From assembly GCA_000720995.1 (NCBI GenBank), contig JOEL01000017.1, positions 1-64,000 on the forward strand: DNA of 64,000 bases. The letters are read 5' to 3'. A model generated the notes under the pieces. The model did not search any database. It saw only the letters and a list, made by a program, of their open reading frames with translations, and was not told where the DNA came from. Positions 1 to 64,000 of this stretch are shown piece after piece. The position numbers were made by a program, and so were the translations under genes. The stretch's first letter is position 1. Each line of letters begins with the position of its first letter. The DNA comes from Streptomyces celluloflavus. Lineage in GTDB: Bacteria; Actinomycetota; Actinomycetes; Streptomycetales; Streptomycetaceae.

Positions 1-74
1 CGAGTGTGCTGTGGGCCCTGCTGCGTGACGGGCGGCTCTTCACCTCCGCCCCGCCGGTCACGCAGGCGGCTTGA
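1..74 (+). CDS. 3' end of a probable IS110-family transposase (partial)
   Basis: Only the last 23 codons are inside the window, read in the frame beginning at base 3 and stopping at TGA 72-74. The peptide carries VLWALLRDGR followed by a Pro/Ala-rich tail ending APPVTQAA. From memory this resembles the C-terminus of IS110-type (DEDD) transposases found in Streptomyces, but the fragment is too short to prove it. It could be the end of any rightward gene. The following 166 bases hold no gene that I can support. Confidence 0.35.
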   Translation, partial: SVLWALLRDGRLFTSAPPVTQAA

Positions 75-240
75 CTTCATCATTGAGACTCCTCGACAGC
101 GATCAAGCTCATGGACAGGCAATTTGCCCGCCACGGATCACCCTCTACCGGCCACCGCCCCCGACGCCAGAGCCACCCACCCATCCGTCCAGCCGTCCGC
201 CCACCCACCGAGGGCGGCCCCGTCGCTTCCCCCCACCACG

Positions 241-972
241 TCACCGCAGCGCGGCCGACCCGATCACCTCGCCGAGCATCGTCTGCTCGTCCTCCGGGAG
301 CCGGCGCGCCGCATGCACCATGTGCAGCGCGGTCCGCAGCCGCAGCCGGTCGTCGTCCGTACCGAGGTAGCCCAGATAGGCCGGGAGCGTCAGTCCGAGC
401 GCCGGGAGCTCGGCCCGCGCACACCACCGCGCCAGCAGTTCGCCGATCCGCTCATCGACGGCCCATGGCCCGGCCTGCTCACCACCACCTTCGCCCGCGG
501 CCCCCGCCCCGGCTTCCAGACCCGGCAGCCCCTCAGCCGTGCTCCGCAATCCCGCCGCGACGGCGAACCGGTTCCAGTCGCCGTACCGCCCCTCGGGTAT
601 CTCGGACACACACTCGGCGGCCCGGACGAAATAGGCGTGTGCCAGGTCGAGTTGGCCGAGCTTCTGGTACGCATGGCCGATGTTCACGTACAGCGACGGA
701 TAGAAGCCCCGTACCCGCTCGTCGCCCACCAGGTCAGCGCGGTCCAGACATTCCTGGTTCCAGCGGAGCGTCTCTTCGGGCGAGCTCTGGTGCCGCGCGA
801 GATAGTGCGCGGCGATGCACGCCTCGTAGTCGTCGGCCGCGATGTCCCAGGCCCGCCGGAAGAGTGTGTGCGCCGCATCGGCCCGGCCGTCCGCCTCCGC
901 CCGCATCCCCTCGACACACAACCTCACCACCGGAAGCTCCGGATCCATCCGGGTGCCGCTCTCCTCAGCCAT
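241..972 (-). CDS. TPR-like helical repeat protein, unknown function
   Basis: A 243-residue protein made almost wholly of amphipathic helices. The first 130 residues look like degenerate tetratricopeptide repeats, for example AHTLFRRAWDIAADD and GHAYQKLGQLDLAHAYF. Residues 150-170 are Gly/Ala-rich and act as a linker to a second helical part. There is no signal peptide or membrane segment, so it should be cytoplasmic. Its ATG overlaps the stop of the upstream MerR-clamp gene by one base (TGATG), so the two are probably translationally coupled and work together. TPR proteins usually bind other proteins; the partner is unknown, the fusion regulator being the obvious candidate. Confidence 0.7.
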   Translation of the reverse strand: MAEESGTRMDPELPVVRLCVEGMRAEADGRADAAHTLFRRAWDIAADDYEACIAAHYLARHQSSPEETLRWNQECLDRADLVGDERVRGFYPSLYVNIGHAYQKLGQLDLAHAYFVRAAECVSEIPEGRYGDWNRFAVAAGLRSTAEGLPGLEAGAGAAGEGGGEQAGPWAVDERIGELLARWCARAELPALGLTLPAYLGYLGTDDDRLRLRTALHMVHAARRLPEDEQTMLGEVIGSAALR

Positions 973-2171
973 CAGCCTCTCCCTGCCTCAACCATCGGTG
1001 CGGCCGGCGCCGGCACGTCGCGCAGCGGCATCACCAACGTCGTGAAACTTCCCTGGTCGGCGGAGCGGACAACGACGGGCCGGTCCGCTGAAGCGATCTC
1101 CAACAACACATCGGGCCCCACCCCGGCCTCCAGCGCCGGCACAAGTACGGCCGGATCGAAGGCGATCCGCAGCGCCGGTCCCGTACACACCGCCCGCAAC
1201 CGGACGGTGTCCCGCTCCCCGCCCGCCACTTCGAGTTCCGCCCCGGTCTTCCGCTGTCCCGCCACGCCATCCGCGCGGACGGTGAACGACACCACGCCGG
1301 CCCGCCCGTCGATTGCGTCCCGCAGCCCGCCCCGGTCGGTGATGATCCGATGCCGCCCGGCCGCCAGCCCCTCCAGCATCAACCGGTAATCCGGAAACAC
1401 CCCGCACTCCCCGCGGGTGCTCCACCCAGCACCCTCGCCCTCCCACCGCGCCGGGAAGTCCTCCACGCCCCGCAGCCGAACCCCCGCGACGGCCTCCGTC
1501 CCCGTCCCTTCCTCCTCCGCACACTCCACCTCGACCGCCCCCTGCCGTACGGCCCAGTCCGCCAGCCCCCGCGCCGCGGCCGCGTCGATCAGCACCCGCC
1601 GCGGCCCGCCCTCGAAGTCCGCGGACCGCAGTACCCGCACCGCCAGTCGGTAACGGTCCGTGGCCACCAGCCGGACCTCGCCGTCGACGAGTTCGAGCAG
1701 CACACAGCCCAGCACCGGGAACTCCGCACGCGCCGCACCAGCGGCCACCGCGGGCGCCACCTGCCGTACCGCGCTGGCGAGTTCGGCGCCCCCGATACGA
1801 GCCCGCGCCCGAACCCGCCCGCACTCCGTCTCCCCCTCCACATCGCGCAGGAACCCCTCCAGCACCGTCTGGGCCGCACTGGCCGACCGCCGCGTCCGCT
1901 CCAGATGCCCCCGCAGTACGCCACGCGCCGCGTCCCCGGGCCCGTCCAGTACGACCGCGACATCCACCAACGCCAGCCCGGCCTCCCGCAACCGCCGCAG
2001 CCGCACCGCCCGCCCGCGCTGACCCGCCGCGTAGTGCCGATACCCAGTCGTCGCGTCCACCCGAGCCGGCCGCAGCACCCCGCAGTCGTCGTAAAACCGC
2101 AGGGCACTGGGCGTCAGCCCGACCCGCCGGGCAAACGCGCCGATGCTCAACAGCTCTTCGGTGTCGTCCAT
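972..2171 (-). CDS. MerR-type HTH fused to DNA sliding-clamp (beta-subunit) domains
   Basis: The 399-residue protein begins with a MerR winged-helix domain (residues 8-75: SIGAFARRVGLTPSALRFYDD, then GYRHYA). A helical linker (80-125) follows. Residues 128-245 match the second domain of the replicative clamp DnaN encoded at 42.9 kb: FPVLG...VRLVATDRYRLAVR parallels LPVLTG...VTLASTDRYRFAVR. Residues 258-385 match clamp domain 3, including FPDYR, ALRIAFDPAVL and the terminal LVMPLR (LIMPVR in DnaN). Clamp domain 1 is absent. The family is annotated in Streptomyces as MerR regulator or DnaN-like, but its role is not established. A ligand- or protein-sensing regulator, or a clamp-interacting factor, are both possible. 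The upstream promoter has MerR architecture, suggesting self-regulation. Confidence 0.85.
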   Translation of the reverse strand: MDDTEELLSIGAFARRVGLTPSALRFYDDCGVLRPARVDATTGYRHYAAGQRGRAVRLRRLREAGLALVDVAVVLDGPGDAARGVLRGHLERTRRSASAAQTVLEGFLRDVEGETECGRVRARARIGGAELASAVRQVAPAVAAGAARAEFPVLGCVLLELVDGEVRLVATDRYRLAVRVLRSADFEGGPRRVLIDAAAARGLADWAVRQGAVEVECAEEEGTGTEAVAGVRLRGVEDFPARWEGEGAGWSTRGECGVFPDYRLMLEGLAAGRHRIITDRGGLRDAIDGRAGVVSFTVRADGVAGQRKTGAELEVAGGERDTVRLRAVCTGPALRIAFDPAVLVPALEAGVGPDVLLEIASADRPVVVRSADQGSFTTLVMPLRDVPAPAAPMVEAGRG

Positions 2172-2178
2172 GCACGCG

Positions 2179-2209
2179 ATTGTCGGCCTTCACCCAACCT
2201 GAAGGTCAA
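2179..2209 (-). promoter_or_regulatory. MerR-type promoter with 19-bp spacer and internal dyad
   Basis: Read on the minus strand, TTGACC (2204-2209) and GACAAT (2179-2184) are separated by 19 bp, the long spacer typical of MerR-activated promoters. A perfect inverted repeat CCTTCA-N7-TGAAGG (2187-2205) fills the spacer. The predicted transcription start is at about 2172, next to the ATG at 2171, so the mRNA should be leaderless. No transcription data were available. Confidence 0.7.
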
Positions 2210-3102
2210 AACCCTCCACCCGCCAAAGCGGCCCCACCGGACCACCTGACTCGGGTGATCCGATGGGGCACCGCAGCCCAGCTTTCGGAAGCCGGCACCG
2301 CGATGCGGCCGGGAGCACCGGTGGGGGGCTTCCCGCCTGTGCGCTTGGGACCTCTCGGTGATCGTGCTATCCCTACCGCGCCGGAGTCGTCTTCGACTAC
2401 GACTACGGTGACGGCCCATTCGAAGCCGTCGACTCGTCGGAGGGAACCGCGTGCCCGAACCCGGAGCGGTGAGATTCTGCCGCTGCGGAAGAGAGGCGGG
2501 AGAGGGAGCGAGAATCCGCCAACTTGAGTGCGGCAGAACATCGGCCGCCCGAGCCGCATGGCGCTCCCCCCACCGCGGTGAACGCCCAGGGCTTCCACTC
2601 CAGACTGCGACAGCGGCTCGGTCACCGGTTCAGGCCGGCACATCAGGCCACAGCAGGCTCCCGAACGGACAGCCGATCGCAGCTACGGAGGTGGCTACGG
2701 ACCGTACGGACCGCTACCACCGCGAACCGGCTCCCGGATTCGCGTGCGCGCTGTGCCCTCTCGGCCGGCACTACGCATGCACTACGTGCGCACACGCATC
2801 AAGTCGCGAAGCCTACCCAGCTGTAGGGTCTCGGCGCTCGTGTCGGACGCCGCCTTCGTGGCCTGCGGTTCCGTCTGCTGTCTCGCGCTGCGTCGGACGC
2901 TGGAGTCTCGCGCCCGTTTCGCTTTCTCGCCCGGTCGCGGTTAACAGTTCGGGCCGTCGATCCACTGACCTGGGCTGTCCTGTCTCAGGGCATCCGTCAG
3001 ACGACGGGCTTTCGACAGGGGGAGTCGCCATTTCGTCTGAGAACGCTGATGGTTCGGATTCTCAAACGACATGGCATTCGGGGAAATTGCCCTCTGGTCG
3101 GC
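2210..3102. other. Gene-poor stretch, no gene recognised
   Basis: About 890 bases between the MerR-clamp gene promoter and the SnoaL-like gene. Open frames exist on both strands, but none shows a recognisable domain or ribosome binding site. The composition is less regular than in the neighbouring genes, with several short AT-richer patches. It may be the remains of lost genes, which fits the transposase end at the window edge. Confidence 0.5.
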
Positions 3103-3525
3103 TCAGCGGACCGGTGTCGTCTGGGCCAGGGCGATGAGCCAGTCGTCGCCTTGGCGGGTCAAGACGTAGGTCATGACACCGACCGAGGGCAGGTCCGACG
3201 AGCCCTCCGTCTCGTACCGTTCGTCGTGGACGGTCTTGGTGAGGCTGACGATGGCGACGTCGGGGGTGGTGAACCGAATATCGTCGACCTCCAGCGAGGT
3301 CCGGATGTCCTTGAGCGGGGAAGAGAGCGCTTCGGCCATGGCCGAAGCGAAGGCATCACGCCCGAAGAGGCGCCGACCAGCCAAGTTGACGATCACCAAG
3401 TTTGCGGCGTGCAGCGCAGGCAGCACGTCCGGGTCGATCTGCGCCTTCTGGGACCGCGCTACCAACTCGCGGATCCGCTGCTCGTCGGCGTCGTTGGCGG
3501 GGAGGGTGGAGTTCATGGTGTCCAT
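3103..3525 (-). CDS. SnoaL-like / SgcJ-EcaC family protein (NTF2 fold)
   Basis: A 140-residue protein with the small cone-shaped NTF2-like fold: two N-terminal helices (residues 14-35), the stretch VNLAGRRLFGRDAFASAM, and C-terminal strands ending VGVMTYVLTRQGDDWLIALAQTTPVR. This is the SgcJ/EcaC (DUF4440-like) pattern. Members occur in antibiotic clusters and as stand-alone genes, usually with no defined reaction. No signal peptide is visible. It stands alone behind a SoxR/MerR-type palindrome and the transcript appears leaderless, so redox or xenobiotic induction is plausible. An internal ATG at 3516 is an alternative start, but the promoter position favours 3525. Confidence 0.75.
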   Translation of the reverse strand: MDTMNSTLPANDADEQRIRELVARSQKAQIDPDVLPALHAANLVIVNLAGRRLFGRDAFASAMAEALSSPLKDIRTSLEVDDIRFTTPDVAIVSLTKTVHDERYETEGSSDLPSVGVMTYVLTRQGDDWLIALAQTTPVR

Positions 3526-3532
3526 TGAGGCA

Positions 3533-3563
3533 AACCTAGAACCTCAACTTAAGTTGAGGTCAA
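3533..3563 (-). promoter_or_regulatory. SoxR/MerR-type operator-promoter
   Basis: A perfect 20-bp palindrome, ACCTCAACTTAAGTTGAGGT (3541-3560), sits between TTGACC (3558-3563) and TAGGTT (3533-3538) on the minus strand, with a 19-bp spacer. The half-site CCTCAA and the spacer length match SoxR and related MerR regulators. The predicted start falls at or next to the ATG at 3525, so the message is probably leaderless. Confidence 0.75.
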
Positions 3564-3681
3564 TTCCTTCCGCACTGCAACAGGACATGGGCGGTCTCAC
3601 GGCCGGTGTCGTATCCGACATCGATCCGACATTGGACGTGAGATTCCGACATGGGATTTGAGATCCCACACCAGCCCTCCC

Positions 3682-5160
3682 TCACGTCTGCGCCATGTCC
3701 ACGAACCGCGAGTAGTGGCCCTGGAACGCCACGGTAATCGTCGCAGTGGGGCCGTTACGGTGCTTCGCCACGATCAGGTCGGCCTCGCCCGCGCGGGGGG
3801 ACTCCTTCTCGTAGGCGTCCTCGCGGTGCAGCAGGATCACCATGTCGGCGTCCTGCTCGATCGAACCGGATTCACGCAGGTCGGAGACCATCGGCTTCTT
3901 GTCCGTGCGCTGCTCGGGACCACGGTTCAGCTGCGAGAGCGCGATGACCGGCAGCTCCAGTTCCTTCGCGAGCAGCTTGAGGTTTCGGGACATGTCCGAG
4001 ACCTCCTGCTGACGGCTCTCGGCGCGCTTCGAGCCGCCGGACTGCATCAGCTGGAGATAGTCGATGACCACCAGCTTCAGGTCGTTGCGCTGCTTGAGCC
4101 GGCGGCATTTCGCGCGGATCTCCATCATCGACAGGTTCGGTGAATCGTCGATGTACAGGGGGGCGGCCGAGACATCCGGCATCCGCCGCGCCAGCCGCGT
4201 CCAGTCCTCGTCCGTCATGCTGCCGGATCGCATGTGGTGCAGCGCCACCCGGGCCTCGGCGGACAACAGACGCATCGCGATCTCGTTGCGCCCCATTTCG
4301 AGCGAGAAGATCACGCTCGGCAGATTGCTCTTGATCGAACAGGCCCGCGCGAAGTCCAGCGCGAGCGTCGACTTACCCATGGCAGGACGGGCCGCGATCA
4401 CGATCATCTGGCCCGGGTGCAGACCGTTGGTCAGGGAATCAAGGTCGGTGAAGCCGGTGGGAACGCCGGTCATCTGGCCCTGGCGCGAGCCGATCGCCTC
4501 GATCTCGTCGAGGGCGCCCTCCATGATGTCGCCGAGCGGCAGATAGTCCTCACTGGTCCGCTGCTCGGTGACGGCGTAGATCTCCGCCTGGGCGCTGTTG
4601 ACGATTTCGTCGACGTCGCCGTCCGCGGCGTATCCCATCTGCGTGATCCGGGTGCCGGCCTCGACCAGCCGGCGCAGTACGGCCCGTTCGTGGACGATCT
4701 CCGCGTAGTACTCGGCGTTCGCGGCCGTCGGCACGGACTGGACGAGGGTGTGCAGATACGATGCGCCGCCGACCCGCGCGATCTCCCCGCGCTTGGTCAG
4801 CTCCGCCGCGATGGTGATGGGATCGGCCGGCTCACCCTTGGCGTACAGATCGAGGATCGCCTGGAAGACGAGTTCATGGGCCGGGCGGTAGAAGTCGTCG
4901 CCCTTGAGCACCTCGACGACATCCGCGATGGCGTCCTTGGACAGCAGCATGCCGCCGAGCACCGACTGCTCGGCGTCCAGGTCCTGCGGGGGCACCCGCT
5001 CGAAGCCACCGGCCCAGGAGCCGCCCTCATCGTCGCCGCGGTCCTGGCGGTCACCGCGGCCGCGGCCCTTGCCCTCGCCGCGGCGGGAACGGGCGGCCGG
5101 CAGTCGGTCGCTCGGACCGGAGTCCGCCCAGGGGTCCTCCACGGGCTCGGGCATGCTCAC
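3682..5160 (-). CDS. dnaB: Replicative DNA helicase DnaB
   Basis: A hexameric 5'-3' helicase that unwinds the chromosome ahead of the replication fork. The 492-residue protein has a basic, Gly/Arg/Asp-rich N-terminal extension (about 50 residues), the DnaB N-terminal helical domain (57-160), a linker, and the RecA-like motor domain. The latter has Walker A ARPAMGKST (257-265), Walker B VVIDYLQL (364-371) and ALSQLNR (407-413). The GTG at 5160 follows GGAGG with good spacing; an ATG two codons later is also possible. It is not in an operon with its neighbours. Four DnaA-box-like sites lie upstream. The probable loader DciA is encoded at 46.4 kb. No intein is present. Confidence 0.97.
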   Translation of the reverse strand: MSMPEPVEDPWADSGPSDRLPAARSRRGEGKGRGRGDRQDRGDDEGGSWAGGFERVPPQDLDAEQSVLGGMLLSKDAIADVVEVLKGDDFYRPAHELVFQAILDLYAKGEPADPITIAAELTKRGEIARVGGASYLHTLVQSVPTAANAEYYAEIVHERAVLRRLVEAGTRITQMGYAADGDVDEIVNSAQAEIYAVTEQRTSEDYLPLGDIMEGALDEIEAIGSRQGQMTGVPTGFTDLDSLTNGLHPGQMIVIAARPAMGKSTLALDFARACSIKSNLPSVIFSLEMGRNEIAMRLLSAEARVALHHMRSGSMTDEDWTRLARRMPDVSAAPLYIDDSPNLSMMEIRAKCRRLKQRNDLKLVVIDYLQLMQSGGSKRAESRQQEVSDMSRNLKLLAKELELPVIALSQLNRGPEQRTDKKPMVSDLRESGSIEQDADMVILLHREDAYEKESPRAGEADLIVAKHRNGPTATITVAFQGHYSRFVDMAQT

Positions 5161-5618
5161 CCCGGCACCTCCTCCCGTCCGCGAAGCGGACCTTGCTGTG
5201 CCCTTCTTTCTTACGGCACAGCTCTGACAATCGAGACGCCCGACTCCGGTTACGGCGCGTCGAGTTCGGACGATTCCTCAGGCCGGAACAGGCGGCGGGT
5301 GCCGGACTACGGTAGGCCCGTGGAGGCCGTCCGCCAATCTGGTTATCCACAGGCCATGTGGATGACGGCCTCATAGCTGTGGAGAAGTCCCCAGAACCTG
5401 TGCACGGCACGGGGGAAACATCTGTGGACAAGCACACAATCACTCCACCCTCACGCCTCCGACCTGCGCTTTTTTCATCCATAGGCTGTGGGGGAGAAAA
5501 ACTTCTGCAACCTGTTCAAGATCGCGACAAACGACGCGGAGAAGGCAGCCTCACACAACGGAAAGTAAGGATCACAAGGCAGTTGCATCACTTACCTGTG
5601 GAAGATTAGATTGAGTCC
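5161..5618. promoter_or_regulatory. dnaB-MATE divergent intergenic region with DnaA-box cluster
   Basis: The 458-bp divergent spacer contains four DnaA-box-like 9-mers within 90 bp. They are TTATCCACA (5343-5351, plus strand; exact E. coli consensus), TCATCCACA (5357-5365, minus), TTCTCCACA (5378-5386, minus) and TTGTCCACA (5423-5431, minus; the form preferred in Streptomyces). On the MATE side, TTGCAT (5583-5588)-N18-TAGATT (5607-5612) would start transcription at about the ATG at 5619. The boxes suggest DnaA binding near the dnaB promoter. Confidence 0.65.
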
Positions 5619-6956
5619 ATGTCACAGGCTCCCGCGACACCGCGGCGCACCGACCGTCGCCACGACCGCGAGATCATCGCGCTCGCCTTGCCCGCCTTCG
5701 GCGCACTGGTCGCGGAACCCCTCTTCGTCATGGTCGACAGCGCCGTCGTCGGACACCTCGGCACCCCCCAGCTCGCCGGCCTCGGCATCGCCGCCGCGCT
5801 GCTGACCACCGCCGTCTCCGTTTTCGTCTTCCTCGCGTACGCCACCACCGCCGCGGTCGCCCGCAGGGTCGGCGCCGGCGATCTCACCGGGGCCATCCGC
5901 CAGGGCATGGACGGTATCTGGCTCGCCCTGCTCCTGGGTGCCGCCGTCATCGCGGTCGTGCTGCCCACCGCACCGTGGCTCGTCGAGATATTCGGCGCCT
6001 CCGGCACCGCCGCCCCATACGCCACGACCTACCTTCGCATCAGCTCGCTCGGCATACCCGCGATGCTCGTCGTGCTCGCCGCCACCGGCGTGCTCCGCGG
6101 CCTCCAGGACACCAGAACCCCGCTGTACGTCGCCATCGGAGGATTCTCCGCCAACGCCGTACTCAACGTCGGCCTGGTCTACGGCGCCGGCCTCGGCATC
6201 GCGGGCTCCGCCTGGGGCACCGTCATAGCCCAGTGCGGCATGGCCGCCGTCTACCTGACCGTCGTGGTCCGTGGCGCCCGGCGCCACGGAGCCGCGCTGC
6301 GCCCGGACGCCGCGGGCATCCGCGCCTCCGCCCAAGCCGGTGTCCCTCTGCTCGTCCGCACCCTCTCGTTGCGTGCCGTACTGATGATCGCCACCGCGGT
6401 CGCCGCCCGGCTCGGCGACGCCGAAATCGCCGCCCACCAGATCGTGCTCACCCTCTGGTCCCTGCTGGCGTTCGCCCTGGACGCCATTGCCATCGCCGGG
6501 CAGGCCATCATCGGGCGCTATCTCGGAGCGGGCGACCGGGACGGCGCCAAGGCCGCCTGTCGCCGCATGGTCCAGTGGGGCATCGCCTCGGGCGTGGTCC
6601 TCGGCGTGGTGGTCGTGCTCGCCCGGCCGGCCTTCATCCCCCTGTTCACCTCCGACCCCGCGGTACAGGGACCGCTCCTCACCACTCTCCTGGTCGTAGC
6701 CGTCACCCAGCCGGTCTCCGGCATCGTCTTCATTCTCGACGGCGTCCTAATGGGCGCAGGAGACGGTCCGTACCTGGCCTGGGCGATGGTGGTGACGCTG
6801 GCCCTGTTCGCACCGGTGGCACTGGCCGTCCCCGCCCTGGGCGGCGGGCTGGTCGCGCTGTGGTGGGCGATGGCTCTGATGATGACCGTGCGCATGCTGA
6901 CGCTGTGGCTGCGCACCCGCTCCGGCCGGTGGATTGTGACGGGAGCCTCCCGTTGA
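5619..6956 (+). CDS. MATE family efflux transporter (DinF-like)
   Basis: A 445-residue integral membrane protein with about twelve hydrophobic segments in two similar halves. The MATE signature appears early: ALPAFGALVAEPLFVMVDSAVVGHLGT, split around residues 24-50. MATE proteins export drugs or metabolites using Na+ or H+ gradients. In Streptomyces this copy, next to dnaB, is commonly called DinF. The ATG at 5619 has no clear ribosome binding site; a TAGATT -10 element ends seven bases upstream, so translation may be leaderless. The substrate cannot be read from the sequence. Confidence 0.92.
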   Translation: MSQAPATPRRTDRRHDREIIALALPAFGALVAEPLFVMVDSAVVGHLGTPQLAGLGIAAALLTTAVSVFVFLAYATTAAVARRVGAGDLTGAIRQGMDGIWLALLLGAAVIAVVLPTAPWLVEIFGASGTAAPYATTYLRISSLGIPAMLVVLAATGVLRGLQDTRTPLYVAIGGFSANAVLNVGLVYGAGLGIAGSAWGTVIAQCGMAAVYLTVVVRGARRHGAALRPDAAGIRASAQAGVPLLVRTLSLRAVLMIATAVAARLGDAEIAAHQIVLTLWSLLAFALDAIAIAGQAIIGRYLGAGDRDGAKAACRRMVQWGIASGVVLGVVVVLARPAFIPLFTSDPAVQGPLLTTLLVVAVTQPVSGIVFILDGVLMGAGDGPYLAWAMVVTLALFAPVALAVPALGGGLVALWWAMALMMTVRMLTLWLRTRSGRWIVTGASR

Positions 6957-6995
6957 ACCATCCCGGAATCCCGAACACATGTTGATAATGACCGT

Positions 6996-7865
6996 GTGCG
7001 CCCGCTCGCCAGAAAAACCATCCTGCCCCTGACCATGATCATCGTCGGGGCAACTGTCGTGGTGGGCTACGCCGCCGAGGAAACCGATACGGCCAGTGTC
7101 GGCCGCAGCAGCTTCGGGAAATCCGGCGACTCCGACGACTCCGACCAGACCCCACCGGACCAGGAGCCCTCCGCGACGGCCCCGGCCGACGACGGCAACG
7201 CGTACACCCCGCGCCGCACCGAACAGAACGCCCGGATCGGCGCGATCTTCGACAAGGACGACTCCGGCGATCACTTCTGCACCGCCAGTGTGGTGCAGAG
7301 CCCCGGCCGGAACATGCTCATCACCGCGGCGCACTGTGCCTTCGACAGTGACGCCGGGGCCACGATCGACAACCTCGTCTTCGCCCCCGACTACCGCAAC
7401 GGCGACGAACCCACCGGCCTGTGGAAGGTCAAGAAGGTGATCGTCGACGACCGCTGGATCAAGTCGAACGACGAGAACGCCGACGTCGCCTTCCTCGTGC
7501 TCGACAGCAAGAACGGCAAGGAAATCCAGGACGTGCTGGGTGGCAATACCCTCGGCATCGACCGGGGCTTCGACAACAAGGTCAAGATCACCGGCTATCC
7601 CACCAGCCGTAACACGCCCATTACCTGCCAGAACCGCACCATGAAGTTCAGCGACACCCAGCTGCGGATCCAGTGCACCGACTTCGAGGGTGGCACGAGC
7701 GGCAGCCCCTGGCTGGCCGACTACGACCCCAAGAGTCACACGGGCACGGTCATCGGCGTCCTCGGCGGCCATCAGGGCGGCGGCGACGAGGACGATGTCT
7801 CCTACGCCGCGTACTTCAACGACGAAATCGCCAAGCTCTACAAGCATGCCCAGGACGAGGACTGA
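6996..7865 (+). CDS. Secreted trypsin-like serine protease (S1 family)
   Basis: A 289-residue protein with an N-terminal hydrophobic signal or anchor (about residues 8-25), an acidic Ser/Asp/Pro-rich linker (30-72), and a chymotrypsin-fold domain. The triad is visible: His113 in ITAAHC, Asp163 in NADVAFLVL and Ser235 in GGTSGSPW. Cysteine pairs C95/C114 and C211/C227 could form disulfides. The short linker before the catalytic domain could act as a propeptide. GTG at 6996 is chosen as start because the GATAAT -10 hexamer (6984-6989) would place the transcript start right there. Its target is unknown. It ends at a shared terminator facing rplI. Confidence 0.87.
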   Translation: MRPLARKTILPLTMIIVGATVVVGYAAEETDTASVGRSSFGKSGDSDDSDQTPPDQEPSATAPADDGNAYTPRRTEQNARIGAIFDKDDSGDHFCTASVVQSPGRNMLITAAHCAFDSDAGATIDNLVFAPDYRNGDEPTGLWKVKKVIVDDRWIKSNDENADVAFLVLDSKNGKEIQDVLGGNTLGIDRGFDNKVKITGYPTSRNTPITCQNRTMKFSDTQLRIQCTDFEGGTSGSPWLADYDPKSHTGTVIGVLGGHQGGGDEDDVSYAAYFNDEIAKLYKHAQDED

Positions 7866-7895
7866 GACCGGACCTGCCCACCGGCACATACGGCA

Positions 7896-7929
7896 AAGGG
7901 CCGCACCCCGTCTCCGGGATGCGGCCCTT
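7896..7929. terminator. Bidirectional terminator between protease gene and rplI
   Basis: A hairpin with a 15-bp stem (AAGGGCCGCACCCCG paired across a TCTC loop, one G-T pair) lies between the convergent protease gene and rplI. It can serve both directions. Confidence 0.85.
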
Positions 7930-7945
7930 CAGCGTTGTGCTGCGA

Positions 7946-8392
7946 TTACGCGGCGACGACCTCGACGCCGAGCTTCGCAACGACCTCGGCGTGCAGACGC
8001 ACGGAGATCTGGTGCGCGCCCAGGGTCTTGATCGGCGTACCGAGCTCGACGCGACGCTTGTCGACGTCCGGGCCACCGGCAGCCTTGATCGCCGAGGCGA
8101 CGTCGGCCGGGGTGACGGAGCCGAACAGGCGGCCCGCGTCGCCGGCGCGAACGGCCAGCTTCACGTTGACGCCCTCAAGCCGGCCCTTGACCTCGTTGGC
8201 CTGCTCGATCGTGGCAATCTCGCGGATCTTGCGACCGCGACGGATCTGCTCGACGTCCTTCTCGCCGCCCTTGGTCCAGCGGATCGCGAAACCACGCGGG
8301 ACCAGGTAGTTACGGGCGTAACCGTCCTTGACGTCCACGACGTCGCCGGCGGTGCCGAGGCCGGAGACCTCGTGGGTGAGGATGATCTTCAT
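7946..8392 (-). CDS. rplI: 50S ribosomal protein L9
   Basis: A 148-residue two-domain protein of the large ribosomal subunit that helps maintain reading frame. The N-terminal RNA-binding domain has [34 protein letters not shown] (split here over residues 1-34) with the L9 signature around GYARNYL. The central helix (41-75) and C-terminal domain (80-148) are complete, and the length is normal. It is the last gene of the rpsF-ssb-rpsR-rplI operon, 18 bases after rpsR, and ends at a strong hairpin. Confidence 0.98.
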
Positions 8393-8410
8393 GATTCGGT
8401 CACCCTTCCC

Positions 8411-8647
8411 TTATCGCGCGGTGGACGTGTAGGGCAGCAGCGCCATCTCACGGCTGTTCTTCACAGCCGTCGCGACGTCACGCTGGTGCTGAGTGCAGTT
8501 GCCGGTCACCCGGCGGGCACGGATCTTGCCGCGGTCGGAGATGAACTTCCGCAGCAGGTTCGTGTCCTTGTAGTCGACGTAGGAGATCTTCTCCTTGCAG
8601 AACACGCAAACCTTCTTCTTAGGCTTGCGAGCAGGCGGCTTCGCCAT
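8411..8647 (-). CDS. rpsR: 30S ribosomal protein S18
   Basis: A 78-residue basic protein of the small-subunit platform that pairs with S6. It retains the cysteines VCVFC (C14, C17) and GNC (C51), so it appears to be the zinc-type (C+) paralogue; Streptomyces also carry a zinc-free copy under Zur control elsewhere. The core [18 protein letters not shown] is intact. It lies downstream of ssb, separated by 110 bases that contain a parS site, and is followed closely by rplI. Confidence 0.97.
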
Positions 8648-8715
8648 TGTCTCTCTCCAGTGAGTTCAAGAAGTTTGTGCTGACGCCCCAAGGCCCCTGG
8701 CCGTTTCACAGCCCT

Positions 8716-8729
8716 GTTTCACGTGAAAC
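8716..8729. other. parS site (ParB-binding palindrome)
   Basis: Perfect GTTTCACGTGAAAC. It lies in the ssb-rpsR spacer, inside a ribosomal-protein operon. ParB bound here could affect read-through, or the site may simply be tolerated. Confidence 0.92.
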
Positions 8730-8757
8730 AGCGCGGAGACGAGCCAGCTGTACGGAC

Positions 8758-9357
8758 CTAGAAGGGCGGCTCGTCCGAGTAGCCGCCGCCGGAGCTACCG
8801 CCCCAGCCACCACCGCTACCGCCACCCTGCTGGCCGCCGCCGGCAGGAGCGCTGGTCGCCCACGGGTCGTCGGCGGGAGCACCGCCGCCGCCCTGCTGCT
8901 GACCGCCGCCGGGGCCGCCGCCCCAGCCGCCGCCACCCTGGCCGCCACCGCCCTGCTGACCGCCGCCGAAGCCGCCGCCCTGACCACCGCGACCACCAGT
9001 CTTGGTGATCTTGGCCGTGGCGTTCTTCAGGCTCGCGCCCACTTCCTCGACGTCGAGCTCGTAGACCGTGCGCTTCACGCCCTCGCGGTCCTCGTACGAC
9101 CGCTGCTTGAGGCGGCCCTGCACGACCACGCGGGTACCCCGCGTGAGGGACTCGGCGACGTTCTCCGCCGCCTGACGCCACACCGAGCAGGTCAGGAACA
9201 GGCTCTCGCCGTCCTTCCACTCATTGGTCTGACGGTCGAAGGTGCGGGGAGTGGACGCGACGCGGAACTTCGCGACCGCCGCACCGGACGGGGTGAAGCG
9301 CAGCTCGGGGTCGTCGACAAGATTGCCGACAACCGTGATGACGGTCTCGCCTGCCAT
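8758..9357 (-). CDS. ssb: Single-stranded DNA-binding protein SSB
   Basis: A 199-residue protein that coats single-stranded DNA in replication and repair. The OB-fold (residues 1-110) starts [21 protein letters not shown] and contains [16 protein letters not shown] and [20 protein letters not shown]. Residues 118-190 are a Gly/Gln-rich disordered linker, longer than in most bacteria but usual for Streptomyces SsbA. The C-terminus is the conserved acidic tip ending DEPPF, which recruits partner proteins. It lies in the rpsF operon, 82 bases after rpsF. Confidence 0.97.
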
Positions 9358-9439
9358 TAGGGGAACCTCTCGGCGGGTGTGCTGCTGGCTGCTGGTGTTG
9401 CTGCTACTCGAACCCGGTTACCGCTGGACGCTGTCGCGT

Positions 9440-9730
9440 TCAGTGGGTCTCGGGACGGAGGACCTTGGTCCGGAGGACCGACTCATTCAGGTTCATCTGA
9501 CGGTCGAGCTCCTTGACGACCGCAGGCTCGGCCTGGAGGTCGATGACCGAGTAGATGCCCTCGGGCTTCTTGTTGATCTCGTACGAGAGACGACGACGGC
9601 CCCAGGTGTCGACCTTCTCGACCTTTCCGTTGCCCTCACGGACGACGGAGAGGAAGTTCTCGATCAGCGGGGAGACAGCGCGCTCCTCGAGATCGGGGTC
9701 GAGGATGACCATCACCTCGTAGTGACGCAT
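9440..9730 (-). CDS. rpsF: 30S ribosomal protein S6
   Basis: A 96-residue small-subunit protein ([17 protein letters not shown]...), first gene of the rpsF-ssb-rpsR-rplI operon. The frame is open for 11 more codons upstream, but the ATG at 9730 has the strong ribosome binding site AAAGGAGGT and gives the normal S6 N-terminus. It binds S18 on the ribosome platform, consistent with the shared operon. The C-terminus ends [13 protein letters not shown], as in other actinobacteria. Confidence 0.97.
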
Positions 9731-9960
9731 GTAGAACCCACCTCCTTTGGACTCAGCGGCCACGGTCGTTCCGTGGCAGGAGGGTCATGATGCGTTCCAC
9801 GCCGAGCCGGTCCGGGTCATCCGGACAGACATGGGCGCAGACCGTACACAGTACCTCCCCTGGGGCTCCCGGTTGAAATCCGGCCGGTCCACCCCCCAAT
9901 CTGGAACAGAACGGGTGTGAGCGGCGTTACAGTGCGCCGCCCTGTCATCGGAGGTGCCGC

Positions 9961-10278
9961 ATGGCACAGGCAGTACGGACCCAGCGGAGTCTTCTCTCGC
10001 TTCTGAACAGCGACGGCAAGGCTCATCCCGTCGAGAACACCATGGTCGCCGTGACGGTGGCCCTCGGCGCGATTGCCATCTTCACCACCTTCTCCCACAG
10101 CCTGCACCTGGTCAGTTCCTGGGCCGGCCTGCTCGGGATCTTCGCCGGCATGTGGGGCCAGTTCATCTCCGCGACGACCGGTGAACGCTTCCTGCTGATC
10201 ATCGGACTCGGAGCATCGGCCGTCGGCTTCTTTATCGGTATGGCACACGGCGGGCTCTTCGGCGGTGTACTCGGCTAG
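9961..10278 (+). CDS. Small conserved membrane protein, unknown function
   Basis: A 105-residue protein with a short polar N-terminus and three hydrophobic segments (about 28-45, 50-70 and 76-97); the charged stretch between the last two contains TTGERF. The ATG follows GGAGGT with good spacing, so the gene looks real. It diverges from rpsF and precedes femX by 118 bases. A protein of this kind is found at this place in other Streptomyces, but I know of no function. It may be linked to the envelope genes that follow. Confidence 0.78.
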   Translation: MAQAVRTQRSLLSLLNSDGKAHPVENTMVAVTVALGAIAIFTTFSHSLHLVSSWAGLLGIFAGMWGQFISATTGERFLLIIGLGASAVGFFIGMAHGGLFGGVLG

Positions 10279-10396
10279 CCCGCGAGTACGCGTACGGGCC
10301 CGCTCCCGTACGTCTGAACGGGGCGCTCCCCAGTAGGCTTCGGCGCGAGAGCCGGAGCCCCGACCATGGGGACACACCTGCCGAGGAGCGCCCCGC

Positions 10397-11515
10397 ATGA
10401 GCCTGACCCTGAGGACCATCAGCCGAGAGCAGCATCTGGCATACATCCAGAGCCTGCCCGCGGCCAGCCACATGCAGGTCCCGGCCTGGGCTGACGTCAA
10501 GGCTGAGTGGCGCTCGGAGAGCCTGGGGTGGTTCGACGCGAATGGCGAGCTGGTCGGCGCCGGCCTGGTCCTCTACCGCCAGCTGCCCAAGATCAAGCGC
10601 TACCTCGCCTACCTCCCCGAGGGGCCGGTCATCAACTGGTTCGCACCGAACCTGGAGGACTGGCTCCAGCCGATGCTCAAGCACCTCAAGCAGCAGGGTG
10701 CCTTCTCCGTGAAGATGGGTCCGCCGGTCATCATCCGACGGTGGGACTCCACGGCGATCAAGTCCGGCATCCAGGACCCGGACGTCAAGCGCCTGCGGGA
10801 TGTGGAGGCAACCCACATCGAGCCGCGTGCCTTCGAGGTGGCCGACCGGCTGCGTCGGATGGGCTGGCAGCAGGGCGAGGACGGCGGTGCCGGGTTCGGC
10901 GACGTACAGCCGCGCTACATCTTCCAGGTGCCACTGGCCAACCGCTCCCTGGAGGATGTCCACAAGGGCTTCAACCAGCTGTGGCGCCGCAACATCAAGA
11001 AGGCCGAGAAGGCCGGCGTCGAGGTCGTCCAGGGAGGCTTCAACGATCTGGCCGAGTGGCAGCGGCTCTACGAGATCACCGCGGAGCGCGACCACTTCCG
11101 GCCGCGGCCGCAGAGCTACTTCGAGCGGATGTGGCAGGCCCTCAACTCCGAGGACCCCAACCGCATGCGGCTCTATTTCGCCCGCCACGAGGGCGAGAAC
11201 GTCGCCGCCGCCACGATGCTGATCGTCGGTGGCCATGTCTGGTACTCCTACGGCGCCTCCGCCAACCACAAGCGTGAGGTTCGGCCGTCCAACGCGATGC
11301 AGTGGCGGATGCTGCGCGACGCCTATGCGCTCGGTGCCACGGTCTACGACCTCCGCGGCATCAGCGACTCCCTGGACGAGAACGACCACCTCTTCGGCCT
11401 GATCCAGTTCAAGGTCGGCACGGGTGGGCAGGCGGCGGAGTACCTCGGCGAGTGGGACTTCCCGCTCAACAAGTTCCTGCACAAGGCCCTCGACATCTAC
11501 ATGTCGCGTCGCTGA
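10397..11515 (+). CDS. femX: FemX/FemAB-type peptidoglycan bridge aminoacyltransferase
   Basis: A 372-residue protein of the FemAB family, which adds the first bridge residue (glycine in Streptomyces) from aminoacyl-tRNA to lipid II at the inner face of the membrane. Two GNAT-like halves are visible: RYLAYLPEGPVINW (around 75-88) and the conserved NQLWRRNIKKAEKAGVEV (around 193-210). Near the C-terminus comes YSYGASANHKREVRPSNAMQW and YDLRGISD. The ATG has GAGGAGCG upstream. The next gene is alanine-racemase-like, 66 bases on, so the two may form a wall-precursor unit. Confidence 0.92.
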   Translation: MSLTLRTISREQHLAYIQSLPAASHMQVPAWADVKAEWRSESLGWFDANGELVGAGLVLYRQLPKIKRYLAYLPEGPVINWFAPNLEDWLQPMLKHLKQQGAFSVKMGPPVIIRRWDSTAIKSGIQDPDVKRLRDVEATHIEPRAFEVADRLRRMGWQQGEDGGAGFGDVQPRYIFQVPLANRSLEDVHKGFNQLWRRNIKKAEKAGVEVVQGGFNDLAEWQRLYEITAERDHFRPRPQSYFERMWQALNSEDPNRMRLYFARHEGENVAAATMLIVGGHVWYSYGASANHKREVRPSNAMQWRMLRDAYALGATVYDLRGISDSLDENDHLFGLIQFKVGTGGQAAEYLGEWDFPLNKFLHKALDIYMSRR

Positions 11516-11581
11516 CCGCTTCACCTCACCCCTTCGTATCCCCGACACACCCCAGCCACGAGAAAGGTTCCGGGCACGGCC

Positions 11582-12613
11582 ATGGCGCTCACCCTCTACG
11601 TCGACACCGCGCGCTGGCGGGCGCATCAGCAGAACGTTCTCCAGCAGTTCCCCGGGCTGGTCCCGGTCTGCAAAGGCAACGGTTACGGCTTCGGCCATGA
11701 GCGCCTCGCCGAAGAAGCCACCCGCCTCGGCTCCGACATCCTCGCGGTCGGCACGACCTACGAAGCGGCCCACATCAAGGACTACTTCAGCGGCGACCTG
11801 CTCGTCCTGACCCCGTTCCGGCACGGTGAGGAACCGGTGCCGCTGCCCGACCGGGCGATTCGTTCCGTCTCCTCGGTCGAGGGCGTTGGCGGCCTGGTCG
11901 GCGCCCGCGTCGTCATCGAGGTGATGAGCAGCATGAAACGGCACGGCGTCTTGCCGGACGACCTGCCGAAGCTGGCCGCGGCCATCGAGGACGTCCGGCT
12001 CGAAGGCTTCGCGATCCACCTGCCGCTGGACCGGGCCGACGGGTCCGACGCGGTCGAGGAGGTCATCGGCTGGATGGACCGGCTGCGCGCCGCCCGCCTC
12101 CCGCTGCACACCATGTTCGTCAGTCACCTCAAGGCCGCCGAACTCGCCCGTCTCCAGCAGCAGTTCCCGCAGACTCGCTTCCGCGCCCGTATCGGGACCC
12201 GGCTCTGGCTCGGCGACCACGAGGCGACCGAGTACCGCGGCTCGGTGCTCGACGTCACCCGCGTCGCCAAGGGCGACCGTTTCGGCTACCGCCAGCAGAA
12301 AGTGGCCTCCGACGGCTACTTGGTCGTGGTGGCCGGCGGCACCTCGCACGGTGTCGGTCTGGAGTCGCCCAAGGCGATGCACGGTGTGATGCCGCGCGCC
12401 AAGGGCGTGGCCCGCGCCGGCCTGGCAACCGTCAACCGCAATCTCGCGCCATACGTGTGGGCCGGCAAGCAACGCTGGTTCGCAGAGCCTCCTCACATGC
12501 AGGTGTCGATCCTGTTCGTCCCGGGAGACGCTCCCGAGCCGCAGGTCGGCGAGGAACTGGTGGCCCATCTGCGGCACACCACCACGCAGTACGACCGCCT
12601 CGTGGAACGCTGA
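11582..12613 (+). CDS. Alanine racemase-like PLP-barrel protein
   Basis: A 343-residue protein with the N-terminal PLP-dependent TIM-barrel of alanine racemases. The motif VCKGNGYGFGHE places the likely PLP lysine at residue 31 (VKANAYGHG in classical Alr), and RIGTRLWLG stands near the phosphate-binding arginine. The C-terminal part has a beta-domain look but departs from Alr, and the usual MDQ-type active-site segment is not obvious. It is shorter than normal Alr. It may racemise another amino acid or bind PLP in a regulatory role. Position next to femX suggests wall metabolism. Confidence 0.78.
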   Translation: MALTLYVDTARWRAHQQNVLQQFPGLVPVCKGNGYGFGHERLAEEATRLGSDILAVGTTYEAAHIKDYFSGDLLVLTPFRHGEEPVPLPDRAIRSVSSVEGVGGLVGARVVIEVMSSMKRHGVLPDDLPKLAAAIEDVRLEGFAIHLPLDRADGSDAVEEVIGWMDRLRAARLPLHTMFVSHLKAAELARLQQQFPQTRFRARIGTRLWLGDHEATEYRGSVLDVTRVAKGDRFGYRQQKVASDGYLVVVAGGTSHGVGLESPKAMHGVMPRAKGVARAGLATVNRNLAPYVWAGKQRWFAEPPHMQVSILFVPGDAPEPQVGEELVAHLRHTTTQYDRLVER

Positions 12614-12647
12614 GCCGGCCGAGCACCCCGGCTTTCCGGAACGTCAT

Positions 12648-12685
12648 GGGCCCGGTGCCGCAGAGATGTCTGCGGCACCGGGCCC
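12648..12685. terminator. Bidirectional terminator, 17-bp perfect stem
   Basis: A perfect 17-bp inverted repeat beginning GGGCCCGGTGCCGCAGA with a 4-base loop separates the convergent racemase-like and mannosyltransferase genes. There is no T-run, as is common in Streptomyces. Confidence 0.88.
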
Positions 12686-12707
12686 CTGTGCTTACGTGCC
12701 CCGCGGC

Positions 12708-14189
12708 TCATTCCCGCACGGAGCCCCAGCGCACTTCTGGCGCACCCTCGAAGTGGCCCGCGTGCCGCGGCTCGCGATACGCCTGCCCAAGCACGAACAC
12801 ATCGGGTGCCCCGTCCAGGACACCGCCCGACGGATCGTCGTCGCCATCCCTGCGGATCACGTCGCGCTCCGGCATAAGGATGTCCCGTACGACCACGGCA
12901 CACAGATAGAGAGTGCCCAAGAGGTGCACGACGATGACCAGTTGGTAGCCCTCCAGTGGCAGCCCCTGATGCTTGTCGCCGTTCCCCGTGTAGGCGAGGT
13001 ACATCCAGATCCCCAGGAAGTACATGACCTCGCATGCCTGCCAGATCAGGAAGTCCCGCCAGCGCGGCCGGGCCAGTACCGCAAGCGGAATCAGCCACAG
13101 CACATACTGCGGCGAGTAGACCTTGTTGGTGAGAACGAAGACGGCGACAACCAGGAATGCCAGCTGCGCGAAGCGTGGCCGACGCGGGGCGTAGAGAGTC
13201 AGCAGCGCGATCGCACCACAGCCCAGAATCATCAGCAGCATGGCGTACGTGTTGACGTCCGCAAGGAAGTTCCCGGTGCGCTGCGAGATCAGCAGCCAGA
13301 CCGAACCGAAGTCGATCGGCCGCTCCTGGCTGAAGGTGTAGAACTTCGTCCAGCCCTCCCGGATGTGGAACCCGGACGAATCGTGGGCAATCATCACCGG
13401 CACGTTCACCACAAGCCAGGCCACCACCGCGCCGGCCACGGTCTTCCCGTACGCACGCCAGGCTCCCGAGCGCCAGCACAGCATCAGCAGCGGCCCCAGC
13501 AACAGCACCGGGTACAGCTTCGCCGCGGTCGCCAGCCCGATCAGGACGCCGGCTGCCAACGGGCGACTACGTGACCACACCAGCATCCCCGCCGCGGTCA
13601 GAGCAACCGCCAGCAGGTCCCAGTTGATGGTGGCAGTGAGGGCGAAGGCGGGTGCCAGGGCGACGAGGAGTCCGTCCCAGGGACGTCGCCGGTGGGTGCG
13701 GGTCACGCACACCACGATGACCGCGGCGCAGACCAGCAGCATGCCGGCGTTGACCAGCCAGTAGACCTGCTCGCGGTACTGGATCAACCCGCTGTGCGGA
13801 GTCATCCAGGAGGCGACCTCCATGAAGGCACCGGTCAGCACGGGATACTCGAGGTAGTTCATCTCGCCGGGCAACCGGTCGAAATAGGGGATCAGGCCGT
13901 CGGCAAATCCCCGGCCCGCATAGAGATGCGGGATGTCGGAGTAGCAGGCATGCGTGTACTGGCTCGTGGCGCCGAAGAACCAGCCAGTGTTGTAGCAGGG
14001 CAGCTTCTGCACCATGCCGAGCGCGAACATACCGATGGTGACGAGCGCGATGATCCGGACGGGCGTCAGCCAGCTCGTACCGAGCAGCGCGCGACGACCT
14101 ATCGGCCCCCCGATCAGCTCGCTCCCAGCCGCCGCCACCTCATCCCGTGTCGTCGGCCGCACGGGCTCGTCCTGTCGCACGCTCGTCAT
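12708..14189 (-). CDS. GT87-family (DUF2029) polyprenyl-linked mannosyltransferase-like membrane protein
   Basis: A 493-residue polytopic membrane protein with about ten to twelve hydrophobic helices. The first external loop carries GATSQYTHACYSDIPHLY and FDRLPGEMNYLEYPVLTGAF; the acidic residues there match the GT-C pattern of actinobacterial alpha-mannosyltransferases (GT87). NWDLLAV and VLTNKVYSPQYVLWLIPL are further family-like segments. The frame is open for 28 codons further upstream, but the ATG at 14189 gives a sensible polar N-terminus. It probably adds mannose from a polyprenyl carrier to a glycolipid or glycoprotein outside the membrane. It lies between wall genes. Confidence 0.82.
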   Translation of the reverse strand: MTSVRQDEPVRPTTRDEVAAAGSELIGGPIGRRALLGTSWLTPVRIIALVTIGMFALGMVQKLPCYNTGWFFGATSQYTHACYSDIPHLYAGRGFADGLIPYFDRLPGEMNYLEYPVLTGAFMEVASWMTPHSGLIQYREQVYWLVNAGMLLVCAAVIVVCVTRTHRRRPWDGLLVALAPAFALTATINWDLLAVALTAAGMLVWSRSRPLAAGVLIGLATAAKLYPVLLLGPLLMLCWRSGAWRAYGKTVAGAVVAWLVVNVPVMIAHDSSGFHIREGWTKFYTFSQERPIDFGSVWLLISQRTGNFLADVNTYAMLLMILGCGAIALLTLYAPRRPRFAQLAFLVVAVFVLTNKVYSPQYVLWLIPLAVLARPRWRDFLIWQACEVMYFLGIWMYLAYTGNGDKHQGLPLEGYQLVIVVHLLGTLYLCAVVVRDILMPERDVIRRDGDDDPSGGVLDGAPDVFVLGQAYREPRHAGHFEGAPEVRWGSVRE

Positions 14190-14226
14190 GACCCCATCCT
14201 GCCGCACAGACCTCGGACGGCCATGG

Positions 14227-14264
14227 CGAAGCCCCCGCCCGGATAAGTCGGGTCGGGGGCTTCG
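14227..14264 (-). terminator. Terminator downstream of the PBP gene
   Basis: An 11-bp perfect stem (CGAAGCCCCCG with its complement 14254-14264), extended by a second CCCG/CGGG stem. It follows the PBP gene and two parS sites on the minus strand, just before the mannosyltransferase promoter. Confidence 0.8.
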
Positions 14265-14273
14265 TAGCTTCAT

Positions 14274-14287
14274 GTTTCACGTGAAAC
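14274..14287. other. parS site
   Basis: Perfect GTTTCACGTGAAAC just after the PBP gene. It forms a pair with the next site, centre-to-centre 21 bp, i.e. two helical turns apart. Confidence 0.92.
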
Positions 14288-14294
14288 AGGCGAT

Positions 14295-14308
14295 GTTTCA
14301 CGTGAAAC
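14295..14308. other. parS site
   Basis: Perfect GTTTCACGTGAAAC, second of a close pair with 14274-14287, ten bases before the PBP stop codon on the minus strand. The pair could nucleate ParB spreading cooperatively. Confidence 0.92.
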
Positions 14309-14317
14309 GGTCGGCGA

Positions 14318-16987
14318 TCAGGGGTGGTGTTTGCCGCCGGGGCCTCCGAACAAGCCGCCTGTGGCATCTCCACTGCTGCCGGTGGTCGCGTCAGGGGGCG
14401 GGCTCGATTCGCCGCCGGTGCTGCCGCCCGGTAGACCTCCGGTACTACCGCTGGTGGTCGTGCCACCGCTGGTGTGGCAGTGAACGTCCCATTCGGCGCA
14501 GGTCTCGGTCGGGGTGGGAGAGGACGGCGTGTGAGACGGGGTCGCCGGGGGCGTAGGCGTCCCGGTCGCGGCCTTGGACGGCGGCGGTGTCGGCGGTGCA
14601 GTCTGCTGGGGCGGCGGCATGCCCTCCTCGTCGGCGCGCTGCCCGATGGGTTCGGCGGCCGGGAACGGCACCGATGGGACGCCCTTCATGGCCTGCAACA
14701 TGTACTCGGTCCACACCTCGGTCGGCAGAGCACCACCGTGAATCGAGTCGAAACCGCCGACCCCGTTCATGGACAGCTGGCGCGGATTCTTCGGGTCCTC
14801 ACGGAACATCGTGACGGCCGTGGAGAGCTGCGGGGTGTAGCCGACGAACCAGGCCGACTTGTTCTCGTCGGTGGTGCCGGTCTTACCCGCCGCCGGCCGG
14901 CCCAGCCGCTGCGCGTCCTTGGCCGTACCGTTCTGGATGACGTTCTCCAGCACCTTGGTCACATTGTTGGCGATCTTCGGGTCCATCGCCGTCTCATGCT
15001 TGGGCTTGTCAAAGCCCGGCAGGTCCTCACCCTGGAACTTCACCGCGGTCACCGAATACGGCTCGACCTTCGTCCCCGACTTGGCAAAGGTTCCGTAGGC
15101 GTCGGCCATGCGGATCGCGCTCGGCGTGGAGGTGCCCAGCGCGAAGGAGGGGTTGAGGCTCTTGTCGAAACTGCTCTCCGAGATTCCGGCGGCCTGCGCC
15201 ATGTCCCGCACCTTGTTCATCCCGACGTCCATGCCGAGCTGGACGAACGGGGTGTTGACGGACTGCTCCATCGCCTTGACCAGGGAGATGTAGCCCCAGG
15301 GACGGTCGCTCTCATTGACTTGGTAGAAGGGCGTGTTGTCCTTCTTCAGGACGTAGTTGCCGTCTCGGTCCTTCACCTTGAGATGGTCGTTGCCGTTGTA
15401 CTTGCTCTCCGGCGAGATCGGCTGACCACCGCTCGCCTTCGTCCCGTCCTTCATCGCCGCCGCGAGGACGAACGGCTTCCAGGTCGAGCCGACCGGCACG
15501 CCGAAGGTGTCGGCGTTGTTGCTGAAGTGGCCCTTGTCGTAGCCCTCGCCGCCGTACAGGGCGACGATCTTGCCGTCTCCCGGCACCACCGAGGCGGCAC
15601 CGAACTGAACGTATTGGTCCTTTTCCCGCTTCTCCGGGTCGATGTATTTCTTGTCGACCTTCTTCACAGCAGCGGCGAGGTACTCGGTCTTCGCCTTGTC
15701 GAAGGTCGTCTGGATCTGATAGCCGCCCTTGTCGAACCGCGCTTCGCTGATATCGGCATGCTTGAGGACGTACTTCTTCGCCGTATCCATCAGATAGCCG
15801 ATCTGGCCGGCCTTGCTGGCCACCGGCTTCGGCGCTTCGGGCATGGGGAACTTCTGGTACTTGTCCCGCTCGGTCTTTGTCATCAGCCCCGTCTCGACCT
15901 CTCGGTCGAGAACCCAGGACCAGCGGTCCTGGGCGCGCTTGGTGTTCGCCGCCCTCGAGGAGTTCGGGCCCGTACCGCCGGCCGGGTCGTACAGGTCGGC
16001 ACCCTTGAGCACAGTCGCCAGCAAGGCGCTCTCGTCCGGCTTCAGATCGAAGGCGTTCTTGCCGTAGTACGCCTGAGCCGCTGCCTGGATTCCGTAGGCC
16101 CCTCGCCCGTAGTAGCTGGTGTTGAGGTAGCCCTGCAGAATCTGCGGCTTGCCTACTTTCCAGCCCACCTTGATCGAGATGAAGAGCTCTTTGAACTTCC
16201 GGTCCAGGGTCTGCTTCTGACTCAGCATCGCGTTCTTGACGTACTGCTGAGTGATGGTTGACCCGCCCTGAGTGTCGCCACCCTTGGCCATGTTCAGAAG
16301 CGCGCGGCCGATACCCACGGGGTCCACACCCGAGTCCGACTTGAACGAGGCGTTCTCCGCGGCAATCGCCGCATTCTGCATCGAGACCGGAATGTCGGCG
16401 ATCTTGACGTTCTGCCGGTTCGTCTCACCGTCCCGGGCCATGACATCGCCATTGGACCAGAGGTAGACATTGTTCTGCTGCTTGGCGGCGGCGTTCTCAT
16501 CGGGAACCTGCACCAACGCCAGCGCTATGCCTGCGGCGCCGACGATCAGGCCGGCAAAGCCGATGCACAGGGCGGTGACCAGCTTCCAGGACGGCACGAA
16601 GCGGCGCCAGCCGACGCGGTTGTAGCGCGGGTAGTCGATGAACCGCTTCTTGCCGGGCTTTCCGCTGCCACGGCCGCGTCCTCGCCCTCCCTCAGGACCA
16701 CTTCCGCCACCGCCTCCGCGGCGCCCTCCGCCCCCATTCCCACCGCCGGACGCCATCGCCGCGGTATCGGAGGCCCGCCGACGACCACCACGCTGGGCGG
16801 CTCGGCGGGCTTCGGCCCGTCCGCCGGACGGCCGTTCCTGGCCATCCGGTTCTGAGTTGGGCGCAGGATCGGCGGCGGAGCCGCGCGAAGGCGCAGCTCG
16901 ACGCCCCGACGACTGCTGTGCGGCGCGTCGGGCCGCGGCACGTCCACCACCTTGTGGCTCCGGCGGTTTGCGACGGTGCTCGCTCAT
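14318..16987 (-). CDS. Class A penicillin-binding protein (transglycosylase/transpeptidase)
   Basis: An 889-residue bifunctional peptidoglycan synthase. The cytoplasmic N-terminus (about 1-130) is Arg/Gly/Ala-rich and disordered. One membrane anchor covers about 136-160. The GT51 transglycosylase domain has ENASF around Glu210 (the family EDxxF with Asp replaced by Asn) and GGSTITQQ. The transpeptidase domain has the S501-T-W-K504 motif, then QSVNTPF and KTGTT near 701. The tail is Pro/Thr/Gly/Ser-rich and would lie outside the membrane. It is monocistronic, between the PadR regulator (divergent) and a hairpin. Confidence 0.95.
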   Translation of the reverse strand: MSEHRRKPPEPQGGGRAAARRAAQQSSGRRAAPSRGSAADPAPNSEPDGQERPSGGRAEARRAAQRGGRRRASDTAAMASGGGNGGGGRRGGGGGSGPEGGRGRGRGSGKPGKKRFIDYPRYNRVGWRRFVPSWKLVTALCIGFAGLIVGAAGIALALVQVPDENAAAKQQNNVYLWSNGDVMARDGETNRQNVKIADIPVSMQNAAIAAENASFKSDSGVDPVGIGRALLNMAKGGDTQGGSTITQQYVKNAMLSQKQTLDRKFKELFISIKVGWKVGKPQILQGYLNTSYYGRGAYGIQAAAQAYYGKNAFDLKPDESALLATVLKGADLYDPAGGTGPNSSRAANTKRAQDRWSWVLDREVETGLMTKTERDKYQKFPMPEAPKPVASKAGQIGYLMDTAKKYVLKHADISEARFDKGGYQIQTTFDKAKTEYLAAAVKKVDKKYIDPEKREKDQYVQFGAASVVPGDGKIVALYGGEGYDKGHFSNNADTFGVPVGSTWKPFVLAAAMKDGTKASGGQPISPESKYNGNDHLKVKDRDGNYVLKKDNTPFYQVNESDRPWGYISLVKAMEQSVNTPFVQLGMDVGMNKVRDMAQAAGISESSFDKSLNPSFALGTSTPSAIRMADAYGTFAKSGTKVEPYSVTAVKFQGEDLPGFDKPKHETAMDPKIANNVTKVLENVIQNGTAKDAQRLGRPAAGKTGTTDENKSAWFVGYTPQLSTAVTMFREDPKNPRQLSMNGVGGFDSIHGGALPTEVWTEYMLQAMKGVPSVPFPAAEPIGQRADEEGMPPPQQTAPPTPPPSKAATGTPTPPATPSHTPSSPTPTETCAEWDVHCHTSGGTTTSGSTGGLPGGSTGGESSPPPDATTGSSGDATGGLFGGPGGKHHP

Positions 16988-17348
16988 GGAACGAATACTC
17001 CTCGGACAGGCGCGCTATCTCGTCGCCTGATGGCGGCAGTTATCTTCAGGTCCCCCCGACGCACGACCCGCACCTGACCAGCGAGCCGCACCGCACCGGA
17101 AACGGCGACGCCACATCTGGCCTCACGGTTCCCGGCGATCTGCATGCCGCACAGACTACGCAGGGCCAAAACCTGCCCAGGGTTGAAATTCCCTCCAAAT
17201 CAGTCAGGTTGGGTAGTACGAATCGGTGATGTGACGCCGTTCACCGTCCCCCCACTTGTTCCGCCCAAGCGGCCGTTCTATCGTCTGGATGTATCGCTTC
17301 GATACATCAGCACGACATAAAGAGCGCCCGAGGACAGGGAGGCGAAGG
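16988..17348. promoter_or_regulatory. PBP-PadR divergent promoter region
   Basis: A 361-base divergent spacer. It contains the PadR-type operator at 17288-17308. The remainder shows no gene; AT-richer sequence near 17180-17230 is the likely PBP or PadR promoter area. Confidence 0.6.
17288..17308. promoter_or_regulatory. PadR-type operator palindrome
   Basis: A perfect inverted repeat GATGTATCG-CTT-CGATACATC lies 40 bases before the PadR start codon. PadR regulators commonly bind ATGTAT/ATACAT dyads, so autoregulation is the natural reading. Confidence 0.82.
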
Positions 17349-18029
17349 ATGAGCAGACGCTCCGGCGTCCTTGAGTTCGCCGTCCTCGGTCTGCTTCGTG
17401 AGTCCCCGATGCATGGCTATGAGCTGCGGAAACGGCTCAACACCTCGCTCGGGGTCTTCCGTGCATTCAGCTACGGCACCCTCTACCCCTGCCTCAAGGC
17501 ACTGGTCGCAAGCGGCTGGCTCATGGAGGAGACGGGCGGTGCCCCGGACGGCGCACCCGCCGCGGCGCTGACAGGGCGCCGGGCGAAGATCGTCTACCGA
17601 CTGACCGCAGCAGGAAAAGAGCACTTCGAGGAACTGCTCTCCCACTCCGGACCGGACGCATGGGAGGACGAGCACTTCGGTGTCCGCTTCGCCTTCTTCG
17701 GCCAGACATCGCGGGACGTACGGATGCGCGTGCTGGAAGGCCGCCGCAGCCGGCTGGAGGAGCGCCTCGAAAAGATGCGCACATCGCTGGCCCGCACCCG
17801 CGAGCGGTTGGACGACTACACCCTCGAACTACAGCGCCACGGCGTGGAGTCCGTGGAGCGCGAAGTCCGTTGGCTGAACGGGCTCATCGAGAGCGAGCGC
17901 GCCGGGCGCGATCAGCGTGCGCCCGAGCCCGCCGAGCGGGACAAGAAGGACTCTCCAGGAAACACGGGCGGCCTGCCCCGGCACCGGGGTGGTACCCGGC
18001 CGGATCCGTCCGATGACACCACCACATGA
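17349..18029 (+). CDS. PadR family transcriptional regulator
   Basis: A 226-residue regulator. The winged-helix domain (residues 6-90) has [20 protein letters not shown], the classic PadR opening, followed by the wing around [15 protein letters not shown]. The C-terminal half (110-190) is a long helical dimerisation region typical of PadR-s1 members. The ATG at 17349 is preferred over further in-frame codons upstream because of the GGGAGGCGAAGG ribosome binding region. It lies 46 bases before the inositol-phosphate synthase gene, so it may be cotranscribed with it and could control it. The tail (195-226) is charged and disordered. Confidence 0.92.
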
Positions 18030-18075
18030 GGGCCTGCGCAGCAGGGTCTCATCGACAACACAGGGAGCAACCGGA

Positions 18076-19158
18076 ATGGGTTCGGTACGCGTAGCCATCG
18101 TCGGCGTGGGCAACTGCGCCGCCTCGCTGGTACAGGGCGTCGAGTTTTACAAGGATGCCGACCCGAACAGCCGCGTGCCCGGCCTCATGCACGTGCAGTT
18201 CGGTGACTACCACGTGCGTGACATCGAGTTCGTGGCCGCCTTCGACGTCGACACCAAGAAGGTCGGCCTCGACCTCTCGGACGCCATCGGCGCCAGCGAG
18301 AACAACACCATCAAGATCTGTGACGTGCCGAACGCCGGCGTGACGGTCCAGCGGGGCCACACTCTCGACGGTCTGGGCAAGTACTACCGCATGACCATCG
18401 AGGAGTCCGAGGAGACTCCGGTCGACATCGTCCAGGTCCTCAAGGACAAGCAGGTCGACGTCCTGGTCTGCTACCTCCCTGTCGGCTCCGAAGACGCCGC
18501 GAAGTACTACGCGCAGTGCGCCATCGATGCCAAGGTCGCGTTCGTCAACGCTCTCCCGGTCTTCATCGCCGGAACCAAGGAGTGGGCGGACAAGTTCACC
18601 GCTGCCGGTGTGCCGATCGTCGGCGACGACATCAAGTCCCAGGTCGGCGCCACCATCACGCACCGTGTGATGGCCAAGCTCTTCGAGGACCGGGGAGTCA
18701 TCCTGGACCGCACGATGCAGCTGAACGTCGGCGGCAACATGGACTTCAAGAACATGCTCGAGCGCGAGCGCCTGGAGTCCAAGAAGATCTCCAAGACGCA
18801 GGCCGTCACCTCCCAGATCAGGGACCGTGACCTGGGCGAGGACAACGTCCACATCGGTCCGTCGGACTTCGTGGCCTGGCTGGACGACCGCAAGTGGGCC
18901 TACGTCCGTCTGGAGGGACGCGCCTTCGGTAACGTCCCGCTCAACCTCGAATACAAGCTTGAGGTCTGGGACTCCCCGAACTCCGCCGGCGTCATCATCG
19001 ACGCGCTGCGCGCTGCGAAGATCGCCAAGGACCGGGGCATCGGCGGTCCGATCCTCTCGGCGTCCTCGTACTTCATGAAGTCGCCGCCGGTGCAGTACTT
19101 CGACGACGAGGCGCGCGAGAACGTCGAGAAGTTCATCCAGGGCGACGTCGAGCGCTGA
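18076..19158 (+). CDS. ino1: Inositol-1-phosphate (myo-inositol-3-phosphate) synthase
   Basis: A 360-residue enzyme converting glucose-6-phosphate to inositol-3-phosphate with NAD+ as cofactor, the first step toward phosphatidylinositol, mycothiol and related compounds. The Rossmann motif [16 protein letters not shown] (5-20) opens the protein. Catalytic and family motifs include [30 protein letters not shown] and [15 protein letters not shown]. The size is that of the short actinobacterial/archaeal type. Annotated start is ATG 18076; the frame stays open upstream without a better site. It follows a PadR gene and ends at a strong terminator. Confidence 0.96.
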
Positions 19159-19177
19159 GCCGCCGCATCGTCCGATC

Positions 19178-19210
19178 GCAGGCCCCCGGGTATTCCACCC
19201 GGGGGCCTGC
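19178..19210 (+). terminator. Terminator after inositol-phosphate synthase
   Basis: A 14-bp perfect stem GCAGGCCCCCGGGT with a 5-base loop, 19 bases after the stop codon. Confidence 0.87.
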
Positions 19211-19232
19211 GGGCTGTGTGAGGCTGTGCACC

Positions 19233-20528
19233 ATGCATGCTGTGCGCGATCTCCGCGTATTACTCCGTCTGCGCGACTTCCGTTCGCTCCTCGCCGCACG
19301 GCTCCTCTCCCAGGCGGCTGACGGCGTCTTCCAGGTCGCACTCGCCGCCTTCGTCGTCTTCTCACCCGAGAAACAGACCTCACCTGCGGCCATCGCCTCC
19401 GCCATGGCGGTCCTATTGCTCCCGTACTCCCTCCTCGGCCCCTTTACCGGCGTACTGCTCGACCGGTGGCGGCGCCGGCAGGTCCTGCTGTACGGCAATC
19501 TGCTACGGGCTCTGCTGGCCGCCGGAACAGCTGCGCTGGTCGCGGCCGAGGTACCCGACTGGCTCTTCTACGTCTCGGCCCTGTCCGTGACCGCGGTGAA
19601 CCGCTTTGTCCTGGCCGGACTTTCGGCCGCGCTTCCTCGTGTGGTCGGCGGCGGGGAGCAACTCGTCATGGCCAATTCCCTGTCTCCGACAGCCGGAACG
19701 CTCGCCGCGACGGCAGGCGGCGGGCTCGCCTTCGTTGTCCGCCTCGTCGGCGCGGATGGGAACGCGGTCATCGTGCTGCTCTCTGCCGCGTTGTATCTCT
19801 GCTCGTCCCTCACCGCCCTGCGCATGCCGCCGGATCTCCTCGGACCTGACCCCGGGATGCTCCAACCACGCCTGGGAGAAGCGCTGTTGAGCACCGCGCG
19901 GGGACTTGTGGAGGGCCTGCGTCATCTCGCGGGACGGCGCAGACCTGCGCGTGCCCTCGCCGCAATGACCGTGGTCCGCTTCTGTTACGGAGCGCTGACC
20001 GTCATGGTGCTGATGCTGTGCCGATACTCCTGGGCGGACAACGAGTCCGGTGGCCTGGCCCTGCTCGGCATCACCGTCGGGGTGTCAGGAGCGGGCTTCT
20101 TCGCGGCTGCTGTCGTCACCCCCTGGGCCATCTCCCGGCTCGGCACGTCCGGCTGGATCGCATGCTGCGCCGCCACAGGGGCGGTGCTGGTGCCTGCTCT
20201 CGGCCTGTTCTTCGCTCCGGAGCCGATGCTGGCCGCGGCGTTTCTGCTCGGCCTCACCACGCAGGGGACAAAAATTTCCACGGACACGGTCGTTCAGTCA
20301 TCGGTCGATGATGCTTTCCGCGGCCGGATCTTCGCCATCTACGACGTCCTGTTCAACGTCGCCTTCGTCGGCGCCGCTGCGGTGGCATCTCTCATGCTGC
20401 CGCCGGACGGAAGGTCGGCTGTTCTGCTCATCGTGGTGGCGGGCCTCTATGCGGTCGTCGTCGCGGCACTGGTCCGCTTCAGGCACCGCGGAACTCCCGC
20501 TCGCCCGACGAAGCCGCAGCTGCCGTAG
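19233..20528 (+). CDS. MFS transporter
   Basis: A 431-residue membrane protein with about twelve transmembrane helices. The N-terminus HAVRDLRVLLRLRDFRSLLAARLLSQ and the loop GVLLDRWRRRQVLL (the MFS motif A equivalent between helices 2 and 3) fit the MFS_3/EnterobactinS-like exporters. Substrate is unknown. Start 19233 is preferred over an in-frame ATG 15 bases upstream because it gives the usual N-terminus; both lack a strong ribosome binding site, perhaps because the promoter is within the terminator-proximal spacer. Confidence 0.87.
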   Translation: MHAVRDLRVLLRLRDFRSLLAARLLSQAADGVFQVALAAFVVFSPEKQTSPAAIASAMAVLLLPYSLLGPFTGVLLDRWRRRQVLLYGNLLRALLAAGTAALVAAEVPDWLFYVSALSVTAVNRFVLAGLSAALPRVVGGGEQLVMANSLSPTAGTLAATAGGGLAFVVRLVGADGNAVIVLLSAALYLCSSLTALRMPPDLLGPDPGMLQPRLGEALLSTARGLVEGLRHLAGRRRPARALAAMTVVRFCYGALTVMVLMLCRYSWADNESGGLALLGITVGVSGAGFFAAAVVTPWAISRLGTSGWIACCAATGAVLVPALGLFFAPEPMLAAAFLLGLTTQGTKISTDTVVQSSVDDAFRGRIFAIYDVLFNVAFVGAAAVASLMLPPDGRSAVLLIVVAGLYAVVVAALVRFRHRGTPARPTKPQLP

Positions 20529-20602
20529 CGGATTCGTATGACCAGGTACGTTACGGGGCGTCGATCACCTGCAAGAGTCGCAGCAGGTTCAGGGGGACTT
20601 CC

Positions 20603-21160
20603 GTGACCACACCGCCTCAGGGGCAAAGCCCGTACGGACCGAATCCGTACGGTCAGAACCCGTACCCACAGACACCCACCGCTCCAAACGGACAGCCTCA
20701 AGGTGGTCCGGCTCCGCAGGATGGTCATACCTATCCGCAACAGGGACCGCTTCCGCAGCAACCGTACGGCGGCCCCGGCCCCGGACCGACGCCCCCTCCG
20801 TCCGTTCCTCCGCGGGACACCGTGGGGAAGAAGATCACCCGTGTGGTGCTGGCCTTCGTGATCATCGGCGTGGTGATCGGCGGACTGGTCGGCTTCAACT
20901 CCGTCTGGAACAGCATCTTCGGTTCCGACGCTCAGAAAGCTGCGGTCGGTGATTGCATGCAGAACAAGGGCACCGCGTCAGACCCCAAGATGGAGTCCGT
21001 GGACTGCGGCTCATCTACCGCGACCTACCAGGTGTCGGAGGTCCACGACGACACCTCCGACACCTCGGTCTGCGACAAAAAGTATTCCGCGTACACCGAG
21101 AGCACCGGGGGCCGTCGGCACCGCTCCAGCGTCGTGCTCTGCCTCACCCACCTGAAGTAG
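20603..21160 (+). CDS. Proline/tyrosine/glutamine-rich N-terminus, single-span membrane protein (LppU-like)
   Basis: A 185-residue protein. The first 70 residues are low-complexity with PYGPNPYGQNPYPQ-like repeats and should be cytoplasmic. One transmembrane helix (about 78-98) follows, and the last 85 residues form a small external domain with four cysteines (VGDCMQ, VDCGS, VCDKKY, VLCLTH), probably two disulfides. This layout matches the LppU/SCO3897-type proteins of Streptomyces, whose function is unknown. The GTG start has GGGGGA upstream. It faces cca, with two parS sites between. Confidence 0.82.
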   Translation: MTTPPQGQSPYGPNPYGQNPYPQTPTAPNGQPQGGPAPQDGHTYPQQGPLPQQPYGGPGPGPTPPPSVPPRDTVGKKITRVVLAFVIIGVVIGGLVGFNSVWNSIFGSDAQKAAVGDCMQNKGTASDPKMESVDCGSSTATYQVSEVHDDTSDTSVCDKKYSAYTESTGGRRHRSSVVLCLTHLK

Positions 21161-21178
21161 CAGCGGCAGTGGTCCCGT

Positions 21179-21192
21179 GTTTCACGTGAAAC
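21179..21192. other. parS site
   Basis: Perfect GTTTCACGTGAAAC in the spacer between two convergent genes; its extended dyad ACACG-like flanks may also help termination. Confidence 0.92.
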
Positions 21193-21213
21193 ACGGAACC
21201 TCATCGACAGCCG

Positions 21214-21227
21214 GTTTCACGTGAAAC
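21214..21227. other. parS site
   Basis: Perfect GTTTCACGTGAAAC, directly before the cca stop codon on the minus strand; 35 bp centre-to-centre from the previous site. Confidence 0.92.
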
Positions 21228-21228
21228 G

Positions 21229-22704
21229 TCAGTCCTGTCCCGCCCACCACTCCTTGAGGGCAGCAACCGCCGCGTCCCGCTCCATCGGGCCGTGCTCCAG
21301 TCGCATCTCGAGCAAGTGCTGGTACGCCTTCCCGACCTGCGGCCCCGGGGCGATACCGAGGATCTTCATGATGTCGTTGCCGTCCAGGTCCGGGCGGATG
21401 GCATCCAGCTCTTCCTGTTCCTGGAGCCGGGCGATGCGCTCCTCAAGCCCGTCATAGGCGCGCGACAGAGCATTGGCCTTGCGCTTGTTGCGGGTGGTGC
21501 AGTCCGACCGCGTCAGCTTGTGCAGCCGCTCCAGCTGCGGGCCGGCATCACGCACGTACCGGCGGACTGCCGAATCCGTCCATTCACCCATCCCGTAGCC
21601 GTGGAAGCGCAGGTGCAGCTCCACCAGCCGCGAGACGTCCTTGACCAGGTCGTTGGAGTACTTCAGCGCGGTCATGCGCTTCTTGGTCATCTTCGCCCCC
21701 ACCACCTCGTGGTGATGGAAGGAGACCCGACCGTCGTTTTCGAATCGCCGCGTCTTCGGCTTCCCGATGTCGTGCAGCAGGGCCGCCAGCCGCAGCACGA
21801 GATCAGGCCCGTCCTCTTCAAGGCCGACCGCCTGGTCCAAGACTGTCAGTGTGTGCTCGTAGACGTCCTTGTGACGGTGATGCTCATCACGTTCCAAGCG
21901 CAACGCCGGCAGCTCCGGCAGCACCTGGTCGGCCAGCCCCGTCTCGACGAGCAGCCGCAGTCCCTTCAGCGGGTGCGCAGCCATGATCAGCTTGTTCAGC
22001 TCGTCCCGTACCCGCTCCGCGGAGACGATCTCGATGCGCTCCGACATCGCCTTCATCGCGGCGATGACCTCGGGAGCGACCTGGAAGTCCAGCTGGGCGG
22101 CGAAGCGGGCGGCGCGCATCATCCGCAGCGGATCATCGGAGAACGACTCCTCCGGGGTCCCCGGGGTCCGCAGCACGCGCGCTGCCAGGTCTTCCAGGCC
22201 ATCATGCGGGTCGACGAACTCCTTCTGCGGCAGGAGCACCGCCATGGCATTCACCGTGAAGTCCCGACGGACCAGATCCGCCTCGATGGAGTCGCCGTAG
22301 GACACCTCGGGCTTGCGGGAGGTGCGGTCGTACGCCTCGGAGCGGTAGGTCGTCACCTCGATGTCGAACGAGCTCTTCTTGCAGCCGACCGTGCCGAAGG
22401 CGATGCCGACCTCCCATACCGCGTCCGCCCACGGCCGGACGATCCTCAGGACGTCCTCGGGCCGGGCATCGGTGGTGAAGTCCAGGTCATTGCCGAGCCT
22501 GCCCAGCAGCGCGTCCCGTACCGAGCCGCCGACCAGGGCAAGCGTGAACCCGGCCTCCTGGAAGCGGCGGGCCAGGTCGTCCGCAACGGGGGACACCCGC
22601 AACAGCTCGCTCACGGCACGGCGCTGCACATGGCTCAGCGCGTTCGTCGAATGCGGAGTCCGCGCGGACTGCGGGGCAGGGATGTCATTGTTGGCGTTCG
22701 GCAC
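21229..22704 (-). CDS. cca: CCA tRNA nucleotidyltransferase with HD domain
   Basis: A 491-residue enzyme that adds or repairs the 3' CCA of tRNAs. The nucleotidyltransferase head has LVGGSVRDALLGRLGNDLDFTTDARPED (read as GGxVRD at about 58-63 and the metal-binding DLDFTTD). RRDFTVNAMA and the nucleotide-selecting EDPLRMMRAARFA-like stretch DDPLRMMRAARFAAQL follow. An HD phosphohydrolase domain comes next (LAALLHDIGKPKTR, then SFHHHEVVGA). Streptomyces genes at this place are named pcnA or cca. The gene is complete and monocistronic. Confidence 0.95.
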   Translation of the reverse strand: MPNANNDIPAPQSARTPHSTNALSHVQRRAVSELLRVSPVADDLARRFQEAGFTLALVGGSVRDALLGRLGNDLDFTTDARPEDVLRIVRPWADAVWEVGIAFGTVGCKKSSFDIEVTTYRSEAYDRTSRKPEVSYGDSIEADLVRRDFTVNAMAVLLPQKEFVDPHDGLEDLAARVLRTPGTPEESFSDDPLRMMRAARFAAQLDFQVAPEVIAAMKAMSERIEIVSAERVRDELNKLIMAAHPLKGLRLLVETGLADQVLPELPALRLERDEHHRHKDVYEHTLTVLDQAVGLEEDGPDLVLRLAALLHDIGKPKTRRFENDGRVSFHHHEVVGAKMTKKRMTALKYSNDLVKDVSRLVELHLRFHGYGMGEWTDSAVRRYVRDAGPQLERLHKLTRSDCTTRNKRKANALSRAYDGLEERIARLQEQEELDAIRPDLDGNDIMKILGIAPGPQVGKAYQHLLEMRLEHGPMERDAAVAALKEWWAGQD

Positions 22705-22885
22705 AACAGAACAGGGTACGTGGCCGCGCTGCGCGAAGCGTCACCTTAATAAGGGGACAGGCGCCCGGCCCGCTGTCCAACGATCATGTGGAGCAGTCCG
22801 CGGCACTACGTCACAGCGGGCCTCGTTACCATTCGTGGACGCACATTCCGACGACCACTGACGACGACGAGGGACGGGCGAGCGC

Positions 22886-25195
22886 GTGGCCGAGGCGGCA
22901 GGGTTCCAGGGGACTGAACGGCCGCGCGGTCGATGGCTGCGCAGGACCGCGGCACTGGTCACCGGAGTGCCCCTGCTCGTGGGGCTGATCCAGGTCCCGC
23001 ACGCCCCCTCAGTGCAGGCGGCCCCGACGGGCTCCCGCACGGTCGACGTCACCATCGATGCGGTGTCGCCGTCCACCCCCGCCAAAGCCGACACGGTCAC
23101 GCTCTCCGGGACACTGACCAACGACGGCAATTCCACGATCACCGACGCCCATCTCGACATGCGCCGCGGCCCGTCGATCAGCGACCGCAGCTCCATCGAC
23201 AGCGCGGCCAAGCGCACCGGCTACTCGCCCGGCGCGGACGGCCCGGAGCTCGAAGGGCACAGTCAGAAGATCGACAAGCTGGAACCAGGTGTCAGCCAGC
23301 CATTCGCCGTCAGCGTGCCGGTCAAAGACCTCGATCTCGGCGACAACGGTGTGTATCAGCTCGGTGTCTCTCTCTCCGGGCGCACCCGGACCGCGCCCTC
23401 CGAGCAGGTACTCGGTATCGACCGAACCTTCCTGCCCTGGCAACAGGCCGATACCAACAAAAAGACCCAGCTCACCTACCTGTGGCCGCTGACCTCCCCC
23501 ACGCACCTCACCGCCGAGACCATCGCCGACGCCCAGCAGACACCGGTCTTCCGCAACGACGACCTCGCCGCGGAGATCGCGCCCGGCGGGCGGCTCCAGC
23601 AGATGGTCGCGCTCGCCAAGAATCTGCCGGTGACCTTCGTCATCGATCCCGATCTGCTCGCCACGGTCGATGCGATGACGAAGTCGTACAAGATCGGCGG
23701 TCCGGACGGCCCCGCGGGCAAGAACCAGGCGGTCGCCAAGCAGTGGCTGAACGACCTCGAAGACGCGGTGAAGACGCACGAGGTAGTCGCGCTGCCCTTC
23801 GCCGACCCCGACCTGGCCTCGCTCGCCCACCACGGCAAGAGCGTGCCCAGCTCGCTCAGCCACCTGGGTCCGGCCACCGAGCTCGCCGGGAAGACCGTGG
23901 ACACGATTCTCGGAGTCAAACCGCGTACCGACTTCGCCTGGCCCGTCGACGGAGCGATCGACTCATCGATCGTCGATGTCGCCACCTCGGCGGGCGCGCA
24001 CAACGTCATCACCCGCAGCGACAGCCTGACGGAGTCCGGCGGGCTGTCCTACACCCCGACGGCGGCCCGGCCGATCGGTAGCGGCAACACCGCCATCGTC
24101 GCGGACGAGGGGCTCTCCCGGGCCTTCGAAGGCGATATGTCGCAGGCCGGGAATGCCACGCACGCGGTCCAGGAATTCCTCGCCCAGACCCAGATGATCA
24201 CCCTCCAGGAGCCGGACCGGCAGCGCAGCATCGTCGTCGCACCGCAGCGCATGCCCTCGGTCAGCCAGGCGCACGCGATGGCCACCGCGCTGCGGGCCCT
24301 GGAATCCGGACGCTGGACACAACCGCTGAACCTCAGTGGCGCGGCCAAGGCCGAGCCGGATCCGGCGGCCGCCCGCAGTGTGCCGAGCCGTGCCGACTAC
24401 CCGGCCGCACTGCGCAAGCAGGAGCTGCCGGCGGACGCCTTCCGGCAGATCCAGGACACGCAGTCCGCACTGGACGACTTCCGGGTGATCCTGTCCCAGC
24501 CGGAGCGCGTGGTGACCCCGTTCGGCACCGCCATAATGCGCGAGATGTCGACGCAGTGGCGGGGGGACGCCGGAGGCGCCGCCGCGTTCCGTACCTCAGT
24601 CCGGAGCTATCTCGACAGCCTGACCAAGAAAGTGCACCTGATCCAGAAGTCGGAAGCGACCCTCTCCGGGCGCAGCGCGACGATCCCGGTGACGGTCCAG
24701 AACAACCTCCTCCAGGGCGTCCAGAACCTCACGCTGGAGCTGAGTTCGTATCAGCCCAACCGACTGGATGCGGGCGAGGCGCAGCGGATCAAGGTGGACG
24801 GCGGGCACAGCCAGTCGTTCAAGTTCGACACCACGGCGAACGCCAACGGTCCCGTGCGGGTGAAGGCCCAGCTCTATGCCGCAGACGGCAAGCCGTACGG
24901 TGACCCGATGACCTTCGAGGTGAACGTCACCGAGATCACCGCGACGGTCATGCTCGTCATCGCGGGCGGCGTACTGCTGCTCGTCCTCGCCGGCGTGCGG
25001 ATCTACCTCCAGCGCAAGCGCGCCGCGTCCCGACGCAGCGAGGACGGCCCGGACGGCGCCGATGACGGCGAAGGCACGGACGGCGACAACGGTGACACGG
25101 ACGGCGACAAGCCCGAGCAGCCGAGTGACCCCACGCCGGACACCGGTTCGGAAAACCCGGACCCGTCCGGCTCAGGTGAGAAAGTGGACCGTTGA
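22886..25195 (+). CDS. DUF6049-type secreted, membrane-anchored protein upstream of MurJ
   Basis: A 769-residue envelope protein. The signal segment (about 28-52) follows the twin-arginine-like PRGRWLRRTAAL, although the RR pair is not a clear Tat motif. The exterior part begins with an Ig/beta-type domain (DVTIDAVSPSTPAKADTVTLSGTLTNDGN). A long central domain around residues 230-530 follows (DPDLLATVD, WPVDGAIDS). There is another beta domain, one transmembrane helix at about 684-708, and an acidic cytoplasmic tail. The 46-base gap to murJ suggests one operon. I infer a helper role in lipid II export or wall assembly; no function is known. Confidence 0.85.
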   Translation: MAEAAGFQGTERPRGRWLRRTAALVTGVPLLVGLIQVPHAPSVQAAPTGSRTVDVTIDAVSPSTPAKADTVTLSGTLTNDGNSTITDAHLDMRRGPSISDRSSIDSAAKRTGYSPGADGPELEGHSQKIDKLEPGVSQPFAVSVPVKDLDLGDNGVYQLGVSLSGRTRTAPSEQVLGIDRTFLPWQQADTNKKTQLTYLWPLTSPTHLTAETIADAQQTPVFRNDDLAAEIAPGGRLQQMVALAKNLPVTFVIDPDLLATVDAMTKSYKIGGPDGPAGKNQAVAKQWLNDLEDAVKTHEVVALPFADPDLASLAHHGKSVPSSLSHLGPATELAGKTVDTILGVKPRTDFAWPVDGAIDSSIVDVATSAGAHNVITRSDSLTESGGLSYTPTAARPIGSGNTAIVADEGLSRAFEGDMSQAGNATHAVQEFLAQTQMITLQEPDRQRSIVVAPQRMPSVSQAHAMATALRALESGRWTQPLNLSGAAKAEPDPAAARSVPSRADYPAALRKQELPADAFRQIQDTQSALDDFRVILSQPERVVTPFGTAIMREMSTQWRGDAGGAAAFRTSVRSYLDSLTKKVHLIQKSEATLSGRSATIPVTVQNNLLQGVQNLTLELSSYQPNRLDAGEAQRIKVDGGHSQSFKFDTTANANGPVRVKAQLYAADGKPYGDPMTFEVNVTEITATVMLVIAGGVLLLVLAGVRIYLQRKRAASRRSEDGPDGADDGEGTDGDNGDTDGDKPEQPSDPTPDTGSENPDPSGSGEKVDR

Positions 25196-25241
25196 TAGAT
25201 GGCGGGGCCGGATGGCCGGGGACGGATGAGGTGGGGCAGCG

Positions 25242-27461
25242 ATGAATGCGCCGTACGACGGTGACCGCGGCCGGGGCGCCGGTGGCGATCCCACGGAGCC
25301 GGTCCCTCCGACGCCCCAGGTGCCCGCAGCCCAGGACCCCTATGTCCAGGACGCGTACCGGAACAACCCCCACCGCGCCCAGGATCCGACGGCCCAGGAT
25401 CCGGTCGCCGAGGCGCTGTACGACCGCGCCGCGCACCCGCCGCCGCCCCCGGGGCAGGCCCCGCAACCGCTCTATCAACAGCCTCCCGCACCACAGCACA
25501 CCCCCGACCCGCAGCTGTGGGCTTCGCCTCCGCCGCCCGAGCCGCAGGGCCCGACCCGCCATCTCCCGTACGGCGACGCTGCCGCGACGACGCAGTTCGT
25601 GGGCGTCGACGATCTGATCACGCAGGCCGCCGACGAGCGTCCCGAACCCGATGCCTTCGCGCATCTCTTCCGGGACCAGCAGCAACGGTCCTACGAGCCG
25701 CAGCGCCCCGCAGCGCCCCCGTCCGTCCCCTCCGCGGCCGGCGGGGAGCCGGGGACGGAGGCGGTATCGCAGCAGTCCGCGCCGGCGCCGGAACCCGCTC
25801 CCGTGGCGGTGGCTGGCAAGTCTTCCGGCGGTCGTGCCTCCAGCCTGCTCAAGTCCAGCGCGCTGATGGCCGCCGGCACGATGGTGTCCCGCCTCACCGG
25901 TTTCGTCCGCTCGGCGCTGATCGTCGCCGCGCTCGGCGGTGCCGTGCTCGGTGACTCCTGGCAGGTCGCCTACCAGCTACCAACGATGATCTTCATCCTG
26001 ACCATCGGCGGCGGTCTGAACTCCGTCTTCGTCCCCCAGCTCGTGCGGGCGATGAAGGAGGACGAGGACGGCGGCGAGGCGTACGCCAACCGGCTGCTCA
26101 CGCTGGTGGTCGTGATCCTCGGGGCGCTGACGGTGCTGGCGGTATTCGCCGCGCCGCTCCTGGTGAAACTGGTCTCCTTCGACATCTCACGCGATCCGGC
26201 GGCCAACGAAGTCGCCGTCGCGTTCACCCGCTACTGCGTGCCCACGATCTTCTTCATGGGCCTGCATGTCGTGATGGGACAGATCCTCAACGCCCGTGGC
26301 CGCTTCGGCGCGATGATGTGGACCCCGGTCCTGAACAACATCGTCATGATCGCCACGTTCGGCCTGTTCATCTGGGTTTACGGTTCCGCGAAGACCTCCC
26401 ACATCGGCGTCACCACCATCCCCTCCGAGGGCATCCGGCTGCTGGGGATCGGCACACTCCTCGGTCTCGTCGTCCAGGCGCTGGCGATGATCCCGTACCT
26501 GCGCGACGCCGACTTCAAGCTGCGGCTGCGCTTCGACTGGCGCGGACACGGTCTGGGCAAGGCCGCCAAGCTCGCCAAGTGGACCGTACTGTTCGTCCTC
26601 GCCAACCAGGCGGGCGTCCTCGTCGTCACCCAGCTCTCCACCTGGGCCGGCAACACCGCCGCCCAGCAGGGCCACCCGGGCACCGGCTTCATCTCCTACG
26701 CCAGCGCGCAGCTGATCTGGAACATGCCGCAGGCGATCATCACCGTCTCCGTGATGGCGGCGCTGCTGCCGCGGCTGGCACGGTCCGCCCATGACGGCGA
26801 CACCGGAGCCGTCCGGGACGACATGTCCCAGGGGCTTCGTACCTCCGCGGTCGCCATCGTCCCGATCTCGTTCGGCTTTCTCGCCCTCGGCATCCCGCTC
26901 TGCACGCTGGTCTACGGCTCGTCGGGCGCCGGGATTCCGATGGGCTACATGCTGATGGCCTTCGGTGTCGGCCTGATTCCGTTCTCGGTGCAGTACGTCA
27001 TTCTGCGTGCCTTCTACGCGTACGAAGACACCCGCACCCCCTTCTACAACACGGTGATCGTCGCGGCAGTCAACGCCGCCGCCTCCGCCCTCTGCTTCCT
27101 GCTCCTGCCCGCTCGCTGGGCCGTGGTCGGCATGGCGGCCTCCTACGGGCTGGCGTACATCATCGGTGTGGGTGTGGCCTGGCGCCGTCTGAGCAAGCGG
27201 ATGGGCGGCGACCTGGACGGTGCGCACATCGTCCGGACATACGCGCGGCTGGCCGGGGCGAGCATTCCGGCCACGATCGTCTCCGGTGCCGTGGTGTACG
27301 GCATCATGCAGGTGCTCGGCAGCGAGTTCCTCGGCTCGCTCGCCGCCCTGATCGGCGGCTGTGTCGCACTTCTGGCCGTCTTCTACGTCGCCGCTCGCAA
27401 GATGCGGATCGAAGAGCTGAACGCCCTGGTCGGCATGGTCCGAGCCAAGCTGGGGCGCTGA
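25242..27461 (+). CDS. murJ: MurJ lipid II flippase (MviN family)
   Basis: A 739-residue flippase for the peptidoglycan precursor lipid II. The first 200 residues are a Pro/Gln/Ala-rich cytoplasmic region absent from most MurJ proteins but usual in actinobacteria. About fourteen transmembrane helices follow, starting SSALMAAGTMVSRLTGFVRS. The conserved polar residues of the core are present, e.g. Arg in GFVRSALIVAALG and IGGGLNSVFVPQLVRA. It is preceded by the DUF6049 gene and followed by a pseudokinase gene, as in Mycobacterium, where a phosphorylated FHA partner is involved. Confidence 0.95.
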   Translation: MNAPYDGDRGRGAGGDPTEPVPPTPQVPAAQDPYVQDAYRNNPHRAQDPTAQDPVAEALYDRAAHPPPPPGQAPQPLYQQPPAPQHTPDPQLWASPPPPEPQGPTRHLPYGDAAATTQFVGVDDLITQAADERPEPDAFAHLFRDQQQRSYEPQRPAAPPSVPSAAGGEPGTEAVSQQSAPAPEPAPVAVAGKSSGGRASSLLKSSALMAAGTMVSRLTGFVRSALIVAALGGAVLGDSWQVAYQLPTMIFILTIGGGLNSVFVPQLVRAMKEDEDGGEAYANRLLTLVVVILGALTVLAVFAAPLLVKLVSFDISRDPAANEVAVAFTRYCVPTIFFMGLHVVMGQILNARGRFGAMMWTPVLNNIVMIATFGLFIWVYGSAKTSHIGVTTIPSEGIRLLGIGTLLGLVVQALAMIPYLRDADFKLRLRFDWRGHGLGKAAKLAKWTVLFVLANQAGVLVVTQLSTWAGNTAAQQGHPGTGFISYASAQLIWNMPQAIITVSVMAALLPRLARSAHDGDTGAVRDDMSQGLRTSAVAIVPISFGFLALGIPLCTLVYGSSGAGIPMGYMLMAFGVGLIPFSVQYVILRAFYAYEDTRTPFYNTVIVAAVNAAASALCFLLLPARWAVVGMAASYGLAYIIGVGVAWRRLSKRMGGDLDGAHIVRTYARLAGASIPATIVSGAVVYGIMQVLGSEFLGSLAALIGGCVALLAVFYVAARKMRIEELNALVGMVRAKLGR

Positions 27462-27568
27462 GCGGGCACAACCATCGCCTGCCACCGTGTGTCGTGCATA
27501 GTGGCGGACTGTGGGCACAATTGTCTTGGCTCATTGAGCCTGCATCGGATGGGGAGGCAGGAACGACG

Positions 27569-29281
27569 GTGGCGGAACGGAGCACGGCTGCCGTCGGCGT
27601 GGCCGACACGAGCGGTGAGGAACCGCTGACCGCCAAGGCGGGTAAGGCCACGGACGACGGTGCAGAGGCCGAGAAGGTATCCGGCACGGAAAAGGACGCC
27701 GCACGCACTGACGAGAAGCGTGCCACGGCGCCCGAAGCGGAGCCGCCGGAGCTGCACAGCGGCCATAAGCTCGCCAGACGTTACCGTCTTGAGGAGTGCG
27801 TCACCCGTCTGGACGGATTCAGTAGCTGGCGTGCGGTCGACGAAAAGCTGCGCCGGGCCGTCGGGGTACACATCCTGCCGGCCGACCACCCACGGGCCCG
27901 CCCGGTGCTGTCCGCCGCCCGGTCCTCCGCGCTCCTCGGTGACCCCCGGTTCGTCCAGGTCCTCGACGCCGTCGAGGAAAACGATCTCGTATACGTCGTC
28001 CACGAATGGCTGCCGGACGCCATCGAACTCTCCGCCGTGTTCGCCAACGGCCCGATGGAGCCGCACGACGCCTACCAGCTCGTCAGCCAGATCTCGCAGG
28101 CCATGGCCGCCGCGCACCGCGAGGGCCTGTCGCATCTGCGGATCACCCCCGGCTCGGTGCTGCGTACGGAGTCCGGGCAGTACCGCATCCGCGGTCTCGC
28201 CGTCATGGCCGCGCTGCGCGGTATCACTTCCGAGCACCCCCAGCGCACCGACACCGAGGCGATCGGCGCGCTCCTGTACGCCGCCCTGACCCAGCGCTGG
28301 CCGTACGAAAGCGACGCCTACGGCCTTTCCGGCCTGCCGAAGGACGTCGGTCTGATCGCTCCCGACCAGGTACGGGCAGGAGTGCACCGCGGGCTGTCCG
28401 AGCTCGCCATGCGCGCGCTGGTCAATGACGGTGCCACGGCGTCCCGCCAGGAACAGCCGTGCACCACCCCGGAGGAACTGGCCAAGGCCGTCGCGGCGAT
28501 GCCGCGCATCCGGCCTCCCGAGACGGCCTTCTCCACTCCGCCGCCCTACCAGCGCACCGGCTTTCAGCAGGGCACCTATGGTCAGCCGCAGTCCCGCACC
28601 GGCCAGTCGGCACCGCCCGTTCCCCTTCCGCCGCCTCCGCTGCAGAGCCGCACCGGCAAGGCACTCAAGTGGTCCGTCTCCGCGCTGCTCATCGCGGCTC
28701 TGGGGCTGGGCAGCTGGCAGCTGGCGGACACGCTGCTCAAGCGGGAAGGCGAACACGAGGGATCGGGCAACTCGCAGGCGGAGAACCACGCGCCGAAGAA
28801 GCACGTCAGCAAGCCGATCAAGATCGTTGATGCCACCGAGTACTACCCGGACGGCAAGCCGCAACACCCCGACCAGGTACGGGACACCTACGACGGGAAC
28901 CCCGGCACCTACTGGCGCAGTGTGAGCTATCTCGAGGGACCGGACCTGAATCCGGCCTTCAAGAAGGGCGTGGGCATCGTCTACGACCTCGGCTCGGAGC
29001 AGCAGATAAGCAGCGCGTCGATCGGGCTGCACTACGGCGGCGATCACACCACCGTGACGCTCTACGCAGCCAATTCGCTCTCCTCGTCGGAGCCGCTGAG
29101 TTCCATGCGGAAACTCGGCACAACCCAGACTTCGGAGACCGAAGCGAAGATCAAGCTCAAGGAGCCGACGAAGGCACGCTACGTCCTCATGTGGATCACC
29201 GCGATGCCCCATTCGGAGCGGGACGACTACAGCGACAGCGGCTATAAGCAGGGTGTGACAGAGGTTTCCTTCGACAGCTGA
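27569..29281 (+). CDS. Membrane-anchored pseudokinase with discoidin-like external domain, MurJ partner
   Basis: A 570-residue protein. A kinase-like fold (about 48-300) starts YRLEECVTRLDGFSSWRAVDEK, but the catalytic residues are gone: the VAIK lysine is His (VGVHIL), the HRD loop reads SHLRITPGSVL, and DFG is replaced by IRGLA. It is therefore a pseudokinase. A Pro/Gln-rich linker, one transmembrane helix (about 366-390) and an external beta-domain resembling discoidin/F5-F8 (IGLHYGG, RYVLMWIT) follow. GTG 27569 has GGGGAGGCAGG upstream; the frame also continues 25 codons further 5'. In Mycobacterium the related domain is fused to MviN. It likely binds MurJ and reports envelope state. Confidence 0.85.
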   Translation: MAERSTAAVGVADTSGEEPLTAKAGKATDDGAEAEKVSGTEKDAARTDEKRATAPEAEPPELHSGHKLARRYRLEECVTRLDGFSSWRAVDEKLRRAVGVHILPADHPRARPVLSAARSSALLGDPRFVQVLDAVEENDLVYVVHEWLPDAIELSAVFANGPMEPHDAYQLVSQISQAMAAAHREGLSHLRITPGSVLRTESGQYRIRGLAVMAALRGITSEHPQRTDTEAIGALLYAALTQRWPYESDAYGLSGLPKDVGLIAPDQVRAGVHRGLSELAMRALVNDGATASRQEQPCTTPEELAKAVAAMPRIRPPETAFSTPPPYQRTGFQQGTYGQPQSRTGQSAPPVPLPPPPLQSRTGKALKWSVSALLIAALGLGSWQLADTLLKREGEHEGSGNSQAENHAPKKHVSKPIKIVDATEYYPDGKPQHPDQVRDTYDGNPGTYWRSVSYLEGPDLNPAFKKGVGIVYDLGSEQQISSASIGLHYGGDHTTVTLYAANSLSSSEPLSSMRKLGTTQTSETEAKIKLKEPTKARYVLMWITAMPHSERDDYSDSGYKQGVTEVSFDS

Positions 29282-29579
29282 CGGGGGGTGGGCTCGGCGA
29301 CCGCCGGCGGCGGAGTCTTCCGGTGCCGGCCGCTGAACCAGCCCTCCCCGGTCTCCCCCACGGGGGTCGTGTCCGTGAGTGTCCAGATGCGATCGTCATC
29401 GCATCGCAAAGAATGGCCTTCACTCGCCGTAGTCATCAATTTCACCACTTGCAGCAACCGGAATTCCGTTCCGCACCGGACAGCGCGACCGAGCCGAGTT
29501 CCCCAATACGCAGCCATGGGAATTTTGCGCCCCCTGTGCACTGGCTCCACCGCTCAAGAACGACACGCTTCGACCATCT

Positions 29580-29608
29580 GATCCGCCCGAGCTGCGCTCG
29601 GGCGGATC
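29580..29608 (+). terminator. Terminator upstream of sigM
   Basis: A 13-bp perfect stem GATCCGCCCGAGC with a TGC loop, 299 bases after the pseudokinase stop. The 29282-29579 spacer otherwise holds no recognisable gene; the sigM promoter may lie just past the hairpin. Confidence 0.8.
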
Positions 29609-29659
29609 ATTTACTTCCGTAGCACGGCGGGCTTCAATGGGACGCGAGATCAGGTAGCT

Positions 29660-30370
29660 ATGGCCGGGGGGCCCGTGTCCACCGAGAGCGATGAGGTTTC
29701 GATACCGACCGACGCCGATCTCCTCGCCATGCACGTGAAAGGCGACACCGCCGCCTTCGGGGAGATCGTCCGACGACACCGCGACCGACTCTGGGCGGTG
29801 GCGATCCGCACTCTTGGTGATCGCGAAGAAGCCGCCGATGCCGTCCAGGATGCCTTGGTTTCCGCGTACCGTGCGGCCCACACTTTTCGCGGCCAATCAG
29901 CCGTGACGACATGGCTGCACCGCATCACGGTGAATGCCTGTCTGGACCGGGCCCGTAAGGCCGCCTCCCGACGCACCTCGCCCATCGCCGAAACCGAGCA
30001 CCTCGAACAAATTCTTGAGCCGCACGAATCCGCCGCCATGCCTGCTGAGCGCCGGGATCTGCACCGCGAGCTGCTTGGCGCGCTGCGCACACTGCCTGAG
30101 GAGCAGCGCGCCGCTCTCGTGCTCGTCGATATGCAGGGTTACCCGGTCGCCGAAGCCGCCGAGATCCTCGGTGTCCCGACCGGCACGGTGAAAAGCCGCT
30201 GTGCACGGGGCCGTACCCGGCTTCTGCCCCTGGTCACCCATCTGCGCACCGACAACGGGGATAGCAGAGCCAGAAGCGGGGGAAGGAACCCGGCGCAGGG
30301 GCCATCCGTCCCACCGACGGCAGGACCGCATGACACAGGTGCCGTGAAGGGCGGAGGTGGGCGAGCGTGA
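29660..30370 (+). CDS. sigM: ECF RNA polymerase sigma factor SigM
   Basis: A 236-residue extracytoplasmic-function sigma factor. Region 2 is at about 20-85 (DTAAFGEIVRRHRDRLWAVAIRTLGDREEAADAVQDALVSAYR) with the -10 recognition helix FRGQSAVTTWLHRITVN. Region 4 is at about 128-190 (LRTLPEEQRAALVLVDMQGYPVAEAAEILGVPTGTVKSR). The C-terminal 40 residues are extra. Streptomyces carry this sigM at this locus, ahead of trxB. It overlaps its anti-sigma gene by four bases (GTGA), indicating coupled translation. The start is uncertain: ATG 29660 or a GTG some codons later. Confidence 0.9.
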   Translation: MAGGPVSTESDEVSIPTDADLLAMHVKGDTAAFGEIVRRHRDRLWAVAIRTLGDREEAADAVQDALVSAYRAAHTFRGQSAVTTWLHRITVNACLDRARKAASRRTSPIAETEHLEQILEPHESAAMPAERRDLHRELLGALRTLPEEQRAALVLVDMQGYPVAEAAEILGVPTGTVKSRCARGRTRLLPLVTHLRTDNGDSRARSGGRNPAQGPSVPPTAGPHDTGAVKGGGGRA

Positions 30371-31299
30371 CGTCGACGACCGACACCGGTGAGCACCCGG
30401 AGGTCTCCGAGATCTCCGATCTCACGGATGGCCTGCTCTCACCGTCCCGTGCCGCTGCACTGCGCCACCATCTCGCCGCCTGTGCGCTGTGCGAAGACGT
30501 CTACGCTTCGCTGGAGGAAATTCGGGGTCTGCTCGGCACGCTCCCGGGCCCGACGCGGATGCCGGCCGATGTAGCCGGGCGCATCGATGCCGCGCTCGCT
30601 GCCGAGGTCCTGCTCGACTCCACCCTGCCCTCCAACGAGACGCTGGTTTCACGTGAAACAGCCACAGTCTCCGCCCCGGTTTCACGTGAAACCGAGTCCG
30701 GTTCGCCCATCGTCAGTGCAGCGCCCGGCCGGCCGAGCGGGCGGCCGCGGGGTGCATCCGGGCCGGGCCGTCAGACCTCAGGGGGCCGCAGGACCCGTTT
30801 GCGACGCTGGCCCAGGGTCCTGCTCGGCACCGCAGCAGCCGCAGCAGTGTTGGGCGTCGGTGGCATCCTGATCCAGAACGCCACCGGTGACGGCAGCCAG
30901 GGAGGCTCTCCGGTCCGGCACGCCCCGGCTGCTGAAAAGAGCGCGGGCGGTTCGGCTGGACTGACCTCCGCGACCCTCGGGGCACACGTCCACGACTTGC
31001 TCGCCTCGAAGGGGTCACGGAAGTCTCCGGATATCGGTACCCGAAGCTCCCCCGAGACTCCGCTACGTGGCAGTGCCGACACCGTCCCCTCGTGTGTGCG
31101 CCAAGGCATCGGCCGTACGGAGACACCGCTCGCAGCCAGTCACAGCGTCTACGGTGGGGAGGACGCCTACCTCGTCGTGCTGCCTCATCCGTCCGACCCC
31201 TCACGCGTCTCGGCGTATGTCGTCGCGTCCTCCTGCGTCTCTGCCGCTCCGCCTGTTCCCGGAAAGATTTTGCTGACCCACTCGTACCAGCGAGACTGA
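30367..31299 (+). CDS. Zinc-type (ZAS) anti-sigma factor, membrane-spanning
   Basis: A 310-residue partner of SigM. The N-terminal anti-sigma zinc motif HHLAACALC (HxxxCxxC) lies near residues 37-45. A disordered linker containing the pentapeptide VSRET twice follows, both encoded by perfect parS sites. One transmembrane helix covers about 150-170, and the C-terminal 140 residues lie outside and contain two cysteines. Such factors hold SigM at the membrane until an external signal triggers release. Overlap with the sigM stop (GTGA) shows cotranscription. Redox control through the Zn-binding cysteines is possible. Confidence 0.88.
   Translation: MTSTTDTGEHPEVSEISDLTDGLLSPSRAAALRHHLAACALCEDVYASLEEIRGLLGTLPGPTRMPADVAGRIDAALAAEVLLDSTLPSNETLVSRETATVSAPVSRETESGSPIVSAAPGRPSGRPRGASGPGRQTSGGRRTRLRRWPRVLLGTAAAAAVLGVGGILIQNATGDGSQGGSPVRHAPAAEKSAGGSAGLTSATLGAHVHDLLASKGSRKSPDIGTRSSPETPLRGSADTVPSCVRQGIGRTETPLAASHSVYGGEDAYLVVLPHPSDPSRVSAYVVASSCVSAAPPVPGKILLTHSYQRD
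30646..30659. other. parS site inside anti-sigma gene
   Basis: Perfect GTTTCACGTGAAAC within coding sequence. In this frame it is read VSRET. Confidence 0.92.
30679..30692. other. parS site inside anti-sigma gene
   Basis: Perfect GTTTCACGTGAAAC, 33 bp after the previous one, again read VSRET. Confidence 0.92.
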
Positions 31300-31326
31300 G
31301 CGGCGGGATGTGCACTGCGGCACTCC

Positions 31327-31354
31327 GGGAATGCCCGGCCCGTAGGATCCGTTG
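31327..31354 (+). promoter_or_regulatory. SigR-type promoter of trxB
   Basis: GGGAAT (31327-31332), 18 bp, then GTTG (31351-31354): the exact SigR consensus GGGAAT-N18-GTT known for the thiol-stress regulon of S. coelicolor, whose trxBA operon is the classical target. Confidence 0.86.
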
Positions 31355-31416
31355 GGTGGGGTGAGAGTTTCGAGAGTGCCCCCAGCAAGCAGTCGGCAGA
31401 GACAAGGAAGACACCC

Positions 31417-32391
31417 GTGAGCGACGTCCGCAACGTGATCATCATCGGCTCCGGGCCCGCGGGCTACACCGCAGCGCTCTACACCGCCCGCGCGTCCCTG
31501 AAGCCACTCGTCTTCGAAGGTGCCGTCACCGCCGGCGGTGCGCTGATGAACACCACCGACGTGGAAAACTTCCCCGGGTTCCGCGACGGCATCATGGGTC
31601 CGGACCTCATGGACAACATGCGCGCTCAGGCCGAACGCTTCGGAGCCGAGCTCGTGCCGGACGACATCGTCTCGGTCGACCTCTCCGAGGAGATCAAGAC
31701 CGTCACCGACACCGCGGGCACGGTGCACCGGGCGAAGGCCGTCATCGTCACCACCGGCTCGCAGCACCGTAAGCTCGGCCTGCCCCGCGAGGACGAGCTG
31801 TCCGGCCGCGGCGTCTCCTGGTGCGCCACCTGCGACGGGTTCTTCTTCAAGGAGCAGGACATCGTCGTCGTCGGCGGCGGCGACACGGCGATGGAAGAGG
31901 CCACGTTCCTCTCCCGCTTCGCCAAGACCGTCACGATCGTCCACCGCCGCGACACCCTGCGGGCGAGCAAGGCAATGCAGGAGCGTGCCTTCGCCGACCC
32001 GAAGATCAAGTTTGTGTGGGACAGCGAGATCGCCGAGATCCACGGCGAGAACAAGCTCTCCGGTCTGACGCTGCGCAACGTCAAGACCGGCGAGACGTCC
32101 GAGTTCCCGGCGACCGGCCTGTTCATCTCGATTGGCCACGACCCGCGGACGGAACTGTTCAAGGGCCAGCTGAACCTGGACGACGAGGGCTACCTGAAGG
32201 TCGAGTCGCCGAGCACGCGTACGAACCTGGCGGGCGTCTTCGCCGCTGGTGACGTCGTGGACCACACCTACCGGCAGGCGATCTCCGCAGCGGGCACGGG
32301 CTGCTCCGCAGCCCTCGACGCCGAGCGGTTCCTCGCGGCGCTCGCGGATGGCGAGACCGCCGGTGAGCCGGCGAAGGTCGCTTCCGTCTGA
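31417..32391 (+). CDS. trxB: Thioredoxin-disulfide reductase TrxB
   Basis: A 324-residue NADPH-dependent flavoenzyme that keeps thioredoxin reduced. FAD-binding motif IIIGSGPAGYTAALYTARA (7-25), redox pair CATC (in WCATCDGFFF) and NADP-binding VVGGGDTAMEEA are present. The C-terminal GVFAAGDVVDHTYRQAI stretch is the FAD contact seen in the family. GTG is the start codon. Expression is probably raised by thiol oxidation through the SigR promoter upstream; trxA follows 47 bases on. Confidence 0.97.
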   Translation: MSDVRNVIIIGSGPAGYTAALYTARASLKPLVFEGAVTAGGALMNTTDVENFPGFRDGIMGPDLMDNMRAQAERFGAELVPDDIVSVDLSEEIKTVTDTAGTVHRAKAVIVTTGSQHRKLGLPREDELSGRGVSWCATCDGFFFKEQDIVVVGGGDTAMEEATFLSRFAKTVTIVHRRDTLRASKAMQERAFADPKIKFVWDSEIAEIHGENKLSGLTLRNVKTGETSEFPATGLFISIGHDPRTELFKGQLNLDDEGYLKVESPSTRTNLAGVFAAGDVVDHTYRQAISAAGTGCSAALDAERFLAALADGETAGEPAKVASV

Positions 32392-32438
32392 CCTCGCACC
32401 CCCGCTTTCCCACTCACCCACGCAGTAAGGAGATTGCC

Positions 32439-32765
32439 ATGGCCGGCGCCACGGTAACCGTGACGGACGACAACTTCGAAGAGGTCGTCCTCAAGAACGA
32501 CAAGCCTGTCCTGGTCGAGTTCTGGGCCACCTGGTGCGGCCCGTGCCGCCAGGTCGCCCCGTCCTTGGAGGCCATCGCCGCCGAGCACGACGAGATCGTC
32601 ATCGCCAAGCTGAACACTGACGAGAACCCGGCGACCACCGCCAAGTACGGCGTCATGTCCATCCCGACCATGAACGTCTACCAGGGCGGCGAGGTCGTGA
32701 AGACCATCGTGGGTGCCAAGCCGAAGGCGGCGATCCAGCGGGATCTGGCGGACTACCTCGTCTGA
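32439..32765 (+). CDS. trxA: Thioredoxin TrxA
   Basis: A 108-residue cytoplasmic thioredoxin. The active-site WCGPC lies in VLVEFWATWCGPCRQVAP; the cis-proline is in SIPTMNVYQGG. The ATG at 32439 has AAGGAG upstream. It is cotranscribed with trxB and is reduced by it. Expected partners are ribonucleotide reductase and peroxiredoxins. A parS site and a hairpin follow the stop. Confidence 0.97.
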   Translation: MAGATVTVTDDNFEEVVLKNDKPVLVEFWATWCGPCRQVAPSLEAIAAEHDEIVIAKLNTDENPATTAKYGVMSIPTMNVYQGGEVVKTIVGAKPKAAIQRDLADYLV

Positions 32766-32778
32766 GGCACGCCGCTAC

Positions 32779-32792
32779 GTTTCACGTGAAAC
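32779..32792. other. parS site
   Basis: Perfect GTTTCACGTGAAAC, 13 bases after trxA; overlaps the start of the trxA terminator hairpin by three bases. Confidence 0.92.
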
Positions 32793-32823
32793 GGGCCCGT
32801 CCCTTCAAGGGGGCGGGCCCGTT
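32790..32823. terminator. Terminator between trxA and GNAT gene
   Basis: A 10-bp perfect stem AACGGGCCCG/CGGGCCCGTT with a G/C-rich loop in the convergent spacer. Confidence 0.82.
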
Positions 32824-32838
32824 CTCTGTTCGCTGCCG

Positions 32839-33456
32839 CTACAGGGGCCGCAGGGCAGGTTCCTTCTGGACGGCACCCAGCAAGCGGTCGAGGGCCAGCT
32901 CGACATCTTCCTTCCACGAGATCGTGGTCCGCAGCTCCAACCGCAGCCGCGGGTACCGCGGGTGCGGACGTACGGTCTTGAAGCCCACCGCGAGGAGGTG
33001 GTCGGCAGGCAGGACACACGCCGGCCCGTTCCACCGGGCGTCTCCGAAGGCTTCGATGGCCTTGAAGCCGCGCTGGATAATGTCCTTGGCCACCGTCTGC
33101 ACCATCACTCGCCCGAGCCCCTGTCCTTGATAGCCGGGGAGCAGCCACGCGGTGAGCAGCTGTACCGCATCCGGCGACACCGGGCTGGTGGGAAAGGCCA
33201 TGGACCGCGGGACATAAGCAGGCGGGGCATACATCACGAACCCGACGGGCGCATCGTCGACATAGACCACCCGCCCGCAGGATCCCCACTCCAGCAGCAC
33301 TGCCGAGATCCAGGCTTCCTTCTCAAGCTCGGGTCGGCCCGCCTTTACCGCGGCTTCGCCGCTGACGGGGTCGAGCTCCCAGAAGACGCAGGAGCGGCAG
33401 CGCTTGGGGAGATCCGGAAGGTTGTCCAGCGTGAGTGGTACGAGCCGTCGGCCCAT
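32839..33456 (-). CDS. GNAT family N-acetyltransferase
   Basis: A 205-residue protein with the GNAT acetyl-CoA fold: VVYVDDAPVGFVMYAPP (strand 4), then LLPGYQGQGLGRVMVQTVAKDII, whose GYQGQGLG is the acetyl-CoA loop (Q/RxxGxG/A). The N-terminus RLVPLTLDNLPDLPKRCRSCVFWELDP carries a CxxC-like pair (CRSC). A gene of this kind sits at this place in other Streptomyces; its substrate is unknown. It overlaps out of frame with a possible small membrane-protein gene upstream. Confidence 0.86.
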   Translation of the reverse strand: MGRRLVPLTLDNLPDLPKRCRSCVFWELDPVSGEAAVKAGRPELEKEAWISAVLLEWGSCGRVVYVDDAPVGFVMYAPPAYVPRSMAFPTSPVSPDAVQLLTAWLLPGYQGQGLGRVMVQTVAKDIIQRGFKAIEAFGDARWNGPACVLPADHLLAVGFKTVRPHPRYPRLRLELRTTISWKEDVELALDRLLGAVQKEPALRPL

Positions 33457-33602
33457 GAAGCCAGGTCCTCACTTCCCTCGCCGGCCGCACCGCGGAACGC
33501 CGTCAGCGCCGCCCGTTCTCTGAGCAGACCGCCGACGAAGCCTCCGAGGACTGCGAGGCAGAACCCCGCTGCCCACGTTCCGGTGCGGTTCACCGATCGC
33601 AT
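33345..33602 (-). CDS. Possible small membrane protein, overlapping GNAT start out of frame
   Basis: An 85-codon frame starting at ATG 33602 behind GAGGAGAGG at good spacing. Residues 6-27 form a hydrophobic segment (TWAAGFCLAVLGGFVGGLL) followed by RERAALTAFRGAAGEG. The last 37 codons lie over the GNAT N-terminal region in another frame, which weakens the case. The hydrophobic segment and ribosome binding site favour a real gene, perhaps translationally coupled to the acetyltransferase; no relative is known to me. Confidence 0.42.
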   Translation of the reverse strand: MRSVNRTGTWAAGFCLAVLGGFVGGLLRERAALTAFRGAAGEGSEDLASWADGSYHSRWTTFRISPSAAAPASSGSSTPSAAKPR

Positions 33603-33703
33603 GGCCCTCTCCTCGATGTGAGGTGTCTCCACGTGGATGCGTGCCATACCCGATCGCATCGTATCCACCCTTTACGGGCGCGGATAGCGCCCAGAGAGCA
33701 AAG

Positions 33704-33743
33704 GCGGGCCGTGTTCCGGTATGGACTCCGGAACACGGCCCGC
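33704..33743 (-). terminator. Terminator after parB
   Basis: A 16-bp perfect stem GCGGGCCGTGTTCCGG with an 8-base loop, 22 bases after the parB stop on the minus strand. It ends the parA-parB unit. Confidence 0.87.
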
Positions 33744-33764
33744 CCTTGAGCCAAAGCGGTCGGC

Positions 33765-34862
33765 TCAGCCTTCGTCGTCGCCTTCCTGAGTCAGCGACTG
33801 CCCCAGCACGCGTCCTTCGCCGGGGGCGAGCGTGCCGAGGATGCGCTCCAGATCGTCTATCGACGCGAACTCAACGACGATCTTTCCCTTCTTCTGACCG
33901 AGGTCGACCTTTACCCGGGTCTCGAAACGGTCGGACAGCCGGGAGGCGAGACCGGTGAGGGCGGGAGACACCAGGGCACCCGCACGGGGCCTCTTGGCCT
34001 TGCCCCCACTCTTACGACTCGGCCCCATCACCTTCACGATCTCCTCGACCGTGCGCACGGAGAGTCCCTCCGCCACGATGCGGCCCGCGAGGTGTTCCTG
34101 CTCCTCGGAGTCGTCCACGGGGAGCAGCGCACGGGCGTGGCCGGCAGAGATTGTTCCTGCCGCGAGCCGCTTCTGTACGGACGGCGGGAGATTCAGCAGA
34201 CGCAGTGTGTTGGAAACCTGCGAACGCGAACGCCCGATCCGGTCGGCCAGTTCGTCATGCGTGCACGTGAAGTCCTTCAGCAACTGGTCGTAAGCAGCTG
34301 CTTCTTCTATGGGGTTGAGCTGTGCCCGGTGAAGGTTCTCCAGAAGCGCGTCGAGCAGCATCTTCTCGTCGCCCGTGGCCCGGACGATGGCCGGAATCCT
34401 CTCCAGCCCGGCCTCACGGCACGCCCGCCAGCGGCGCTCGCCCATGATGAGTTCGTACTTCTCCGGTGCCGTCTGACGGACCACCACCGGCTGTAGCAGA
34501 CCCACCTCCCGGATGGAGGCGACCAGCTCTGCGAGCGCGATCTCATCGAAGTACTCCCGCGGCTGCCGCAGGTTCGGCTTGATCGCGTCCAGAGGCACCT
34601 CGGCGAAGTGCGCGCCCGCGACCTCTGATACCGCCGCTGACTTCTCCGGCTCGGTCGTTGGTTCCGTTTCACGGGAAACATCGTTCGTCGGCAGAGATGC
34701 GACCTTGGCTGCCGCAATTCCGCGCTCCGGGGTCAATACCGGTACGGCCGTCGGTGACGTCGTTCCCCGGCCCACCGCAAGCCCGGCATGGTCCGTGCTC
34801 TGCGGTGCCGCGGGGATCAGCGCACCGAGCCCACGGCCCAGCCCTCTACGTCGTTCGCTCAC
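33765..34862 (-). CDS. parB: Chromosome partition protein ParB
   Basis: A 365-residue CTP-dependent clamp that loads at parS and spreads to build the segregation complex. N-terminal RGLGRGLGALI (ParA-stimulating), the ParB/Sulfiredoxin-like domain from about residue 90 with IMGERRWRACREAG (box II, GERRxR near 139-144), and the HTH (DELADRIGRSRSQVSNTLRLL) are present. The C-terminal dimer domain includes FETRVKVDLGQKKGKIVVEF. VSRET at 62-66 comes from an imperfect parS. It overlaps parA by four bases, and the pair is cotranscribed. Confidence 0.97.
   Translation of the reverse strand: MSERRRGLGRGLGALIPAAPQSTDHAGLAVGRGTTSPTAVPVLTPERGIAAAKVASLPTNDVSRETEPTTEPEKSAAVSEVAGAHFAEVPLDAIKPNLRQPREYFDEIALAELVASIREVGLLQPVVVRQTAPEKYELIMGERRWRACREAGLERIPAIVRATGDEKMLLDALLENLHRAQLNPIEEAAAYDQLLKDFTCTHDELADRIGRSRSQVSNTLRLLNLPPSVQKRLAAGTISAGHARALLPVDDSEEQEHLAGRIVAEGLSVRTVEEIVKVMGPSRKSGGKAKRPRAGALVSPALTGLASRLSDRFETRVKVDLGQKKGKIVVEFASIDDLERILGTLAPGEGRVLGQSLTQEGDDEG
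34666..34679. other. Imperfect parS inside parB
   Basis: GTTTCACGGGAAAC: one mismatch to the consensus. It encodes VSRET in ParB, as do the perfect sites in other genes. ParB binding here is expected to be weaker. Confidence 0.6.
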
Positions 34863-35929
34863 TGAGTCCCCTCCGACATGCTGTGCTGTGCTTCATAAGT
34901 GATGCTGAGTCCCCGGCTCTCGGCCCGGGGAGCTCCACGCAGCGCGATCTCTCTGGCCGCTTCGAGGTACGACAGCGCCCCACTGGATCCTGGGTCATAG
35001 GTGAGCACCGTCTGCCCATAGCTGGGTGCCTCGGAGATACGCACCGAGCGGGGGATGCTCGTACGGAGCACCTCGTTGCCGAAGTGGCTGCGCACCTCGT
35101 CAGCGACCTGAGAAGCCAGGCGGGTGCGTCCGTCGTACATGGTGAGAAGAATCGTCGAGACATGGAGCTTGGGGTTGAGATGCCCCCGCACCAGATCGAC
35201 GTTCCGCAGGAGCTGTCCCAGGCCCTCCAGCGCGTAGTACTCGCACTGGATCGGGATCAGCACCTCGGCGCCGGCGACCAGAGCATTCACGGTCAGCAGG
35301 CCGAGCGAGGGCGGGCAGTCGATGAGGATGTAGTCCAGCGGCTGTTCATACGCCTTGATGGCCCGGTCCAACCGGCTTTCGCGCGCTACCAGCGAGACCA
35401 GTTCGATCTCGGCGCCGGCCAGATCGATCGTGGCGGGCGCACAGAACAGGCCCTCCACTTCCACCACTGGCTGCACCACGTCGGAGAGCGGCTTGCTCTC
35501 CACCAGCACGTCATAGATGGACGGCACTTCGGCGTGGTGGTCGATGCCCAGAGCCGTAGAAGCATTTCCCTGCGGGTCGAGGTCGATCACCAGAACTCGA
35601 GCACCGTGCAGGGCCAGCGAGGCTGCCAGGTTCACCGTGGTCGTGGTCTTGCCGACCCCGCCCTTCTGGTTGGCAACCACCATGACCCGTGTCTGATCGG
35701 GCCGGGGCAGCCCCTCACCCGCGCGGCCAAGTGTCTCTACCGCCAGTTGAGCTGCACGACCGATCGGGGTGTCGTCCATCGGGGGCGGCGTTTCACGTGA
35801 AACGTCGTCCCCGAACGACTCGCTACGGGGACCGGGGACCGGATCGGTCATCGGGCCCGCGATGTTGGCGTCGGACCGCAAGGATTCACTCTCCTCGACA
35901 TCAGGCTCGGAATGTTCAGAGCCTGCCAT
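34859..35929 (-). CDS. parA: Chromosome partition ATPase ParA
   Basis: A 356-residue MinD/ParA ATPase which works with ParB on chromosome segregation and is recruited to hyphal tips in Streptomyces. The N-terminal 80 residues are disordered and contain VSRET (43-47), from a parS. Walker A KGGVGKTT (89-96) is the deviant type. Switch II LVIDLDPQGNAST and IDCPPSLGLLTVNAL follow. The start is uncertain: the frame is open to 36190 on the minus strand; ATG 35929 gives the length I expect for Streptomyces ParA, but its ribosome binding site is weak. Confidence 0.94.
   Translation of the reverse strand: MAGSEHSEPDVEESESLRSDANIAGPMTDPVPGPRSESFGDDVSRETPPPMDDTPIGRAAQLAVETLGRAGEGLPRPDQTRVMVVANQKGGVGKTTTTVNLAASLALHGARVLVIDLDPQGNASTALGIDHHAEVPSIYDVLVESKPLSDVVQPVVEVEGLFCAPATIDLAGAEIELVSLVARESRLDRAIKAYEQPLDYILIDCPPSLGLLTVNALVAGAEVLIPIQCEYYALEGLGQLLRNVDLVRGHLNPKLHVSTILLTMYDGRTRLASQVADEVRSHFGNEVLRTSIPRSVRISEAPSYGQTVLTYDPGSSGALSYLEAAREIALRGAPRAESRGLSITYEAQHSMSEGTQ
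35790..35803. other. parS site inside parA
   Basis: Perfect GTTTCACGTGAAAC; read VSRET at residues 43-47 of ParA. Confidence 0.92.
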
Positions 35930-36075
35930 GCTTTCGGCGTCGTGAACCAGCGAGGTCCGCTCTCCTGTGGAGGAATCCACTTCTGTGGATACTTTCCTCA
36001 CCCTGGTGGGCTTGTGGCCACGCGGCACAGCAGCCGCCCGACCACGGCCGATGATCCCTTGCAGCAGAGAACGAC

Positions 36076-36089
36076 GTTTCACGTGAAAC
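36076..36089. other. parS site upstream of parA
   Basis: Perfect GTTTCACGTGAAAC about 150 bases before the chosen parA start, inside the open leader frame. ParB bound here could repress the par operon. Confidence 0.92.
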
Positions 36090-36235
36090 ACGATGCCAGC
36101 GTCGCGTCCGAATAGGCCGCGACACTCCGTCTTATATCGTTTTGATGGCGCCTGCGGAATTCGCCCCTTCAGTGATGCGGCGGACGACACGCCCGCCGCA
36201 CCGGCGCCGACCTGCGCACCTCCGGCATCAGGGCG

Positions 36236-36961
36236 TCAGCGCCGACGGCCCCGGGACACACGGCTGACGCGCGCCGCCTTGGCCCGCTTGGCCGCAAAAC
36301 GCACACCGCCGGGGCTCTCGCCCACCTCGACCCGCACCACGGTCGACAGCGGATCCACGATGCCCTCACCTACGTGGACCACCGAGGTTTCCACCACACC
36401 CAGCTTGCTGAGCGCCGCCCGAGCCCCCTTGAGCTCTTCCTCTGCGGCATCGCCCTTGAGCGCCAGCATCTCGCCGTAGGGACGCAGCAGAGGGACTCCC
36501 CAGCCGGCCAGCCGGTCGAGCGGAGCGACGGCCCGTGCCGTGACCACATGCACCTGAGGAAGCTTGCCCATGACCTCTTCGGCGCGTCCCCGCACCACCG
36601 TCACATGGTCGAGCCCGAGCAGCTCGACGACCTCCTGGAGGAAATTCGTCCGCCGCAGCAGCGGCTCCAGGAGCGTGATCTTCAGGTCCGGACGTACCAG
36701 GGCCAACGGAATGCCCGGCAGCCCCGCCCCCGAGCCCACATCGCAGACCGAGACACCCTTGGGAACCACTTCGGAGAGCACCGCGCAGTTCAGCAGATGC
36801 CGCTCCCACAGCCGGGGCACCTCGCGCGGGCCGATGAGCCCCCGCTTCACCCCCGCGTCAGCGAGCAATTCGCCGTACCGCACGGCCTCCGGAAAGCGCT
36901 CACCGAATACCTCCTGCGCCGCTTTCGGCGCGGGAGGAAGTTCCGCCGCTGGCTCCGTCAC
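36236..36961 (-). CDS. rsmG: 16S rRNA (guanine-N7)-methyltransferase RsmG
   Basis: A 241-residue SAM-dependent enzyme that methylates G527 of 16S rRNA; its loss gives low-level streptomycin resistance and raised antibiotic production in Streptomyces. The SAM loop CDVGSGAGLPGIPLALVRPDLKITLLEP lies around residues 70-97 and RTNFLQEV follows. The C-terminus is basic (AAKRAKAARVSRVSRGRRR). The gene lies between jag and parA; a hairpin separates it from jag, so it may have its own promoter. Confidence 0.95.
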   Translation of the reverse strand: MTEPAAELPPAPKAAQEVFGERFPEAVRYGELLADAGVKRGLIGPREVPRLWERHLLNCAVLSEVVPKGVSVCDVGSGAGLPGIPLALVRPDLKITLLEPLLRRTNFLQEVVELLGLDHVTVVRGRAEEVMGKLPQVHVVTARAVAPLDRLAGWGVPLLRPYGEMLALKGDAAEEELKGARAALSKLGVVETSVVHVGEGIVDPLSTVVRVEVGESPGGVRFAAKRAKAARVSRVSRGRRR

Positions 36962-37054
36962 GGGAACCGCCCTTCCTCTGGGACTGCTTTTCCTGCCGGG
37001 AATCCGGGAGACGATCCAAGATCATCCCTGGAGTAACACAGAAGGCTGACAAGT

Positions 37055-37086
37055 TTTGGCCCCGCCTGCGAGCAGACGGGGCCAAA
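37055..37086 (-). terminator. Terminator between jag and rsmG
   Basis: A 10-bp perfect stem TTTGGCCCCG with a 12-base loop, about 20 bases past the jag stop codon. Confidence 0.82.
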
Positions 37087-37107
37087 GACATCTGAAGCGC
37101 TGAGGGG

Positions 37108-37614
37108 TCAGGCCGGGAGGACAACCACGCGACGCTGCGGTTCCTCGCCCTCGGACTCGCTCCGCAGGCCGGCCGCCGCCACCGCGTCGTGGACAACCTT
37201 GCGCTCGAACGGCGTCATCGGGTCGAGCTTCACCGGCAGGCCGGTGCTCTTGGCTTCTTCCGCCGCCTTCGCACCCAGCTCCGCGAGCTCCGTACGCTTG
37301 CGCGCCCGGAAGCCGGCGATGTCCAGCATGAGACGGCTGCGGTCACCGGTCTCGCGGTGCACCGCGAGGCGGGTCAGCTCCTGGAGCGCCTCCAGCACCT
37401 CACCGTCATGGCCCACCAGCTTCTGCAGATCACGGCTGGTCGAGTCGCTGATGATCGACACAGCGGCGCGGTCGGCCTCGACATCCATGTCGATGTCGCC
37501 GTCGAGGTCCGCGATATCCAGCAGACCCTCGAGGTAGTCGGCCGCGATCTCGCCCTCCTGCTCAAGGCGGGTCAGGGTGTCGGTGCCCTCGGTGGCAGGG
37601 GTCGTGTCCGTCAC
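37108..37614 (-). CDS. jag: Jag/KhpB family RNA-binding protein (KH-R3H)
   Basis: A 168-residue protein. A short acidic N-terminus, the KH-like region with ISDSTSRDLQKLVGHDGEVLEALQELTRLAV (around 53-85) and the R3H region (VKLDPMTPFERKVVHDAVAA, around 130-150) are visible. The family binds RNA, often with KhpA, and affects cell division and wall synthesis. Here it directly follows yidC with a 14-base gap, as in most actinobacteria. Confidence 0.92.
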   Translation of the reverse strand: MTDTTPATEGTDTLTRLEQEGEIAADYLEGLLDIADLDGDIDMDVEADRAAVSIISDSTSRDLQKLVGHDGEVLEALQELTRLAVHRETGDRSRLMLDIAGFRARKRTELAELGAKAAEEAKSTGLPVKLDPMTPFERKVVHDAVAAAGLRSESEGEEPQRRVVVLPA

Positions 37615-37628
37615 GAAAGGACTCCTTC

Positions 37629-38780
37629 TTACTTCTTGGTCGGGTGCTTGGGGCGCTGCTGACCCTTGCGCTGTCCGGACTTGGTGGTGCGGGTGCCCGA
37701 GGCGGAGCTGCCCTTCGCCTTGCTGTCCGGCTTCTCCGGGGACTGCTTCTCCAGCGACTGCTTCTTCGACGCATCGGCGCCGGAGGCGGCGCCACCGGAT
37801 CCGGCCCGCGTACGGCTCTGCGTACCGCCGCCCACAGCACCGGTGCCCGCCGTGGCCTGCCGCTTGGACTTCGGCTGACGCTTGGGCTGCTGGCGGTTCT
37901 GACGCGCCTCTTCGACGGCCTTCTTCGCCTCGACCACGGCCGGGTCCTCGACCAGCTTGCCCGCGGCGCGCAGCCGCTCCTGGCGCTCCGTGAACGCCTT
38001 GCTGCCGGGGGTGGGGTTACGGCGGATGACGAACATCTGCTGGCCCATGGTCCACACGTTGGTGGTCAGCCAGTAGACGAGAACACCGACGGGGAAGTTG
38101 ATGCCGAAGACGGCGAACATGATGGGGAAGACGTACATCAGCATCTTCTGCTGCTGCATGAACGGCGTCTTCACCGTCAGGTCGACGTTCTTGGTCATCA
38201 GCTGGCGCTGCGTGTAGAACTGCGACGCCGACATCAGGATGATCATGATGATCGTGACGACGCGGACGTCGACCAGCGAAGCGCCCAGGCTCTCGATCTT
38301 CTCCGCGCTGTCCATGAACTTCGCCGCCAGCGGCGCACCGAAGATGTGCGCCTTCTGCGCGCTCTCCAGCAGCGGCAGGTCAATGACGCCGACCGTCTTG
38401 TTCTGCGCGATGTGGCTGAGGACCTGGTACAGCGAGATGAAGAACGGCGACTGGGCCAGAATCGGGAGACAGCTCGAGAGCGGGTTGGTGCCCGTCTCCT
38501 TGTAGAGCTTCATCATCTCTTCGGACTGGCGCTGCTTGTCGCTCTTGTAGCGCTCCTGGATCGCCTTCATCTTCGGCTGAAGCGCCTGCATGTTCCGCGT
38601 CGACTTGATCTGCTTCACGAAGAGCGGGATCAGGCAGATACGGATCAGCACCACCAGCGAGACGATGGACAGACCCCACGCCGCGCCACTGTCCTTGCCA
38701 AAGATGAGGCTGTAGAACGAGTGGAACTGGACGATGATCCAGGAAACGGCGTAATAGAGAGGTTTGAGGATCGTGTCCAC
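37629..38780 (-). CDS. yidC: Membrane protein insertase YidC
   Basis: A 383-residue Oxa1/YidC insertase that places proteins into the membrane, alone or with SecYEG. The core has about five transmembrane helices; the hydrophilic groove arginine is in [13 protein letters not shown] (Arg47). Conserved loop [26 protein letters not shown] and [16 protein letters not shown] follow. The last 110 residues are basic, Gln/Arg/Ser-rich and probably bind ribosomes. Gram-positive type, without the large periplasmic domain. It overlaps nothing but sits 3 bases from yidD. Confidence 0.96.
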
Positions 38781-38783
38781 GAA

Positions 38784-39101
38784 TCAGGCTCCTTGGACGT
38801 TGGGCTGAGTCTCGGGCTGGGCGACAGGCTCAGGGACGGTGGGCCCGCCCAGGCGGCTCCTCAGCCGCTGATGCCAAACCGGACGCTTCCGGGGAGGGAC
38901 GTGGTCGACGCCACCGAGCGACCACGGATTGCACCGCAGGATGCGCCAGGCGGTCAGCGCAGTCCCTTTCACCGCGCCGTGCCGGTCGATGGCGGTGTAG
39001 CCATAGTGCGAACACGACGGGTAGTACTTGCAGACCGGGCCCAGCAAGGGGCTGATGGTCCACTGGTAGATCTTGATCAAAAGCAGCAGCGGGTACTTCA
39101 C
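38784..39101 (-). CDS. yidD: YidD membrane protein insertion efficiency factor
   Basis: A 105-residue protein of the YidD (DUF37) family. It begins [14 protein letters not shown] and contains the invariant [18 protein letters not shown] and [12 protein letters not shown], including the cysteines of the family. It assists YidC. Its GTG start overlaps the rnpA stop as GTGA, showing coupling, and yidC follows three bases after. Confidence 0.95.
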
Positions 39102-39532
39102 CGTGCACTCCCTCCCGGGTCCAGGCCGGGGGTCCGGGGATCGTTCCCCGGGGGATTGCAGCCTCGTGGCACCCCTCCCAGCAGCCGCTGCAGCGCGGCG
39201 TCCAGGTCGCGGGCCAGCTGATCGTTATCCGCCGCACCCGCGCCGGGCAGGGCCCGTACGACAACCAGGCTACCGGCGGGCAGCCGGTCCAGCCGATCGC
39301 GCATGAGATGGCGGAGCCTGCGCTTGACCTTGTTGCGCACCACAGCGATGCCAACGGCCTTGCTCACGACGAAACCCGCACGCGTCGGGGGAACGCATTC
39401 CCCCGACGCGTGCGGGTCCGTTGCACCGCTACGAAAATGAACGACAAGGAGCGGGCGCCCGGCCCTGCGTCCCCGGCGTACCGCGGTCGCAAAGTCCTCG
39501 CGCCGCCTCAGCCGATGCTCGGTAGGCAGCAC
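39098..39532 (-). CDS. rnpA: Ribonuclease P protein component
   Basis: A 144-residue protein subunit of RNase P, needed with the M1 RNA for tRNA 5' maturation. It starts [33 protein letters not shown] and contains the RNR signature [15 protein letters not shown]. The stretch [15 protein letters not shown] is encoded by a perfect 17-bp hairpin (39375-39416), unusual inside a coding region. It ends in the yidD start by GTGA overlap. Confidence 0.95.
39375..39416. repeat. 17-bp perfect inverted repeat within rnpA
   Basis: CCCGCACGCGTCGGGGG (39375-39391), an 8-base loop, then the exact complement (39400-39416). No T-run follows on either strand. It would form one of the strongest hairpins in the window, within coding sequence. 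Confidence 0.92.
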
Positions 39533-39556
39533 GTCATGGACCTAGGGTCTGGCTGC

Positions 39557-39694
39557 TCAGGCCGACAGGCGGGCGCGACCCTTGCCACGGCGGGACGCCA
39601 GGATCGCGCGGCCGGCACGCGTCCGCATGCGCAGACGGAAGCCGTGGGTCTTCGCGCGGCGGCGGTTGTTCGGCTGGAAGGTGCGCTTGCTCAC
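39557..39694 (-). CDS. rpmH: 50S ribosomal protein L34
   Basis: A 45-residue basic protein translated from GTG 39694. The sequence [18 protein letters not shown]... and [18 protein letters not shown] is the L34 signature, complete at both ends. It lies next to dnaA, divergent from it, and upstream of rnpA as in nearly all bacteria. It is too short for a usual length cut-off, hence often missed. Confidence 0.97.
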
Positions 39695-40072
39695 TCGGGG
39701 GCTCCAGGAATACTTGTTGTCTCAAGAGAGACAAATGTGGGGCGTCTACTGGCTGTCACCGTGCGCCCACGAGTAGCTCGCAACGCCTTAGTGCACCGCT
39801 ACACGATCACTGAGAGCGCGATCTTTGCCCATCGGAGGCAGGCGGCAGCAGCCATCGACAACTCGACCTGGTCACGGTACGCGCGGCTGCGCCATCCGGT
39901 CAAACCGGCCCTTGCCCGGTACGCACCGGCCCCTTGTCAGGACACACTATGCACAGCCTGTGGACAACAACTTGAATCCCCAGGCCCGCCCTGACTACCG
40001 TGGCAGAACTCCATTTACTTCCCGCCCGTCCTGAGAATCACACATTCGTGGGACTGTGAGAGAGCGTGCCCT
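39695..40072. promoter_or_regulatory. rpmH-dnaA divergent promoter region with DnaA box
   Basis: A 378-base spacer without any gene. One exact TTGTCCACA lies on the minus strand at 39959-39967, about 110 bases before dnaA, so DnaA can bind its own promoter region. AT-richer stretches in 39710-39800 and 39945-40040 fit promoters for the two divergent genes. Confidence 0.7.
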
Positions 40073-41905
40073 GTGGCTGACGTACCTGCCGATCTTGCCG
40101 CAGTGTGGCCGCGCGTCCTCGACCATCTCCTACGTGCCGACGGCGACAGCCTCAAGCCCAAGGACCAGGACTGGCTCAAGCGCACCCAGCCCCTGGCGCT
40201 GGTTGCCGACACCGCGCTGCTCGCCGTCCCCAACGAGTTCGCCAAGGGCGTGCTCGAAGGCCGGCTCGCCCCCCTGATCGGGGAGGCCCTCAGCCAGCAG
40301 TGCGGGCGGCCGATCCGGATCGCGATCACCGTCGACGACTCCGCCGAGGAGCCCCCGGCGCAGTCCGCGCCGCCCGTTCCTCCGCAGCAGGCTCAGCACC
40401 AGGCACCCCAGCAGCCGCACGATGCGTACGACGGCTACGACAACAGGCAGGGATACGGGCGCCAGGGCGACGACCTCCCCTCCGTACGTCCCGCCTACCC
40501 CGGCTACCAGCAGCCCCGGCACGAGCAGGGTTCCTGGCCGCAGCACTCCCCCGGTATGGGCGGCGGCCCGCGTGAGGACTACGGCTGGCAGCAGCAGCGC
40601 CTCGGCGGTTTCCCCGAGCGCGACCCGTACGCCTCCCCGCCCTCGCACGTACAGCAGCACCAGCAGAACGACTACCGTTCGCAGGTTCCCGAGCGACCCG
40701 GTCCGCCCCAGCGCTCGGACGGTCCGCACTCCCCTTATGACCAGCCGCCGCGCCGCGACCTCACCGAGCACCAGGCCCCCGGGCACAACGGCCGCTCCGG
40801 GCCGCCCGCGCCCAGCGGTGCGCCCGGTCCGCTCGCGGCGCAGCCCGCGCCCGCGGCCGGCCCCGGTGAGCCGACCGCGCGGCTGAATCCGAAGTACCTC
40901 TTCGACACCTTCGTCATCGGTGCCTCGAACCGCTTCGCGCACGCCGCCGCGGTCGCCGTCGCCGAGGCGCCGGCCAAGGCGTACAACCCGCTGTTCATCT
41001 ACGGCGAGTCGGGTCTCGGCAAGACCCATCTGCTGCACGCGATCGGGCACTACGCGCGCAGCCTCTATCCGGGCACCCGCGTGCGGTACGTGAGCTCGGA
41101 GGAGTTCACCAACGAGTTCATCAACTCCATCCGCGACGGCAAGGCGGACGCGTTCCGCAAGCGCTACCGCGATATGGACATCCTGCTCGTCGACGACATC
41201 CAGTTCCTGGCGAGCAAGGAGTCGACGCAGGAGGAGTTCTTCCACACCTTCAATACGCTGCACAACGCGAACAAGCAGATCGTGCTCTCCAGTGACCGGC
41301 CGCCCAAGCAGCTGGTCACCCTGGAGGACCGGCTGCGCAACCGCTTCGAATGGGGTCTGATCACGGACGTCCAGCCGCCCGAGCTGGAGACCCGGATCGC
41401 GATCCTCCGCAAGAAGGCGGTGCAGGAGCAGCTGAACGCGCCGCCCGAGGTGCTGGAGTTCATCGCGTCCCGGATCTCGCGGAACATCCGTGAGCTGGAG
41501 GGCGCGCTGATCCGGGTCACGGCGTTCGCCTCGCTCAACCGGCAGCCGGTGGACCTGGGGCTCACCGAGATCGTGCTGAAGGATCTGATCCCCGGTGGCG
41601 AGGACGCCGCGCCGGAGATCACCGCGACCGCGATCATGGCCGCGACCGCCGACTACTTCGGGCTGACCATCGACGACCTGTGCGGCTCCTCGCGCAGCCG
41701 GGTGCTGGTGACGGCCCGCCAGATCGCGATGTATCTGTGCCGTGAGCTGACCGACCTCTCGCTGCCGAAGATCGGTGCGCAGTTCGGCGGCCGCGACCAT
41801 ACGACGGTGATGCACGCCGACCGCAAGATCCGCGCGCTGATGGCCGAGCGGCGCTCCATCTACAACCAGGTCACCGAACTGACCAACCGCATCAAGAACG
41901 GCTGA
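40073..41905 (+). CDS. dnaA: Chromosomal replication initiator DnaA
   Basis: A 610-residue AAA+ initiator which binds DnaA boxes and opens oriC. Domain I covers about 1-85 ([19 protein letters not shown]). A long disordered Pro/Gln/Gly-rich domain II (about 95-275) is a Streptomyces trait. Domain III has Walker [10 protein letters not shown] (about 311-319) and Walker [13 protein letters not shown]; arginine-finger region is in [10 protein letters not shown]. Domain IV ends with the DNA-binding signature [15 protein letters not shown]. The GTG at 40073 is used. Confidence 0.98.
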
Positions 41906-42179
41906 CGCGGGCGCCCCGCGTCCGCCGGCCGCCGCAGGCGACCAGGGCGCTTCGGGACGCGCTCCCGGGGCGCCCTCCGTCGTACGGGGAGACCGGGGGA
42001 CGCGTTGGCGCGGAGGTGCGGCAGCGCGCCATGGGGGAGCTACGAGTGCCACAGGAGGCGTTCTGCGTCACGACCGGCCGCGACCGGAGAGGGCCCCGGA
42101 CCGCTCGACGACCCCGGTGAACCGCCTCCGGAGCGGGTTCCTGACCCGTTCCGGCGCGTCCCAAACCTGTGGAGCGCGC

Positions 42180-42790
42180 GGTCGCTGTTCGATTCCGGGC
42201 CGGGACACGGCCTCTCTCCACAGATTGGGCAAGAATCTTCCGTCCACACCCTGGGGACTGGAAAGTTATCCCTGTGGGATCCACAGGCCGGTGTTCCTAC
42301 GGGACATCGGACGAGGTCAGCCGGGTGTGGATTTGTGGCCAACCGTAATCCACAGGCTGTGGACGAAGATTTCGTCCACAGGGGGCGGGAGGGCTTGTCC
42401 ACCGGCTGCCCACAGGAGCGCCGACGTTGTCCCCAGCTTCTCCACATCCCTGTCCACTGTTCGGCAACGCAACACCCGCTCTCACCGGGCCGAGTGAAAG
42501 CGGTCACACCGAGGCGGTGGGTTGGGCTGTGGGGAACGTGGGTAAGCCTGGGGACGGCACTGGGGAGAAGTACCCCTCGCCTGTGCATCGGGTGTGCAGA
42601 ACTTTCGGCAGTCCACAGAACCGCCGGCTTGTCCACTGCCTCCACCCACAGGGCCGGTGGACAAAAAATCCGTGTTGACCTGCGCAAAGGCAGTTGTCCA
42701 CGGTTTCCACAGGCCCTACTACTACGACCACGGATATCTACCGGGGAACTTGCTCGGAAACGGGGCCTGTGCACAACTCGGCCCGAGAGT
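42180..42790. other. Chromosomal origin oriC with DnaA-box array
   Basis: The dnaA-dnaN spacer (41906-42926) holds a dense array of 9-mers related to TTGTCCACA. With one mismatch I see 42346-42354 (TAATCCACA), 42358-42366 (minus), 42372-42380 (TCGTCCACA), 42395-42403, 42427-42435, 42438-42446 (TTCTCCACA), 42629-42637, 42656-42664 (minus), 42694-42702 and 42768-42776 (minus). About eight more have two mismatches (e.g. 42214, 42240, 42277, 42326, 42528, 42609, 42703). Three CTA repeats at 42716-42724 follow a box and resemble DnaA-trio elements. Flanks 41906-42179 are GC-rich and lack boxes. Confidence 0.93.
42716..42724. repeat. CTA triplet repeats, candidate DnaA-trio element
   Basis: CTACTACTA reads 3'-GAT-5' three times on the other strand, four bases past the box GTTTCCACA (42703-42711), with GGCC between. 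CGA and CCA continue the phase. The arrangement matches the DnaA-trio model (box, short GC spacer, trios). Confidence 0.55.
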
Positions 42791-42926
42791 GCCCCACGCC
42801 GATCGAGTCGACTTGACCCCGAGCCGCAACGACTGTCGGTGGCGTGCGTCAGACTGGTCTCCGGCAACTCAGCCGACGACGAAAGCCAGCAGGGCGAGAG
42901 CCAGCAACAGCAGGAGGCGGTTTCCG

Positions 42927-44057
42927 GTGAAGATCCGGGTGGAGCGCGATGTACTCGCGGAGGCGGTGGCCTGGGCGGCCAAGAGCCTCCCGGCCCGTCC
43001 GCCGGTGCCCGTCCTCGCGGGCCTGCTGCTGAAGGCGGAGGACGGCAGCCTGAGCCTCTCCGGCTTCGACTACGAGGTCTCGGCGCGGGTCTCGGTGGAC
43101 GCCGATGTGGAGGAGGACGGCACCGTCCTCGTCTCCGGCCGGCTGCTCGCCGACATCTGCCGGGCCCTCCCCAACCGGCCGGTGGAGATTTCCACCGACG
43201 GTGTACGAGTGACCGTGGTCTGCGGTTCCTCCCGGTTCACCCTCCACACCCTCCCTGTGGAGGAGTACCCGTCGCTGCCGACGATGCCCACCGCCACCGG
43301 CACCGTTCCCGGTGAGGTCTTCGCCGCGGCCGCCGCCCAGGTGGCCATCGCCGCCGGCCGTGACGACACCCTCCCGGTGCTCACCGGCGTCCGTATCGAG
43401 ATCGAGGGCGACACCGTCACCCTGGCCTCCACCGACCGCTACCGCTTCGCGGTGCGCGAGTTCCTGTGGAAGCCCGAGAGCCCGGACGCCTCCGCGGTCG
43501 CGCTGGTCCCCGCAAAGACGCTGCTGGACACCGCCAAGTCGCTGAGCAGCGGCGACACCGTCACGCTGGCGCTGTCCGGCTCCGGTGCGGGCGAGGGCCT
43601 GATCGGTTTCGAGGGTGCCGGGCGGCGGACGACGACCCGTCTGCTGGAGGGCGACCTGCCCAAGTACCGCACCCTCTTCCCGACGGAGTTCAACTCGGTC
43701 GCCGTGATCGAGACCGCGCCGTTCGTCGAGGCCGTCAAGCGTGTGGCGCTGGTGGCCGAGCGGAACACCCCGGTCCGGCTGAGCTTCGAGCAGGGTGTGC
43801 TGATCCTGGAGGCCGGCTCCAGCGACGATGCACAGGCTGTGGAGCGGGTGGACTCCGATCTGGACGGCGACGACATCTCCATCGCCTTCAACCCGGGCTT
43901 CCTGCTGGAGGGCCTGTCGGCCATCGACTCCCCCGTGGCCCAGCTGTCCTTCACGACCTCGACCAAGCCCGCGCTGCTCAGCGGCCGCCCGGCCAAGGAC
44001 GCCGAGGCGGACGACGCGTACAAGTACCTGATCATGCCGGTGCGGCTGTCCGGCTGA
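42927..44057 (+). CDS. dnaN: DNA polymerase III sliding clamp (beta)
   Basis: A 376-residue clamp of three similar domains. It starts KIRVERDVLAEAVAWAAKSLP. TDRYRFAVREFLW in domain 2 is mirrored in the MerR-clamp fusion at the left of this window; the C-terminus YLIMPVRLSG binds partner peptides. GTG 42927 has GGAGG seven to ten bases upstream. The frame continues open through oriC but that part has no coding character. dnaN is followed by gnd after 273 bases. Confidence 0.97.
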   Translation: MKIRVERDVLAEAVAWAAKSLPARPPVPVLAGLLLKAEDGSLSLSGFDYEVSARVSVDADVEEDGTVLVSGRLLADICRALPNRPVEISTDGVRVTVVCGSSRFTLHTLPVEEYPSLPTMPTATGTVPGEVFAAAAAQVAIAAGRDDTLPVLTGVRIEIEGDTVTLASTDRYRFAVREFLWKPESPDASAVALVPAKTLLDTAKSLSSGDTVTLALSGSGAGEGLIGFEGAGRRTTTRLLEGDLPKYRTLFPTEFNSVAVIETAPFVEAVKRVALVAERNTPVRLSFEQGVLILEAGSSDDAQAVERVDSDLDGDDISIAFNPGFLLEGLSAIDSPVAQLSFTTSTKPALLSGRPAKDAEADDAYKYLIMPVRLSG

Positions 44058-44330
44058 GTCCGCTGACGGCCGACGGGGCGCGGCCCTCCGGCCAGGAGCG
44101 CGAGGGACATCTCTCGCGCGGTCGGGGTGCGCCGGTGCGGCCCCCCGGCCGGGGCGGCTGACGGCGGTGGAGCACGGGCCGCCGCGGCCCCGACGGAGGT
44201 CCGGAGCCCTTGGGGCGACCGGCTGACGCCCCGCCGATGAGCGCCCGAGCCCACAGGTGTGCACGCACCTGCGGGCGTAGGCTCGGACTCGGGTACGAAA
44301 CGCAACGACTACGTGCAAAGAGGGTCTCTG

Positions 44331-45209
44331 ATGGAGCTCGGTCTCGTCGGTCTCGGCAAGATGGGCGGCAATATGCGCGAGCGCATCCGCCGCGCAGGCC
44401 ACACCGTCATCGGATACGACCGCAACCCGGACCTGGCGGATGTCCACAGCCTCGCTGAGCTGGTGGACAAGCTCAAGGGCCCGCGGGTCGTCTGGGTCAT
44501 GGTGCCGGCCGGTGCCGCCACCCAGTCGACGATCGACGAGCTGGCCGAGCTGCTCTCGCCGGGCGACATCGTCGTGGACGGCGGCAACTCCCGCTGGACC
44601 GACGACGAGAAGCACGCCGAGGAGCTGAAGGCCAAGGGCATCGGCTTCGTCGACTGCGGTGTCTCCGGCGGCGTCTGGGGCCTGGAGAACGGCTACGCGC
44701 TGATGTACGGCGGCGCCGCCGACGATGTCGCCAAGGTGCAGCCGATCTTCGACGCGCTCAAGCCCGAGGGCGAGTTCGGCTCGGTGCACGCCGGCAAGGT
44801 CGGTGCGGGCCACTTCGCGAAGATGGTTCACAACGGCATCGAGTACGCGATGATGCAGGCGTACGCCGAGGGCTGGGAGCTGCTGGAGAAGGTCGACTCC
44901 GTCACGGACGTGCGTGAGGTCTTCCGCTCCTGGCAGGAGGGCACGGTCATCCGTTCCTGGCTGCTCGATCTGGCGGTCAACGCGCTCGACGACGACGAGC
45001 ACCTGGACAAGCTCCGCGGCTTCGCCGCCGACTCCGGTGAGGGCCGCTGGACGGTCGAGGCCGCCATCGACAACGCCGTGCCGCTGCCCGCGATCACGGC
45101 CTCGCTCTTCGCGCGCTTCGCCTCCCGCCAGGAGGACTCCCCGCAGATGAAGATGATCGCCGCGCTGCGCAACCAGTTCGGCGGCCACGCGGTCGAGAAC
45201 AAGAAGTAA
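44331..45209 (+). CDS. gnd: 6-phosphogluconate dehydrogenase, decarboxylating (short type)
   Basis: A 292-residue enzyme of the oxidative pentose phosphate pathway, giving ribulose-5-phosphate and reduced cofactor. The Rossmann motif [12 protein letters not shown], the substrate-binding [18 protein letters not shown] and the catalytic [21 protein letters not shown] (lysine and asparagine) are clear. It is the short YqeC/GntZ-like form rather than the ~470-residue one. ATG 44331 is chosen; the frame is open 24 codons more upstream. Gnd sits between dnaN and recF in all Streptomyces I know. Confidence 0.95.
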
Positions 45210-45264
45210 GCCACACCACAGCCACACCAGCAGTTCGGCAGCCGGGGGAGGTCGGCGCACCGTC

Positions 45265-46440
45265 ATGCACGTATCGCATCTGTCGCTCGCCGACTTCCGC
45301 TCCTACGCCCGGGTCGAGGTCCCGCTCGATCCGGGCGTCACCGCTTTCGTGGGCCCCAACGGGCAGGGCAAGACCAATCTCGTCGAGGCCGTCGGCTATC
45401 TCGCCACGCTCGGCAGCCACCGCGTCTCCTCGGACGCCCCGCTGGTGCGGATGGGCGCGGACCGGGCCATCGTCCGGGCCGCCGTCGTCGAGGGCGAGCG
45501 GCAGCAGCTGATCGAGCTCGAACTCAATCCGGGCCGGGCCAACCGCGCCAGGATCAACCGGTCGTCGCAGGTCAGACCGCGCGATGTGCTGGGGATCGTA
45601 CGGACCGTGCTGTTCGCGCCGGAGGATCTGGCGCTGGTCAAGGGCGACCCCGGGGAGCGCCGGCGGTTCCTGGACGAGCTGATCACCGCGCGCTCGCCGC
45701 GGATGGCCGGGGTGCGCGCGGACTACGAGCGGGTGCTCAAACAGCGCAACACGCTGCTCAAGACGGCGGCGATGGCCCGACGGCACGGCGGCAGGCAGCT
45801 GGATCTGTCGACGCTGGACGTGTGGGACCAGCATCTGGCGCGGGCCGGCGCCGAGCTGCTCGCGCAGCGGCTCGATCTGATCGCCGCGCTCCAGCCCCTG
45901 GCGGACAAGGCGTACGGGCAGCTGGCGCCGGGCGGCGGGCCGCTGGCGCTGGAGTACCGCGGTTCGGCGGGCGAGGCGATGGCCGCCGCGTCGACCCGCG
46001 AGGAGCTCTACGGCGTGCTCCTGGAGGCGCTCGGCGAGGCCCGGAAGGGCGAGATCGAGCGCGGCGTGACCCTGGTCGGCCCGCACCGCGACGATCTGGT
46101 GCTGAAGCTGGGACAGCTGCCGGCCAAGGGGTACGCCAGTCACGGCGAGTCCTGGTCGTACGCGCTGGCGCTGCGGCTGGCCTCGTACGACCTGCTGCGC
46201 TCGGAGGGGGCACCGGGGCCCGCCGCGCCCGAGGGCGGCCGGCGGGCGGGCGAGCCGGTGCTGGTGCTCGACGACGTCTTCGCGGAGCTGGACGCCCGGC
46301 GGCGGGAGCGGCTGGCGGAGCTGGTGGCGCCGGGCGAGCAGGTGCTGGTGACGGCGGCGGTGGCCGACGATGTGCCGGGCGTGCTGGCCGGTGCGCGGTT
46401 CGCCGTCTCGGAGGGCACCGTGCGGAAGGCCGGGCCGTGA
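45265..46440 (+). CDS. recF: DNA replication and repair protein RecF
   Basis: A 391-residue SMC-like ATPase that helps load RecA at gaps with RecO and RecR. Walker [10 protein letters not shown] (around 32-40), the SMC-like LDRSEG-type signature region in [14 protein letters not shown], and Walker [13 protein letters not shown] are seen. It begins [15 protein letters not shown]. Its last bases GTGA overlap the next gene start. Confidence 0.96.
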
Positions 46441-46991
46441 GCGGCGAGCAGCTGCCCGGACCGGGTGCCGAGTCCGATCGGCCCAGGGCGCCGGAGCTGT
46501 CCGGGGTGGATCTGGCCCGCCAGGCGCTGGTGGCCGCGAAGGAGCAGGCGCGGGCGCGGGGCGCCGCCGTACAGCAGAAGAAGCAGGCCAGGCGGGGCGG
46601 GCTGCGCTCGGGTGCGCGGGCGGACGGCCGCGATCCGCTGCCGCTCGGCGCGGCGATCAACCGGCTGATCACGGAGCGCGGCTGGGAGACCCCGGCCGCG
46701 GTCGGCGGGGTGATGGGGCGCTGGCCGCAGCTGGTGGGCCCCGAGGTGGCGCAGCACTGCGAGCCGCAGAAGTACGACGAGGACGCCCGGGTGCTGACCG
46801 TGCAGTGCGACTCGACGGCGTGGGCGACGCAGCTGCGGCTGCTGGCGCCGCAGCTGGTGGCGCGGCTCAACCAGGACCTGGGGCAGGGCACCGTAAAGCT
46901 GATCAAGGTGCTGGGGCCCGGTGGTCCGGCGCGGCGGTACGGGCCGCTGCGGGCGCCCGGCAGCACGGGGCCCGGCGACACCTACGGCTGA
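46437..46991 (+). CDS. dciA: DciA-type (DUF721) helicase-loading cofactor
   Basis: A 184-residue protein with an N-terminal charged, disordered half ([23 protein letters not shown]) and the C-terminal DUF721 domain ([42 protein letters not shown]..., then [26 protein letters not shown]). DUF721 proteins are DciA, thought to be the ancestral DnaB operator in bacteria lacking DnaC/DnaI. GTG 46437 overlaps the recF stop, so they are coupled. It may deliver DnaB (3.7 kb) to DnaA-bound oriC. Confidence 0.9.
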
Positions 46992-49354
<2,363 letters not shown>

Positions 49355-49367
49355 GCCCTGTCGGCCC

Positions 49368-49390
49368 TCCCCCCGCCCCGGGCGGGGGGA
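49368..49390 (+). terminator. Hairpin between gyrB and gyrA
   Basis: A near-perfect G/C palindrome TCCCCCCGCCC...GGGCGGGGGGA, starting 14 bases past the gyrB stop. It may attenuate, terminate partly, or protect mRNA ends between the two subunit genes. Confidence 0.6.
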
Positions 49391-49428
49391 CCTCAACCAG
49401 CCGCAGCTCGAAAGGACTTTGAATCAGC

Positions 49429-52053
<2,625 letters not shown>

Positions 52054-52068
52054 CACGAGGAGTAGAGC

Positions 52069-52740
52069 GTGAGTGGAGCCACGGGCGCTGCAGCGGGTGG
52101 ACCGGGAACCGAGAAGGGTTCCCCGTCCGGACCCGCGACCGTGACGGAGGACAGCGCCCGTGGCTCCGCCGTTGCCGAGGACTCCCGACAAGAGGGCTCC
52201 TATCAGGGGGGAACCGTGACCGACACGCGTCAGCCGTATCCGCAGCCACACGCGCAGTCCCAGGGCGGACAGCAGCCGTACCAGCCGCCCCAGGCGTACA
52301 GCACGGGCGGCACCAAGGGCGCGGGGCAGCAGTCCGCGCGCCTGCCTCGTACGGACGCCCGTACGACGCCACGGACCCGTAAGGCCCGGCTGCGGGTGGC
52401 GCGGGCCGATCCGTGGTCGGTGATGAAGGTCAGCTTCCTGCTCTCCATCGCGCTGGGCATCTGCACGATAGTCGCCGTCTCGGTGCTGTGGATGGTGATG
52501 GACGCCATGGGCGTCTTCTCCGCGGTCGGCGGGACGATCAGCGACGCCACGGGCGCGGACGGCGGCGGCTTCAATCTCCAGTCGTTCCTGTCGCTGCCGA
52601 GGGTGCTGCTGTTCACCACGATCATCTCGGTGATCGATGTGGTGCTGGCGACGGCGCTGGGAACGCTCGGCGCCTTCATCTACAACCTGTCGGCCGGCTT
52701 CGTCGGCGGGGTGGAGCTCACCCTCGCCGAGGACGAGTGA
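52069..52740 (+). CDS. DUF3566 membrane protein downstream of gyrA
   Basis: A 223-residue protein. The first 105 residues are low-complexity and basic (PQPHAQSQGGQQPYQPP), cytoplasmic. The DUF3566 domain follows with ADPWSVMKVSFLLSIALGICTIVAVSVLWMVMDAMGVF and a second helix LLFTTIISVIDVVLATALGTLGAFIYNLSAGFVGGVELTLAE. Such proteins lie after gyrA in most actinobacteria, near division genes (CwsA in Mycobacterium). GTG start 15 bases after gyrA, so one transcript. Function is unproven. Confidence 0.92.
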   Translation: MSGATGAAAGGPGTEKGSPSGPATVTEDSARGSAVAEDSRQEGSYQGGTVTDTRQPYPQPHAQSQGGQQPYQPPQAYSTGGTKGAGQQSARLPRTDARTTPRTRKARLRVARADPWSVMKVSFLLSIALGICTIVAVSVLWMVMDAMGVFSAVGGTISDATGADGGGFNLQSFLSLPRVLLFTTIISVIDVVLATALGTLGAFIYNLSAGFVGGVELTLAEDE

Positions 52741-52782
52741 AGCCCTGATGGGAGGGCGTTCCCAGGGTCGCGGGAACCGATT

Positions 52783-52811
52783 TTGGGAACGCCTCGGAAG
52801 TGCGCTAATCT
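52783..52811 (+). promoter_or_regulatory. tRNA-Ile promoter
   Basis: TTGGGA (52783-52788) and TAATCT (52806-52811) with 17-bp spacing, ending 17 bases before the tRNA. Fits the vegetative sigma factor. Confidence 0.6.
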
Positions 52812-52828
52812 TTCGTTGCAGCGAACGA

Positions 52829-52902
52829 GCGGCTATAGCTCAGACGGTTAGAGCGCTTCCCTGATAAGGAAGAGGCCCCAGGTTCAAGTCCTGGTAGCCG
52901 CA
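52829..52902 (+). tRNA. tRNA-Ile (anticodon GAT)
   Basis: A complete cloverleaf: acceptor GCGGCTA/TAGCCGC, D-arm GCTCAGACGGTTAGAGC, anticodon loop CTGATAA, T-loop GGTTCAAGTCC. 74 bases with discriminator A; CCA is not encoded. It is a typical tRNA site for integration, but no integrase is seen. Confidence 0.97.
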
Positions 52903-52909
52903 CCGCATC

Positions 52910-52945
52910 ATCGGCCCGGCCGGAGAATTCTCCGGCCGGGCCGAT
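52910..52945. terminator. tRNA-Ile terminator, 36-bp perfect palindrome
   Basis: The palindrome centres on GAATTC with 18-bp arms beginning ATCGGCCCGGCCGGAGAA. It closely follows the tRNA and should end its transcript; it may also act backward. Confidence 0.87.
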
Positions 52946-53091
52946 GTGTTTGCGCGAGTGCGGAAGTGGGGTGCGTGGCCGGGCCGGAGCCAGTTGTTGC
53001 CAACCGCGGCCTAGGTAACCGATCGGTATCGACCGGTGTGTATCATCGGCCACCATAGGTCCCCTACGTCAACGAAAGACGAGGTCGCGCG

Positions 53092-53226
53092 GTGAAGAAG
53101 CTTCTCCTGGTCGCACTGGCCGCCATCGGCGGGCTCCTCGTGTACCGCCAGATCCAGGCGGATCGCGCCGAGCAGGATCTGTGGACGGAGGCGACCGACT
53201 CCGTGCCCGCAGGTTCGGGTGTGTGA
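53092..53226 (+). CDS. DLW-39 family small membrane protein
   Basis: A 44-residue protein from GTG 53092: MKKLLLVALAAIGGLLVYRQ, then EQDLWTEATD, ending PAGSGV. The hydrophobic N-terminus spans the membrane once and the DLW motif gives the family its name. It is kept near gyrA in actinobacteria. It is preceded by a possible GAGGTCG ribosome site. Function is unknown. The length falls below normal gene-calling limits. Confidence 0.85.
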   Translation: MKKLLLVALAAIGGLLVYRQIQADRAEQDLWTEATDSVPAGSGV

Positions 53227-53251
53227 GACCCAGACGCACAGCACAATTCGT

Positions 53252-53288
53252 ACGGACCCCGGTCGCCTGTGGGCGGCCGGGGTTCCGT
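53252..53288 (+). terminator. Terminator after DLW-39 gene
   Basis: An imperfect hairpin ACGGACCCCGG.../CCGGGGTTCCGT, 25 bases after the stop. Confidence 0.65.
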
Positions 53289-53348
53289 GCGTCCGAGGGT
53301 GGGTCAGGGCGTAGGGGGACGGGTGAGGTACCGCGCCGGGCGGATTTA

Positions 53349-53383
53349 TTTGCATTAGCACAACAATGAATTGCTATAGCAAA
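53349..53383. promoter_or_regulatory. AT-rich operator-like double dyad
   Basis: A perfect 12-bp palindrome TTGCTATAGCAA (53371-53382) and a partner TTTGCATTAGCA (53349-53360) that is the near-inverse of TGCTATAGCAAA (two central mismatches). The patch is strikingly AT-rich for the window. It is the kind of site bound by MarR- or GntR-type regulators. It lies about 250 bases before the gene at 53630. Confidence 0.55.
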
Positions 53384-53629
53384 TTCTGGTGTGATCTGTG
53401 TGGCCCGCGTGAGGTGCGGGGCGTGGCGCGCGGAGCTCCGGACGCGATTCGGGCTCTTGGCGGACACCGCGCGGGGCGGCGGTGGAGGATGGGGGTTTGG
53501 CCCGGCGGGGACGGCGCCGGCGGACGGGGTGGGCGTACCGGTATCGGCCGGCCGCGGCGTGGACTTCCGGCGGGCCCGCCGGAAGTGGCGGGCGTACGGC
53601 GGGAATTCGGAACCGATGAGGGGTGACCT

Positions 53630-55438
53630 GTGGTGACGCGCACGACGTACAGGGGGCTCGTCGCGCTGGCGGCGCTCGCGGTGGTGACGGCTCTGCCGGG
53701 GACGGCGGGCGTGGCCGCGGCCGGGGAGGTGCCCGCCTACCGGACGGCGGACGGCGCCACGGCGACCACGGGCACCCCGAGTGCCGCGGACGCGCCGCGG
53801 CTCACCCCCGGTATGCACACCGACTCCATCGGCCGCGGCGAGCGGAAGTACTACGCCGTCACCCTGGACGACAGGACCAGCGCGTATTTCTCGGCGGTCG
53901 CCGCGCCCCGGCCCGGCACCAAGGTCCAGGACTACGGCGACCAGTTGGCCATCAGCGTCCAGGACAGCGGCGGCGGCACCTGCGGCCCGGTCGCGCATCC
54001 GTCCTTCCACAGCGGCGGAGCGGCCTATCCCATCGCCGACTACGCCGTCCGCCGTATCGGCGCCGACAGGACGGACTGTCAGAAAGCGGGCCCGTACTAC
54101 CTGGTGATCAGTCGCAAGGGGACGGCGGCCTCCGGCACCGGCAGTTGGCCGGTCGAGATCGGCTATCTCACCGAGCCCGCGCTCAAGGGCGGCACCCCGG
54201 ACCGGCCCGGCGACGGCACATGGAGCAGTGCGGCGCCCGCTCCGCCCACCGACACCGACAAGCGCGACGCCAGGGGCGGGACCGGCTTCAACGACGCGGG
54301 GTCGGTCGCCAAGGGCGTGTGGCAGGACCGGATCAGGCCGGGCGAGGCCCGCTTCTACCGCGTACCGGTGGACTGGGGGCAGCAGCTCAACATCAGCGCC
54401 GAACTGCCGAATTCGACCCTCGCCGACTCGACGGCCGGTGCGGCGACGACCGGTGTCACGAAGTACGTCCCGAACGCGCTCGGGCTCAGCCTCTTCAACC
54501 CCGCGCGCGGGGCGGTGCGGGACAACAACTTCGTCTCGTACAGCGGGAGACCGGCCGCCACCAGGGAGTTCACCGCGCCCGTCGCGTACGGCAACCGCCT
54601 CCACCCGACCGGTGCGGTCAGCGCGATGCGGTTCGCGGGCTGGTACTACCTGGAGGTCACCCTCAACCCGGGGATGGCGCAGTACTTTCCCGAGGGCGCG
54701 GACCTCACCCTGCGGGTGGACGTCCTGGGCACGGCACAGGCCGGGCCCGGTTACTCCCGGCCGACCGGCGATTTCTCCGTCACACCCACCGACCGGGACA
54801 TGGCCGACAAGGGGCAGCCCGCCCAGGGGGCGGCGAAGAGCGGCACCCTGATGGCGGTGGCGTACGCCGGGATCGGCACGGGTGTGACGCTATTGCTGGG
54901 GCTTGTGGTGTGGAGGGTGGTGGCGCGGCGCAAGTGGGCGCAGGGGGCTCGGGGGGCTGGTGTGGCTTCTGTGGGCTCTGTGGCCCCCGTGGTGCCTGGG
55001 GTGGTGCTTCCGGGGCCTGTGGTGTCCGGGGCGGTGCCCAGGAACCTTGTGGCGCCTGAGGCGGGGTCTATCCCGCCGGCGGGGTGGTCGGAGCCGTACG
55101 GGGAGTCGGGTCGGCCGATGCAGTCGGTGCCGGGTCAGTCGAATCAGTCGGGTCAGTCGGGTCTGCCGAATGAGCTGGGCCAACCGGAGTGGGCAGGTCG
55201 GCCGGGGCGGCCGCCTGAGGTGGAGCGGTCTTCGGCAACGCGGCCTTCGCAGGCTCCGCAGTTGTCGGAGTCCTCGAATTCCTCGCATGTGGCAGAGGCA
55301 TCGCAGCCGTCTCAGACTTCGCAAGCATCGGCATCGGCATCGGCATCGGTATCGCCGTCGTCCCGGACGTCGCAGGAGGCTCAGGCGGCTCAACAGGGCC
55401 GGGAAGCGGAGCAGTTCGGGCCGTCACAGGGCTGGTAG
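53630..55438 (+). CDS. Secreted, membrane-anchored protein of unknown function with Ser/Gln-rich tail
   Basis: A 602-residue protein. Signal peptide at about 5-30 (GLVALAALAVVTALPGTAGVAAAG). Two beta-rich external parts follow; each has a pattern like GMHTDSIGRGERKYYAVTL (58-76) and VWQDRIRPGEARFYRVPVDWGQQLNIS, repeated domains of one kind. One transmembrane helix at about 408-430 (GTLMAVAYAGIGTGVTLLLGLVVWRVVA). The last 170 residues are Ser/Gln/Pro-rich, cytoplasmic and repetitive. GTG 53630 or GTG 53633 is the start. The gene has no relative I can name; position next to a Ser/Thr kinase suggests a substrate or partner. Confidence 0.75.
   Translation: MVTRTTYRGLVALAALAVVTALPGTAGVAAAGEVPAYRTADGATATTGTPSAADAPRLTPGMHTDSIGRGERKYYAVTLDDRTSAYFSAVAAPRPGTKVQDYGDQLAISVQDSGGGTCGPVAHPSFHSGGAAYPIADYAVRRIGADRTDCQKAGPYYLVISRKGTAASGTGSWPVEIGYLTEPALKGGTPDRPGDGTWSSAAPAPPTDTDKRDARGGTGFNDAGSVAKGVWQDRIRPGEARFYRVPVDWGQQLNISAELPNSTLADSTAGAATTGVTKYVPNALGLSLFNPARGAVRDNNFVSYSGRPAATREFTAPVAYGNRLHPTGAVSAMRFAGWYYLEVTLNPGMAQYFPEGADLTLRVDVLGTAQAGPGYSRPTGDFSVTPTDRDMADKGQPAQGAAKSGTLMAVAYAGIGTGVTLLLGLVVWRVVARRKWAQGARGAGVASVGSVAPVVPGVVLPGPVVSGAVPRNLVAPEAGSIPPAGWSEPYGESGRPMQSVPGQSNQSGQSGLPNELGQPEWAGRPGRPPEVERSSATRPSQAPQLSESSNSSHVAEASQPSQTSQASASASASVSPSSRTSQEAQAAQQGREAEQFGPSQGW
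55322..55360 (+). repeat. TCGGCA hexanucleotide repeat in tail coding region
   Basis: Several copies of TCGGCA/TCGGTA encode SASASASV. The whole 55100-55360 segment is repetitive (QSNQSGQSG) and could vary in length. Confidence 0.6.
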
Positions 55439-55458
55439 CCGGGCGGCGGAAGGGTGCG

Positions 55459-57195
55459 TCAGGCGGCGAGCAGAGCCCAGACGCCGACCGCGATGCACAG
55501 CAGCGCGACGATCAGTACCGGGACCGCCACCTTCTGGGGCGGCCCCGGCCGCTTGTACGGGGCGGGCCCTGGTGGTGCGGGGACCGCGGCGGCGGCGTCG
55601 GAAGCGGTGGCTGTCATGGACGCGGGATACGCGGGATACGTGGGCTGGGCCATCGGCGACATGCCTGCCATGCCTGCCATGCCTGCCGTCCCTGGCGCTC
55701 CAGGTATCCCGGTCATCCCCGTCATCCCGGTCATCTGCGCCATTGGCGGCATGGGGGCGGGTTGTCCCGGGGCGGTGGTCGGGGGGTGACCGGGGACGGG
55801 GTGGTGGTCCGCCGTGTAGGGGCGGGTCGCGGACGGCTCCGGGCGGAGGCCGGCCGTCGGCTCGTAGGCCGGCGGCGGGGGCGGTGGGGTGGCGGGTGCG
55901 GGCGGTATGCCCTGGCCCGGAGGCGTGGCGCCGGGCAGGGGCGTCGGTGTGGGGGCGGGTGTGGCGGTGGGGGTGGGCGGTGCGGCCGGCTGTGGTGGTG
56001 CCGGGACGCTCTGCCGCGGTGGCGCGAGCTGGAAACTCCCGGTGTCCGACATGGACACCTGCCCGGCGGCCGTGCCGGTGGCCTGGTGGGCGGGCCCGGC
56101 GGGTGAGCCGACGTCCCCGAGTGCGCCGACGTCCCCGCGTGCGGCGCCATCCCGGCGTGCGGCGCCATCCCCATGCGCGGCAACGATCCCGTCCCCGCGC
56201 ACGTCGTCGTCCCTGTACGAGCGGGGACCGCCGCTCCCGTGCGGGCCGGGGCTGCCGTTCCCGCTCGGGGCGGGGCGCTCGTTCCCGTGTGGGCCGTCGG
56301 TCTTGGTGCCGGGGCCCAGGGGCCCGTCCGCGCCGTATCCCGAAGGCAGCGGCCCGATGTGGTCGAAGACCTCGACGACCTCGTCCTCGATCGTCGTCTC
56401 CGGCAGCATCTCGACCGCCGGCAGGAGCGCCTTGCGCGCCCCCGTGGCCGTCCTGAACCGGGCCTGTGGATCCGGATGCAGCAGAGTGGCCAGCACCTGC
56501 CAGAGAGGTTCCGGTACGTCCTCGGGTGCGTCCGGGATGCCGTGCCGCGCGAAGTGCCGGATCAGCGCCTCGGAATCCGGTTTGCGGCCGGTGACCAGAT
56601 AGAGCCCGACCAGGCCGACCGCGAACAGGTCCGCCGGGAAGTCCGGTTCGGCGCCCAGCATTTGCTCGGGCGCGAAGTAACCGGGCGTGCCCACCACATA
56701 GTTGGCCTCGGTGAGCCGCGGTTCGCCCTTGCGCATCGCGATGCCGAAGTCGGACAGCCGCAGATGCGGACGGCCGGTGCCGGTGGCCTCCAGCAGGATG
56801 TTCGCCGGTTTGATGTCGCGGTGCACCACACCCTCGGCGTGCACCGCCGTCAGCCCGGCCAGCAGCTGGTCCAGCAGCGTGCAGACGTACCGCGGCGGCA
56901 GGGGCCCGTAGTCGCCGGTCAGATGCGCCAGCGAGCCGCCGTTCACCAGGTCCATGGTGAACAGCACCTTGTCGTCGTCCGCGGCCCAGCTCGCCGGGGC
57001 CAGCACATGCGGGTGGTCGATCCGCAGCGCCTGCTCGCGGACGAAGCGCAGGAGGGTGTGTGCGTCGCTCTGCTGGAGCACCTTGGCCGCGACATAGCGG
57101 CGGCGGCGCTGGTCCCAGGCGCGCCAGACGGCGCCCACACCGCCCCGCCCGATCGGGTCGATCAGTTCGTACCGACCGGCGAAGATCTCACCCAT
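55459..57195 (-). CDS. Serine/threonine protein kinase, tail-anchored
   Basis: A 578-residue Hanks-type kinase, apparently active. Gly-loop GRGGVGAVW (16-24), Lys38 in VAAKVL, Glu54, catalytic loop VVHRDIKPANILL with Asp127, DFG (149-151) and the APEQ motif (175-178) are intact. Residues 270-555 are a Pro/Gly/Ala/Met-rich cytoplasmic linker with short repeats (e.g. TGMTGM, AGMAGM). One hydrophobic helix at the C-terminus (556-576) is followed by two residues, so it is tail-anchored with no external PASTA sensor. ATG 57195 has no strong ribosome site. Partner XRE gene precedes it by 74 bases. Confidence 0.9.
   Translation of the reverse strand: MGEIFAGRYELIDPIGRGGVGAVWRAWDQRRRRYVAAKVLQQSDAHTLLRFVREQALRIDHPHVLAPASWAADDDKVLFTMDLVNGGSLAHLTGDYGPLPPRYVCTLLDQLLAGLTAVHAEGVVHRDIKPANILLEATGTGRPHLRLSDFGIAMRKGEPRLTEANYVVGTPGYFAPEQMLGAEPDFPADLFAVGLVGLYLVTGRKPDSEALIRHFARHGIPDAPEDVPEPLWQVLATLLHPDPQARFRTATGARKALLPAVEMLPETTIEDEVVEVFDHIGPLPSGYGADGPLGPGTKTDGPHGNERPAPSGNGSPGPHGSGGPRSYRDDDVRGDGIVAAHGDGAARRDGAARGDVGALGDVGSPAGPAHQATGTAAGQVSMSDTGSFQLAPPRQSVPAPPQPAAPPTPTATPAPTPTPLPGATPPGQGIPPAPATPPPPPPAYEPTAGLRPEPSATRPYTADHHPVPGHPPTTAPGQPAPMPPMAQMTGMTGMTGIPGAPGTAGMAGMAGMSPMAQPTYPAYPASMTATASDAAAAVPAPPGPAPYKRPGPPQKVAVPVLIVALLCIAVGVWALLAA
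55661..55687 (+). repeat. 9-bp tandem repeat ATGCCTGCC x3 in kinase gene
   Basis: Three exact copies, encoding AGMAGMAGM on the minus strand. Adjacent 55621-55639 has CGCGGGATA twice and 55708-55735 the GGTCATC-type series. Possible length variation of the linker. Confidence 0.7.
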
Positions 57196-57269
57196 AGCGC
57201 CCCGTCCGCCCTCTGAACTCCGCAAGTGCCGCTGTGGACGCGGCCGGCCAGCTCCGGTGCGCCCGCGAA

Positions 57270-57818
57270 CTAGTTCTGGTGCGCCTCGTAGTGGGCGACC
57301 GCGTCGGCGGTGCGGCCGGCACCGTAGACCCGCAGGAACTCTGCCAGTTCGGGGTGCGTGGGGGCGAGGGTGTTCGCTGCGTCGATGATGTCCCCCGCAT
57401 CGGAGACCGAACGCAGCAACGACTGAATCTCCCGCACCACCCGGCGCACCGTCGTCGCCCCTGTCGACGAGGTGGCCTGCGCGGTGTTGTTCAGCACCGA
57501 TCCGCCGGCCGTCTTCTTGATCTCGTCCATGCGGTCGGTGGCCTCGGCGGCGCTGACGCTCCCGTCGGCGACCTGCCCGGCCAGCTCCTGGAGCGCCTGG
57601 ACCCGCTGCACCACGGCCGGGTTGCCTATCTTGGCGCGCTGCCCGCTCATCAGCTGGGACAGCATCGGCGCGGAGAGCCCGAGCACGGAGGCCAGCCGGG
57701 CCTGATTGAGACCGAGGTCGTCGATCAGACGGCGGAACAGCGCACCCAGAGGGTCCCCGTACCAACTGCGCTGGAGTTCCCGGGCCCGCGCGGTGGCTTC
57801 CTGCTGTGCTGCGTCCAT
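57270..57818 (-). CDS. XRE-family helix-turn-helix protein
   Basis: A 182-residue DNA-binding protein. The HTH is near residues 22-70 (LFRRLIDDLGLNQARLASVLGLSAPMLSQLMSGQRAKIGNPAVVQR). Helices follow with a Ser/Thr-rich spacer and a C-terminal segment YGAGRTADAVAHYEAHQN. ATG 57818 (DAAQQEATARARELQRSW) is preferred to the ATG 33 bases upstream. It probably regulates itself and the kinase gene just downstream. Similar HTH-kinase pairs occur in Streptomyces, but their role is unknown to me. Confidence 0.83.
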   Translation of the reverse strand: MDAAQQEATARARELQRSWYGDPLGALFRRLIDDLGLNQARLASVLGLSAPMLSQLMSGQRAKIGNPAVVQRVQALQELAGQVADGSVSAAEATDRMDEIKKTAGGSVLNNTAQATSSTGATTVRRVVREIQSLLRSVSDAGDIIDAANTLAPTHPELAEFLRVYGAGRTADAVAHYEAHQN

Positions 57819-57947
57819 ACCGTCTCCCCTGTCTCCCCGATCGCGCTTCACTGCCGCGAATCTCGCGAAGCATCCTACGGAGAGCGACCGTCCGGGGCGA
57901 TACCCGGTCGGGAAAGCGACCGGGCACCGGGTACTCTGGTTCGCGAC

Positions 57948-58020
57948 GGGGCCTTAGCTCAGTTGGTAGAGCGCTGCCTTTGCAAGGCAGATGTCAGGAG
58001 TTCGAATCTCCTAGGCTCCA
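57948..58020 (+). tRNA. tRNA-Ala (anticodon TGC)
   Basis: A full 73-base cloverleaf: acceptor GGGGCCT/AGGCTCC (one G-T pair), D-arm GCTCAGTTGGTAGAGC, anticodon loop CTTTGCAAG giving TGC, T-loop AGTTCGAATCTCC. Discriminator A. A TACTCT -10 (57932-57937) lies before it. CCA is not encoded (CACA follows). Confidence 0.97.
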
Positions 58021-58024
58021 CAAT

Positions 58025-58069
58025 AAACACCCTCTGACCTGCGGAAACGCAGCTTCGGAGGGTGTTTTT
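58025..58069 (+). terminator. tRNA-Ala terminator with T-run
   Basis: Stem AAACACCCTC...GAGGGTGTTT, with inner CTGCG-GAAA-CGCAG, followed by seven T residues. Such a T-run is uncommon in Streptomyces; it is a textbook intrinsic terminator. Confidence 0.92.
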
Positions 58070-58070
58070 T

Positions 58071-59019
58071 TGCCCCTCGGAACGTGTCGGCGTGCCCAGG
58101 GGAGGCCGTGATTTCGGGGATTTGCTCGGTCGTGTCGTCTCGGTGGATCTCCTGGGCCCTGATGCTGCGGCCGGCCCGAGGCAGCCCCTTCCGGGCTTCG
58201 CGAGTTCGGGTGGGGCCGGGCTGCTGCGTGAGGCGCGGTGGCCCGTGATGTCCGGCCCGTACGTTGGCGGTACTTCGTGGTGGGCGGGGTGGCGCAATGA
58301 GCGCGATGTATCCGGAGTCCGCGCAGTGGCTGAGCCAGGTGCGGCGAAAGTGGCGAGAGTGCAGATGCTCTGGACCCCCGGGCCGCCCGGCGACGCGGCG
58401 GTCTCGTTGCTGCCACCGCCGCACGCCGAGAGGACGACGGTGAGGGCGAGACCGTAGGGGGGTGCCGCGGAGCTGCCAGGTGGTGCGGGTGCGTCGCGTC
58501 TGTGCGGCCACGGTCTGGTCCCTTTGCACTGCCACGGTCTGGTCCCCTTCGCCGCTGCGGGCCTGCCTGTGGTCAGCTTGATCGTTCGCGGGAGGGCCCG
58601 CACACGGTGCTCCCCGTACGGGCTGCCGCTTTCCGGCCGGGGTACGGAGCGGGGTCGCCTCTGGACGTACGCCGCCGGGGCGGCCGGCGCCGGTACCAGC
58701 GCCGCGGCGACGAACACCACGACCGTGCTGGAGTGGAACGCCGGACCGAAGCCGGACACGTGCCAGGCGTCCTGCACTCAGGGCTGTACGAAGATCTTGA
58801 TCTGGTTGCTGCTGCTCGCCTTGTCGAGCAACGTACCGAAAGCACCGCCGACCACAGTGACATCGGGTCGATCGCAGGCCGCCCGAACCTGGCGTGCCGA
58901 GGTGGAGAAACCTCTACCTCGAACCGGCTGGTCAATGCCAATGTGCCGCAGCTGCGCCGTTTCTAGGCTGGATCACAGATACCGCGTGAGAAGCGCTACA
59001 GCTCATAGGGGAGCCCTCA
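58071..59019. other. Decayed stretch without an intact gene
   Basis: About 950 bases between the tRNA-Ala terminator and the ABC transporter. Apart from the lipoprotein remnant, frames on both strands are short, with no domain or clear ribosome site. It looks like an eroded junction of inserted DNA. Confidence 0.5.
58330..58535 (-). pseudogene. Probable frameshifted lipoprotein remnant
   Basis: On the minus strand, an N-terminal basic start (AVQRDQTVAAQTRRTRTTWQLRG in short) in one frame is followed, in another, by YGLALTVVLSACGGGSNETAASPGG, a lipoprotein signal with lipobox LSAC. The shift coincides with a run of C bases in GGCACCCCCCTACGG. No domain follows the lipobox, so the gene is also cut short. 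The call depends on the two parts having been one gene; a comparison with other strains would settle it. Confidence 0.4.
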
Positions 59020-59823
59020 GTGCACACTTCACAGGACCTCCGTCAGGCGGAGGCGGTACGGCTGGACGCCGTCTCGATGATCTACGGCCGAGGCGACAGC
59101 AAGGTGGCCGCGCTCCGCGGGCTCTCCCTGGGCTTCGCCGACGGCACCTTCACCGCCGTGATGGGTCCGTCCGGATCGGGCAAGAGCACCTTTCTGCATT
59201 GCGCGGCGGGGCTCGCCCGGCCCACCTCCGGAAGGGTCGTCGTCGGTGGTACGGACCTGTCGGGGCTGGACGACGACCAGCTGACCAAGCTGCGCCGGAA
59301 CCGGATCGGTTTCATCTTCCAAGCCTTCAACCTGCTGCCCGCGCTGACCGTCATGGAGAACATCACGCTGCCCCTGCAGCTGGCCGGTGAGCGCCCCGAC
59401 AAGGGCCTGATCCGCAACGTGGTGCAGCGCGTCGGCCTGGCCGAGCGGCTGGGCCACCTGCCCTCCGAGCTGTCCGGCGGCCAACAGCAGCGCGTAGCCA
59501 TCGCCCGTGCCCTGGTGACCCGACCCGCGGTGGTCTTCGCGGACGAGCCCACCGGCGCCCTGGACACCCGCACCGCGGGTGCCGTCCTCCGTCTGCTGCG
59601 CGAGTCCGTCGACAACGCCCGCCAAACCCTGGTCATGGTCACCCACGACCCGGTCGCCGCCTCCTACGCGGACCGCGTGGTGTTCCTCGCCGACGGCGCC
59701 TTCGCCGGTGAACTGCTCCGGCCGACGGCCGAGGCCGTCGCCGCCCGGATGACCAGGCTCGGTGCCTGGCAGGACGACAACCAGCGCCAGGCCGTGGCGC
59801 AGCCCTCCGGGGGTCGGTACTGA
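59020..59823 (+). CDS. ABC transporter ATP-binding protein (LolD/MacB type)
   Basis: A 267-residue ATPase. Walker A GPSGSGKST (49-57), Q-loop in IFQAFNLLP, signature LSGGQQQR, Walker B VVFADEPTGALD and the H-loop MVTHD are intact. The family works with FtsX-like permeases that move or sense lipids and peptides. Its stop overlaps the permease start by one base. The GTG start has GGGGAGC-like sequence upstream. A two-component system follows downstream of the permease. Confidence 0.95.
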   Translation: MHTSQDLRQAEAVRLDAVSMIYGRGDSKVAALRGLSLGFADGTFTAVMGPSGSGKSTFLHCAAGLARPTSGRVVVGGTDLSGLDDDQLTKLRRNRIGFIFQAFNLLPALTVMENITLPLQLAGERPDKGLIRNVVQRVGLAERLGHLPSELSGGQQQRVAIARALVTRPAVVFADEPTGALDTRTAGAVLRLLRESVDNARQTLVMVTHDPVAASYADRVVFLADGAFAGELLRPTAEAVAARMTRLGAWQDDNQRQAVAQPSGGRY

Positions 59824-62333
59824 TGTTGCGTCTCGCACTGCGCACCCTGAAGTTCCGCAGGACCAGCTTCATCGCGACCTTCTGCGCCATGTTCTTCGGC
59901 GCCGCCATCGTCATCGGCTGCGGGGGCCTGATGGAGACGGGCTCACGGATGGCGGCCGAACCGCAGCGCCTGCACGAGGCGCCGGTCGTCGTCAGCGGCG
60001 TACAGACCCACCACTCCACCGCCCTGGCCGAGCGTCACCGCATCGACCCCGGCCTGGTCGGCCAGGTGGCCGGGGCCGACGGCGTCGGCAAGGCCGTCGG
60101 CGACGTCTCGTTCCCCGCCACCGTCCTCAAGGACGGCAAGCCGGTGACCAGTGGCTCGTCCTCGTACGGCCACGGCTGGGCCAGTGCCCCGTTCACCCCC
60201 TATACCCTCGCCGTCGGCAAAGCTCCCGCAGGCGGCGGCGAGGTCGTTCTCGACACGGCACTGGCCGAACAGGCCGGTGTCCGCCCGGGATCGACGGTCG
60301 GCATCGTCGTCGAGGGCACCACGCGGCAGTTCCGGGTCAGCGGCGTCGCGGAGCAGAACGGCGACCGCAACCCCCACGCGGCCGTGTTCTTCACCGATGA
60401 CCAGGCCCGCACCCTCGCGGGCGGCCAGATCGACTCGATCGCCGTCCTGCCCGCGTCCGGCAGCAGCGCCGACACGGTCGCCGCAGCGGTGAGCACCGCG
60501 GTGGGTGACCGCGCCGAGGTGTTCTCCGGCGAGAGCCGCGGACTGGCCGAACTGCCCGGCACCCTGGCCGGACAGCGCACCGTCGTCATCCTCGCGGCCG
60601 TCTTCGGCTCCTCGGTCGTGCTGATCGTCATGTTCGGCGTGGCCTCCACCCTGGCCCTCTCCCTCCAGCAGCGCGCCCGCGAGATGGCGCTGCTGCGTGC
60701 CGTCGGATCCACTCCCACGCAGTTGCGCCGCATGATCCTCACCGAGACGGCCGTGCTGTCGGTGGCTTCCGTGCTGCTCGCCCTGCTGCCCGGATACGCC
60801 ATCGGGCGCGGCCTGTTCGCGGTGCTGACGTCCAGCGGTGTCGTGTCGTCCTCGATCACCTACCACGCCGGTGCGGTCCCCATGGCGGTCGGCGCGATCG
60901 TCACCATTCTGGCCGCGGCGGGCGCCACCCGCTTCGCCGGACGGCGGGCCGCCCGCACCGAGCCGATCGCCGCGGTCGCCGAGTCCACCATCGGCACCCA
61001 GTGGTTCAACGTGCCGCGCCTGCTGTTCGCGCTCTTCTTCCTCGCCAACGGCATCGGCCTGGCCGTCGCCACCGCCACCGTCATGGAGGACGGCCCGACC
61101 CTCGCCAGCACCGCGGGACCGGCGTCCGTACTCTTCTGCATCGGTCTGGTCCTGCTCGCTCCCGGCATCACCACGTTCATGGTGGCGCTGCTCAAGCTGC
61201 CGGTACGCGCGTTCTCCGGACTCTCCGGCCGGCTCGCACTGCGCAACGCGGCCACCGCCAACGTCCGGATGGCGGGTGCCGTCGCCCCGATCGTCCTGCT
61301 GATCGGCATCGCCACCGGCACCCTGTACATGCAGTCCACCGAGAACGACGTCTCCCGCAGCTCCTACGACCAGAACGTCCTCGCCGACTACGTCCTCGAC
61401 TCCACGACGGGCGGCTTCGCAGCCGGCGTCGTCGACCGGGTGCGCCAGACGCCCGGGGTGGCCGCGGCCTCCGAGCTCGTCACCACCCGCGGCTTCGTGG
61501 ACGGTCCGGACGGCCCGGCCGAGGTCGACCTGCGTGGAGTCTCCGCAGGCGGTGTCGCGCAGAGCCTCGACCTGCCCAAGGTCGCCGGTGACCTGACCGC
61601 CCTCAGCGGCGACACGGTGGCCCTGTCCGACAAGAAGGCCGAGGAATACGGGGTGAAGGTCGGCGACAAGCTGCCGATGCACCTCGGTGACGGCACCAAG
61701 GTGAACCCCGCCGTCGTGGCCCTCTACGCCGACAACCCCAAGCAGCCCTACCTGACGATGCCCGCGTCCCTGCTCGCCGCGCACACCGGCGAGAGGCTGC
61801 CGCAGCAGATCCTGGTCCGGGCCGACTCCGGCAGCGGCGACCGGGCCCTCGAAGGCCTCGCCGCGCTCGCCGCCCAGCTACCCGGCAGCGAACTGGACGA
61901 CAGTTCCTCGCTGGCCGGACGCAACAACCAGATCCAGCAGATCCTGGTCTCCGCGAACTACACGATCGTCGCGATGATCGTCGGGTACGCCTCGATCACG
62001 GTCGTCAACACCCTGGTGTCGGTGACCCGCAAGCGGCGTGCGGAGTTCGGTCTCCAGCGGCTCACCGGCGCCACCCGCCGCCAGGTGATCGGCATGCTGT
62101 CCGTGGAGGGTGCCCTGATCGGTGTCGTCGCCACGGTGCTCGGCACGATCGCCGCGGCGACGACCATCGTTCCGTACAGCCTCGTCAAGAGCGACTCGTA
62201 TCTGCCCTCCGGATCCATCGGCATCTACCTTGCCATCGTCGGCGGATCGCTGCTGCTGGTGTTCGGTGCCACCCTGCTGCCCTCGTGGCGCGGCATGCGC
62301 GGCCCCGCCGTGGACACGGTGAACGCCGCGTGA
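59823..62333 (+). CDS. FtsX/MacB-family ABC permease
   Basis: An 836-residue permease. A first hydrophobic helix (about 18-38) precedes a large external domain (40-240, with GVAEQNG). Helices follow in two FtsX units: VVILAAVFGSSVVLIVMFGVASTLALS with the cytoplasmic RAREMALLRAVGSTPTQLRRM, and at the end YTIVAMIVGYASITVVNTLVSVTRKRRAEFGLQRLTGATRRQVIGM. About ten helices in all. With the upstream ATPase it makes a complete transporter, often used against antimicrobial peptides when paired with a two-component system. Confidence 0.93.
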   Translation: MLRLALRTLKFRRTSFIATFCAMFFGAAIVIGCGGLMETGSRMAAEPQRLHEAPVVVSGVQTHHSTALAERHRIDPGLVGQVAGADGVGKAVGDVSFPATVLKDGKPVTSGSSSYGHGWASAPFTPYTLAVGKAPAGGGEVVLDTALAEQAGVRPGSTVGIVVEGTTRQFRVSGVAEQNGDRNPHAAVFFTDDQARTLAGGQIDSIAVLPASGSSADTVAAAVSTAVGDRAEVFSGESRGLAELPGTLAGQRTVVILAAVFGSSVVLIVMFGVASTLALSLQQRAREMALLRAVGSTPTQLRRMILTETAVLSVASVLLALLPGYAIGRGLFAVLTSSGVVSSSITYHAGAVPMAVGAIVTILAAAGATRFAGRRAARTEPIAAVAESTIGTQWFNVPRLLFALFFLANGIGLAVATATVMEDGPTLASTAGPASVLFCIGLVLLAPGITTFMVALLKLPVRAFSGLSGRLALRNAATANVRMAGAVAPIVLLIGIATGTLYMQSTENDVSRSSYDQNVLADYVLDSTTGGFAAGVVDRVRQTPGVAAASELVTTRGFVDGPDGPAEVDLRGVSAGGVAQSLDLPKVAGDLTALSGDTVALSDKKAEEYGVKVGDKLPMHLGDGTKVNPAVVALYADNPKQPYLTMPASLLAAHTGERLPQQILVRADSGSGDRALEGLAALAAQLPGSELDDSSSLAGRNNQIQQILVSANYTIVAMIVGYASITVVNTLVSVTRKRRAEFGLQRLTGATRRQVIGMLSVEGALIGVVATVLGTIAAATTIVPYSLVKSDSYLPSGSIGIYLAIVGGSLLLVFGATLLPSWRGMRGPAVDTVNAA

Positions 62334-62428
62334 ACTACCGTTCCCGGCTGGGCCGTCGGGTCGCCCCAGCTCCCCCAGGAGGGGACGGCCCAGGGGGGAC
62401 GGCGGGCCGGGGATGGGAGCATGAGGGC

Positions 62429-63727
62429 ATGCAGACTGTGCCGGCCACGTGGCGGGGCCGACTGGTCCGGGCCTGTCGGGCCACCCTGTTCGGCGTCGCG
62501 ATCGCCACCGGGGCCCTGCTGTCGGTCGTTCTCTTCGTCACCACGTCCTACTTCGTCATCCTGTGTGCGATCGGCATCGGCTTCCTCGCGCTGCCGTATC
62601 TGACCCGGGCCGTGCGCTGGCTGGCCGACCTCAACAGACGTGCGGCCGCCCGCTACGGCGTCCCCGTGGAGCGGCCGTACCAGCCCGCGCCGGAAGAGGT
62701 GGAGAAGGACATCGTCGGCTGGATGCGCACCTGCAAGTGGATCCTCGCCGACCCCGCGACCTGGCGGGACATGCTGTGGCTGCTGCTCAACTGCGTCGTC
62801 GGCCTCGCCGGGTTCCTACCGGCCGCCCTGCTCTACTACGCCGGGGAGGGCCTGTTCCTGGCCTGCGGCCTCTGGCTGCCCCTCGCCGACGACGGCACGG
62901 GTCGCTGGTACGCGTCCGTCACGGTCGACAGCTGGCCGGCTGCACTGTCCGCGGGGCTGCTGGCCGTCGTGGTGTTCGCCGCCTGGGTCTTCCTCGGCCC
63001 CCTGGTGCTCCGGGGCTACGCCTACTTCGTGCGCTTCCTGCTCGGCCCGACCCGCAGGTCCCAACTGACCTCCCGCGTGCGGTACCTGGCGGAGACCCGC
63101 TCCGGCGCCCTGGACGTGCAGGCCGCCGAACTGCGCCGTATCGAACGCGACCTGCACGACGGCGCCCAGGCCCGGCTGGTCAGCCTGGGCCTCCAACTCG
63201 GCTCCGTGGACCGCAAGATGACCCGGGACCCGGAGGTGGCCCGGCTGCTGCTGCGCCAGGCCCGCGCCTCCTCCGTGCAGGCCCTGCGCGAACTGCGCGA
63301 TCTGGTCCACGGCATCCACCCGCCGGTGCTCGCCGAGCGCGGCCTGGCCGACGCCCTGCGCGCCCTGGGCCTGGCCAGCCCGCTGGGCGTCAGCGTCGAG
63401 ACGGATCTGCCCGGCCCGCTGCCCGACCCGGTCGAGTCCGCCGTGTACTTCGCGGTCTCGGAGCTGCTGGCCAACACCCTCAAGCACGCCGACGCCGAAA
63501 CGGTGCAGGTCGTGGCCCGGTACGCGGACGGCGTCCTGAACGCCCTGGTCACCGACGACGGCCGGGGCGGCGCCGACCTGTCCGCCGGGAGCGGTCTGGA
63601 GGGCATCCGGCGACGACTGGCATCCTTTGACGGGGTTTTGGAGATCGACAGCCCTCAGGGCGGTCCGACCGTGATGAAGATGGAGTTGCCGTGCGCGTTG
63701 TCCTCGCAGAAGACCTCTTCCTCCTGA
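62429..63727 (+). CDS. Sensor histidine kinase (DesK/LiaS type)
   Basis: A 432-residue kinase. Four to five hydrophobic segments form the N-terminal half (ATLFGVAIATGALLSVVLFV, then a pair around 125-165 and 175-205). The DHp helix has RIERDLHDGAQARLVSLG, with the phospho-accepting His243. The ATPase domain has ELLANTLKHADA (N-box), DDGRGG and GSGLEGIRRRL (G-boxes). There is no separate external domain, so it may sense through its transporter. ATG 62429 is preferred; the frame is open 48 codons more 5'. It overlaps the response regulator by 37 bases. Confidence 0.92.
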   Translation: MQTVPATWRGRLVRACRATLFGVAIATGALLSVVLFVTTSYFVILCAIGIGFLALPYLTRAVRWLADLNRRAAARYGVPVERPYQPAPEEVEKDIVGWMRTCKWILADPATWRDMLWLLLNCVVGLAGFLPAALLYYAGEGLFLACGLWLPLADDGTGRWYASVTVDSWPAALSAGLLAVVVFAAWVFLGPLVLRGYAYFVRFLLGPTRRSQLTSRVRYLAETRSGALDVQAAELRRIERDLHDGAQARLVSLGLQLGSVDRKMTRDPEVARLLLRQARASSVQALRELRDLVHGIHPPVLAERGLADALRALGLASPLGVSVETDLPGPLPDPVESAVYFAVSELLANTLKHADAETVQVVARYADGVLNALVTDDGRGGADLSAGSGLEGIRRRLASFDGVLEIDSPQGGPTVMKMELPCALSSQKTSSS

Positions 63728-64000
63728 GGCAGGGGATCATCCAACTGTTCGAGGAGTACGGTTTTGAAGTCGTCGCCGCAGTCGACAACGGCACGGACCT
63801 CGCCGCCGCGCTCGCCGAGCACCGCCCCGACGTGGCCGTCGTCGACGTACGGCTTCCGCCCACCTTCACCACCGAGGGCCTCCAGGCGGCTCTGCGGGCC
63901 CGCCGCGAGCAGCCCGGCCTGCCGATCCTCGTCCTCTCCCAGCACGTCGAACAGATGTACGCCCGCGAGTTGCTGGCCGACGGCACCGGCGGGATCGGCT
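63691..64000 (+). CDS. NarL-type response regulator (partial, runs off the window)
   Basis: 103 codons of the receiver domain, starting GTG 63691 inside the last codons of the kinase in another frame. Acidic pocket AED (Glu7, Asp8), phospho-acceptor Asp52 in VAVVDVRLPP, and the conserved LVLSQHVE (Ser in place of Thr) are visible. The DNA-binding domain should follow to the right. It is the partner of the kinase and presumably controls the ABC transporter. Confidence 0.92.
   Translation, partial: MRVVLAEDLFLLRQGIIQLFEEYGFEVVAAVDNGTDLAAALAEHRPDVAVVDVRLPPTFTTEGLQAALRARREQPGLPILVLSQHVEQMYARELLADGTGGIG

Follow-up and report, generated by a model that had tools for sequence, protein, structure and literature searches.

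We describe a protein in which a MerR-type DNA-binding domain is joined to the second and third domains of a bacterial sliding clamp. Part of the clamp's binding pocket has been selectively kept in this protein, and the surface that joins clamp subunits into a ring has been lost. We propose that it is probably a self-inducing switch, a MerR activator with a decoy clamp arm that answers to a ligand of the pocket, whatever that ligand is. Three observations led to the idea of a decoy sensor: retention of the pocket with loss of the ring, a closed gene layout that suggests autoregulation, and, in one subfamily, signs of a double product like that of TipA.

Results

A MerR domain joined to two clamp domains

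The gene lies in a stretch of 64,000 nucleotides (the window, that is, the whole of the DNA analysed), which starts at base 1 of its own contig and covers oriC and its surroundings in a Streptomyces-type genome; the relatives named were from Streptomyces and Saccharopolyspora. The genes of the window that matter here, and the parts of the fusion, are the following.

40073-41905, in the window: DnaA
about 42927-44057, in the window: DnaN
3682-5160, minus strand: replicative helicase DnaB (named by eye)
972..2171, minus strand: MerR-clamp fusion gene P0001, 399 amino acids, ATG at 2171 and TGA at 974-972
1944..2147, minus strand: MerR winged-helix DNA-binding domain, residues 9-76 (Pfam MerR_1, E 2.5e-10)
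1830..1937, minus strand: helical linker, residues 79-114 (helix 79-112 in the AlphaFold model)
1362..1817, minus strand: clamp domain 2, about residues 119-270 (hhalign against the window's DnaN and pocket mapping; border approximate)
1017..1361, minus strand: clamp domain 3, about residues 271-385 (hhalign against the window's DnaN and pocket mapping)
241..972, minus strand: TPR-repeat protein gene, 243 amino acids (TPR models match below their cut-offs)

From its N terminus the protein thus runs through the MerR domain, a helix and clamp domains 2 and 3. The pocket motifs ATDRYRLAVR and FPDYR sit in clamp domain 2, and the C-terminal TTLVMPLR in clamp domain 3, where the dimer-interface residues are lost. 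The original prediction had read the gene as a MerR domain joined to two clamp domains, and this was confirmed by the MerR_1 match and by alignment of a profile of fusions with DnaN. The motifs on which that reading was based are all present (TDRYRLAVR, IAFDP and LVMPLR in the fusion; TDRYRFAVR, IAFNP and LIMPVR in the window's DnaN). The linker helix, presumed to be the MerR dimerisation helix, is modelled at low confidence, with a pLDDT that drops to some 40 where it ends (AlphaFold). In the PDB, the single fusion sequence finds TipA's N-terminal domain as its best match. Within the same genome, other MerR proteins gave eight weaker matches, over the MerR part only. A second MerR fusion of this genome (L002, 1474-2580 on contig C29) has a C-terminal half that looks PP2C phosphatase-like by eye. 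Between the fusion gene and dnaB, at 3103-3525 of the window, lies a gene for a small SgcJ/EcaC-type (DUF4440) protein.

A profile search against MerR and beta-clamp families, which had been suggested as a check, placed the MerR domain over cut-off (MerR_1 40.7 bits against 21.6, MerR 35.2 bits against 28.2, in Pfam); the clamp was settled through the profile of the relatives. With the single window sequence, the Pfam models DNA_pol3_beta_2 and beta_3 scored 26.7 and 17.3 bits against a cut-off of 27 in each case, and TIGR00663 scored 38.8 bits, well under its cut-off of 137.65. These sub-threshold scores may explain why such proteins are named 'MerR family transcriptional regulator'. Among distant fusions, DNA_pol3_beta_2 was above cut-off in all five that were scanned. 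A profile built from 12 fusions aligned with residues 120-374 of the window's DnaN (hhalign, probability 98.6%, E 7e-16), their counterpart in the fusion being residues 119-385, that is, domains 2 and 3 only; since this alignment begins at DnaN residue 120, clamp domain 1 is absent, as had been claimed. The same profile matched a mycobacterial clamp in the PDB with E 1.5e-31.

Structure prediction, another check proposed, recovered the clamp fold family by Foldseek from models of low confidence, so that the outcome named beforehand as refuting, no clamp fold in residues 128-385, did not arise. AlphaFold was run twice with seven sequences each, on the whole protein and on the clamp part alone, and mean pLDDT was 62 in both models. 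Of the 50 matches listed for each Foldseek search, all carry sliding-clamp titles but two, 8xla_A and 8xla_E (clamp-part search), which are titled as a mismatch repair complex; 8xla_A is named as a clamp in the PDB profile search. The whole model gave low TM-scores (0.24-0.29, rmsd 12-14 Å). Those of the clamp part alone were moderate (0.44-0.55), and its first match was a structure of the Mycobacterium tuberculosis clamp bound to a natural product (E 6e-12, query TM-score 0.49). Scores of this size support the clamp fold family, and the orientation of the domains in the models is not reliable. Large stretches of the clamp region vary freely among the fusions and carry insertions. The A and B rows (see below) of the 12-row alignment have in common, immediately ahead of the C-terminal MP motif, a stretch resembling RSA-(D/T)-x-G-x-(F/L)-TT, which is absent from the window's DnaN.

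Spread and descent of the fusions

A search with the clamp part, at E 1e-20 or better, gave matches in 36 of 392 genomes of the window's genus, and one with the full-length profile, at E 1e-35 or better, in 32 of 394 genomes of its class. Such a patchy distribution fits a device for responding to a ligand better than a housekeeping role in replication. In a sample of the phylum, fusions were found in 6 of 396 genomes (the window's own included), by a search with a single-sequence query that would miss subfamily C, defined below; taking all clamp-part matches of this sample as fusions was rejected, as 14 of the 20 matched genomes gave true DnaN.

Besides the window's own genome, loci were read from 29 of the 36 matching genus genomes (L019-L047), with 6 left out, and from 30 of the 32 matching class genomes, own included (G013 and G942 left out). 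We dropped L047 and L027 (broken frame or unclear start), L084 (split in two frames) and the repeats: L018 (of the window), L019 and L078 (of L009), L026 (of L011), and L048, L049, L052, L056 and L062 (of L076, L069, L068, L073 and L067, respectively). The fusion copies of L047 and L084 are broken between frames, and are either decaying genes or sequencing errors. This left 59 distinct fusions from the window's class for comparison, in subfamilies A (36, including the window), B (11) and C (12).

In a quick maximum-likelihood tree of clamp domains all 59 fusions fell on one branch (SH-aLRT 98) and 25 Actinomycetes DnaN on another (100), the two together being set apart from other DnaN (84). 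Subfamily B formed one branch (99), A formed one branch weakly (45), and C held together but for one row, L083, which we counted in C though it sits on a long branch beside A and B. The residue after TD is Arg in 59/59 fusions and 25/25 Actinomycetes DnaN, and Ser in 13/13 other DnaN. As the fusions form a single clade beside Actinomycetes DnaN and share with them the Arg of TDR, one old fusion event is the simplest reading.

The fusion also occurs on plasmids. In four plasmid copies a full-length fusion carries its promoter and has a TPR gene behind it, so the unit can move; all four records name the fusion only 'MerR family transcriptional regulator'. A phage or viral origin was considered and rejected: phage records held no relative, and viral contigs gave five pattern matches, none of which was confirmed.

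The pocket is kept and the ring is lost

According to passages of PMC11139829, subsite I of the clamp pocket takes the hydrophobic end of clamp-binding motifs, and ion pairs across the dimer interface join the two clamp subunits. Using the residue list in the same part of that paper, with E. coli numbering, we compared the 59 fusions with the majority residue of the 25 Actinomycetes DnaN. Mean identity in subsite I was 0.74 (12 columns) against 0.25 elsewhere, and none of 20,000 random column sets reached as high a value, in a test that takes columns as independent. The difference was also seen when only columns at least 80% conserved in DnaN were taken (0.87 over 9 columns against 0.32 over 77), and when the reference was a set of 15 mostly distant DnaN (0.64 against 0.30, P 0.0002). 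Thr172, Met362 and Pro363 are found in all 59 fusions, Leu155 and Pro242 in 58 and Arg176 in 57. Arg152, a residue of E. coli subsite I, is missing from the fusions, but Leu stands at this position in 24 of the 25 Actinomycetes DnaN as well.

Subsite II of the clamp takes the conserved Gln of the clamp-binding motif. Its identity over the 59 fusions was 0.47, and its retention was not significant (P 0.07). In subfamily A, Asn320 is changed to Asp in 36/36 and Tyr323 to Val in 34/36, with Arg365 kept in 24/36; in B, Tyr323 has become Thr in 9/11 and Arg365 is kept in 3/11. In subfamily C subsite II is mostly kept (Asn320 in 9/12, an aromatic residue at position 323 in 11/12, Arg365 in 11/12). 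This difference suggests that the ligand of A is probably unlike that of C. The original suggestion that the domain could bind clamp-type ligands gains support from the selective retention of subsite I, with subsite II altered in the window's subfamily.

The dimer interface has gone the other way, with identity of 0.04 (9 columns) against 0.29 (P 0.001). Arg269 is found in 5 of the 59 fusions, the 272/273 stretch is deleted in 53-58 of them, the number varying with the alignment, and Glu304 is replaced in every one; all of these are kept in 24 or 25 of the 25 Actinomycetes DnaN. With domain 1 gone and the domain-3 side of the interface lost too, a normal ring is impossible, in agreement with the original prediction. 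dN/dS was at most 0.60 in every part of the protein in 8/8 pairs, and 0.17-0.52 in the clamp part.

Second copies of DnaN with an altered pocket were seen at three loci, L176, L177 and L178 (genomes G874, G918 and G1010). Pro242 is replaced by Ile or Val in all three and Met362 by Gln in L178; they are possibly drug-tolerant clamps.

A promoter of the MerR type

Upstream of the fusion gene we found the following elements.

2204..2209, minus strand: -35 element TTGACC (from sequence comparison of fusion promoters)
2185..2207, minus strand: operator GACCTTCAGGTTGGGTGAAGGCC, an imperfect inverted repeat with 7 of its 12 positions paired
2185-2203, minus strand: 19-bp spacer between TTGACC and GACAAT
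2179..2184, minus strand: -10-like element GACAAT, followed by 7 nt and then the ATG at 2171

By sequence this is the MerR-family layout, with a 19-bp spacer between the -35 and -10-like boxes and an imperfect inverted repeat over it; spacers of 19-20 bp mark MerR-activated promoters, as part of PMC9909328 describes. The site at 2187-2205, where ChIP had been suggested, falls within the operator. The spacing of 7 nt from the -10-like element to the ATG suggests that the transcript is probably leaderless.

The arrangement recurs across the family. TTGACC or TTGACT lies upstream of 59/59 fusion genes, and in 55 of them at 37-38 nt before the chosen start codon; the others are off this distance through the choice of start codon (L030, L079 and L086) or because the script took a second TTGAC (L038). 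At a fixed centre, the inverted repeat of the 59 fusions has a mean of 7.4 of 12 pairs (range 3-12) against 3.1 after shuffling, and at least 6 of 12 pairs in 53/59 against 6% of shuffles; spacer length was read by script at a fixed offset. Most A genes have a clear -10-like hexamer; that of C genes is weak (CAGGGT in one case).

When 12 A-type genomes were searched with the whole promoter pattern, allowing up to 3 mismatches, each gave one site, at the gene itself, with 1 control match over all 12; the operator alone gave 2 extra sites, each with 3 mismatches, and 1 control match. A convincing operator was thus found only at the fusion's own promoter in 12/12 A-type genomes. This suggests that fusion and TPR partner form a closed unit that induces itself. 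The proposal that the protein would 'link replication state to transcription' implies, as worded, a wider regulon, for which this result gives no support.

A possible internal start in subfamily C

In 9/12 C genes a Shine-Dalgarno sequence with ATG or GTG lies at the domain junction (residues 105-128), as it does in 2/11 B and 0/36 A genes, the window's gene among the latter; elsewhere in these genes the combination occurs 0.67 times per ORF over about 300 codons. In L093 a Val written GTG takes the place of Met, and a start codon is still available. TipA provides a precedent, for which part of PMC7762955 describes two start codons that give TipAL and TipAS, autoregulation, and trapping of the drug by TipAS. 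By this analogy, an internal ribosome site in subfamily C would make the clamp part alone.

The TPR partner and other neighbours

In the window the start codon of the TPR gene overlaps the stop codon of the fusion by one base (TGATG), although the true start of the TPR protein may be the Met at residue 9. A TPR gene on the same strand follows the fusion in 29/36 A, 8/11 B and 0/12 C loci (37/47 for A and B together); 10/47 A/B fusions and 12/12 C fusions are without it. In the B-type locus L074 (G206), MerR, clamp domains and TPR protein are all encoded by a single ORF of 533 amino acids.

A single TPR copy was found in the window's own genome at a threshold of E 0.01. We also sought TPR relatives in 49 selected genus genomes, 42 without an A-type match and 7 without an adjacent TPR gene, and found one at E 1e-8 in 29 of them. 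In 13 of the best 20 of 32 places a uracil-DNA glycosylase gene lies near the TPR relative (L122-L124, L127-L129 and L131-L137), and in 4 of the best 20 of 32 a B-type fusion does. The uracil-DNA glycosylase neighbourhood hints at DNA repair rather than drug defence, and our guess is that the TPR protein is tied to DNA replication or repair.

A further conserved neighbour was looked for in 27 contexts called by a crude script (which called the fusion in 26), and rejected: besides TPR, no other family widely adjoins the fusion among the matches listed. Because of a common position, genes of the dnaB region turn up in as many as 7 contexts; an ABC-transporter ATPase family, which is common and was named by eye, appears in 7 of 27 contexts among the matches listed. 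Defence-system models matched neither the fusion nor the TPR protein. Two plasmid copies have neighbours of their own: on the Kitasatospora cathayae plasmid NZ_CP115452 (L138, 3778-5876) a PtuA/PtuB pair, a Septu-like defence, stands directly upstream of fusion and TPR gene, and on the Streptomyces plasmid pADI95-16b (L142, 8327-14006) dnaE and Ku genes precede them by a few kb.

Discussion

The self-inducing switch that we favour would work as follows. A dimer of the fusion would sit on the 19-bp spacer and hold its own promoter poorly active. A molecule docking in the clamp pocket would change the arm, upon which the MerR domain would untwist the spacer and RNA polymerase would make a leaderless transcript, yielding more sensor and TPR protein; free clamp domain would be made as well in subfamily C, from an internal ribosome site. 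The extra copies of the pocket could then sequester the ligand, in the way that TipAS traps thiostrepton, and true DnaN would be protected.

As to the ligand, the likeliest candidates would be antibiotics that, like griselimycin and mycoplanecin, bind the clamp pocket, and the next choice a clamp-binding protein of cellular, phage or plasmid origin. We put antibiotics first because natural products that bind the clamp pocket are known and are made by actinomycetes (passages of PMC10817943 and PMC5676206), and hold a switch with an antibiotic ligand as a tentative proposal. Equally tentative is its extension to a family of target mimics, in which an antibiotic's target, the clamp, has been cut down to the drug pocket and joined to MerR to give a self-inducing sensor and sponge. 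Griselimycin and mycoplanecin fill both subsites of the pocket, and their gene clusters hold a dnaN homologue, as described in part of PMC10817943. Given that griselimycin uses both subsites and that subsite II is eroded in A, griselimycin itself is perhaps not what the window's protein binds.

The same switch could instead sense clamp-binding proteins, whether made by the cell or foreign to it, the hydrophobic peptide tails of translesion or replicative polymerases, or of phage proteins that hijack the clamp, docking in subsite I; it would then report DNA damage, stalled forks or phage infection. We regard this version as rather unlikely. The part of the pocket that is kept is the seat of the hydrophobic end of clamp-binding motifs, as this version would have it, but the seat of the motif's conserved Gln is changed in A and B. 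The uracil-DNA glycosylase genes beside TPR relatives (13 of the best 20 of 32 loci) speak for it, as do the plasmid copy just after PtuA/PtuB and that near plasmid dnaE and Ku, although these defence and dnaE neighbours are single cases. Against it, the regulon seems limited to the protein's own operon (12 A-type genomes), and no match turned up in phage records or viral contigs.

Two further readings were considered. The clamp could be a structural leftover that only stabilises the dimer or keeps the protein soluble, on a MerR domain that regulates itself constitutively; the free variation and insertions over much of the clamp region would suit this, yet conservation is focused on the pocket and dN/dS of the clamp part is 0.17-0.52 in the 8 pairs, which makes this reading improbable. 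That the half clamp pairs with a subunit of true DnaN, by the ion pairs that join clamp subunits (passages of PMC11139829) and through a domain-3 side present in principle, and so reads free clamp, is scarcely credible, for that side is destroyed at Arg269, 272/273 and Glu304, which 24 or 25 of the 25 Actinomycetes DnaN keep.

The switch with a decoy clamp arm resembles several known systems in part. With the TipA class (TipAL/TipAS, SkgA and AlbA) the fusion shares the MerR N terminus, the one-gene design and an operator within the promoter of the gene itself. Subfamily C, mainly, shares also the second, internal start that would yield the ligand domain alone. The fusion differs in its effector, which is a clamp and not TipAS (PF07739 is not among the Pfam matches to E 1), and the window's gene, which lacks an internal start at the domain junction, is paired with a TPR gene instead. 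The multidrug MerR proteins, BmrR and EcmrR among them, also combine a MerR domain with a ligand arm and distort a long spacer, but their arm is a GyrI-like drug domain and not a clamp. With Actinomycetes DnaN the fusion shares domains 2 and 3, subsite I and the Arg after TD, and differs by the absence of domain 1, the lost dimer interface, the lack of a normal ring and a score below the TIGR00663 cut-off. GriR and MypR, of griselimycin and mycoplanecin producers, are likewise second clamp-derived proteins in actinomycetes, and their ligand is plausibly of a similar kind. By their description in part of PMC10817943, however, they are dnaN genes in antibiotic clusters; that part does not describe them as truncated or joined to a DNA-binding domain, whereas the window's fusion lacks domain 1.

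Judged by titles and the starts of abstracts, we found no description of a MerR-clamp fusion in the open-access literature. In the main texts on the griselimycin cluster, the words 'regulator' and 'MerR' are absent from PMC10817943 and 'regulator' from PMC5676206. MerR regulators with odd effector arms are already known; an arm made from the replication clamp appears to be new.

Our results suggest a likely role for plasmid genes that are named only 'MerR family transcriptional regulator'. Clamp-targeting antibiotics, the griselimycins and mycoplanecins, are leads against tuberculosis, and a natural sensor of the clamp pocket, if that is what the fusion is, would serve directly as a reporter in the search for others. 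It would also mean that soil bacteria often meet clamp-targeting compounds, some of which may still be undiscovered, and, if the target-mimic reading is true, that a widespread family of actinomycete transcription factors answers to them by mimicry of their target. An essential replication protein would then have been recast as a signal receptor.
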